Origin: Candidatus Azobacteroides sp.
GTDB lineage: Bacteria > Bacteroidota > Bacteroidia > Bacteroidales > WRGA01
Reading direction: 5' to 3'
Length of the DNA: 40,186 nucleotides
Assembly (NCBI GenBank): GCA_021201815.1
Contig: JAJQEC010000085.1
Location: 1-40,186 of the forward strand
The notes under the pieces were generated by a model. The model ran no database searches. It worked only from the letters and a program-made list of their open reading frames with translations, and had not been told where the DNA came from. This document shows, piece by piece, positions 1 through 40,186 of the stretch. The position numbers and the translations under genes are program-made. Numbering within the stretch: the first letter of the stretch is position 1; each line of letters begins with the position of its first letter.

Positions 1-45
1 TATTTTAGACAAAGAATGATTCTCATGCAAACGTACGAGGGGAGT

Positions 46-66
46 CCCTTTTCCGAAGGAAAAGGG
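46..66. repeat. Short perfect hairpin in intergenic DNA
   Basis: CCCTTTTCC (46-54) and GGAAAAGGG (58-66) form a 9-bp perfect stem around a GAA loop, flanked by G-rich tracts (GAGGGG before, GTGGGG after). It resembles in style the CCTTTT/AAAAGG hairpins at 33193-33213 and 40037-40056, but the flanks differ, so I treat it as a separate palindrome. There is no T tract after it on the plus strand, so a terminator role is not supported. Confidence 0.5.
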
Positions 67-84
67 GTGGGGTTTGGTGATAAC

Positions 85-660
85 AATTTCTTTTCTGGCT
101 ACCCCAAAATTAGTAACAATCTGATTTAATTCCCCTTGTATCCAACCCTCCCTTTTCTTCCATTTATCTATTATCTACTACTTTTCTTTTATTAAAACAA
201 AATTTAACAAAGTTAATCAGCTTTTCATCAATATTGATACTTTTCGTTATATTTATATTAAATAATGCGAATAATCTTAATTTAAATAGTTAAATTAAAT
301 ACTATATTTAGATAATCTATTTTAATATTCCAGAAGAAATGAACTCGTTGAGAATTGAATATTTGAAATTAATTTTATTCAGTATCCGAAAAAAACAGAC
401 AACCGAAGTTGACATGGTTTATGTGTAAAGTCTTGTTTTTCTGGGTATTTCCTTTTTATATGAGTAAAAGTATAAAGGTTAGCACATACATCAATTATAC
501 CGACCCAACTTTTTATTTTCATTAGTTATTAATGAAACCATTGATTGTCAATATTTTACTAATTTTACTGCCAAGCTTTAAAAATAATCACGAAAAGATA
601 AAATAAAAAAAACCGTTTATCAGGCGTTCCTGGTTAGCCATATGTCTGAAAAATAAGTCT
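85..660. other. AT-rich stretch with no recognised gene
   Basis: I see no coding frame, RNA gene or good TAnnTTTG promoter here on either strand. The sequence is very AT-rich and full of stop codons. It may be the decayed or regulatory flank of a gene outside the window. Confidence 0.5.
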
Positions 661-677
661 TTATCAATACCCTCGTC

Positions 678-783
678 GAACTACGTACTTTGGTACCGTT
701 GAACTACGTAGTTCTATAGTGTCGAACTACGTAGTTCGATACTATAGAACTACGTAGTTCTCCACCCTCGAAGTACGTAGTTC
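678..783. repeat. Array of five 14-bp palindromes at exact 23-bp spacing
   Basis: Five units begin at 678, 701, 724, 747 and 770, each exactly 23 bp from the last. The three central units are the perfect palindrome GAACTACGTAGTTC. The outer two are GAACTACGTACTTT (678-691) and GAAGTACGTAGTTC (770-783), which are reverse complements of each other at 13 of 14 positions. The spacers at 715-723 and 738-746 are also reverse complements at 8 of 9 positions, so most of the block is one large palindrome centred near 730.5. Function unknown: operator array for a dimeric protein, recombination site, or extruded hairpins are all possible. Confidence 0.9.
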
Positions 784-1293
784 TCATTCATTAAAGCATG
801 TATTTCGATGAGGGTAAAGAAAAAGATTTTATGTATTTATAAATAAGGAGCTTATTCTATATGACTTTGCTAATTATCCGCATAGATGACGGAAGAATGT
901 TTATCCACTTTTTATCCGGTGAACTCTTATTCCTTATCTAAGTGTTATGTTATTATTTATACATATTATTAATATGCATTTTATGTCATTTATGATTGAT
1001 TATGGGCTTTTAGTTATTAATTGCTTTATAAAAAGATACATGGTTCTGGTATATTGGGAAGAAAGGAATGGAAAAGATTGGAGCCAGCGATTCATTCCTG
1101 AAGAAATAAAAGAATAGTATGCAGGAGCAAAATGAATTTGGTGGCATTCGGATGTTGTTTTTTCTAATTAAAAGATCGGGGGAGCTAATTGTCATTGGGT
1201 TCACCGATTTTACAATTTCCTTCGTCGGTTCTTCGGATGGGTTTATTTCTTAATTTTCCTCCCTGATAAAACCGCCTGACTTATAATAATGGT
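784..1293. other. Intergenic region, no supported gene
   Basis: The palindrome array is followed by about 500 bp without a convincing gene. A 64-codon minus-strand frame at 1010-1204 and a 26-codon plus-strand frame at 861-941 exist, but neither has a promoter box at a sensible distance or recognisable protein character. Confidence 0.4.
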
Positions 1294-1301
1294 TATTTTT
1301 G
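1294..1301 (+). promoter_or_regulatory. Candidate minus-7 box for the FAD dehydrogenase gene
   Basis: TATTTTTG fits the Bacteroidota TAnnTTTG consensus. No TTTG minus-33 box is visible 19-21 bp upstream. Transcription would start near 1307, which argues that the ATG at 1303 is not used and supports the ATG at 1333. Confidence 0.45.
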
Positions 1302-1332
1302 CATGTTGAATATTTTTCAACGGCTACTTAAA

Positions 1333-2892
1333 ATGATCAGAGAAATACAATTGAAACTCCTTCCGGAAGAGGCATCCGGGGAACAAAATATAAAACAGGT
1401 TATTGTTCGGGAACATGGAATTCCTTTACAGGATATATGGGGTATCCGCATAATGAAACGTTCTATAGATGCGCGTAAGCGAACGGTATATGTCCATCTG
1501 AATGTAAGGGTGTATATAAATGAAATTCCTGAAGAAGGGGATTTTATCCGGATTGATTACCCACCTGTTCATGAAGCAGAACAGGTAATTGTAGTAGGTG
1601 CCGGCCCGGGAGGTTTGTTTGCCGCTTTGCGTTTAATAGAATTAGGAATAAAACCGGTGGTGATAGAACGGGGGAAAAATGTTCATGAACGCCGTAAGGA
1701 TATTGCCCGTATCGGAATTGATCAGAAGGTAGACCCGGAAAGTAATTATTGTTTCGGGGAAGGGGGTGCCGGAGCGTATTCCGATGGGAAACTTTATACC
1801 CGGAGTAAAAAAAGAGGTTCGGTTGAAAAGATCCTGCATATATTCTGCCAGCATGGTGCCAGTCCTTCTATTTTAAGTGATGCTCATCCGCATATCGGCA
1901 CAGATAAACTTCCCGGTGTGATTGAAAATATAAGGGAACAGATTATCCGTTGTGGGGGAGAAGTGCATTTTGAAACGAAAATGACAAGGCTGCTTATTGA
2001 AAATCAGGAAGTAAAAGGGATTCAAACAGCAGAAGGGAAAATATTTGAGGGAAAAGTCATTCTTGCCACAGGACATTCCGCAAGGGGCGTATATAAATGG
2101 CTGGATGACAACCATATCCTGCTTCAGCCAAAAGGGATTGCAGTAGGTGTACGTCTTGAACATCCGCAAAAACTAATCGATAGGATTCAATATCATACAA
2201 AAGAAGGGCGTGGGAAATACCTGCCTGCAGCCGAATATAATTTTGTTACCCAATCGGGTGGGAGAGGAGTTTATTCTTTCTGTATGTGCCCGGGGGGATT
2301 CGTTGTGCCTGCAGCCAGTGACGAGAAGCAGGTGGTTGTGAATGGAATGTCCCCTTCTAATCGTGGTTCTAAATGGGCAAATGCCGGTTTGGTTGTGGAA
2401 ATTCACCCGGAAGATTTTCCGGAATATGAACCATACGGGGCACTTGCGTTGATGAAGTTTCAGGAAGATCTCGAGTACCAGAGCTATCTGAACGGTGGAA
2501 CCCGGCAGACTGCTCCGGCTCAACGTATGGAGGATTTTTTAAGGAATAAGGTTTCTTATGATCTGCCGGAAACATCGTATGTTCCGGGTTTGGTTTCTTC
2601 TCCGTTAAATTTCTGGATGCCGGAATTTATTACCAGCCGTTTGAAAGAGGGATTCCGCTATTTTGGGAAGGTGTCGAGGGGTTTTCTTACGAATGATGCG
2701 GTCATGATCGGTGTGGAGAGCCGTACTTCTGCTCCGGTAAGGATTGTCAGGAACAGAGAGAATTGTGAGCATCCGGAAATAAAAGGATTATTTCCCTGTG
2801 GGGAAGGAGCTGGCTATGCCGGTGGAATTGTTTCTGCTGCGATTGACGGAGAGCGTTGTGCAGAGGGGGTTTTTAATACTTGGTTTGGGTAA
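1333..2892 (+). CDS. FAD-dependent dehydrogenase (COG2509-type NAD(P)/FAD oxidoreductase)
   Basis: A predicted cytoplasmic flavoprotein of 519 residues. After an N-terminal region of about 80 residues comes the FAD-binding Rossmann motif GAGPGG (89-94), followed by a glutamate-arginine pair (IERGKNVHERR) that would contact the adenosine ribose. The stretch CFGEGGAGAYSDGKL is typical of this family, and a second dinucleotide-type motif (GEGAGYAGG) lies near the C-terminus. The physiological substrate of the family is not known to me. The frame is open from an ATG at 1303, but that would lie within or before the expected transcript start; the ATG at 1333 starts MIREIQLKLLPEEA, which matches how this family usually begins. 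It stands alone, about 100 bp ahead of the phosphohexomutase gene, with no visible terminator between them. Confidence 0.85.
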   Translation: MIREIQLKLLPEEASGEQNIKQVIVREHGIPLQDIWGIRIMKRSIDARKRTVYVHLNVRVYINEIPEEGDFIRIDYPPVHEAEQVIVVGAGPGGLFAALRLIELGIKPVVIERGKNVHERRKDIARIGIDQKVDPESNYCFGEGGAGAYSDGKLYTRSKKRGSVEKILHIFCQHGASPSILSDAHPHIGTDKLPGVIENIREQIIRCGGEVHFETKMTRLLIENQEVKGIQTAEGKIFEGKVILATGHSARGVYKWLDDNHILLQPKGIAVGVRLEHPQKLIDRIQYHTKEGRGKYLPAAEYNFVTQSGGRGVYSFCMCPGGFVVPAASDEKQVVVNGMSPSNRGSKWANAGLVVEIHPEDFPEYEPYGALALMKFQEDLEYQSYLNGGTRQTAPAQRMEDFLRNKVSYDLPETSYVPGLVSSPLNFWMPEFITSRLKEGFRYFGKVSRGFLTNDAVMIGVESRTSAPVRIVRNRENCEHPEIKGLFPCGEGAGYAGGIVSAAIDGERCAEGVFNTWFG

Positions 2893-2940
2893 AGATATTC
2901 TTTTGGAGAAAAATTATTCCGGAATGGGAGTTTTTCTTTT

Positions 2941-2948
2941 TACTTTTG
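2941..2948 (+). promoter_or_regulatory. Candidate minus-7 box for the glmM-type gene
   Basis: TACTTTTG matches TAnnTTTG and lies 47 bp before the ATG at 2995. No minus-33 TTTG is present at the usual spacing, so strength is uncertain. Some transcription may also read through from the upstream gene. Confidence 0.45.
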
Positions 2949-2994
2949 TCCGACTTGTAAGTGGAATAAATTAAAATATAATAAACATAGAAAA

Positions 2995-4377
2995 ATGACA
3001 TTAATAAAATCAATTTCCGGTATCCGGGGAACTATCGGAGGAAAGCCCGGTGAAGGGTTGAATCCGCTGGATATCGTTAAGTTTACAGCAGCATATGCTA
3101 CTTTTATCCGGGGCACTTCTCCGGAGTCTAATAAAATGGTAGTGGGCCGGGATGCGCGGATATCCGGAGAAATGGTGGATGCTATTGTATCCGGGACATT
3201 ATCGGGAATGGGTTTTGATGTAGTAAATATCGGGCTGGCTACTACTCCGACTACAGAATTTGCAGTGGCAACGCTTAAGGCTGCAGGTGGCATTATCCTG
3301 ACGGCCAGCCATAATCCGGCGCAATGGAATGCACTTAAATTACTGAACGGAAAAGGGGAGTTTCTGGATGCTGCTCAGGGGCAGGAGATCCTGAGCATTG
3401 CGGAAAAGGAAGATTTTTCTTTTGCACCGGTCGAGAAGTTAGGTAAAATAACTAAGGATGATACTTTTACAGAAAAACACATCCGAAGTGTGCTGGCTCT
3501 TCCTTTGGTAGATGTTGACGCTATAAAAGCTGCAAACTTCCGGGTAGCCATTGATTGTGTGAATTCTGTCGGTGGAATTGCCATTCCGACTTTATTGAAA
3601 GCATTGGGTGTTGAACAGGTCGAAAAGCTTTATTGTGAGCCGGATGGCAGGTTTCCTCATAATCCCGAGCCCTTACCGGAGCACCTGACGGAAATTTCGG
3701 AACTATTGAAAAAGGGGAAAGCTGATGTCGGCTTTGTAGTGGACCCTGATGTAGACCGGTTAGCTATTATTTGTGAAGATGGAGAAATGTTCGGGGAAGA
3801 ATATACCTTAGTGGCCGTTGCGGATTATATATTGCAGCATACACCCAGAAATACTGTTTCCAACCTTAGTTCAACCCGTGCATTGAGGGACATAACGGAA
3901 AAATACGGAATGAAATATGCTGCTGCTGCTGTAGGAGAAGTGAATGTGGTAAAACAGATGAAAGATACACATGCTATTATAGGTGGCGAAGGGAATGGAG
4001 GAGTTATTTATCCGGAAAGTCATTATGGCCGGGATGCCCTGGTCGGAATTGCTTTATTTCTTTCCCATCTGGCAACATCAGGAATGAAAGTAAAGGAGTT
4101 GAGGAAAACTTATCCGGAATATTTTATTTCCAAACAGAAAATCGAGTTGTCACCGGAAATCGATGTGGACCATATTCTGGAAGTAATGAAGAAAGCGTAT
4201 TCTTCGTGGCCTGTGAATGATACGGATGGAGTAAAAATAGATTTTCCCGACCGGTGGGTGCATTTACGAAAATCAAATACAGAGCCGATCATACGGATTT
4301 ATGCAGAGGCTCCTACGGCAGAAGAATCCACAGCATTGGGAAATGAGATTATTAATAAGATAAAAAGTCTGGTATAA
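2995..4377 (+). CDS. glmM: Phosphoglucosamine mutase (phosphohexomutase family)
   Basis: An alpha-D-phosphohexomutase of 460 residues, cytoplasmic. GlmM interconverts glucosamine-6-phosphate and glucosamine-1-phosphate on the way to UDP-GlcNAc for peptidoglycan and lipid A. Visible landmarks: the active-site phosphoserine loop TASHNP (Ser105), the magnesium loop DPDVDR (Asp250, Asp252, Asp254), the sugar-binding loop GGEGNGG, and the C-terminal phosphate-binding motif KSNTEPIIRIY. Length and motifs fit the group annotated as GlmM in Bacteroidales; a broader phosphomannomutase or phosphoglucomutase activity cannot be excluded from sequence alone. The glmS gene, which makes the substrate, lies 15 kb downstream on the same strand. 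A strong terminator follows directly. Confidence 0.88.
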   Translation: MTLIKSISGIRGTIGGKPGEGLNPLDIVKFTAAYATFIRGTSPESNKMVVGRDARISGEMVDAIVSGTLSGMGFDVVNIGLATTPTTEFAVATLKAAGGIILTASHNPAQWNALKLLNGKGEFLDAAQGQEILSIAEKEDFSFAPVEKLGKITKDDTFTEKHIRSVLALPLVDVDAIKAANFRVAIDCVNSVGGIAIPTLLKALGVEQVEKLYCEPDGRFPHNPEPLPEHLTEISELLKKGKADVGFVVDPDVDRLAIICEDGEMFGEEYTLVAVADYILQHTPRNTVSNLSSTRALRDITEKYGMKYAAAAVGEVNVVKQMKDTHAIIGGEGNGGVIYPESHYGRDALVGIALFLSHLATSGMKVKELRKTYPEYFISKQKIELSPEIDVDHILEVMKKAYSSWPVNDTDGVKIDFPDRWVHLRKSNTEPIIRIYAEAPTAEESTALGNEIINKIKSLV

Positions 4378-4385
4378 ATTTTGCT

Positions 4386-4428
4386 AAAAAGCCTTTCAGT
4401 TAAACAATATGAAAGGCTTTTTATTTTT
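4386..4428 (+). terminator. Rho-independent terminator after glmM
   Basis: AAAAAGCCTTTC (4386-4397) pairs perfectly with GAAAGGCTTTTT (4411-4422) around a 13-nt loop, followed by ATTTTTT. It ends 8 bp after the stop codon region of the mutase gene and separates it from the calcium ATPase. Confidence 0.88.
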
Positions 4429-4446
4429 TATTCAAGTGAATCCTGT

Positions 4447-4454
4447 TATTTTTG
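4447..4454 (+). promoter_or_regulatory. Candidate minus-7 box for the calcium ATPase gene
   Basis: TATTTTTG matches TAnnTTTG. It overlaps an in-frame TTG at 4452 that extends the reading frame, so that TTG cannot be the start if this promoter is used; the ATG at 4494 can. No minus-33 TTTG is seen. Confidence 0.5.
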
Positions 4455-4493
4455 TGGAACAATGTTTGCCAACAGGCAGGAAATATTTATAAA

Positions 4494-7385
4494 ATGGAAC
4501 AAAAAAAACACTTTACCGGATTAACGGAAACGCAGGTTTCGGAAAGCCGGGAGAAATATGGCAATAATATATTGACCCCACCGGAAAAGGAGCCGGTATG
4601 GAAACTCTTTCTGGAAAAATTTAAAGATCCGATTGTTCGTATTCTTCTGATTGCTGCCTTTCTTTCGCTTATCATCTCTTTTGTCCATTGGGAATTTACG
4701 GAAACAATAGGGATTTTCTGTGCCATCTTTTTGGCTACCGGTGTTTCATTCTGGTTTGAGCTGGATGCTAATAAGAAATTCGATGTTCTCAATCAGGTAA
4801 ATGACGATACATTGGTTAAAGTCATCCGGGAAGACCATATTCAGGAAGTTCCTAAAAAAGATATTGTTGTCGGAGATGTCGTTATTATAGAAACGGGAGA
4901 TGAAGTTCCTGCAGATGGGGAGTTGCTGGAAGCTGTAGCCCTTCAGATCGATGAATCTACTCTGACGGGAGAATTATCTATTTCAAAAACAACAGATCCG
5001 GAATCTTTCAAGGCAGATGTCACTTACCCGTCCAACTGGGTGATGCGTGGAACGAAAGTGTTGGATGGGCACGGAATTATGGAGGTTGCAAGGGTAGGAG
5101 ATGCTACGGAATATGGAAAAGTGGCCCGGAAAGCAACCGAAACGAGTGGGGAAGAAACACCTCTGAATCAGCAGTTGGATAAACTTGCCCGGTTTATCGG
5201 GGTGGTGGGTTTTGTATTGGCTATCTTAACCTTTTCTACGTTATTTCTGAAAGATATTCTTTTCGGAGGTATGCGTTATACGATGCCTCAATTGCTTACT
5301 ATCGGTATTGTACTTATTTCCCTGGTGGTCGCTCTGGCTAAAATCTGGGTGCCGATTGCATATGATGCCCTGGAATTAATGGGTAAGAAGAAGGAAATAC
5401 CCGGTTATATACAAAAGGGTACCTGGTTACGGTGGATATTATTCGGTCTTCTTACTTTTCTGGTATTGTCCGGGGTATTGTTGTTGTTTAATATTAATTT
5501 ACTGAGTTCGCAATCATGGGTTGACCTGGATGTAGCAGGACAAATCCTTCAGTATTTTATGGTGGCGGTAACATTAATCGTTGTTGCTGTGCCGGAAGGC
5601 CTGCCAATGAGTGTGACTTTAAGTCTGGCATTGAGTATGCGGCGAATGTTGCAGAATAATAATCTGGTCAGGAAAATGCATGCTTGTGAAACGATGGGAG
5701 CAGCTACCGTAATTTGTACGGATAAAACGGGTACGTTGACACAAAACCAGATGCAGGTTTTTGAAATCCGTTTTTTTGCTTTGCCGGAACAACAATTGAA
5801 AGAGAATGAACTCAGCAACATTATCAAAGAAAATATAGCTGTTAATTCTACCGCCTACCTGGATTTTTCCGATCCGGAAAAGATTCATACACTGGGTAAT
5901 CCGACAGAAGCGGCTTTGTTATTATGGTTAAATAAACAGGGGGTTAATTATCTGGATATCCGGGAATCTGCAGAAATAATCGACCAGCTTACTTTTTCCA
6001 CCGAACGAAAGTTTATGGCTACCTTAGCCTTTTCACCGACTTTGAACAAAAAAATACTTTTCATAAAAGGGGCTCCGGAAATTGTATTATCCAAAAGTGA
6101 AAAAGTGCTGAGTTCTTCCGGAGTAGTACCAAAACAGGAGAAAGCGAAAGAAATTGAAGAATTATTGCTTTCTTATCAGAATCAGGCGATGCGTACATTA
6201 GGCTTTGCCTATGAGATCGTGGAAGACAATAAGCCTCGTTTTGAGAACGGAGAAATGACGAATGCAAACCTGACATACATTGGCATTGCCGCTATTTCCG
6301 ACCCCGTAAGAGAGGATGTTCCGGCAGCGGTGGAAAAATGTCTGCAGGCAGGAATTGATGTGAAAATAGTAACCGGAGATACCCCCGGAACAGCCCGGGA
6401 AATTGCCCGGCAAATAGGTATCTGGAAGGAGAATGAAGCGGATGAGCACCTGATTAATGGGGTGGATTTTGAAGCATTGTCCGATGCGGAAGCACTGAGC
6501 CGTGTAAAAGATATGAAAGTTATGTGCCGTGCTCGTCCTACTGACAAACAAAGGCTGGTGCAGTTATTACAGAAAAGAGGAGAGATTGTGGCAGTGACAG
6601 GTGACGGAACGAATGATGCTCCGGCTCTGAATTATGCACATGTCGGTTTATCCATGGGTAGTGGAACATCCGTAGCTAAGGAAGCAAGTGATATTACTTT
6701 ACTGGATGATTCTTTTAATAGTATCGTAACTGCGGTCATGTGGGGACGTTCTTTGTATCAGAATATTCAGCGGTTCCTTCTTTTTCAGTTGACCATCAAT
6801 GTAACGGCCTTGATTCTTGTATTTATCGGTTCTATCTTCGGGGAGGAATTGCCTTTAACAGTTACCCAGATGCTGTGGGTAAACCTTATTATGGACACTT
6901 TTGCTGCCGGGGCGCTTGCTTCTTTACCTCCTAATGAAAAGGTAATGAAAGATAAGCCCCGGAAAAACGATGCATTTATTATCACCCGGGATATGGCAGT
7001 CCGTATTTTTTCCGCCGGCCTGGTTTTTGTTGTTGTTCTGCTGGGGTTGCTATTTATGTTTACGCATGAGGGAATAATCAGTGAATATGATCTTTCCCGC
7101 TTCTTTACGATCTTTGTAATGTTGCAGTTCTGGAATATGTTTAATGCGAAGGCATTCCTTACAGGACGTTCCGCTTTTTCGAATTTAAGAAAAAGCCAGG
7201 GATTTATCCTGGTTGCGTTTATTATTTTAATCGGTCAGATACTGATTGTTGAGTTCGGGGGAGAAGCTTTCCGTACAGTGCCTATTTCTTTTAAAGACTG
7301 GTTTATTATTATTGCTGCTACATCCCCTGTATTATGGACCGGAGAAATAATACGTTTTTTTGCAACCCGTAAACAAAGAGATTAA
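4494..7385 (+). CDS. Calcium-translocating P-type ATPase, PMCA (type IIB) family
   Basis: An inner-membrane ATP-driven cation pump of 963 residues, most likely exporting calcium. From the N-terminus: a cation-ATPase N-terminal domain, M1-M2, an actuator domain with LTGE, M3 (about 234-252), M4 with the PEGLP motif (367-371), the phosphorylation motif DKTGT with Asp410, a nucleotide-binding domain, the hinge TGDGTNDAP (from 702), and C-terminal membrane segments with NLIMDT in M6. Between M3 and M4 are two extra hydrophobic segments (about 267-290 and 312-334) joined by a charged loop; typical members have only a short loop there. I chose ATG 4494 because the longer frame begins inside the promoter box. 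It stands alone between two terminators. Confidence 0.88.
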   Translation: MEQKKHFTGLTETQVSESREKYGNNILTPPEKEPVWKLFLEKFKDPIVRILLIAAFLSLIISFVHWEFTETIGIFCAIFLATGVSFWFELDANKKFDVLNQVNDDTLVKVIREDHIQEVPKKDIVVGDVVIIETGDEVPADGELLEAVALQIDESTLTGELSISKTTDPESFKADVTYPSNWVMRGTKVLDGHGIMEVARVGDATEYGKVARKATETSGEETPLNQQLDKLARFIGVVGFVLAILTFSTLFLKDILFGGMRYTMPQLLTIGIVLISLVVALAKIWVPIAYDALELMGKKKEIPGYIQKGTWLRWILFGLLTFLVLSGVLLLFNINLLSSQSWVDLDVAGQILQYFMVAVTLIVVAVPEGLPMSVTLSLALSMRRMLQNNNLVRKMHACETMGAATVICTDKTGTLTQNQMQVFEIRFFALPEQQLKENELSNIIKENIAVNSTAYLDFSDPEKIHTLGNPTEAALLLWLNKQGVNYLDIRESAEIIDQLTFSTERKFMATLAFSPTLNKKILFIKGAPEIVLSKSEKVLSSSGVVPKQEKAKEIEELLLSYQNQAMRTLGFAYEIVEDNKPRFENGEMTNANLTYIGIAAISDPVREDVPAAVEKCLQAGIDVKIVTGDTPGTAREIARQIGIWKENEADEHLINGVDFEALSDAEALSRVKDMKVMCRARPTDKQRLVQLLQKRGEIVAVTGDGTNDAPALNYAHVGLSMGSGTSVAKEASDITLLDDSFNSIVTAVMWGRSLYQNIQRFLLFQLTINVTALILVFIGSIFGEELPLTVTQMLWVNLIMDTFAAGALASLPPNEKVMKDKPRKNDAFIITRDMAVRIFSAGLVFVVVLLGLLFMFTHEGIISEYDLSRFFTIFVMLQFWNMFNAKAFLTGRSAFSNLRKSQGFILVAFIILIGQILIVEFGGEAFRTVPISFKDWFIIIAATSPVLWTGEIIRFFATRKQRD

Positions 7386-7437
7386 GAGTTTTTTACCGAG
7401 AGGTAGAACACTCATCTTATAAATTTAGTATAGATTT

Positions 7438-7480
7438 ACTGATTCCGGATACTCTGTGTGATCCGGAATCAGTCATTTTA
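7438..7480 (+). terminator. Terminator-like hairpin after the calcium ATPase
   Basis: ACTGATTCCGGAT (7438-7450) and ATCCGGAATCAGT (7461-7473) form a perfect 13-bp stem with a 10-nt loop, followed by CATTTTAC. The T tract is short, so termination may be partial, but the stem is strong and ideally placed. Confidence 0.75.
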
Positions 7481-7577
7481 CAGACATGAAGTGATAAATA
7501 AGTTTTTCTATTTCTTGCGATTTACTGATTGTTCGGCAAAGATGAAAATTTATTACTCACTTATTCATAAAAAAATG

Positions 7578-7608
7578 ATTGAAAAAAAAGAATAATATAT
7601 TACCTTTG
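7578..7608 (+). promoter_or_regulatory. Promoter of the methylglyoxal synthase gene
   Basis: ATTG at 7578-7581, then 19 bp, then TACCTTTG at 7601-7608: close to the TTTG-N19-TAnnTTTG consensus. Expected transcript start is near 7615, leaving a leader of about 80 nt. Confidence 0.65.
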
Positions 7609-7693
7609 ATAGCAGTAAATTTAAGAATAAAATGTTAAAAAAGAATTATTTTTTCAGATAACATGTTCTGAAAATAGTTTAAATAAAAGAAAT

Positions 7694-8137
7694 ATGAAAA
7701 AACATCTTACAATTGCGTTAGTAGCCCATGATCGCCGGAAAGCAGACATGGTAGAGTGGGCTGTGTTTAATTCGCATTTTCTTTCAAAGCATCATCTGGT
7801 GTGTACCGGAACAACCGGAGGGCTGATTGAAGAAGCCTTTGAAGAAAGAGGAGTTTCTGCGGATATCACCCGTATGAATTCCGGTCCTTTAGGAGGAGAT
7901 GCGGAGATTGCGGCTATGGTAGTCCGTAAAGAAATTGATCTGGCCATCTTTTTAATTGATGATTTAAATGCACAACCACATGAAGCGGATATTATGATGC
8001 TGCTTCGTCAGTGCCGTGTGCATAATGTGCCTATTGCCTGCAATCGGTACAGTGCAGACTTAATGTTAACCAGTAGTTTGTGGGACAATGAAGAGTATGT
8101 ACCGACTCAGCCCAAATACATAGAATTTCATCGGTAA
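7694..8137 (+). CDS. mgsA: Methylglyoxal synthase
   Basis: A cytoplasmic enzyme of 147 residues that converts dihydroxyacetone phosphate to methylglyoxal and phosphate, a glycolytic bypass used when phosphate is short or sugar phosphates pile up. Visible: the N-terminal strand LTIALVAHDRRK (His12, Asp13, Lys16), the phosphate-binding GTTGG (39-43), the signature SGPLGGD (63-69) whose Asp69 corresponds to the catalytic aspartate, and His96 in QPHEADI. Length is normal for the family. It is transcribed alone from a good promoter. The start ATG at 7694 follows an A-rich leader without a clear Shine-Dalgarno sequence. Confidence 0.93.
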   Translation: MKKHLTIALVAHDRRKADMVEWAVFNSHFLSKHHLVCTGTTGGLIEEAFEERGVSADITRMNSGPLGGDAEIAAMVVRKEIDLAIFLIDDLNAQPHEADIMMLLRQCRVHNVPIACNRYSADLMLTSSLWDNEEYVPTQPKYIEFHR

Positions 8138-8669
8138 TTTTTTTAATTTCAATATTCCAAGGTAAGGTAGGGACTATTGTTTTATTTTATACATCATCGG
8201 AAATTTTAACTATCCCGATAAATTACATGCTTCATTCTGATTGAAGTAGTTAAAAAGCAATATATGTATTTCCCCTGATTGTCTGATATATGACCGGATT
8301 TTCAGTATATAGCAGATCGAATTACTAAGTACTTAACTACTTGCAGGCAGACATTGTATGCTTGTAATATTGATATTTATTAAAAAAAATCTATAAACTT
8401 TTTTCTAAAAAGTTAATTAATCTTTTTTACATTGGATTCCATCATACGTTAAAAACGTATTTTTTTACTTTTAGCATTTTTGCTTTTTCCGATTCTTTAT
8501 GGATGTTTTGTTAATGGAGTTTTGTAAAATGGTTATAATCTGTAATTTTATATTTGCGAGAAAGGAAAGAAGTTTCCGGCTGATTTTTTATCAAAACAAA
8601 TAGAATAAAATCTTTAACTAAAATTTTATAAACTGTTCAGAGATAGCATTTTCCTAAGAAGAATATTTT
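8138..8669. other. Long AT-rich gap between mgsA and uvrA
   Basis: About 530 bp without a supported gene. It holds a short hairpin followed by T residues (8444-8467) and, at 8549-8556, a lone TATATTTG minus-7-like box whose nearest TTTG (8521-8524) is 24 bp upstream, longer than usual. A small RNA or an extended mgsA 3' UTR is possible but unproven. Confidence 0.4.
8444..8467 (+). terminator. Possible terminator 300 bp downstream of mgsA
   Basis: ATACGTT (8444-8450), AAA loop, AACGTAT (8454-8460), then seven T residues. The stem is short and AT-rich, so weak. If real it ends either a long mgsA transcript or an unidentified small RNA. Confidence 0.4.
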
Positions 8670-8700
8670 TTTGTATCCTTATTTTCTCTGGTTATCTTTG
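8670..8700 (+). promoter_or_regulatory. Promoter of uvrA
   Basis: TTTG at 8670-8673, 19 bp, then TATCTTTG at 8693-8700: a perfect match to the Bacteroidota housekeeping promoter. Transcription would begin near 8707, giving a leader of about 88 nt. Confidence 0.78.
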
Positions 8701-8794
8701 TGGAAAATTATAAAAGTAATTAACTTATTTTTTTTAGTATAAATGTTGTTTGTACTAACAACCCCTAATTAGATAATTTAAAATTGCAAAATTT

Positions 8795-11605
8795 GTGTCT
8801 GAGAATAAAAATATTATTATAAAAGGAGCACGGGTAAATAATCTTAAAAATATTAATGTTGAGATTCCCCGTGGCAAATTTGTTGTTATAACCGGTCTTT
8901 CCGGCTCCGGAAAATCTTCCCTTGCTTTTAATACTTTATATGCGGAAGGACAACGTCGTTATGTAGAAAGTTTGTCTTCTTATACCCGCCAGTTTCTGGG
9001 GAAAATGAGCAAGCCGGAAACAGATTTTATTAAAGGAATTCCTCCTGCCATTGCTATTGAGCAAAAGGTAAACACCCGGAATCCGAGATCTACCGTAGGT
9101 ACATCTACTGAAATTTACGATTATATGCGTTTACTATATGCGCGTATCGGAAAAACTTATTCACCGGTTTCGGGCAGACAGGTTAAAAAACATCAGGTAA
9201 GCGATGTAATAGAGTGTATGGCTACTTATCCGGAAAGAACTCGTTTTACTGTGCTTACCAGACCTCATGTACATGATAACCGCGACTTCAGAGTTCAATT
9301 GGAAATGTTGCTTAAGGAAGGATTTTCCAGGGTAGATGTAAAGGGCGAAATTTTGCGTATAGAAGATCTTCTGAATGAAAAAGAAATTAATCAGGATGAG
9401 GTGCTGCTGCTTATTGACCGTTTGGTTTGTAACAATGAAAAAGATACAATTTCCCGTCTTACCGATTCTGCAGAGACGGCTTTTTATGAAGGAATGGGAG
9501 AGTGTATCCTGAAGTTTTACACAGATAAGGGAATCGAAGAATGGCATTTTTCTAATCGGTTTGAAGAAGACGGCTTATTGTTTGAAGAACCGACAGAATT
9601 GACTTTTAATTTCAACAGCCCGGCAGGGGCATGTCCTTCCTGCGAAGGTTTCGGAAAAGTTATCGGTATTGATGAGGATCTGGTAATTCCTAATAAAAAT
9701 CTTTCGGTATATGAAGATGCTGTGGTTTGCTGGAAAGGTGAAAAAATGAGTGAATGGAAAAATAAACTTATTTATAATGCTGAAAAAGCAGGTTTTCCTA
9801 TTCATACACCTTATTATAAACTTACCGGAAAACAACGGGAGATGTTATGGAAAGGTACCCGATATTTTAAGGGTATTGATGCATTTTTTCATTTTGTTGA
9901 AGGAAATCAGTATAAAATACAATATCGTGTCATGCTGGCACGATACCGGGGGAAAACAACCTGTCCGGTATGTGGTGGCGGTCGACTTAAACCGGAGGCC
10001 CAGTATGTGAAAATAGGGGGAAAATCCATATCCGAACTTGTATTGTTGCCTATTACAGAATTAAAAGGATTTTTTGAAGAACTGGAACTGGATGAACAGG
10101 ATGCAAAGATTGCAAAACGGTTGTTTCTGGAAATTACAAACCGCCTGCAGTTCCTTATTAATGTGGGATTAGGTTATCTGACTTTAAACCGGTTATCTGC
10201 TACTTTATCCGGTGGTGAAAGTCAGCGTATTAACCTGGCTACATCGTTGGGAAGTAGTCTGGTCGGTTCCCTGTATATTCTTGATGAGCCCAGTATCGGT
10301 TTACATTCCCGGGATACAGATTTGCTTATCAAAGTTCTCCATGATCTGCGGGATCTGGGAAATACAGTGGTGGTAGTAGAACATGATGAGGAAATAATCA
10401 GGGCAGCGGATTATATTATTGACATCGGACCGGAAGCCGGTACCTGGGGAGGAAAAGTAGTTTATGAAGGAGATACTGCTCCTATTCTGGCAGGAAAGAT
10501 TAAAAATGATAATGCCGCAGAGAAGTCTTATACTGTGGATTATCTTACAGGGAAAGAACAAATTGAGGTTCCTAAGAAAAGAAGAAAATGGAATAATTAT
10601 GTTCAGGTTACAGGAGCGCGGGAAAATAACCTTAAGGATATTACCGTTAAGTTTCCATTAAATGTAATGACGGTAGTAACCGGAGTAAGTGGTTCCGGCA
10701 AGTCCTCGTTAGTACGGCAAATACTTTATGTCGCTCTTAAAAAGCAGTATGGAGAAAGTAATGAGAAAAGTGGTCAATTTAATGAATTAACAGGCGATTT
10801 CCATTTGTTGTCACATGTGGAATTTATTGACCAGAATCCTATCGGACGTTCTACCCGTTCTAATCCGGTAACTTATATTAAAGCCTATGATGAAATAAGG
10901 AAGTTGTATGCGTCACAGCCATTGGCGAAGCAGATGGGGTATACACCGGCTTTCTTTTCTTTTAATATCGAAGGAGGTCGCTGTGAAGAGTGTAAAGGCG
11001 AAGGTATTATTACTGTCGAAATGCAGTTTATGGCAGATATATCACTGGAATGTGAATCTTGTCATGGTAGTCGCTTTAAACAGGATATTTTGGATGTGGA
11101 ATACCGGCAGAAGAATATTCATGAAGTTCTTGAAATGACAGTAGATGAGGCACTCGAATTTTTCCAATATGGAAAAGGTTCGATTGAAAAAAATATTGTG
11201 AAGCGGTTACAGCCTTTACAAGATGTCGGATTGGGATATATTAAACTGGGCCAGTCTTCTTCCACCTTGTCCGGAGGAGAAAATCAGCGGGTAAAACTTG
11301 CTTCTTTTCTGAGTGCGGAAAAAGAAGAACCGACTTTCTTTATCTTTGATGAGCCTACTACCGGTCTGCATTTTCATGATATCAAAACATTATTGAAAGT
11401 TTTCAATGAATTGATAAAAAGAGGGCATACCTTGTTAATTGTTGAGCATAACATGGATGTCATTAAGTGTGCGGATCATATTATCGATATGGGACCGGAA
11501 GGTGGTAAAAAAGGAGGGTATCTGGTAGCAGCCGGAACTCCGGAAGAAGTCACGAAATGCAAATCCTCTTATACCGGAAAATTCCTGAAAGATAAACTAA
11601 AATAA
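8795..11605 (+). CDS. uvrA: Excinuclease ABC subunit A
   Basis: The DNA-damage recognition ATPase of nucleotide excision repair, which acts as a dimer and loads UvrB at lesions. 936 residues, two ABC-type ATPase halves. Walker A motifs are GLSGSGKSS (34-42) and GVSGSGKSS (630-638); the ABC signatures read LSGGESQR and LSGGENQR; cysteine pairs for zinc modules are visible as CPSCEG, CPVCGG, CEECKG and [19 protein letters not shown] is the classic UvrA stretch in the UvrB-binding region. The start is a GTG at 8795 (GTG TCT GAG AAT), chosen because no in-frame ATG lies at the family's N-terminus. Bacteroidales often carry more than one UvrA paralogue; this one has the usual length. Monocistronic from the promoter at 8670-8700. 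Confidence 0.95.
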
Positions 11606-11820
11606 TGTGACAATGTGATAATATGCCAATGTGACAATGAAAGAAAATGTGATGATGTGTGTAGGAGATAATTAAAATGGAAAAATTGTTTTTTCTTATT
11701 ATATCATTCTTTTATAAGATATTTTCAATTAATTTATCATTACACTCTCACATTACCAAATTATCTCATCTTCTTTCATTGACACATTATCAAATTAGCA
11801 TATTATCACATTGTCATATT
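11604..11820. repeat. Inverted arrays of 8-bp repeats between convergent uvrA and clpX
   Basis: From the uvrA stop codon the sequence runs in 8-bp steps: AATGTGAC, AATGTGAT, AATATGCC, AATGTGAC, AATGAAAG (11604-11643), then degenerate units. Read on the minus strand from 11820, just after the clpX stop, the series is AATATGAC, AATGTGAT, AATATGCT, AATTTGAT, AATGTGTC, AATGAAAG. The arms are thus imperfect inverted repeats, with one extra unit in the second arm and an AT-rich centre (about 11666-11740). Each gene is followed by the same series in its own sense. It could fold as a long hairpin and end transcription from both sides; I recall similar AATGTG-type repeats in Bacteroidota intergenic DNA. 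Confidence 0.85.
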
Positions 11821-11831
11821 AAATTTATTTT

Positions 11832-13070
11832 TCAGGCAACTTGTCCGGTGAAGTTTGCTTTTTCCAGTTTTTCTTTTGCGTAGGGAAGCGTGATGTGTAA
11901 TTCTTCTTCTTTCCTAGAAGGAAGGTCAAACATAGCATCCATCATAATCGTTTCTGCTATGGAGCGTAATCCACGTGCTCCCAGTTTGAATTCTATGGCT
12001 TTATCAACAATGAAATCGAATACATCTTCATCGATCTTCAGCCGGATGTCATCCATCTGAAATAATTTAGTGTATTGTTTGATGATCGAATTTTTAGGCT
12101 CAGTGAGAATACGGCGCAATACGTCTCTATCTAACGGATTTAGGTAAGTAAGTACTGGCAGGCGTCCGATAATTTCGGGGATTAATCCGAAAGCCTTTAA
12201 GTCCTGAGGTGTAATATACTGAAGCATATTATTCCTGTCTATGGCAGCTGCGTTTTTTCCGGCAGTATATCCTACTACTTTTGTATTAAGCCTCATGGCG
12301 ATCTTTTTTTCGATTCCATCAAAAGCACCGCCACAGATAAACAATATATTTTTTGTATCTACAGGAATCATTTTCTGGTCCGGATGCTTTCGGCCTCCCT
12401 GCGGCGGAACATTTACGATAGAACCTTCCAGAAGCTTCAATAATCCCTGCTGCACACCTTCTCCGCTTACATCCCGGGTGATAGAAGGATTATCGCTTTT
12501 CCGGGCTATTTTGTCAATTTCATCAATAAAGACAATTCCCCGTTGTGCGGCTTCCACATCATAATCCGCAGCCTGAAGAAGTCTTGTGAGGATACTTTCT
12601 ATATCTTCACCTACATATCCGGCTTCCGTCAGCACAGTGGCATCTACGATAGTAAAAGGGATATGCAGCCTTTTTGCGATTGTGCGGGCCAGTAATGTTT
12701 TCCCGGTACCCGTAGCTCCTACCATGATGATATTGGATTTTTCTATTTCCACATCATCTGTGGCATGGTTTTTTTGCAATAATCTTTTATAGTGGTTATA
12801 GACTGCAACGGAAAGATATCTTTTGGCATTGTCTTGACCAATTATATACTGATCGAGGAAATCTTTTATTTCACTGGGTTTTGGTAATTCTTCTTTAGAA
12901 AGACTGAATTCCGAATCTTTCGTTTTTTTAGAAGTATTTTCAGAAACGATATCATAAGCCATAGCAGTGCAGGTATCACAAATATTTCCGTTTATACCTG
13001 TTATTAACATCTGGGCTTCTTTCCCGCTTTTTCCGCAGAAACTACATTTATCTCCCGTGGATTTACTCAT
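11832..13070 (-). CDS. clpX: ATP-dependent protease ATP-binding subunit ClpX
   Basis: A hexameric AAA+ unfoldase of 412 residues that recognises tagged proteins and feeds them to ClpP. The N-terminal C4 zinc-binding domain has Cys9, Cys12, Cys31 and Cys34; the Walker A motif is GATGTGKT (118-125), the pore loop GYVGED (151-156), and the Walker B region IVFIDEIDK (179-187). The loop that docks on ClpP, usually an IGF-type tripeptide, appears here as VVGY within [11 protein letters not shown]. It lies 91 bp behind clpP on the same strand with a hairpin in between, so part of its expression may be attenuated. No separate TAnnTTTG box was found in that gap. Confidence 0.96.
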
Positions 13071-13083
13071 TTTCTATAGTGTA

Positions 13084-13130
13084 AAATAAAAAAGGATAAA
13101 AGCAAGTAATTTATCCAATTACCTGCTTTT
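13084..13130 (-). terminator. Hairpin between clpP and clpX
   Basis: AAAAGCAAGTAATT (13098-13111) pairs with AATTACCTGCTTTT (13117-13130) with one mismatch and a 5-nt loop; on the minus strand it is followed by a T-rich run (complement of 13084-13093). It could be a partial terminator that lowers clpX relative to clpP, or a full terminator if clpX has its own undetected promoter. Confidence 0.6.
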
Positions 13131-13161
13131 ATATTTTCCTGAATTAATCGATTCGATTTTA

Positions 13162-13842
13162 TTATTTAGAAGATGCAACTTTATTTTTTCTAAGTACATC
13201 ATCAATCATACCATATTCTTTTGCTTCCTCGGAAGTCATCCAGTAGTCACGGTCGGAATCCTGTTCGATTTTTTCGTATGAGTTTCCGGAGTGATTGGCA
13301 ATAATGGTATAAAGTTCTTTTTTCATTTTCTGGATTTCCCTGGCTGTGATTTCAATGTCAGAGGCCTGTCCCTGAGCACCCCCCATGGGTTGATGGATCA
13401 TTACCCGGGAATGGTTAAGGGCAAAACGCTTTCCCTTTTCTCCGGCTACTAGTAAAACTGCTGCCATAGAGGCTGCCATTCCTGTACAAATGGTCGAAAC
13501 ATCACTGCTGATGAACTGCATGGTGTCATAAATACCAAGCCCAGCATATACAGACCCACCCGGTGAGTTAAGGTAAATAGAGATATCTTTTCCGGGATCG
13601 GAAGAGTCCAGGTATAATAATTGGGCCTGAATAACATTTGCCGTATAATCATCGATCTGAGTTCCAAGGAAGATAATCCTGTCCATCATCAAACGGGAAA
13701 AAACATCCATCTGAGTTACGTTTAACTGGCGTTCTTCCAGAATAGACGGGGAAATATAGTTGCTTGTTATATTCACATATTTATCTAATGCCAGACCATT
13801 CATTCCTAAATGCTTAGTCGCATATTTTCTGAAGTCATTCAT
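13162..13842 (-). CDS. clpP: ATP-dependent Clp protease proteolytic subunit
   Basis: The serine peptidase of ClpXP, 226 residues, forming a barrel that degrades substrates unfolded by ClpX. The catalytic serine is Ser125 in [11 protein letters not shown], the histidine His150 in MIHQPMGG, and the aspartate most likely Asp199 in the [11 protein letters not shown] segment. The N-terminal extension before the core is somewhat longer than in E. coli. It sits between tig and clpX, the classic tig-clpP-clpX order, with a 153-bp gap after tig in which I find no clear promoter. Confidence 0.96.
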
Positions 13843-13995
13843 AAATGTATATTGTTTTTAGTGTTTTATAAACTGTTTGTAGATAATACAAATTTCATGC
13901 CATTTATTAAATAAAAGCAGCTCTCTACAACTTTTTTATAACAAAACAGATATGTTTTTGTTTGCTATCCCAAGGCAGCTTTCTGAAATCAATTC

Positions 13996-15384
13996 TTATT
14001 CTGCGGTACTTTCTTCAGCAGCAAATAATTTATTGAATTCATCATAAGAAACATCTTTGTTTTTTAGCGAAACCTGTTCTTTCACAAATTGTGTTAGTTT
14101 TTCCTCAATGGCATTATTCGCAATGTTCTGTACGGATTCCTTTTTACTCAACATTTCTTTTGCATAGTTTTCCAGCATATCTTCCGGAAGGTTATTGATG
14201 CCGTAATTTGCAAACTGCATCCGGGTAATCTTTTTTGCCATATCCAGCAAATCGGCTTCTTCTACCTTAAGATCGTTATCCTTAACAAGTTTTTCTTTAA
14301 TAAGTTGCCATGTTAGGTCTTTAATAATTCCCGGATAATCTTTTTCAATATCCTCCTTGGTTTTTTCTTTTCCGGTTTCCAGTAACCATCTTTTAAGAAA
14401 TGCGTCAGGGAAAGTCAGGATACCGGCTTTTTCAACCAGATGTTTATGCATGTCCAGCATAAATTTATAATCGCTGTCAGCCTGAAGTTGCCTTTCCAGG
14501 TCTTCTTTTACTTTAGCCATAAATTCTTCTTCGGATTTTACTACGTCTTTACCGAATATCTGGTCGAAAATTTCCTGAGAAAGTTCCGCTTCTTTAAATC
14601 TGGTAATGTCCGTTACTTCAAAAATAAAATCAGAGGTTACTTCAGAAGCCATGTCTTTATCTATTTTCAGGAAAGAAGCCAGTTCTGCAGTATGTCCTTC
14701 GTGTGCTTTATGTGGATTAATAGTGATTTTATCCCCCTTTTTGATGCCTATAAATTTTGCTTTTTCTTCTTCATCTTTCACGTATTCAGGTATCAGTACC
14801 GCGTCTTCAGCAGTTACTCCTCCTTCTTTCGGATTACCTTCTTCATCCAGTTCTGTCAGATTGCCTTTTATAAGATCATCTTTTGTGGATACTTCCTGTT
14901 CTTCGATAGAAACATGCTGACCGAAACGGGAGGTATAGGATTTTACCTGTTTGTCCAACATTTCATCATCTACCTTAATCGTATAATAAGGGATTTTATC
15001 TCCTTTTTTAGATAATTTTATATCGACTTCAGGAGCTAATGCAATGTCGAATAGGAATTCGAAATCTTCCTGAGTTTCAAAATCAATTTCTTTTTGTTCC
15101 GTTTCATTTGGAAGAGGTTCTCCCAGCACATTCAGATTGTTGGAACGAATATAATCAAATAAGTTATCTGAAATTAATTTATTTACTTCTTCTGCAAGTA
15201 CGGATTTGCCATACATTTTTTTTATCAGTCCTACGGGGACTTTACCTGGGCGGAATCCGGGAATATTAGCTTTTTTACGAAGTTGTTGTAAAGAAGTGTT
15301 TACTTTTTCCTGATAATCGTTTTTTTCAACTTCTACTTTGATAATAGAATTGACATTATCAATTTTTTGTTCTGAAACTTTCAT
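13996..15384 (-). CDS. tig: Trigger factor (ribosome-associated chaperone)
   Basis: A cytosolic chaperone of 462 residues that binds at the ribosome exit tunnel and shields nascent chains. The ribosome-docking signature GFRPGKVP (43-50) is intact. The middle prolyl-isomerase (FKBP-like) domain is present by position but not readily recognisable, as is common in Bacteroidota, and the long helical C-terminal domain is rich in Lys and Glu. It is the first gene of the tig-clpP-clpX cluster and has a near-ideal promoter 49-79 bp upstream. Confidence 0.92.
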   Translation of the reverse strand: MKVSEQKIDNVNSIIKVEVEKNDYQEKVNTSLQQLRKKANIPGFRPGKVPVGLIKKMYGKSVLAEEVNKLISDNLFDYIRSNNLNVLGEPLPNETEQKEIDFETQEDFEFLFDIALAPEVDIKLSKKGDKIPYYTIKVDDEMLDKQVKSYTSRFGQHVSIEEQEVSTKDDLIKGNLTELDEEGNPKEGGVTAEDAVLIPEYVKDEEEKAKFIGIKKGDKITINPHKAHEGHTAELASFLKIDKDMASEVTSDFIFEVTDITRFKEAELSQEIFDQIFGKDVVKSEEEFMAKVKEDLERQLQADSDYKFMLDMHKHLVEKAGILTFPDAFLKRWLLETGKEKTKEDIEKDYPGIIKDLTWQLIKEKLVKDNDLKVEEADLLDMAKKITRMQFANYGINNLPEDMLENYAKEMLSKKESVQNIANNAIEEKLTQFVKEQVSLKNKDVSYDEFNKLFAAEESTAE

Positions 15385-15432
15385 TTATCGAAATGTTTGT
15401 TATTTAAAATTCTTCTGCAATTTTTAAGTCCG

Positions 15433-15463
15433 CAAAATTACAGCTATTCTTTTAATTATCAAA
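15433..15463 (-). promoter_or_regulatory. Promoter of tig-clpP-clpX
   Basis: On the minus strand: TTTG (complement of 15460-15463), 19 bp, TAATTTTG (complement of 15433-15440). Perfect fit to TTTG-N19-TAnnTTTG. Transcript start expected near 15426, about 40 nt before the tig ATG. Confidence 0.78.
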
Positions 15464-15573
15464 TTAGTTTAAAGGAAAAAAATAATCTTCCTATTTAAAA
15501 CAATGTGAGTATGTTACCCGGAAATCCTGGATTGAAAAGAGGAAACCAAGGAATAAAATATGTAAGTTTTATG

Positions 15574-15602
15574 GTTTGATATACGGATTTGTTTTATCAA
15601 AC
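15574..15602 (-). terminator. Weak hairpin after the PAP2 gene
   Basis: GTTTGATA (15574-15581) pairs with TATCAAAC (15595-15602), 13-nt loop, just past the PAP2 stop codon. There is no long T run after it on the minus strand, so the call is tentative. Confidence 0.35.
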
Positions 15603-15608
15603 TCTTTT

Positions 15609-16271
15609 TTATGGTTTCTCTTGAATGGGCGTTTTCATGGGAAAGGTAACTTCTTTTCTTGTTAAAAACCAATATAAAACGGTGGTGATTGTAACTCCCA
15701 GTATCATTCCTGTATATACATCTGTGATAAAGTGCTGGGAAAGGTACATTCTGCCATATCCTACGCTCAAAGCTGCCAGTGCCAGCAGGAAATGCATGCG
15801 TTTGTCCGGAAGGATGAGGGCGAAATAAGTAAAAATAGCAAATGCAGAAGAGGTATGTCCGGAAGGAAAACTTTCTGTTTCAAGTTGTTTTACACCTTCA
15901 ATCAGGCGTAAACTAAGATCCGGAATAGTATCGAAGTATGGGACCGGACGAAGTACTCCCGGGAATAGAATATATTTTATAAATGTGGTAACAAGTGCGA
16001 CGGCCATGAAACAAACTGCTGCATAGAAAGCTGTTTTGTTTCCCTTTAATATCCAGATGAGAACCCATGCCAGCATGGCAAAATAAATTGTTCCCATTTT
16101 ATCGGTAATCAATATTATGTTATCTAATAAAGGTAAATGATGCTGATTTATCCAGAGAGTAACCTCTGCTTTAGAATAAAGTAATAAAATTATTCCACCG
16201 GTAAGAACCATTATTAAAATAGTTGTATAATAATACCTGTTTTCAAGTATAAGCTTTTTGATGCCTTTCAT
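15609..16271 (-). CDS. PAP2-family membrane phosphatase
   Basis: An inner-membrane phosphatidic-acid-phosphatase type 2 protein of 220 residues with about six hydrophobic segments. The three family motifs are complete: a lysine-to-RP stretch (Lys99 to Arg108-Pro109), PSGH (136-139) with the catalytic histidine at 139, and Arg174 with His180 and Asp184 in GRMYLSQHFITD. Members remove phosphate from lipid phosphates such as undecaprenyl pyrophosphate, phosphatidate or lipid A; the sequence does not tell which. It is a single gene, divergent from lepA, with a minus-7 box just upstream. Confidence 0.85.
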   Translation of the reverse strand: MKGIKKLILENRYYYTTILIMVLTGGIILLLYSKAEVTLWINQHHLPLLDNIILITDKMGTIYFAMLAWVLIWILKGNKTAFYAAVCFMAVALVTTFIKYILFPGVLRPVPYFDTIPDLSLRLIEGVKQLETESFPSGHTSSAFAIFTYFALILPDKRMHFLLALAALSVGYGRMYLSQHFITDVYTGMILGVTITTVLYWFLTRKEVTFPMKTPIQEKP

Positions 16272-16290
16272 ATCAGTCGTTTTTTAATTG

Positions 16291-16298
16291 CAAACATA
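16291..16298 (-). promoter_or_regulatory. Candidate minus-7 box for the PAP2 gene
   Basis: The complement reads TATGTTTG, matching TAnnTTTG, 20 bp before the PAP2 ATG. That gives a very short leader. No minus-33 TTTG at the usual distance. Confidence 0.4.
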
Positions 16299-16382
16299 CA
16301 TATCTTTTTTTGATGGCCGTATTGTATGTTATTATTTCGAGAATAATAGAGAGAAGGATTTTTAATTATAGATGAAAATAAG

Positions 16383-16390
16383 TACCTTTG
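16383..16390 (+). promoter_or_regulatory. Candidate minus-7 box for the lepA operon
   Basis: TACCTTTG matches TAnnTTTG and lies 68 bp before the lepA ATG at 16458. The minus-33 region is T-rich but has no TTTG. Confidence 0.5.
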
Positions 16391-16457
16391 TTCTCTATTT
16401 TTATTTTAGTATTAAAACACATTCACCTTTTGGAAGGTTTTATTTAGAGGATTGTTA

Positions 16458-18239
16458 ATGAAAAATATACGTAATTTTTGTATTATAGCGCATATTGATC
16501 ATGGGAAAAGTACCTTAGCGGATCGGTTGCTGGAATATACAAAAACGGTAGATATAAAGGAAAATCAGGTATTAGATAATATGGATCTGGAAAAGGAGCG
16601 GGGCATTACTATAAAAAGCCATGCTATCCAGATGCAATATAAATATAAAAATGATTGTTATACATTAAACCTGATTGATACTCCGGGGCATGTTGATTTT
16701 TCTTACGAAGTATCCCGTTCTATTGCTGCATGTGAGGGGGCTTTATTGATCGTAGATGCTTCGCAGGGAATACAAGCCCAGACCATTGCAAATTTATATA
16801 TGGCTATGGAGCATGATCTGGAAGTGATTCCGGTCATGAATAAAATAGACCTTCCCGGTGCGATGCCGGATGAGGTGGAAGATCAGATTATTAATCTTCT
16901 GGGAGTAAAAAAAGAAGATATTATTCGCGCCAGTGGAAAAACCGGCGAAGGAGTAGAGGATATTCTTAAAGCTATTATAGAAAGGATTCCGGCACCGGCG
17001 GGTGATCCTGATGCGCCTTTACAATGTCTGATATTTGATTCTGTATTTAACTCATTTCGTGGTATCATTGCTTATTTTAAAATTATTAACGGAACTATCC
17101 GGAAAGGTGATAGAGTAAAATTTGTGGCCACGGGCAAAGAGTATGAAGCAGATGAAATAGGCGTCCTGAAACTGGAAATGTGTCCGCGGCAGGAATTATC
17201 GTGTGGTGATGTAGGATATATTATTTCTGGTATTAAAGCGTCAAAAGAAGTAAAAGTAGGAGATACTATTACGCATGTTGCGAGGCCTTGTGAAAAAGCT
17301 ATTGAAGGATTTGAAGAAGTAAAGCCGATGGTTTTTGCCGGAGTTTATCCTATTGACAGTGAAGATTTCGAAAATCTGAGAAATTCATTGGAAAAACTAC
17401 AGTTGAATGATGCTTCCCTGACTTTTCAACCTGAAAGTTCCATCGCATTAGGTTTCGGATTCCGTTGCGGGTTTCTGGGATTGCTGCACATGGAGATTAT
17501 TCAGGAACGTCTGGACAGAGAATTTGATATGGATGTCATTACTACGGTACCGAACGTGTCTTACCGGGTATATGACAAAAGAGGAGAAATGAAAGAAGTT
17601 CATAACCCTTTCGGTTTACCGGACCCTGCTTTGATAGAAAAAATTGAAGAACCTTATATCAGGGCTTCTATAATTACTACGACTAACTTTATCGGGCCTA
17701 TTATGACGCTGTGCCTTGGAAAGAGAGGAGAGTTAATTAAGCAGGATTATATTTCAGGGGACAGGGTTGAACTCATTTACGATATTCCGTTAGGAGAGAT
17801 TGTAATTGATTTTTATGATAAACTGAAAAGTATCTCGAAAGGATACGCGTCTTTTGATTATCATTTACATGACTATCGTCCTTCTAAATTGATTAAGCTG
17901 GATATTTTACTGAACGGTGAATCAGTAGATGCATTATCTACTTTAACACATGTGGATAATGCTTATTCATTAGGACGAAGGATGTGTGAAAAATTAAAAG
18001 ATCTGATACCCAGACAACAGTTCGATATTGCTATCCAGGCAGCCATAGGTGCTAAAATTATTGCCCGGGAAACAATTAAGGCTGTTCGGAAAGATGTGAC
18101 GGCTAAATGTTACGGGGGAGATATAAGCCGTAAAAGAAAACTGCTTGAGAAACAGAAAAAGGGGAAAAAGCGAATGAAACAGATCGGTTCTGTAGAAGTT
18201 CCGCAAAAAGCGTTTCTGGCAGTGCTTAAGCTTGATTAA
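16458..18239 (+). CDS. lepA: Elongation factor 4 (LepA) GTPase
   Basis: A ribosome-associated translational GTPase of 593 residues, paralogous to EF-G, thought to help ribosome biogenesis or resolve stalled translocation. The G1 loop AHIDHGKST (11-19) is followed by G2 residues in the RGITIKSHA stretch, G3 DTPGH and G4 NKID. The C-terminal LepA-specific domain is visible near the end, with [21 protein letters not shown] use ATG 16458; a TTG at 16452 in the same frame would add only two residues. It heads a plus-strand group with the exonuclease and glmS. Confidence 0.95.
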
Positions 18240-18264
18240 CAATCATGTGAACAAAGATAGATAA

Positions 18265-19000
18265 ATGTTTTATACCATAACCTTTACAAAAAGTACTGTT
18301 CCTGGATATTGAAACGGTGCCTGCTTGTGCTTCATATGAAGATTTAAATGAGACTTTTAAATCTTTATGGGATAAAAAAGCAATGCAATTGCAGTATAGA
18401 GAGGAAGGAAAGTCACCGGCAGAAATGTATGAAAATGCCGGGATATTTGCGGAGTTTGGGAAGATTGTCTGTATTTCGGTAGGATATTTTGTGCGCGAGC
18501 GGGAATTAAGGATTAAATCTTTTTATGGGGATGACGAGAAGGAATTATTAAATAATTTTTGTGGATTACTGAATCAATATTTTTATTCCCGGGAGCATGT
18601 TCTTTGTGCACATAACGGGAAAGAATTTGATTTTCCTTATATTGCCAGAAGAATGCTTGTGAATGGTATTCGTCTCCCTTTAATATTGAATACTGCAGGA
18701 AAAAAGCCCTGGGAAGTAAAACATTTGGATACTATGGAATTATGGAAGTTCGGAGATTATAAAAGTTTTGTTTCTCTGAACTTACTAGCTGCTGTTTTTG
18801 ATATTCCAACACCAAAAGATGATATTGACGGAAGTCAGGTCGGAGAAGTGTATTGGAAGATGCATGATTTGGAAAGAATTGTCCAGTATTGCCAAAAAGA
18901 TGTATTAACAGTAGCACAGATTTTTTTGAAATACAGGAATGAACCATTGTTGATGGACGGAAAAAATGAATTTGTCTATCTTCGAAGTAGAAAATTTTAA
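18265..19000 (+). CDS. DEDD-type 3'-5' exonuclease (PolB-related family), frameshifted near its start
   Basis: A predicted 3'-5' exonuclease of the RNase H fold, about 244 residues if intact. From ATG 18265 the frame reads MFYTIT, then runs into a TGA at 18310-18312. The other frame carries LQKVLFLDIETVP and continues to 19000. Removing one T from TTT at 18283-18285 joins them into the expected family N-terminus, including the first catalytic pair (Asp codon at 18305, Glu codon at 18311). Further motifs are AHNGKEFDFPYI and YCQKDVLTV. As written, only a GTG at 18317 could start the main frame, losing those catalytic residues. This may be a real mutation or a base-call error. It lies between lepA and glmS, with glmS 5 bp downstream. 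The true substrate is unknown. Confidence 0.75.
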
Positions 19001-19005
19001 TTGAT

Positions 19006-20853
19006 ATGTGTGGAATCGTCGGATATATTGGAAATAAAGATGCTTTTCCTATATTACTAAAAGGCCTGCACCGGTTGGAATACCGAGGGTATGATAGTGC
19101 CGGTATAGCACTTGTAAGTGAAGAGAGGAAAAACCTGAATGTATATAAAACAAGGGGAAAAGTTGCAGATCTGGAACACTTTGTTGAATCGAAAGATATC
19201 AGTGGGACAATTGGCATTGCACATACTCGTTGGGCTACTCACGGGGAACCTAATGATATTAATGCCCATCCTCATTATTCCCAATCAGAAAATATTGCAT
19301 TGATTCATAATGGCATCATCGAAAATTATGCCGTATTAAAAGAAGAACTTCTCAGGAAAGGATATACTTTTCAGAGTGCAACAGATACGGAAGTCTTAGT
19401 ACAGTTTATTGAATATGTAAAAGATAGTAATCATACTGACCTTGCGACAGCGGTGCATTTAGCCCTTAGTCAAATTGTAGGAGCGTATGCGATTGCTATC
19501 ATCGAAAAAAATAATCCTGATTTTCTTATTGCCGCAAGGAAAAGTAGCCCCTTGGTTGTTGGAATCGGTGAAGATGAATTTTTTCTGGCTTCTGATGCTA
19601 CTCCTATTGTGGAATATACGAATAAAGTAATTTATCTGGATGATGAAGAAATTGCAGTGATTCGTAGAGAAGAGGGATTAAAAATCACTTCTATTGAAAA
19701 TGTAGAGAAGACACCGCATATACAGGAACTGAGTATGAATCTCAGCCAGCTTGAGAAAGGTGGGTATCCGCATTTTATGCTGAAAGAAATATTCGAACAG
19801 CCCAGAACATTGCTGGACTGCATGAGCGGACGGATTAATGTAGAAGGAAATAATGTGGTTTTGTCCGGTATTTTTGATAATCAGGAAAAATTTCGTAAAG
19901 CAAAGCGGATTGTTATTTGTGCCTGTGGCACTTCCTGGCACGCAGGAACAATCGGTATGTATCTCATGGAAGAATATTGCCGGATTCCTGTCGTTGTTGA
20001 ATATTCGTCTGAATTTCGTTACCGGAAACCTGTCATTTATCCGGATGACATTGTAATTGCTATTTCCCAATCAGGAGAAACTGCCGATACATTGGCTGCC
20101 GTAGAACTGGCAAAAAGTCACGGAGCATTTATATATGGTATTTGTAATGTAGTGGGGGCTTCTATTCCAAGAGCTACTCACAGCGGATCGTATACACATG
20201 CCGGTCCGGAAATTGGCGTTGCTTCTACAAAAGCGTTTACGGCCCAGGTTACGGTGTTAACCCTCATGACTCTGGTAATAGGGAAGGTAAGAGGAACAAT
20301 TTCTGAGGAAAATTATCTTAAAATTGCACAGGAATTATTAAAAGTTCCGGCAAAAATGGAACAAACCCTGCAGTTGAATGAGCAGATAAAAGAGTTTTCT
20401 AAAATATTTACTTACGCTAAGAATTTTATCTATCTGGGCAGGGGATATAATTATCCATTAGCTCTGGAAGGTGCATTAAAATTGAAAGAAATTTCGTATA
20501 TCCATGCAGAGGGTTATCCGGCTGCAGAAATGAAACATGGACCGATTGCTCTCATTGATGCGGAAATGCCGGTTGTCGTGATTGCTATCAAACGGGGTAT
20601 GTATGAAAAAGTAGTAAGCAATATTCAGGAAATAAAAGCCAGAAAAGGAAAAGTAATTGCCATTATAACAGAAGGCGATGAAATTGTAAAACAGGTTTCC
20701 GATTATTATATCGAGATACCGGATACGGAAGAATGTCTTGTGCCTCTCGTAGCTTCTATTCCGTTACAATTACTGGCTTACCACATTGCGGTTACGAAAG
20801 GTCAGGATGTGGACCAGCCCAGAAATCTTGCCAAGTCGGTAACAGTAGAATAA
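19006..20853 (+). CDS. glmS: Glutamine--fructose-6-phosphate aminotransferase (isomerizing)
   Basis: The first committed enzyme of amino-sugar synthesis: fructose-6-phosphate plus glutamine to glucosamine-6-phosphate, cytoplasmic, normally dimeric. 615 residues. The N-terminal glutaminase domain begins MCGIVGYIG, with Cys2 as nucleophile after Met removal, and contains HTRWATHG. Two SIS sugar-isomerase domains follow (CGTSWHAG; SQSGETADT; the second with GRGYNYPLALEGALKLKE), ending in the conserved LAKSVTVE. It starts 5 bp after the exonuclease stop, so it is co-transcribed. No glmS ribozyme is expected or seen. Its product feeds the GlmM-type enzyme encoded near 3 kb. Confidence 0.96.
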   Translation: MCGIVGYIGNKDAFPILLKGLHRLEYRGYDSAGIALVSEERKNLNVYKTRGKVADLEHFVESKDISGTIGIAHTRWATHGEPNDINAHPHYSQSENIALIHNGIIENYAVLKEELLRKGYTFQSATDTEVLVQFIEYVKDSNHTDLATAVHLALSQIVGAYAIAIIEKNNPDFLIAARKSSPLVVGIGEDEFFLASDATPIVEYTNKVIYLDDEEIAVIRREEGLKITSIENVEKTPHIQELSMNLSQLEKGGYPHFMLKEIFEQPRTLLDCMSGRINVEGNNVVLSGIFDNQEKFRKAKRIVICACGTSWHAGTIGMYLMEEYCRIPVVVEYSSEFRYRKPVIYPDDIVIAISQSGETADTLAAVELAKSHGAFIYGICNVVGASIPRATHSGSYTHAGPEIGVASTKAFTAQVTVLTLMTLVIGKVRGTISEENYLKIAQELLKVPAKMEQTLQLNEQIKEFSKIFTYAKNFIYLGRGYNYPLALEGALKLKEISYIHAEGYPAAEMKHGPIALIDAEMPVVVIAIKRGMYEKVVSNIQEIKARKGKVIAIITEGDEIVKQVSDYYIEIPDTEECLVPLVASIPLQLLAYHIAVTKGQDVDQPRNLAKSVTVE

Positions 20854-20880
20854 GAAAAATAAATACTAGACAATAAAAGT

Positions 20881-20913
20881 AAAAAGGATAAGTTTTCAGC
20901 TTATCCTTTTTCG
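20881..20913. terminator. Bidirectional terminator between glmS and namZ-type gene
   Basis: AAAAAGGATAAG (20881-20892) and CTTATCCTTTTT (20900-20911) form a perfect 12-bp stem with a 7-nt loop, with A and T tracts on both sides. It serves convergent glmS (+) and the DUF1343 gene (-). Confidence 0.88.
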
Positions 20914-20924
20914 TTGTATGTATT

Positions 20925-22085
20925 TTAGTAGTCCTGATAAAGGAGATATTTCTTTCTCTTTTCTTTATACTTTTTTAAATCGGCCTGCCAGCTTTCCCGG
21001 ATTTCTCCCTCCGTTTTTCCGGCAATAATTTGTTTTCTGAGTGAAGAGGTTCCTGCTAATTTATCCATAAAAGAAGGACTACTGAAAAATTTTTCTTTTA
21101 ATCCTGACTTCTTATAGAAATCGAGCAGATATGTTAGGGTTAGTCCTCCATCTGTTTTTATTTCCCGAAGATCAATCCCATAACAAACCTTATTTTCCTG
21201 TAACGGATTTTTTGCAAATCCGGGAAGAGATTTAGGAGTAAATGAAAAGTCTCCGTATTTTTTATCCGGAGCACCAATGACCTGAAACGGAAAATAAGTT
21301 CCTCTGCCTACACTTACCTGAGTAGCTTCAAAAAAGCAAAGAGACGGGTACAATGCGATTGACTGATCATTGGGTAAATTCGGAGATGGTTTTATCGGCA
21401 GGGAATATTTTTGTCCGTGCTTCCAGTTCCTGGTCTTTATTACCAGTAGGGAACATTCTTTTTTACCCGGCAGCCATCCCTCTCCGTTTATCATCATGGC
21501 TAATTCTCCGACTGTCAGCCCATGGAGAACAGGGATAGGATGCATTCCTACAAAAGATTGTTGGGATAACTCCAGCACAGGACCATCCACAAAATCATTC
21601 GGATTAGGACGATCAAGTACAATCAATTTTTTATTATTTTCAGCACAGGCTTCCATTACATACTGTAAGGTACTGATATAAGTATAAAAACGTGCACCTA
21701 CATCCTGAATGTCAAAGATGATAACGTCTACATCGGACAGTTGTTCCGGCAGTGGTTTTTTGTTTTTGCCATATAAGGAAATGATGGGTACACCCGTTTT
21801 AACATCCCGGTTATTCTTTATCCATTCCCCTGCATCTGCATCTCCTCTAAAACCATGTTCAGGAGCAAAGACCTTTGTTATGGTTATATTTAAACCGGAA
21901 AGGGTATCCAGCAAATGGACTTTATTTTCTCCAACTATCGATGTCTGGTTTACAACTAAAGCTACTTTCTTATTAAGTAGCTGTGGCAGGTATAGAGCAG
22001 GTTGTTCTGCTCCTGTTTGAATCTGTGAAAATAAAGCAGCAGGAATAAGAAACAGAGATAAAAATATATATTTATTTATTTTCAT
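20925..22085 (-). CDS. Exo-beta-N-acetylmuramidase NamZ-type protein (DUF1343)
   Basis: A 386-residue exported protein. A signal peptide of about 20 residues ends near LFS-Q, so it acts in the periplasm or beyond. The rest matches DUF1343, whose characterised members (NamZ, glycoside hydrolase family 171) release MurNAc from the non-reducing end of peptidoglycan fragments. Visible family features are KKVALVVNQTS, APEHGFRG (the glutamate-histidine pair), DIQDVGARFYTY and VSVGRGT. It is the last gene of a tight operon after the HAD phosphatase (15-bp gap). Its place beside envelope genes fits wall recycling. Whether this member has the same substrate is inferred. Confidence 0.82.
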   Translation of the reverse strand: MKINKYIFLSLFLIPAALFSQIQTGAEQPALYLPQLLNKKVALVVNQTSIVGENKVHLLDTLSGLNITITKVFAPEHGFRGDADAGEWIKNNRDVKTGVPIISLYGKNKKPLPEQLSDVDVIIFDIQDVGARFYTYISTLQYVMEACAENNKKLIVLDRPNPNDFVDGPVLELSQQSFVGMHPIPVLHGLTVGELAMMINGEGWLPGKKECSLLVIKTRNWKHGQKYSLPIKPSPNLPNDQSIALYPSLCFFEATQVSVGRGTYFPFQVIGAPDKKYGDFSFTPKSLPGFAKNPLQENKVCYGIDLREIKTDGGLTLTYLLDFYKKSGLKEKFFSSPSFMDKLAGTSSLRKQIIAGKTEGEIRESWQADLKKYKEKRKKYLLYQDY

Positions 22086-22100
22086 GAATCCGAATTTTAA

Positions 22101-22721
22101 TTACATAAAAATAAACCTGTAATCTTCTCCTTCTACGGGTTGATAGGTTTTAAATCCTAAAGAAGCACCCATATCAACATTCGCTTTTCCGTCGTCTATA
22201 AATAATGTTTCCGAAGGATTGATTCCCGAATCCTGAATCATTTTTTCGAAAATAAGTTTTTCCGGTTTGATAACTCCTAACTGGTAAGAAAAATATAACT
22301 TGTCAAAATAATCCTCCAGAGGCTTTCCCGCAGAAGTGAAACCCGGAGAGTTTGCCCAACTCATAATGATAGGATTAGTATTACTAAGAAGGAACAAACG
22401 GTATTTTTTCTTCAATTTCGTAAGGAAATCGATTCTTTCTTGCTGAACGGGTAACATAAAGCCCAGCCATGCATAATCGATTTCTTCATCTGTCATGTTT
22501 TCACCTGTTAACTTACGAAGCTCTTTATAAAAATCCTCTCTGCTTAATTTCCCTTCTTCAAGCGCCAGAAAAATACCTTCCTGCTTATATATTCCCAATA
22601 TGTTATCCGCATTTTTTACTCCGATTTCCTGAAATCTCCTGACCGCCTGTTCCCGACTAATGTCTACAAGCACTCCTCCGAAATCGAATACGATATTTTT
22701 TATTCCATTCAAGTTTATCAT
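22101..22721 (-). CDS. HAD-superfamily phosphatase (subfamily IA, YihX-like)
   Basis: A soluble 206-residue hydrolase of the haloacid dehalogenase superfamily. Motif I is FDFGGVLVD, with the nucleophilic aspartate followed by Gly at the usual acid/base aspartate spot, as seen in YihX-type proteins; motif II is LLSNTN; motif III includes KPE; motif IV is FIDDGKANV. A helical cap lies between motifs I and II. YihX relatives act on sugar phosphates such as glucose-1-phosphate, but the substrate here cannot be told. It sits between the LptF/G-type permease and namZ with gaps of 17 and 15 bp. Confidence 0.8.
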   Translation of the reverse strand: MINLNGIKNIVFDFGGVLVDISREQAVRRFQEIGVKNADNILGIYKQEGIFLALEEGKLSREDFYKELRKLTGENMTDEEIDYAWLGFMLPVQQERIDFLTKLKKKYRLFLLSNTNPIIMSWANSPGFTSAGKPLEDYFDKLYFSYQLGVIKPEKLIFEKMIQDSGINPSETLFIDDGKANVDMGASLGFKTYQPVEGEDYRFIFM

Positions 22722-22738
22722 TTTTTTTCTTTAAGTTT

Positions 22739-23812
22739 TTATTTAGGAGCTTTTCTGTATAAATAAATTGCGATAATAGTATAAACAATATTTGGCAACC
22801 AGGCCGATAACCGGGGACTCATGGTACCTGAAATGGCAAAAGAGGAAGACATCGTCTGAAAAAGAATATAGGAAAAACTTAAGGCAAGTCCGATCCCTAT
22901 GTTTAATCCCATTCCTCCTTTTATTTTTCTGGAGGATAAAGATACTCCGATAATTGTAAGGATAAAAGAAGCCATGAAAGAGGCATATCTTCTTTCATAT
23001 TCGATTTCAAATTCTGTTATATTTGCAATCCCTCTTTTTTTCTGTTTATCGATATATTCTTTTAACTGGGGAGTCGTCATCTGTTCCTGATCTCCTTTTG
23101 AAATCAGAAAATCGGAAGGATCAATACCTAAAAGAGTATCCATTTTCTCCCCTTTGGTAATGTGTTCATGCATCCCGTCAAACTCCCGCAATAAATAATT
23201 CTGAACCGTCCATTTTTGCAGGGAATCATATTTAACCCGCTGAGCAGTAAGTTTGGATTTTAATTCCTTGCCTTCAAAATGGTCTAAGGAAAAATTATAT
23301 CCCATTTTAGAAGAATTATCATATTGTCCGAAATAGGCAATGCTTCCCGGAGTTGCTTCTATCTGGATATTCCGGGCATATTCTACTTTTTTATTTTTAA
23401 TATATTTATTCTGGAAATCAATGCGTGTTACATTTGCCGGCGGAATAATGTATCCGTTCAGAGCAAACATACAAATAGCAATAATAAAAGCGGATATCAT
23501 ATAAGGCCTGACAAATCTCCGGAAACTTACCCCACTGGCAAGGATGGCAATAATTTCGGAGTTATTAGCCATTTTGGATGTAAAAAAGATAACGGAAATA
23601 AATGTGAACAGCGAGCTGAATACACTGGCATAATAAGGAATAAAGTTTTTATAATAATCAAAAATAATCTCATAAAGAGTAACATCCTTGTTGAGAAACT
23701 TATCGAGTTTTTCATTTACATCAAATATCACCACAATAGAAAGGATCAGTAAAATGGTGAAAATAAATGTACCAAGGAATTTTTTTATGATATATATATC
23801 CAGTTTTTTCAT
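22739..23812 (-). CDS. LptF/LptG-family permease (YjgP/YjgQ)
   Basis: An inner-membrane permease of 357 residues. LptF and LptG form the membrane part of the LptB2FG machine that extracts lipopolysaccharide and passes it to the periplasmic bridge. The layout is typical: three N-terminal membrane helices (starting FLGTFIFTILLILSIVVIF), a periplasmic beta-jellyroll segment in the middle, then three C-terminal helices. The motif region MANNSEIIAILASGVSFRRF between helices 2 and 3 is the usual coupling loop. I cannot decide between LptF and LptG. It lies 8 bp after tgt and is co-transcribed with it. Confidence 0.85.
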   Translation of the reverse strand: MKKLDIYIIKKFLGTFIFTILLILSIVVIFDVNEKLDKFLNKDVTLYEIIFDYYKNFIPYYASVFSSLFTFISVIFFTSKMANNSEIIAILASGVSFRRFVRPYMISAFIIAICMFALNGYIIPPANVTRIDFQNKYIKNKKVEYARNIQIEATPGSIAYFGQYDNSSKMGYNFSLDHFEGKELKSKLTAQRVKYDSLQKWTVQNYLLREFDGMHEHITKGEKMDTLLGIDPSDFLISKGDQEQMTTPQLKEYIDKQKKRGIANITEFEIEYERRYASFMASFILTIIGVSLSSRKIKGGMGLNIGIGLALSFSYILFQTMSSSFAISGTMSPRLSAWLPNIVYTIIAIYLYRKAPK

Positions 23813-23820
23813 TCAATATC

Positions 23821-24951
23821 TTATAATCGTTGCGTTACCCGCACAACCATTTCCTTTTTCCAGGATGCAAAATCTCCTGCCAGAATATGTTTCCGGGCTT
23901 CTCCTACCAGCCATAGATAAAATGCCAGGTTATGAATGGAGGCGATTTGCATGGCCAGCAATTCTTCACTGATGAATAAATGCCGGAGGTATGCCCTGCT
24001 GTAGATGCGGTCTACCACAGAAGCCCCTTCTTCTTCGATAGGAGAAAAATCATCAGCCCACTTTTTATTTCGCATGTTCATAATTCCATTTCTGGTAAAT
24101 AACATTCCGTTTCTTCCGTTTCTGGTTGGCATGACACAATCAAACATATCTACTCCACGGTCAATATTTTCCAGAATATTGGCAGGAGTACCCACTCCCA
24201 TTAAATACCGTGGCTTATCAGTCGGTAGAATCTCATTTACGATCTCTACCATTTCATACATTTTTTCCACCGGTTCCCCAACTGCTAATCCTCCGATTGC
24301 ATTTCCGTCACATCCTTTTTCTGCGATATAGGCAGCGGATTCTCTTCTTAAATCGGGATATACACACCCTTGTACAATCGGGAAAAATGTTTGTTCATAT
24401 CCGTATTTCCCTTCTGTCTGCCGGAAACGGGACAATCCTCTGTCCAGCCAGCGGTGGGTGAGGGCAAGGGATTTTTTTGCGTAATCATACTCGGCTGTTC
24501 CCGGAGGACATTCATCAAATGCCATCATAATGTCAGCACCAATAGAACGCTGGATATCTACTACCTTTTCGGGTGTAAAAAAATGCCTGGAACCATCTAT
24601 ATGAGAACGAAACTCCGCTCCGTCTTCCGTAAGCTTCCGGTTATCTGATAAAGAAAACACCTGAAACCCTCCGCTATCCGTTAAGATGGGCTTTTCCCAT
24701 CCATTGAACTTATAGAGTCCCCCTGCTTTTTCCAGTATTTCAATGCCTGGCCTTAAATATAGATGATAGGTATTTCCCAGAATAATCTGCGCCTTGATGT
24801 CGTCTCTAAGTTCATGAAAATGTACTCCTTTTACGGAAGCCAGGGTTCCGACGGGCATGAAAATCGGTGTCTCTATTTGCCCGTGGGCTGTGGTTATAAG
24901 TCCTGCTCTTGCATTTGTAGAAGGAGCAGTCCCTTGAAGTTCAAATGTCAT
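23821..24951 (-). CDS. tgt: Queuine tRNA-ribosyltransferase (tRNA-guanine transglycosylase)
   Basis: A cytosolic enzyme of 376 residues that swaps guanine-34 for preQ1 in tRNAs with GUN anticodons, the first tRNA-level step of queuosine formation. Recognised stretches: GNTYHLYLRPG, LTDSGGFQVFSL with a catalytic aspartate, GGLAVGE, and DCVMPTRNGRNG with the second catalytic aspartate. The C-terminal region where other bacteria have a CxCxxC zinc site reads EEEGASVVDRIYSRAYLRHL, so all three cysteines are replaced; the following histidine remains. I recall that other Bacteroidales Tgt proteins share this. First gene of a four-gene operon. Confidence 0.94.
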   Translation of the reverse strand: MTFELQGTAPSTNARAGLITTAHGQIETPIFMPVGTLASVKGVHFHELRDDIKAQIILGNTYHLYLRPGIEILEKAGGLYKFNGWEKPILTDSGGFQVFSLSDNRKLTEDGAEFRSHIDGSRHFFTPEKVVDIQRSIGADIMMAFDECPPGTAEYDYAKKSLALTHRWLDRGLSRFRQTEGKYGYEQTFFPIVQGCVYPDLRRESAAYIAEKGCDGNAIGGLAVGEPVEKMYEMVEIVNEILPTDKPRYLMGVGTPANILENIDRGVDMFDCVMPTRNGRNGMLFTRNGIMNMRNKKWADDFSPIEEEGASVVDRIYSRAYLRHLFISEELLAMQIASIHNLAFYLWLVGEARKHILAGDFASWKKEMVVRVTQRL

Positions 24952-25007
24952 ATAGTAATTTCTCAGAATATTTTCCTGTATGTGTTACAAGTAAATTATA
25001 TAGTTAG

Positions 25008-25015
25008 CAAAATTA
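25008..25015 (-). promoter_or_regulatory. Candidate minus-7 box for the tgt operon
   Basis: The complement reads TAATTTTG, matching TAnnTTTG, 57 bp before the tgt ATG. It lies immediately downstream of the terminator hairpin of the previous gene. No minus-33 TTTG seen at the standard spacing. Confidence 0.45.
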
Positions 25016-25020
25016 ATTAA

Positions 25021-25064
25021 AAATGTTCAATCACATACGATATAATATATATGATTGAACATTT
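25021..25064 (-). terminator. Terminator downstream of the ABC exporter gene
   Basis: AAATGTTCAATCA (25021-25033) and TGATTGAACATTT (25052-25064) form a 13-bp perfect stem with an 18-nt loop. On the minus strand it is followed by TTAATTAATTTT. It is about 100 bp past the ABC gene stop and just before the tgt promoter. Confidence 0.72.
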
Positions 25065-25166
25065 TGTAAATTGATTTATAGTTTATTATTTTTTCAGATA
25101 TTTATTTTGATTATTCTTTGCAATTATCGGTGGTTACTGGGAATCTATATATCCGGGATTTTATCT

Positions 25167-26999
25167 TTAAGAATAATTTTGCATATCGTGAAGTTTCTTA
25201 TATACCCCATTTAACTCCATTAATTCTTCATGTTTCCCTCTTTCTACTATTTTACCTTCCAGCATGACACATATTTCATCTGCATTCCGAATAGTGGACA
25301 ACCTGTGAGCGATAGCAATCGTTGTTCGGTTCTTCATGAGGTTTTCCAGTGCTTCCTGAACCATTTTTTCCGATTCCGTATCAAGAGCGGAAGTTGCTTC
25401 GTCCAGAATGAGGATCGGTGGATTTTTCAATATTGCACGGGCAATACTAATCCGTTGTCTTTGTCCTCCGGATAATTTCCCTCCTCTGTCTCCGATGGTG
25501 GTTTCATACCCGTTTTCCGTAGCCATAATAAAATCATGCGCATTTGCTATTTTTGCAGCTTCAATAATTTCTTCCATGGTTGCGTTTTCCACTCCGAATG
25601 CGATGTTATTCCGGAATGTATCATTAAATAGAATGGCTTCCTGATTAACAATTCCCATAATAGAACGTAAATTTTTCAGTGTCGTATCTTTTATGTTTAT
25701 CTCGTCGATCATGATCTCTCCCTTCTGAATGTCATAAAAACGGGGAATCATATCTACCAGCGTAGATTTGCCGGAACCTGACTGTCCTACTAACGCAATT
25801 GTTTTTCCTTTTGGGATTTTTAAGTTGATATCTTTTAAAACCCACTCATTCTGATATTTAAACCATACATTATTGAAAGATATTTCTTTATTAAAGGATT
25901 TGAATAAACGTGGTTTTTCAGGTTGTTTCAGGTTGTTTTCAGCGGTTAATATTTTGTCAATCCTTTCCATGGACGCAAGTCCTTTCTTTATAGAATAGGA
26001 AGCTTTGGAAAATTCTTTTGCCGGATTGATAATGCTGTAAAATATAACCAGGTATAAAATAAATGTTGCCGCATCGATTGAGCTGCTGTCACTTAATATC
26101 AGAGAGCCTCCGAACCAGAGCACAATGGCAATGGCAGCCGTTCCCAAAAGTTCACTCATCGGATGGGCAAGATGATAGCGGCGATTAATGCGATTACTGA
26201 TGCGCCGGAAATTTTCATCTGTTCCCTCGAAGCGATCTTTCATTTTCTGTTCCGCATTAAAAGCTTTGATGATTCGTAGTCCTCCCAGTGTCTCTTCCAG
26301 TTGGGTCATTAAATGGCTCCATTCTTCCTGTCCTAACGTAGAAGTACGTTTGAGGTTTCTTCCTACCCGTCCCATAATGAAGCCGGCAATAGGTAACAAA
26401 ATCATTACAAAAACGGTTAACTTCCAGCTTATAATAATCATCGTACCTAAATAAATTGCAATTAGGATCGGATTTTTGAAAAGCATATCTAACGAAGAAA
26501 CAATGGAATTCTCGACTTCATTTACATCTCCTGATGTCCGGGCAATAATATCCCCTTTCCTTTCTTCCGAAAAGAAGCTTAATGGTAAATGAATAATCTT
26601 ATTATATATCTGATTCCGTATATCTCTTAAAATACCGGTTCGCAGAGGAATCATAAAATACATGGCCGCATAAGCCGTAGATGTTTTGAATAAGGTCATC
26701 AGGGTGAGGAATAGTCCCAACAGAAATAAAGTCATTCCACCCCCGTAATTGTTTATCATTTCCGATACATACCAGTAAAAATTATTAATTACCAGATCTT
26801 TCAGGGATATGCCGGAATCCCAGGCCATAAATACATATTCTTTGGTATCTACTTTAAATAAAATCTGTAGAATAGGAATAATAAGGGAAAATGAAAAAAC
26901 ATTCAGGAACCCGGATAGAATATTAAAAAAAATACTTAATGTCAGTTCTTTTTTATAAGGCGGAGTAAAGCGCCTCAGGATACGAATAAATTCTCTCAT
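25167..26999 (-). CDS. MsbA-like ABC exporter (fused membrane and ATPase domains)
   Basis: A homodimer-forming inner-membrane exporter of 610 residues. Six hydrophobic segments fill the first 330 residues or so; the C-terminal nucleotide-binding domain has Walker A GQSGSGKST (about 404-412), the signature LSGGQRQR (about 507) and Walker B ILILDEATSALD. The best match by architecture is the lipid A/phospholipid flippase MsbA, though peptide or drug exporters look alike. An in-frame TTG at 27038 extends the frame by 13 residues, but it lies within the promoter box, so I use ATG 26999 (MREFIRILRRFTPPYKKE). Neighbours are dacB upstream and the tgt operon downstream. Confidence 0.86.
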   Translation of the reverse strand: MREFIRILRRFTPPYKKELTLSIFFNILSGFLNVFSFSLIIPILQILFKVDTKEYVFMAWDSGISLKDLVINNFYWYVSEMINNYGGGMTLFLLGLFLTLMTLFKTSTAYAAMYFMIPLRTGILRDIRNQIYNKIIHLPLSFFSEERKGDIIARTSGDVNEVENSIVSSLDMLFKNPILIAIYLGTMIIISWKLTVFVMILLPIAGFIMGRVGRNLKRTSTLGQEEWSHLMTQLEETLGGLRIIKAFNAEQKMKDRFEGTDENFRRISNRINRRYHLAHPMSELLGTAAIAIVLWFGGSLILSDSSSIDAATFILYLVIFYSIINPAKEFSKASYSIKKGLASMERIDKILTAENNLKQPEKPRLFKSFNKEISFNNVWFKYQNEWVLKDINLKIPKGKTIALVGQSGSGKSTLVDMIPRFYDIQKGEIMIDEINIKDTTLKNLRSIMGIVNQEAILFNDTFRNNIAFGVENATMEEIIEAAKIANAHDFIMATENGYETTIGDRGGKLSGGQRQRISIARAILKNPPILILDEATSALDTESEKMVQEALENLMKNRTTIAIAHRLSTIRNADEICVMLEGKIVERGKHEELMELNGVYKKLHDMQNYS

Positions 27000-27027
27000 T
27001 AAATACGGATTGAAAATAAATAAGTAA

Positions 27028-27035
27028 CAAAGGTA
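27028..27035 (-). promoter_or_regulatory. Candidate minus-7 box for the ABC exporter
   Basis: The complement reads TACCTTTG, a good TAnnTTTG match 29 bp before ATG 26999. It settles the start choice for the gene. Minus-33 is not evident. Confidence 0.5.
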
Positions 27036-27085
27036 CAATTAATGTTGGGTTTGCGGTATCATTGATAAAAATATATTGCAAAACA

Positions 27086-28555
27086 TTACCATCCCAACAT
27101 CATTTTTTCTATTTCAGATATGACTTTTCTCCTTTGTTTGCCAAAGTTATTTACCATAATACAAAATGCATATTCTTTATTATCTTTTATCACATATCCT
27201 GTATAACATTGTACATTTGTAATGCTTCCGCTTTTCAGGTGCACCTTTCCTTCAAGGGCTGTCTTTTTCAGGAGGTTTCTTACCGTTCCTTCTTTTCCTG
27301 CCTCAGGAAGAGAGGAATAAAAGGCGGATGAATACTCGGATTTATTATACATGTAGATCAGCAACTCAACCATCACAGCCGGGGTCACTTTATTTACCGG
27401 AGACAATCCGGATCCGTCGTAAATCTGAATACCGGATAAATTTATCCCTTTTTCTTTCCAGAAGGATTGTACTGTTTCAATTCCCTTTTGAAAAGAAGCC
27501 TGTGGGTATTTGGAAAGAGCTACTAATTTAAGTAAATGCTCTGCATAATGGTTATTACTTTTTACATTCGTTATCCGGATTATTTCACTTAATGGAACGG
27601 ATTCATGCGTATACAATATTTTTCGGTCTTTCTTCAATAGTTCGTTTTTTAACATGCATAGCCTGTAAGTAGAAGGTTCTCCGGTAACCGGAATATTATT
27701 TTTTTCCAGTTCATTTTTCAGACATGTTGCTAAGTAGAGTGGGGGATCCGGAATATCTCCTCTTATACAAAAAGCTGTCTGATTAGCAGGTACCGCACCG
27801 AATAGCCACCGTTCCCCGGTAAAAGGTACACCATAAATATAGGCATTATCCGAATTACTTTTTTTTACCTGTAAATTATTCAGGAAATTAATCTGGGGCA
27901 TGGATGGCTGCGTACGGATTATTTCCGGTTTGCTTCCGACAACACCGGATTTGAGATAAAGCCGGTACATATTATCCTTATAACTGATTCCGTAAGAACC
28001 TGATGCAAAATAATTCCCCATATCTTCCCATAACCATTTCGGAGAAATCCCTTCCTGGTCAAAACAACTTTCATCTGCAATAACCTTTCCTTCCACTTTC
28101 TTTATTCCGGCTTTTCGAATAGCAGTCATGCAGTTTTTTAAAAAGTCCTCTTTCTCTTTTTGCTCTTTTTCCGTATCGATATGTTCGGATCCCAGCGTCG
28201 GGTCTCCATTTCCTTTTATGTAAATATCTCCTTTTAAGGTCCCATCCGGTTCGATATTTCCGACGTACTCCAATAAGGTCGGTATCCGGTGATCCGGTCC
28301 GTATATTTCTAATGCTGTAGCCGTAGTTAATACTTTGAGGATAGAAGCGGGAGTAAGGAGTTTATTATTATTGTGGGAAGTAAGAACTTTACCGGTTTTA
28401 GTTTCTACTAATTGAATCCCGATGTCGGCGGATTCTAATTCCGGAAGATTTATAAATTCACCAGTACTGTGTTGTTGTGCATAACTGTTACTCCAACTGA
28501 GAAAAGTAACGAAAGTAACAAGAGTAACAAGGAAGATATTCTGATAATTTTTCAT
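27086..28555 (-). CDS. dacB: D-alanyl-D-alanine carboxypeptidase/endopeptidase, PBP4 type
   Basis: A periplasmic class C penicillin-binding protein of 489 residues that trims the terminal D-Ala or cuts peptide cross-links in peptidoglycan. The signal peptide covers about the first 26 residues (ending near SNSYA-QQ). The serine-lysine motif lies in TPASILKVLTTA (SILK), the second motif is SNN in KSNNHYAEHLLK, and the third is KSG in HLKSGSI. Between the first two is the long insert typical of PBP4. The signal peptide is encoded partly by a 9-bp triplicate near 28504-28530. Opposed to the tRNA-Lys gene. Confidence 0.9.
   Translation of the reverse strand: MKNYQNIFLVTLVTFVTFLSWSNSYAQQHSTGEFINLPELESADIGIQLVETKTGKVLTSHNNNKLLTPASILKVLTTATALEIYGPDHRIPTLLEYVGNIEPDGTLKGDIYIKGNGDPTLGSEHIDTEKEQKEKEDFLKNCMTAIRKAGIKKVEGKVIADESCFDQEGISPKWLWEDMGNYFASGSYGISYKDNMYRLYLKSGVVGSKPEIIRTQPSMPQINFLNNLQVKKSNSDNAYIYGVPFTGERWLFGAVPANQTAFCIRGDIPDPPLYLATCLKNELEKNNIPVTGEPSTYRLCMLKNELLKKDRKILYTHESVPLSEIIRITNVKSNNHYAEHLLKLVALSKYPQASFQKGIETVQSFWKEKGINLSGIQIYDGSGLSPVNKVTPAVMVELLIYMYNKSEYSSAFYSSLPEAGKEGTVRNLLKKTALEGKVHLKSGSITNVQCYTGYVIKDNKEYAFCIMVNNFGKQRRKVISEIEKMMLGW
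28504..28530. repeat. Three 9-bp tandem repeats inside the dacB signal peptide
   Basis: The plus strand reads AGTAACGAA, AGTAACAAG, AGTAACAAG in a row. On the coding strand this gives the LVTLVTFVTF stretch of the signal peptide. A change in copy number would add or remove three residues of the hydrophobic core without breaking the frame. Confidence 0.7.
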
Positions 28556-28651
28556 TGACTGCTCATTTTTTCTAACAGCCTGTAAAATTATTCTTTTTCA
28601 TCCATTTTTCTTATAGGAAAAGAAAAAACAATGATTTTATTTAGAATAAAT

Positions 28652-28682
28652 ATTGTTTTTTTAAGAAATTCCTTTACTTCTG
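28652..28682 (+). promoter_or_regulatory. Promoter of tRNA-Lys
   Basis: ATTG at 28652-28655, 19 bp, then TACTTCTG at 28675-28682, one base off TAnnTTTG. It lies 17 bp before the first base of the tRNA, right for a short precursor leader. Confidence 0.6.
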
Positions 28683-28699
28683 CACCTCCTTTTGGTAAT

Positions 28700-28772
28700 G
28701 ATTCAGTAGCTCAGCAGGTAGAGCACATCCCTTTTAAGGATGGGGTCCTGGGTTCGAGCCCCAGCTGAATCA
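28700..28772 (+). tRNA. tRNA-Lys (anticodon UUU)
   Basis: A full cloverleaf of 73 nt. The acceptor stem is GATTCAG (28700-28706) with CTGAATC (28765-28771); the D arm has GCTC with GAGC; the anticodon stem CATCC/GGATG holds the loop CTTTTAA with anticodon TTT; the T arm is CTGGG-TTCGAGC-CCCAG. The discriminator base is A at 28772 and CCA is not encoded. It is a single-gene unit with its own promoter and terminator. Confidence 0.97.
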
Positions 28773-28784
28773 CTCAATTCGGAG

Positions 28785-28826
28785 CAAGCACTTGATTCTC
28801 AAAAGTTCAAGTGCTTGTTGTTTTTT
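28785..28826 (+). terminator. Terminator of tRNA-Lys
   Basis: CAAGCACTTGA (28785-28795) pairs perfectly with TCAAGTGCTTG (28807-28817) around an 11-nt loop and is followed by TTGTTTTTT. It begins 12 bp after the tRNA end. Confidence 0.9.
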
Positions 28827-29017
28827 AACAGGGGCAGAATAAGAGCAAAATAATATAGCTATCATTTTGCTGTTTTTTTAATTCTCTTAAACTATTTTTA
28901 ATATCATCCGGATATTATATTTTAGGGATAAAATAAAATTTGTCGTCTATCATACTTTCCGATCTATCTTCGTATTATTTACAAAGAGGAAATAAGTACC
29001 TGTCGGATGAAGGAAAA

Positions 29018-29050
29018 GGAAACAAATAATCCCACCGGAGTGGGATTATT
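29018..29050 (-). terminator. Terminator of the MBL-fold secreted protein gene
   Basis: AATAATCCCAC (29025-29035) and GTGGGATTATT (29040-29050) form an 11-bp stem with a 4-nt loop. It lies about 57 bp past the stop codon; on the minus strand a moderate T-rich run follows (ATTATTTGTTTCC). Confidence 0.75.
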
Positions 29051-29106
29051 GTAAGGTTATTATTTTCCAGGTAATATTACAATCAGTAAGTATTTATAAA
29101 GACGTT

Positions 29107-31209
29107 TTAATTCTTTATCACTTTAAACGTTTGCCCTGCGGTTCTTAAAAAATACACTCCTTTTTCAAAGAATGAAATGTCCAGTGTATTTCTATTTGTC
29201 AGCAGGAGCTGGTTGCCGGAAGCATCATATATTCCCTTATTTTTTGTATCAGCCCCTTTTACATGAATTATTCCTGTCGTTGGGTTCGGATAAACAGAAA
29301 TACTGTTAGCCAGGCTTTCCGTTACGGAAGAAGTGATATCATCCTCATGGACGATAGAATATTCCCATGACTTGTCATTAAGGAAAAATACATACCTTCC
29401 TCCTTTGGTGATGGTAAAATTAAGGTTACCTGCACTTCCTGCCAGTTGTGTTACGGTACCACTTAAACCGTTTCCTACTCCCCAATCCAGTCCACTCCAG
29501 TCGTCCGTATTGGCAAATTTCATTGTATAATCTCCTGTTTCTAACGGAACGAAGTCCGATTGCCATTGATTATCTGCAATGAGGAACATTTCACCTGCAG
29601 CCCAGTCATTAAAAGTTCCCCGGATATACATTTCTTCCTGTTCAGAATCAAAGGTTGTTTGCACCTCAACTGCGTACGCTAACGTTTTAATGTTAAACTT
29701 AAACAGGTAATTTCCATCTTCTTCGATTGTGAATGTGATATTTTCCCCGTCTTTATCAATTACCTGCGCAATGCCGTCACGTCCGGATGCATTTCCCCAG
29801 AAATCCCTGTCAAAACTACGGTGGCTTGTAATTTTAAATGCATGTTCGCCTTTTTTCAATGCGACTTTAGTGGACACATACTCATCCTGATTGCTGCGTT
29901 GCATGATGTAGTTTGTTTCTTCCTGGCCATCAAATGCCGCTCTTACATATAAATTCCCGAATTCCGCGTCGAAGATTTCTGTTTTGGCAATGATCGGGTA
30001 ATCATACGAATGTGCATCCAATGTAAATATCTGGTACGTATCTCCACCCGGATATACTCTGGTTACGACGTGTCCGTACGGTTCTATCGCATCTCCTAAT
30101 CCCTGTCCTGCCAGACGGGTTTTGTTCGCATCAGCCTGTCCGGTAGTAAAAACATATCTTTCTTCAGGATAAAGATTATCATCTATCATTCTTTTTACCG
30201 CTTCCGGTTGGGGATGGTAATTATCCCATGCCGGAATAATGAAAGCCTTTGGCCTGAATGCCTGAACAATTGCATTTGTTTCCGAATCACTGTAGGCATG
30301 GTGATTTGCTACTGCAACTTCTACCGCTCCTACCACTTTAGCTACAGGTTTCTCTATATTTCTCCAGCCGGATCCGGTACCGGTTATATCACCTCCCGTA
30401 AAAAAGTCAAATTTACCGTAAGTAACCAGGATGGCATTACTCAGGATATTTTCATTGTCCTTATCCATTTCACCAGGTGCAGGAAACATATGTTCGGTTT
30501 CATTTCCATATCCTGTCCATATAGTTCCGTTGGAATAAACATTCCGGATCTCAAATTCCGGATATTTCTCAGGTTCATATAACAACTTCATCTGTGTATT
30601 ACTTCCCACATCAAAAAGCTCAAAAGTAGTGTTGCGGTTGTTTTCTTGATATTCAACAAATTTCAGGTAATTTTCAAGATAAACATTGCTTGATCCCATT
30701 ACAATGGCTCTTGTCGGATAATCATAATTCGGATAACCCCGGTCTATAATTTTTGCAGGTGTCAGGTATTCAACTAACTGGGAAACTCCTGTCAGATGGT
30801 AATCCCTGTCCACCGGTCTGATGGATTTTGACCATGGCCCACCGATATGGTCATTATGAAGGTGGGTAAGCATAATGTAATCGATCCGGTCATTTTTACC
30901 CAGGTGGTCATAAAAATGTTTAATGTAAGTTGCGACCCATTCTCCTGGTAATTTATTATTATCGGGTAACGGAGGAACAATCGTTGCACTTTCCCTGTCT
31001 CCCAGGTCGCCTACATCCACAATCAAAGTCGTTCCGTCAGGAAGAATCATAAACGCTGCATTTCCACGACCGGTTGCAATCTGATGAATGTCAAGATAGC
31101 CTTCCTGCCATTCAGGAAGAAATTCTTTACCGTCTTCTGCCTGAATACTGACAGGGAGAACCAGTAACAATAGAAATAAACATACTACAAGAGGGTTTGT
31201 TTTTTTTAT
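29107..31209 (-). CDS. Secreted metallo-beta-lactamase-fold protein with SusE-like domains and T9SS sorting domain
   Basis: About 700 residues. Counted from a TTG at 31170, the metallo-hydrolase domain has GRGNAAFMIL...VDVGD, as in ComEC-related proteins, and the metal motif HLHNDH (103-108). Then come two SusE/X25-like beta domains, one ending FTIEEDGNYLFKFN and the other around GTFNDWAAGEM to FTITKGGRYVFFL. The end is a type IX secretion sorting domain (ISVYPNPTTGIIHV ... KGVYFLRT). Upstream of 31170 the frame stays open to 31212 and encodes a complete signal peptide (KKTNPLVVC... to ...VSIQA), but contains no ATG, GTG or TTG before 31170. The start is either the ATA at 31209 or ATG 31220 with one A missing from an A6 run. 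Substrate unknown; a surface or secreted enzyme on a glycan is plausible. Confidence 0.75.
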   Translation of the reverse strand: MKKTNPLVVCLFLLLLVLPVSIQAEDGKEFLPEWQEGYLDIHQIATGRGNAAFMILPDGTTLIVDVGDLGDRESATIVPPLPDNNKLPGEWVATYIKHFYDHLGKNDRIDYIMLTHLHNDHIGGPWSKSIRPVDRDYHLTGVSQLVEYLTPAKIIDRGYPNYDYPTRAIVMGSSNVYLENYLKFVEYQENNRNTTFELFDVGSNTQMKLLYEPEKYPEFEIRNVYSNGTIWTGYGNETEHMFPAPGEMDKDNENILSNAILVTYGKFDFFTGGDITGTGSGWRNIEKPVAKVVGAVEVAVANHHAYSDSETNAIVQAFRPKAFIIPAWDNYHPQPEAVKRMIDDNLYPEERYVFTTGQADANKTRLAGQGLGDAIEPYGHVVTRVYPGGDTYQIFTLDAHSYDYPIIAKTEIFDAEFGNLYVRAAFDGQEETNYIMQRSNQDEYVSTKVALKKGEHAFKITSHRSFDRDFWGNASGRDGIAQVIDKDGENITFTIEEDGNYLFKFNIKTLAYAVEVQTTFDSEQEEMYIRGTFNDWAAGEMFLIADNQWQSDFVPLETGDYTMKFANTDDWSGLDWGVGNGLSGTVTQLAGSAGNLNFTITKGGRYVFFLNDKSWEYSIVHEDDITSSVTESLANSISVYPNPTTGIIHVKGADTKNKGIYDASGNQLLLTNRNTLDISFFEKGVYFLRTAGQTFKVIKN

Positions 31210-31313
31210 TTTTTACACATGTTTAGGTTAACGTTTGAAACTATATATTAACTATTAATTTCTACCTTTAAACAAGTGTATCCGGTTTGCTTGTAATAAG
31301 CAATGTGTTGTAT

Positions 31314-31427
31314 TTATTTCATCAGCTTCTGAAATAGAAAACCAAAGGACATACTATGGTGTTCCGAAATTCCGGAAGAATTAGTCTGATTAAAGGTTGT
31401 GTGATAACTCATGCTATCGTTTTTCAT
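31314..31427 (-). CDS. Candidate 37-residue small ORF ahead of the MBL-fold gene
   Basis: From ATG 31427 the minus strand encodes 37 residues including HTTFNQTN and SEHHSMSFGFLFQKL, ending at TAA 31314. A TACCTTTG minus-7 box (complement of 31445-31452) would start transcription about 11 nt before the ATG. The frame extends further upstream, but only the part after this promoter is likely to be translated. No signal peptide or known domain; the peptide is polar with His and Ser and a hydrophobic FGFLF near the end. It may be a leader peptide, a small protein, or chance. Confidence 0.35.
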   Translation of the reverse strand: MKNDSMSYHTTFNQTNSSGISEHHSMSFGFLFQKLMK

Positions 31428-31444
31428 CGGGTTTTGGGTTATAG

Positions 31445-31452
31445 CAAAGGTA
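31445..31452 (-). promoter_or_regulatory. Candidate minus-7 box for the small ORF and MBL-fold gene
   Basis: The complement reads TACCTTTG. It is the best TAnnTTTG match upstream of the MBL-fold gene and would give that gene a leader of about 220 nt that contains the small ORF. No minus-33 TTTG is seen. Confidence 0.4.
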
Positions 31453-31491
31453 TAGAATTCCGGAAATATGTATTCCGGAAGTATATTTTTA

Positions 31492-31527
31492 TGCAAAAAA
31501 AAACTATGCAACGGATTGCATAGTTTT
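31492..31527 (-). terminator. Terminator of the DUF1080-PHP lipoprotein gene
   Basis: AAAACTATGCAA (31500-31511) and TTGCATAGTTTT (31516-31527) form a 12-bp stem with a CGGA tetraloop. On the minus strand the stem is followed by a run of T residues (complement of the A tract before 31500), a textbook intrinsic terminator about 80 bp past the stop. Confidence 0.88.
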
Positions 31528-31604
31528 AAAATAATTTTACATATAGTCCGGCATTTCATTGAATATCTTTCCAAGTCATTATATTTCAATGAAACTTTTA
31601 CCTG

Positions 31605-33002
31605 CTACTTTTCTATTTTAATCTTCGGCTTATACATATCTCTTGCCGTCAGTCCACATTCGTTTTTCATACGGATGCTGTACGCAAGCATACTGGCAGC
31701 CGGGATTACATCTATGTTATTGCTCCCGAAAGTAAATTTTACTCCCGCCTCTTTCGCTTTCATAAGGATAGCTTTATTCGGAATATTATATAACTCATTT
31801 ATCTCCAGTGCTTTTCCGCTTTTTGCCAGTGCGTCGATAAATTTATCCATGCGGGCTTCCGTCCAGAATTCATCGTACCGGTCGCTCATCTGGTCCGGAA
31901 GATAGCAGGGATTTACATAAATATCCACCGGTTCCTGGAGTACCTCACATATTTTATCTACAATTAAATCCATGTATTGCTGTTCGTCTTCAATCCATAC
32001 TTCGTCTTCAATCCACAGCCGGGTGCGACGTCCTTTCTGATCGGTGAAAGTAAGTGCGTCCGTAAAAACATAATCAAATTCATCCCGTGCCTCTTTAGAG
32101 AAAGTTGTCACCCATTCCCGTCCCTCTGCCTGCATGGCAAGAATGAAAGGTTGCGTGCGCATCGTATCCAGGAAACCATAAATCTGTGCATTTTCCGTAA
32201 TCGGGAAGCCAATCCCGCAATTAGGAGCAATTGCATAATTGATGCCGGACTTCATGGATTCTTCTGCTGCTTTTTCTTTCGTCAAGCTTCCTTTCAGATG
32301 TACATGGTAATCAAGCACCGGAAAGTCTTCCTGATGCAACCGGATAATGTCATTATTCGACTCATCACCAGCCAGAACGTTTTGAGCTGCCAGTCCGGCT
32401 TCTTTCTCATCAATTTCGTATACGGTGATATTCCGGAAATGAATTTCTCCTTTTCCGGTACTGGTCAATGTAAATGTTCCTTCCGACAAAAGTGCATTTG
32501 TATTAGGAGCTATCCGGAAAGGAGCATCCGGTTCCTTATATTCTACAACCGGTTTTCCATTGATGAATATCCGGATTAATTGTCCTTCTACCCGTATATT
32601 CATATCAAACCATTCATTTTCCCTGACAAAACTTTTTGTAAGATTCCGAACAGATAGTAAACTGCCTGTCATTCTCCACCAGATCGAATCGTTTCTGTCA
32701 TTATGGATGGCTACCTGATATCCCCCATTTCCGGTATCATCAGAATGGAAACTTATAAATCCTTTTCCTTCGGGAGTGGTATATACTTCTGCATATAGGT
32801 CAAAATTTTTGTATTTCCCTTCTTTCAGAATTGCCTTCGTATTTTCTCCTTTCAGGATAAGTGAACTGTCCCGCAAAAGAGTTTCTCCGGAAAGGCTCCA
32901 TTGTTCGGCGGAAGTACCGGTGAATAATTCTTTTTTTTCAGAATGAGAACAGGATACAAAAAACAGGATGGATAGGAACAATAAAAGCGTGTTGTAATTC
33001 AT
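31605..33002 (-). CDS. Lipoprotein with DUF1080 (3-keto-disaccharide hydrolase-like) and PHP-like domains
   Basis: A predicted lipoprotein of 465 residues. The signal ends in a lipobox (FFVSC, lipidated Cys18), so it is anchored in the periplasm or outer membrane. Residues about 25-195 look like DUF1080, a concanavalin-type beta sandwich related to 3-keto-disaccharide hydrolases (FDLYAEVYTTPEGKGFISFH; GGYQVAIHND; IRIFINGKPVVEY). The second half, from DYHVHLKG (231-238, His233 and His235), resembles a PHP or amidohydrolase barrel, with EINELYNIPNKAIL and TFGSNNIDVIPAA near the end. Linking the two in one chain suggests a sugar-processing role, but the reaction is not known to me. It has its own terminator and a possible promoter box. 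Confidence 0.72.
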   Translation of the reverse strand: MNYNTLLLFLSILFFVSCSHSEKKELFTGTSAEQWSLSGETLLRDSSLILKGENTKAILKEGKYKNFDLYAEVYTTPEGKGFISFHSDDTGNGGYQVAIHNDRNDSIWWRMTGSLLSVRNLTKSFVRENEWFDMNIRVEGQLIRIFINGKPVVEYKEPDAPFRIAPNTNALLSEGTFTLTSTGKGEIHFRNITVYEIDEKEAGLAAQNVLAGDESNNDIIRLHQEDFPVLDYHVHLKGSLTKEKAAEESMKSGINYAIAPNCGIGFPITENAQIYGFLDTMRTQPFILAMQAEGREWVTTFSKEARDEFDYVFTDALTFTDQKGRRTRLWIEDEVWIEDEQQYMDLIVDKICEVLQEPVDIYVNPCYLPDQMSDRYDEFWTEARMDKFIDALAKSGKALEINELYNIPNKAILMKAKEAGVKFTFGSNNIDVIPAASMLAYSIRMKNECGLTARDMYKPKIKIEK

Positions 33003-33048
33003 GATAAGATTGCTAAAGGTTTAACAAATAACATTTGAAAATATTTCT

Positions 33049-33056
33049 CAAAAGTA
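33049..33056 (-). promoter_or_regulatory. Candidate minus-7 box for the DUF1080-PHP gene
   Basis: The complement reads TACTTTTG, matching TAnnTTTG, 46 bp before the ATG. No minus-33 box at standard spacing, so an activator may be needed. Confidence 0.45.
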
Positions 33057-33156
33057 TATATATTCTTTTTAAAATACATACTTATTAATGTAAATGTATG
33101 GAGAAGTTTTATTGAAAATTTAAACGATATCTGATGGAGGGTATGTTTGTTGAGTT

Positions 33157-33236
33157 ATTAAATGGGCTAATTAACCGTGGGTAAACCCTTCCCCTTTTGG
33201 CAGAGCCAAAAGGTACTTCCCTTTGGAGAAGGGAAG
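33157..33236. repeat. Dispersed intergenic element with two hairpins (copy 1)
   Basis: The element starts ATTAAATGGG, continues TTAACCGTGGGTAAACCCT, and has two stems: CCTTTTGGC/GCCAAAAGG (33193-33213) and CTTCCCTT/AAGGGAAG (33216-33236). A second copy lies at 40001-40079 in the same arrangement. Stem 1 differs between copies by paired changes (GGC/GCC here, TGC/GCA there), so base pairing is kept. It carries no gene and has no visible terminal repeats of an insertion sequence. Confidence 0.8.
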
Positions 33237-33254
33237 AGTGGTGGCATCTTATCC

Positions 33255-33292
33255 GAAAAAATAAAATCTCCTGCAAAACTGCAGGAGATTTT
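33255..33292 (-). terminator. Terminator of the GH3 operon
   Basis: AAAATCTCCTGC (33263-33274) and GCAGGAGATTTT (33281-33292) form a perfect 12-bp stem with a 6-nt loop, followed on the minus strand by ATTTTTTC. It lies about 70 bp past the GH3 stop at 33361. Confidence 0.87.
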
Positions 33293-33360
33293 ATAAATAA
33301 AAAACTATAAGGAAGAAGAACTAATTCACTACCTTTTATCTTATCGCTTTCAGCATATCT

Positions 33361-35581
33361 TTATTTCAGTTTAAAACCTACTTTTGTTCTGATATCCGTA
33401 GAAGAAGCAGCTACGATCGCTTCAAAATCTCCAGGTTCTGCTACCCAGTCGTGTTTTGCCGGGTCGAAGAAACTCAGGGCGGATTTATCTACAGTAAAGG
33501 TAACGGTTTTTGTTTCCCCGGGTTGTAGATTTACCTTTTCAAATGCTTTCAATTCTTTTTCAGGACGTGGTAAAGAAGATTTCAGGTCACTGATATACAA
33601 CTGAACAATCTCTGAGCCTTCGCGGCTTCCGGTATTTTTTACATCTACAGAGAATGTAATCCGGTCATTTACGCTCATGTCTTTTTTATCTGCTGTTACT
33701 TTACCATATTCAAAAGTAGTATAGCTTAATCCGTGGTCAAAACCGAATAACGGTTTGATTTTTTTAGTATCGTGCCAGCGGTAACCGACCAGAATACCTT
33801 CATTATAAGTCACCTGTCCGTTTTCTCCGGGAAACTCACCCACAGCATGGTGCCGCGTTATCTGTTAACTTAACAGGAAAACTGAACGGTAATTTTCCTG
33901 ATGGATTGACATTTCCGACCAGTACATCTGCCAGCGCATTTCCGGCTTCCGTACCAAGAAACCATCCCTGTACAATAGCAGGCACCTCTTTTACCCACGG
34001 CATGGCTACCGCATTACCGGAAATATTCACATACACCATATTTTTGTTTACTTTCGCAATTTCACGGATCACCTGGTCCTGATTGTACGGAAGTTCCAGA
34101 CCTAACCGGTCCGCACCTTCACTGTCCTGATAATCACTTTTATTCAGACCACCGATAAAGATCACATAATCGGCACTCTTTGCTACTTCTACCGCTTCTT
34201 TCAGTAATTCTTCGGGAGAACGGTTATCTGCCAGGTTTTGTCCGGAAACCACCCCGTTGTATTCCCCACTTGCATCTCCTACGTATCCGCGTGCATAGAC
34301 TACTTCAGCCTTGTCACCTACCCGGTTTTTGATGCCGTCAAGAGGCAATACTTCATATTTTACTTTTAATGAAGAACTACCACCACCTACGGTCATCATC
34401 TTGATTGCATTTTCACCGATTACCGCAATTTTATTCGCTTTGTTCAGGTCGATTGGCAATACATTATTATTGTTTTGTAACAAGACAATTCCTTCATGTG
34501 CTATTTTGCGGCTTGCAAGAGCATGTTCCTGAGTTCCGAATGAGCCGAAAGGTCTGTTCCTGTCCATGTTGGTGCGGAAAGCAAGTCGGAGGATACGGCG
34601 AACTTTCTCATCCAGTTCTTTGGTACCTACCTGTCCGGTTTTAATCAGGTGCAAATAAGGTTTTGCCAGATAATAATTGTCGTATGCGTTACTTTCTCCC
34701 CAGGAAAGCCCGTCAGTCCAGGTTCCGAATTCCATATCCAGGCCGTTGGTAATTGCTTCTCTGGTATCGTGGACACCACCCCAGTCTGCTACGACCACTC
34801 CATCAAAACCCCATTCTCCCCGCAGGATATCATTTAACAGATACTCGTTATGACAGCAATGCTGGCCTTTGTATTTATTATAAGCTCCCATGATCGTCCA
34901 GGTCTTTCCTTCCTGAACGGCTGCTTTGAATGCCGGAAGATAAATTTCATATAAGGCCCTGTCGTCTACATTTACATTTACTTCGTGACGGAATGTTTCC
35001 TGATTATTTAAAGCAAAGTGTTTTACACACGCAGCAACACCGTTTTCCTGTACTCCGATTACATAAGGAACAACCATTTTCGAGGCTAAGAACGGATCTT
35101 CTCCCATATACTCAAAGTTACGTCCGTTAAGCGGAGTCCGATAAATATTCACACCAGGACCCAGCAATACGTTTTTATTCCGGTAGCGTGCTTCTTCTCC
35201 GATTGATCTTCCGTATAGCAGGGAAATTTCCGGATTCCATGTTGCAGCCAGGCAAGTCAGGGCCGGGAATGCAATACAGGAATCATTTGTCCATCCTGCC
35301 TGATCCCATTCATCCCACAATACTTCCGGTCTGATCCCATGAGGTCCGTCGGTCATCCAGAAATCCGGGATACCCAGGCTTGGAACACCGGCAGAACTGA
35401 ATTTGGATTGTGCATGTACCATGGCTACTTTCTCATCCACGGTCATTCGTGAGAGCGCGTCTTCCACGCGGTCTTCTATCGGCTTACTGTCATCCAGGTA
35501 AACCGGCAGGGTATTTTGTGCGTTCATCAGGAATGAACCGGCCACAAATAAAGCTACTGTTGATTTTATTATTCTGAACAT
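33361..35581 (-). pseudogene. GH3 glycoside hydrolase split by a one-base frameshift
   Basis: A family 3 beta-glycosidase that would be 739 residues if in one frame. The first part (35581 to 33836, 581 residues) has a signal peptide, the nucleophile in VVADWGG (Asp266) and the second GH3 domain, and ends after KLTDNAA with PCCG and a stop. The rest (33843 to 33361) continues without loss as VGEFPGENGQVTYNEG through the C-terminal fibronectin-III-like domain. Removing one of the two G residues at 33849-33850 (CC on the coding strand) restores AAHAVGEF and the whole protein. It may be a real lesion or a sequence error. It lies 25 bp after the other GH3 gene in the same operon. Likely activity is beta-glucosidase or a related exo-activity. 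Confidence 0.82.
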
Positions 35582-35606
35582 AACAACTGATTAATTTATA
35601 AATATG

Positions 35607-37889
35607 TTATTTTAGTGTGAATTGTGCGGATTGAACATCCCGGCTGTTTCCTCCGATCATTACCTCAAAATCTCCGGGTTCAAATACATATTGCAGGTCA
35701 TAATTATAGAATTTCAGCATTTCCGGAGTAATGGTAAATTGAACGGTTTTGCTTTCTCCGGGCTGGAGACTGATTTTTTCAAATCCTTTTAATTCTTTTA
35801 CAGGACGGGAAATACTGCCCACCATATCGCGGATATAGAGTTGAACCACTTCTTTTCCTGCATAGGCACCATTATTCGTAACTGTTACGGAAGCAGTAAT
35901 TTGTCCGTTGGTTGCCAGGGTGGAAGCACTTAATTTTACATCGCTGTAAGTAAATTGAGTATAACTTAATCCATATCCGAAAGGATATAACGGCGCATTT
36001 TTTTCATCCAGGTAGTTGCTCCGGTATTTTTCAAATCCGTTGTCCGATGCGGGACGTCCTGTAAGTAAATGATTATAGTAGATAGGAATTTGTCCTACAT
36101 GACGTGGGAAAGTAGCTGCCAGTTTTCCGCATGGATTTACTTTTCCGAATAATACATCGGCAATGGCATACGCAGCTTCACTACCGCCAAACCATACATT
36201 CAGGATGGCCGGTATATTTTCATCTTCCCAGGTTAATGTCAGGGGACGGCCTGTAAACAATACCAACACAACCGGTTTGCCTGTTTTCAGTAACTCTTTC
36301 AATAACGCTTTTTGGGTATCCGGAATGTCAAGATTTACCCGGCTGCTGGATTCCCCGCTCATTTCGGAAGTTTCTCCCATAGCGGCAACAATCACATCTG
36401 CCTGTGCAGCAATCTTTAATGCTTCCGCGCGCAATTCTTCTTCGGTTCTTGCGTCCCGGTCAAGGCTGCGCCCGAATACAGTGGAATTTTCTTCCAGTAC
36501 CGGATCACTTGTCAGATTGGAACCTTTGGCATATAAGATATTGGCGTTATTTCCTGCTACCGATTTTAGCCCTTCAACGACTGTTGCCGGAGTAGAAAGG
36601 TTGGCTGCAACACTCCATGTCCCAGGCATATTTGAGCGGGTATTTGCCAACGGGCCTACTACTGCGATGGTTTGTTTTTCGGAAATAGGCAGGATATTTC
36701 CTTCGTTTTTCAGTAAAACGAAGCTTTCTGCGGCTGTTTTTCTAGCTATTGCACGGTGTTCTGCTGTGTAAATGTCCTTTTTTGCACGGTTTACATCACA
36801 ATATTTATACGGATCGGAAAACAATCCCAGCTTATATTTTGCTTCCAGTATATAACGGCATGCCTGATCTATCTGTGCTTCTGTTACTTTTCCTTCAGCC
36901 AGCGATTTCTGCAATGTATTTAAATATCCTTCACTTACCATGTCCATATCCAGTCCGGCATTCAGTGCAAGTGCCGATACGGTCTGCATATCTCCTAATC
37001 CATGTACGACCATTTCACCGATGCCTCCGTAGTCAGCTACCGTAAAACCTTTGAAGTTCCATTGATTTCTCAGCACATCGGTCAGTAACCATTTATTTCC
37101 ATGCGCAGGTACTCCGTCTATCACATTAAACGATGCCATCACGCTCCCTGCACCGGCATTTACGGCTGCCTGATACGGATAAAAGTACTCGTTGTACATT
37201 CTCACCCGGCTCATATCCACTGTATTGTAATCTCTTCCGCCTTCAGAAGCACCGTATAAAGCAAAGTGTTTTACGCAGGAAAGGATATTGGTATTTGAAG
37301 AGTAGGAATTATCTTTTCCCTGGTAACCTCTTACCATCGCTTTTGCAATTTGTCCTCCAAGATACGGATCTTCTCCGTTTCCTTCAGAGACGCGCCCCCA
37401 GCGGGGATCTCTGGAGATGTCCACCATCGGGCTGAATGTCCAGCAGATACCGTCGGCACTTGCTTCCACTGCTGCTATGCGCGCAGATTCTTCAATTGCT
37501 TCCATATCCCATGTACAGGCTATCCCAAGTGGAATCGGAAAAACAGTTTCATACCCGTGAATTACATCCATTCCGAATAGCAATGGGATTTTCATCCGGC
37601 TTTCTTCTACGGCGATCCGTTGTATTTCTTTGATTTTTTCTACGCCTTTAATGTTAAACATCCCACCCACCTGGCCTAGTTTTATCTTTTCGGCAATGTT
37701 GCTGTTTTCTGCCAGACCGGTAATAATATCCCCATCACTGGGAAGATTCATCTGACCGATTTTTTCTTCCAAGGTCATTTTACTCATCAGGTCGGTAATA
37801 AACGCATCCATTTCCGAAGTTTTTGATAATTGTGCCTGTATGGTAAAGGAAAGGGCACAGAGAGAAAGTACTGTCAATATCTTTTTCAT
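35607..37889 (-). CDS. GH3 beta-glucosidase, BglX-like, exported
   Basis: A periplasmic glycoside hydrolase of 760 residues with a signal peptide ending near FTIQA-Q. The N-terminal TIM-barrel domain begins MSKMTLEEKIGQMNLP and has GMDVIHGYETVFPIPLG, DPRWGR, KHFALYGA and the nucleophile aspartate in GFTVADYGG (Asp286). A second alpha/beta sandwich domain and a C-terminal fibronectin-III-like domain (KEVVQLYIRDMVGSISRP) complete the normal BglX layout. It should cleave terminal glucose or related sugars from oligosaccharides. First gene after the SusR-like regulator, with promoter and candidate activator sites between them. Confidence 0.9.
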   Translation of the reverse strand: MKKILTVLSLCALSFTIQAQLSKTSEMDAFITDLMSKMTLEEKIGQMNLPSDGDIITGLAENSNIAEKIKLGQVGGMFNIKGVEKIKEIQRIAVEESRMKIPLLFGMDVIHGYETVFPIPLGIACTWDMEAIEESARIAAVEASADGICWTFSPMVDISRDPRWGRVSEGNGEDPYLGGQIAKAMVRGYQGKDNSYSSNTNILSCVKHFALYGASEGGRDYNTVDMSRVRMYNEYFYPYQAAVNAGAGSVMASFNVIDGVPAHGNKWLLTDVLRNQWNFKGFTVADYGGIGEMVVHGLGDMQTVSALALNAGLDMDMVSEGYLNTLQKSLAEGKVTEAQIDQACRYILEAKYKLGLFSDPYKYCDVNRAKKDIYTAEHRAIARKTAAESFVLLKNEGNILPISEKQTIAVVGPLANTRSNMPGTWSVAANLSTPATVVEGLKSVAGNNANILYAKGSNLTSDPVLEENSTVFGRSLDRDARTEEELRAEALKIAAQADVIVAAMGETSEMSGESSSRVNLDIPDTQKALLKELLKTGKPVVLVLFTGRPLTLTWEDENIPAILNVWFGGSEAAYAIADVLFGKVNPCGKLAATFPRHVGQIPIYYNHLLTGRPASDNGFEKYRSNYLDEKNAPLYPFGYGLSYTQFTYSDVKLSASTLATNGQITASVTVTNNGAYAGKEVVQLYIRDMVGSISRPVKELKGFEKISLQPGESKTVQFTITPEMLKFYNYDLQYVFEPGDFEVMIGGNSRDVQSAQFTLK

Positions 37890-37941
37890 GATATAATAAA
37901 TATTAATAAGAATTTATTAGCTGGTATATATAAAGACAATG

Positions 37942-37962
37942 AAATGTAAAAGGTTTACATTT
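37942..37962. repeat. Palindrome at the predicted transcript start of the GH3 operon
   Basis: AAATGTAAA (37942-37950), AGG, TTTACATTT (37954-37962): a perfect 9-bp inverted repeat. With the minus-7 box at 37969-37976, transcription would begin at its edge, so it would be either an operator or a 5'-end hairpin in the mRNA. Confidence 0.6.
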
Positions 37963-37968
37963 CTTATA

Positions 37969-37976
37969 CAAAGCTA
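37969..37976 (-). promoter_or_regulatory. Candidate minus-7 box of the GH3 operon
   Basis: The complement reads TAGCTTTG, matching TAnnTTTG. There is no minus-33 TTTG 19-21 bp upstream, as expected for an activator-dependent promoter. Start near 37962 gives a leader of about 73 nt. Confidence 0.55.
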
Positions 37977-38006
37977 ACTAATTCCTTAATGTATAGGAGA
38001 AGTGGG

Positions 38007-38090
38007 GGAAAAAAGTAGTGAAATTGAGATACTAGTTATTTGATAAATAGTACTTTGTGTATTTTTTGCGTAGGAAAAAAAGTAGTGAAA
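38007..38090. promoter_or_regulatory. Pair of 17-18-bp direct repeats, candidate activator sites
   Basis: GGAAAAAAGTAGTGAAA at 38007-38023 and GGAAAAAAAGTAGTGAAA at 38073-38090 are identical except for one extra A, 66-67 bp apart. Relative to the predicted start they sit around -45 to -61 and -111 to -128. They lie between the SusR-like gene and the GH3 operon, so they are good candidates for binding by that regulator; this is inference. Confidence 0.6.
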
Positions 38091-38105
38091 ATACAATGGG
38101 AACTA

Positions 38106-39743
38106 TTATATTTTTGCAATTTTCATTACTTTTTTTTCAAATTCATCCCGGGACACGGCTGCCTTATTTCGGGTTTTTGTCCGGTAATTGTAAATCGTGC
38201 TTAGAGAATAGCGTAAAAAAGCGGCAATCTTTACACTATCTGTAATGCCTAACCGTATCAATGCAAAAATCCGTAATTCGGTATTGAGCAATTCTCCTTG
38301 TTTGAGAATAATCTGTTCTTCTTTTATAAGCAACGAATTAAAATCTTCTACAAAGGTAGGATAAAGGTTTAAAAAGATATGGTCAAAGTTGTGATAGAGT
38401 TCTTCGAGTTCGTTTTCCACTACTTTTGTTGATTTGAGAATTTTAAGCAATTCATCGATCTTTTTTTCCGAAGCCTTTTTACTCAGGGATTTCCGGTAAT
38501 TTTCCAGTTTATTGATATAAGCAGAACAGAGATCAAAGAAATGAGCAATATATTCTTCTTTGATATGATTGGATTCGGACAATTGGATATTAATCTCATG
38601 GAGTTGTTCGTTCTTCCGGCTGATGTCTTTATTCAATTCCGTAAGTTTTTCATTTGTTTTGGAAAGCTCTTCCCGGATGCCGGAAACCTTTCGCATTTGT
38701 TTATAGACATATCCGATTGCCAGTAAGAGAAAGAAAGAAAGTACACTGATCAGTAAAAGGGAAAGCTGTAACTGTTCTTTCCTTTTGGTTTCCTTTTCCT
38801 GGTAAGCAGCATTTATAATCGTGTTGAATTCGGAAATCAGTACTGTCCGGAACTGCACCTTGCAGTACATGGCATCTTCTATAGCAGCCTGTATAAATTC
38901 ATTGGCTTTATCAATATCCCCTCTTTCATAGTAGGAAAGCGCTAATGCCTGTAAGGAAGCATTGTCTTTGATTGCACTTTTAATATCTGCAATGGCAGAA
39001 AGGGAATAGTATTTTATTTCTTTTCCCGGCTCGCCTCTCTCCCTGTAAATATTCCCCAGTAAATAACAGTTCATGGCATAATCCTGAGGAGTATTTTTTG
39101 TTTTTTCAAGTAAGGCAAGCAGATTCTTTTCGGCTTTTTCCGGATTCCCGGCGGCGATATCGTTTTCTGCTTCATTTATTTTGTACCGCAAGGAAGATGG
39201 ATTCAATAAAGACAACAGCGAATCCCTGTAAATCCGGATTTGCTGTATGTACTCTTCCTGTAGATTATTTGCCGCGTAATGAGAGAAAAACAGGCTGTAT
39301 GCTTCATAATAATCGGCAAGAGCTTCTTTTGATAAATTTTCCTTGTTGATATTTTGCAGAATTTCCTCCGATTCCCTGTACATGCCGGTGGAGGAATAGA
39401 GGGTAGCCAGTTGTAACAGAGAGGTCTGAACAAAATCTTTTCTTTGCATCTTTTCAGCCAGTTGCAGGTTTGTTTTTACATAATGGATGGCTGAATCCAG
39501 TTGAAACTTCTGGTACTCTTTGTAAAGCTCTTCATTCAGGGAATATTCCTGTAAGACAGATAAATATTCTTTCCGTAAGTTTTTTAGTCCGGCAATCCGT
39601 TCTTCTTTCTGTTTTACATAATCACTTCTTTTCTTCATTACCTGATCCAGTTCTGCATATACAGAATCTTTTTTATTCTGGGAATAAAGAGAGGTAAAAA
39701 CAAAAAGAAAAAAGAGTAATATCGTGTTTTTACGCAATGAGTT
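38106..39743 (-). CDS. SusR-like membrane-spanning transcriptional regulator (TPR, DUF6377-type)
   Basis: 545 residues. A signal-like hydrophobic N-terminus (NTILLFFLFVFTSLYSQ) is followed by a periplasmic region of TPR-like helices to about residue 320, one membrane helix (about 324-345, LLLISVLSFFLLLAIGYVY), a coiled-coil stretch, and a cytoplasmic C-terminal part ending in a LuxR-type helix-turn-helix (ELRIFALIRLGITDSVKIAAFL, then STIYNYRTKTRNKA). This is the layout of SusR, the activator of starch-use genes in Bacteroides thetaiotaomicron. The sugar that it senses is unknown, but the adjacent GH3 operon is the obvious target. A further ATG at 39770 would begin at or before the transcript start, so I use 39743. 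Confidence 0.82.
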   Translation of the reverse strand, partial: NSLRKNTILLFFLFVFTSLYSQNKKDSVYAELDQVMKKRSDYVKQKEERIAGLKNLRKEYLSVLQEYSLNEELYKEYQKFQLDSAIHYVKTNLQLAEKMQRKDFVQTSLLQLATLYSSTGMYRESEEILQNINKENLSKEALADYYEAYSLFFSHYAANNLQEEYIQQIRIYRDSLLSLLNPSSLRYKINEAENDIAAGNPEKAEKNLLALLEKTKNTPQDYAMNCYLLGNIYRERGEPGKEIKYYSLSAIADIKSAIKDNASLQALALSYYERGDIDKANEFIQAAIEDAMYCKVQFRTVLISEFNTIINAAYQEKETKRKEQLQLSLLLISVLSFFLLLAIGYVYKQMRKVSGIREELSKTNEKLTELNKDISRKNEQLHEINIQLSESNHIKEEYIAHFFDLCSAYINKLENYRKSLSKKASEKKIDELLKILKSTKVVENELEELYHNFDHIFLNLYPTFVEDFNSLLIKEEQIILKQGELLNTELRIFALIRLGITDSVKIAAFLRYSLSTIYNYRTKTRNKAAVSRDEFEKKVMKIAKI

Positions 39744-39767
39744 CATAGTAACATTTATTCGTCCACA

Positions 39768-39775
39768 CAAAGATA
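39768..39775 (-). promoter_or_regulatory. Candidate minus-7 box of the SusR-like gene
   Basis: The complement reads TATCTTTG, a good TAnnTTTG match 24 bp before ATG 39743. It rules against the upstream ATG at 39770. No TTTG minus-33. Confidence 0.5.
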
Positions 39776-39902
39776 ATAAACTGAGATTAATAAAAAAGTA
39801 AAAGGGAAAGGATAAAATGAAGGAAAAAAAGGGTATTCGTTTCCGCAGAAGCTTGCCGGATTTCCTTTTCTATTTTATATTACCTGTGGAGAAGCCTTGC
39901 TT

Positions 39903-40045
39903 GTTGGTTTATTAAATGGGTTCTTTAACCGTGGGGAAACCCTACTGGTAGATTTATTAAGAGGGTTTCTTAACTATGGGTAGACCCTATTTATTGGTTT
40001 ATTAAATGGGTTTCTTAACCGTGGGTAAACCCTACCCCTTTTTGC
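39903..40045. repeat. Three 45-bp tandem repeats
   Basis: Units begin at 39911, 39956 and 40001, exactly 45 bp apart, each starting ATTAA(A/G)(T/A)GGGTT and containing GGGTT...AACC and GGG..A(A/G)ACCCTA segments that can pair. The last unit runs on into the two-hairpin element. The first bases before 39911 (GTTGGTTT) match the end of unit 2, so the array begins near 39903. Confidence 0.85.
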
Positions 40046-40079
40046 AGGCAAAAAGGTACTTCCCTTCAAGGAAGGGAAG
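40001..40079. repeat. Dispersed intergenic element with two hairpins (copy 2)
   Basis: Same order of parts as at 33157-33236: ATTAAATGGG, TTAACCGTGGGTAAACCCTA, then stems CCTTTTTGC/GCAAAAAGG (40037-40056) and CTTCCCTT/AAGGGAAG (40059-40079). It differs from copy 1 mostly in loops and in paired stem bases. The adjoining DNA to 40186 shows no gene. Confidence 0.8.
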
Positions 40080-40186
40080 AGTTGGCTGGCATTTCATCTT
40101 TATATGCATCCAACGATGAAAAGCGCACCCCCTCTCCCCTCAAAGAAGATACTATGTAAATAATCAAATTTGTTTTGCTAAAAAAC

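Follow-up and report, generated by a model that had tools for sequence, protein, structure and literature searches.

Palindrome array in the window

Near one end of the window, by which we mean the whole 40,186-nucleotide stretch of DNA analyzed here, lies a strictly periodic row of palindromes, and the question it raises is what kind of element carries such a row and what holds its spacing. Five GAAnTACGTAnTTC palindromes, the first with one mismatch, occupy positions 678–783 and start at 678, 701, 724, 747, and 770, which gives a pitch of exactly 23 bp, i.e., 2.19 turns at 10.5 bp per turn. The three inner units (701–714, 724–737, and 747–760) are perfect GAACTACGTAGTTC palindromes, and the outer ones, GAACTACGTACTTT at 678–691 and GAAGTACGTAGTTC at 770–783, mirror each other at 13 of their 14 positions. 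The second and third spacers (TATAGTGTC and GATACTATA) are complementary at eight of nine positions. The block as a whole is an imperfect 106-bp palindrome with the third unit at its center, an inverted repeat with 53-nt arms that are 83% complementary, and no ORF of at least 80 amino acids overlaps the array. The first-pass annotation of this DNA, which had reported the exact pitch (as close to two and a quarter helical turns), three identical units within a mirrored pair, nesting in a larger palindrome, mutual complementarity of two of the four spacers, and the lack of a coding frame, has proved accurate in these respects.

The order extends beyond the five units. A degenerate sixth unit, AAAGCATGTATTTC at 793–806, follows in the 23-bp register with three mismatches to the two-unit pattern. 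On the left, positions 646–677 are conserved by alignment with three other copies in the genome, C10, C128, and C138 (CTGAAAAATAAG...ACCCTCGTC), and on the right the flank GATGAGGGTAAAG... occupies 807–829. Since positions 669–677 pair with 807–815, each strand of the block folds into a single long hairpin (z = -12.6 for one and -11.5 for the other). The next gene, which encodes a FAD-dependent protein (1303–2892, forward strand; Pfam FAD-depend_C, E 1e-72), begins about 500 bp away and is outside the element. Triples of palindromes at equal pitch were found in none of 100 dinucleotide shuffles of the window against one observed; at the strictest setting none was found in 1.7 Mb of other Bacteroidales DNA, in which equal-pitch arrays are rare.

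Related copies in the source genome

The block in the window belongs to a non-coding repeat family that lies between genes in multiple copies and has a plan like that of the BrickBuilt element, i.e., a leader and a tail around palindromes at fixed pitch. About 15 related intergenic copies are present in the source genome, which belongs to the order Bacteroidales, and they carry one to nine units each, so that copy number does vary, a point that the first-pass annotation had proposed to check. Four contigs of the genome carry GAACTACGTAGTTC, 11 times in all and always inside such arrays. Besides the window, arrays of the GAAC type are on three further contigs, and arrays of the GAAA/GAAG type, with one to nine units and a common leader and tail, are on about ten more. 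With a looser pattern, a second form, GAAATACGTATTTC/GAAGTACGTACTTC, was found as arrays of eight to nine units on seven more contigs and as short or shrunken copies. The long-form copies share a leader and a tail that can be aligned across six to eight copies, and end in imperfect inverted repeats, about 18 bp long and of the AGGGTTGATGYATTAAAAT type. The window copy retains a short left flank only, and this flank and the array together give 80–83% matches to other copies. A third class (L205, L209, L211, L212, and L147) has similar termini, AGGGTTAATGCATTAAAAT, with one AAGTACGTACTTC palindrome and 22-bp TTGATTTACTAATGAAAATCA repeats.

On the basis of simple longest-ORF calls, all copies are intergenic except for two that overlap short, probably spurious ORF calls. 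Their neighbors are unrelated genes, e.g., for enolase, carbamoyl-phosphate synthase, GH97, and a FAD-dependent protein, and the copies have no fixed orientation to them. The possibility that one gene family might constantly lie nearby was not borne out, and a regulator site of a single locus is ruled out by the many copies beside unrelated genes. A SymE-type toxin domain was seen in two of 32 proteins flanking the elements. A second dispersed palindromic family, REP-like in look (CCGTGNGCTGAGG...CACGGCT...ATATGGCG...CTACG.GGCTT), lies beside elements on L009, L206, and L208. Contigs break at still other repeats (TATTTTAGACAAAGAATGATTCTCATGCAAACGTACGAGGGGAGT and GTTTTTGGAATTGGTAACAGGCTTGATAAAGG; positions 1–80 of the window, the ends of L009 and L011, and the starts of L010 and L011), which indicates that the source genome is rich in repeats.

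Pitch within and between genomes

When the distance between cores was left open (4–34 bp), 48 of the 50 TACGTA pairs listed in the source genome were exactly 23 bp apart. The pitch is therefore kept elsewhere in the genome, and scattering of the core at random spacing, which the first-pass annotation had named as evidence against its reading, did not occur. Most of the TACGTA pairs listed in B. neonati are likewise 23 bp apart. A scan of a contig collection gave 113 loci, 89 of them in Bacteroidota, with a pattern in which the pitch was fixed at 23 and which cannot by itself prove the pitch. We therefore rely on a census of 399 Bacteroidaceae genomes in which TACGTA triples were accepted at any pitch from 13 to 37 bp. 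Such triples are present in 37 genomes, and among the 160 gaps listed, which cover the first places in each genome, a value of 22 bp accounts for 80 and one of 23 bp for 49 (129 in total).

Most genomes in the census keep one pitch value. Among the gaps listed, G966, G1041, and G1151 have 22 bp throughout, and B. neonati (G393), G887, G854, and G998 have 23 bp throughout; the pitch is mixed in G402, G816, G866, G842, and G860, partly because TACGTACGTA allows two registers. A search blind to the core, for three palindromes at any equal pitch of 14–60 bp with TACGTA arrays masked, again gave 23 bp, with the core CTCTATAGAG, and on L087 an array of ACGTACGT runs on in register with a TGTACA array. 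The pitch is thus real and no artefact of the search, and its value across Bacteroidaceae, 22 or 23 bp, is lineage-specific; what stays constant is not the sequence of the core. A universal rule of 23 bp is ruled out by the 22-bp genomes of the unbiased census and by the 21-bp palindrome arrays of one other Bacteroidales genome (G031; L252:2081–2270 and L254:14871–15017, e.g., TTTCGCCCCGGGGCGAAA), and in the wider order an exact 23-bp triple is rare (one of 383 genomes). Another Bacteroidales genome, G020, has two CTCACAAGCTTGTCAATTTTTAT arrays at 23 bp (L178:8231–8298 and L178:9647–9736) with partly palindromic units. An identical 72-bp array with 22-bp pitch was observed in two different genomes (G802:C11:33000–33071 and G966:C2:11801–11872), which may reflect either conservation or transfer.

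The sequence of the array is not widely conserved, as arrays with its specific arms were found in the source genome alone among 393 genomes sampled in the order. Exact arrays are absent from two congeners (91% and 65% complete), and in one of these, G001, the FAD-dependent gene of the window has an orthologue with no array upstream. Lack of conservation in close relatives, which the first-pass annotation had also counted as adverse, therefore holds for the exact arrays, whereas related species have 22- or 23-bp arrays of their own. In other species the arms and even the cores differ, sometimes within one array in register.

Variation of units, spacers, and flanks

Within an array the units are 79–94% identical and the spacers mostly 32–46%, and every spacer is 9 bp long despite its free sequence. 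In six aligned copies, 36 of 198 columns vary in the array (18%), against 95 of 150 in the leader (63%) and 66 of 100 in the tail (66%); array columns thus vary about 3.5 times less than the leader and tail of the same element, with the reservation that the copies are related and neither columns nor units count as independent events. Four positions from the dyad, on either side, the bases form complementary pairs in 64 of 80 units, where 34 would be expected, and three pair types occur. The palindrome is the conserved part in other genomes too, with genome-specific arms, and co-variation within those genomes is weak. An apparent deficit of small indels in the array was dropped, as the indels of the flanks were not reproduced by multiple alignment. 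Judged from the fixed length and free sequence of the spacers and from conservation above that of the flanks, the palindromes are most likely under operator-like constraint.

Comparison with known elements

The first-pass annotation had recognized no named element. An element of this kind has already been named in Porphyromonas gingivalis, in which BrickBuilt is a MITE with tandem 23-nt units, a leader, a tail, terminal repeats, and about 19–20 intergenic copies of variable unit number; it has long predicted stem-loops and is restricted to the species (Klein et al., 2015; PMC4596501). The present family shares with it the core of tandem 23-nt units, the leader and tail around that core in the six to eight long-form copies, the intergenic location in multiple copies, the variable unit number, the long predicted stem-loops, and the restriction to one species. 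The terminal repeats differ: the IS5-type terminal inverted repeat of BrickBuilt, GAGACCTTTGCA, is absent from all 15 copies tested with up to two mismatches, and its matches in the window are at chance level and far from the array. The text of the BrickBuilt paper does not describe each unit as a palindrome and reports no pitch common to several species (PMC4596501). Accordingly, we regard the element as built like BrickBuilt, on a comparison of architecture and terminal repeats, and do not file it as BrickBuilt. P. gingivalis also has repeats of 22 and 41 nt (PMC4596501), and the 22-nt repeat is suggestive beside the 22-bp Bacteroidaceae genomes. No report of a pitch shared across species was found in a literature search that mostly covered papers available without subscription.

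Other classes fit less well. REP, BIME, and REPIN elements are likewise numerous intergenic palindromic repeats; they go with Y1 (RAYT) transposases, of which subclass 2.6 is rich in Bacteroidetes (PMC6006769). A motif search of 3.1 Mb of DNA found one Y1-like ORF, which is not near any array, and association with a RAYT has no support in these sequences. A strict 22- or 23-bp pitch of fully palindromic units is not known from REP clusters. PINSR of Prevotella intermedia, a 188-bp repeat, is also a lineage-specific, non-coding, intergenic repeat in Bacteroidales, but no regular palindrome array is described for it (PMC4755523). A CRISPR array was rejected, as the spacers are 9 bp and come in the same order in different arrays, and the published LexA motifs of Bacteroidetes, CTAA-N5-TTAG and GGA-N5-TCC (PMC8565304), do not match. 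An origin of the window array from a phage or plasmid was also rejected, with no plasmid match and no match of a viral contig to the arm-specific pattern.

Possible function and origin

Among the three possibilities of the first-pass annotation, protein binding, recombination, or structured RNA, which were reasonable and took no account of the multi-copy interspersed nature or of the lineage-specific pitch, protein binding appears to fit best. We give about an even chance to the reading that the core of this interspersed, BrickBuilt-like element consists of helically phased sites, in a row, for a putative dimeric DNA-binding protein. These would be operator-like, with each 14-bp palindrome bound by a dimer of the candidate protein. 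With roughly two turns of the helix from one site to the next (23 bp here and 22 bp in other lineages), neighboring dimers would touch, and this contact would set the pitch. The effect downstream might be local regulation, insulation, or organization of the nucleoid. The elements would probably spread as non-autonomous mobile DNA, with unit number changing in whole 23-bp steps. The binding, its cooperativity, and the downstream effect are inferred.

Some observations count against such a protein-site core, among them the confinement of the arm-specific arrays to a single genome of the order sample and their absence from the two congeners. A lone conserved protein would not tolerate the differing arms and cores without co-evolution, and the 21-bp arrays of G031 are also adverse. 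Within palindromes, template switching or gene conversion might also produce the co-variation. No binding protein for the arrays was found. On a phage contig, L161, eight palindromes of the TTTACGTACGTAAA type, spaced at exactly 23 bp (5760–5935) and found with a pattern fixing the pitch at 23, directly precede a gene for an Arc-like repressor (5936–6232; PHROG 582, E 1e-4; no Pfam match), which is followed by terminase and portal genes. Such arrays can therefore adjoin a gene for a DNA-binding protein, and we take this as a lead, not as proof.

The main rival, to which we give a tentative place, is a selfish MITE-like minisatellite with no host role, in which unequal recombination alters the array number and gene conversion and template switching could keep the palindromes and lower their divergence. 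The leader, tail, and imperfect terminal inverted repeats of the long form, the restriction to one species, and the range of one to nine units are all as expected, and BrickBuilt has been interpreted in the same way (PMC4596501). On the other hand, the most conserved part is the array and not the flanks that bear the terminal repeats, recent duplication would leave similar spacers, which the low spacer identities contradict, and a pitch of 22 or 23 bp is common to different sequence families. No parent transposase was seen, and no target-site duplication is evident by eye at the ends of the long form.

A structured transcript seems improbable. Read-through RNA with long hairpins might stabilize mRNA or bring about its termination, a role proposed for REP/BIME elements, or might serve as small RNA, and very stable folds are indeed predicted for both strands. 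The G-U and A-C mismatches are, however, balanced (18 and 17 in the six aligned copies; 17 and 20 in B. neonati), and this equality does not point to selection on a single RNA strand; moreover, the dyad centers are conserved though they would be hairpin loops. The Rfam search of the window matched a tRNA only, which excludes a known structured RNA, and an intrinsic terminator is excluded by the lack of a terminator-like site near the array; the variable orientation to genes also speaks against a transcript. Recombinase or centromere sites have palindromic cores at fixed spacing, and a recombination, invertible-switch, partition, or replication site is nevertheless very unlikely given the many copies scattered through chromosomes beside unrelated genes and the absence of a recombinase family from the neighbor families listed.

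Significance

Such elements were previously known in detail only as BrickBuilt, which was seen as a species-specific oddity. Counting this single core only, as many as one in eleven sampled Bacteroidaceae genomes have evenly pitched palindrome arrays, and palindromes at equal pitch offer annotators a simple signature by which to recognize a class that goes unannotated in current pipelines. Rather speculatively, the arrays might reflect a DNA-reading system throughout Bacteroidales, in which a putative dimeric protein co-evolves with its sites, assembles on arrays of lineage-fixed 22- or 23-bp pitch, and in this way, at dozens of loci between genes, organizes the chromosome or governs gene activity. 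Since the pitch is mostly constant within a genome, it can be tested which protein may read the arrays and whether it shapes chromosomes or expression in these abundant gut bacteria.
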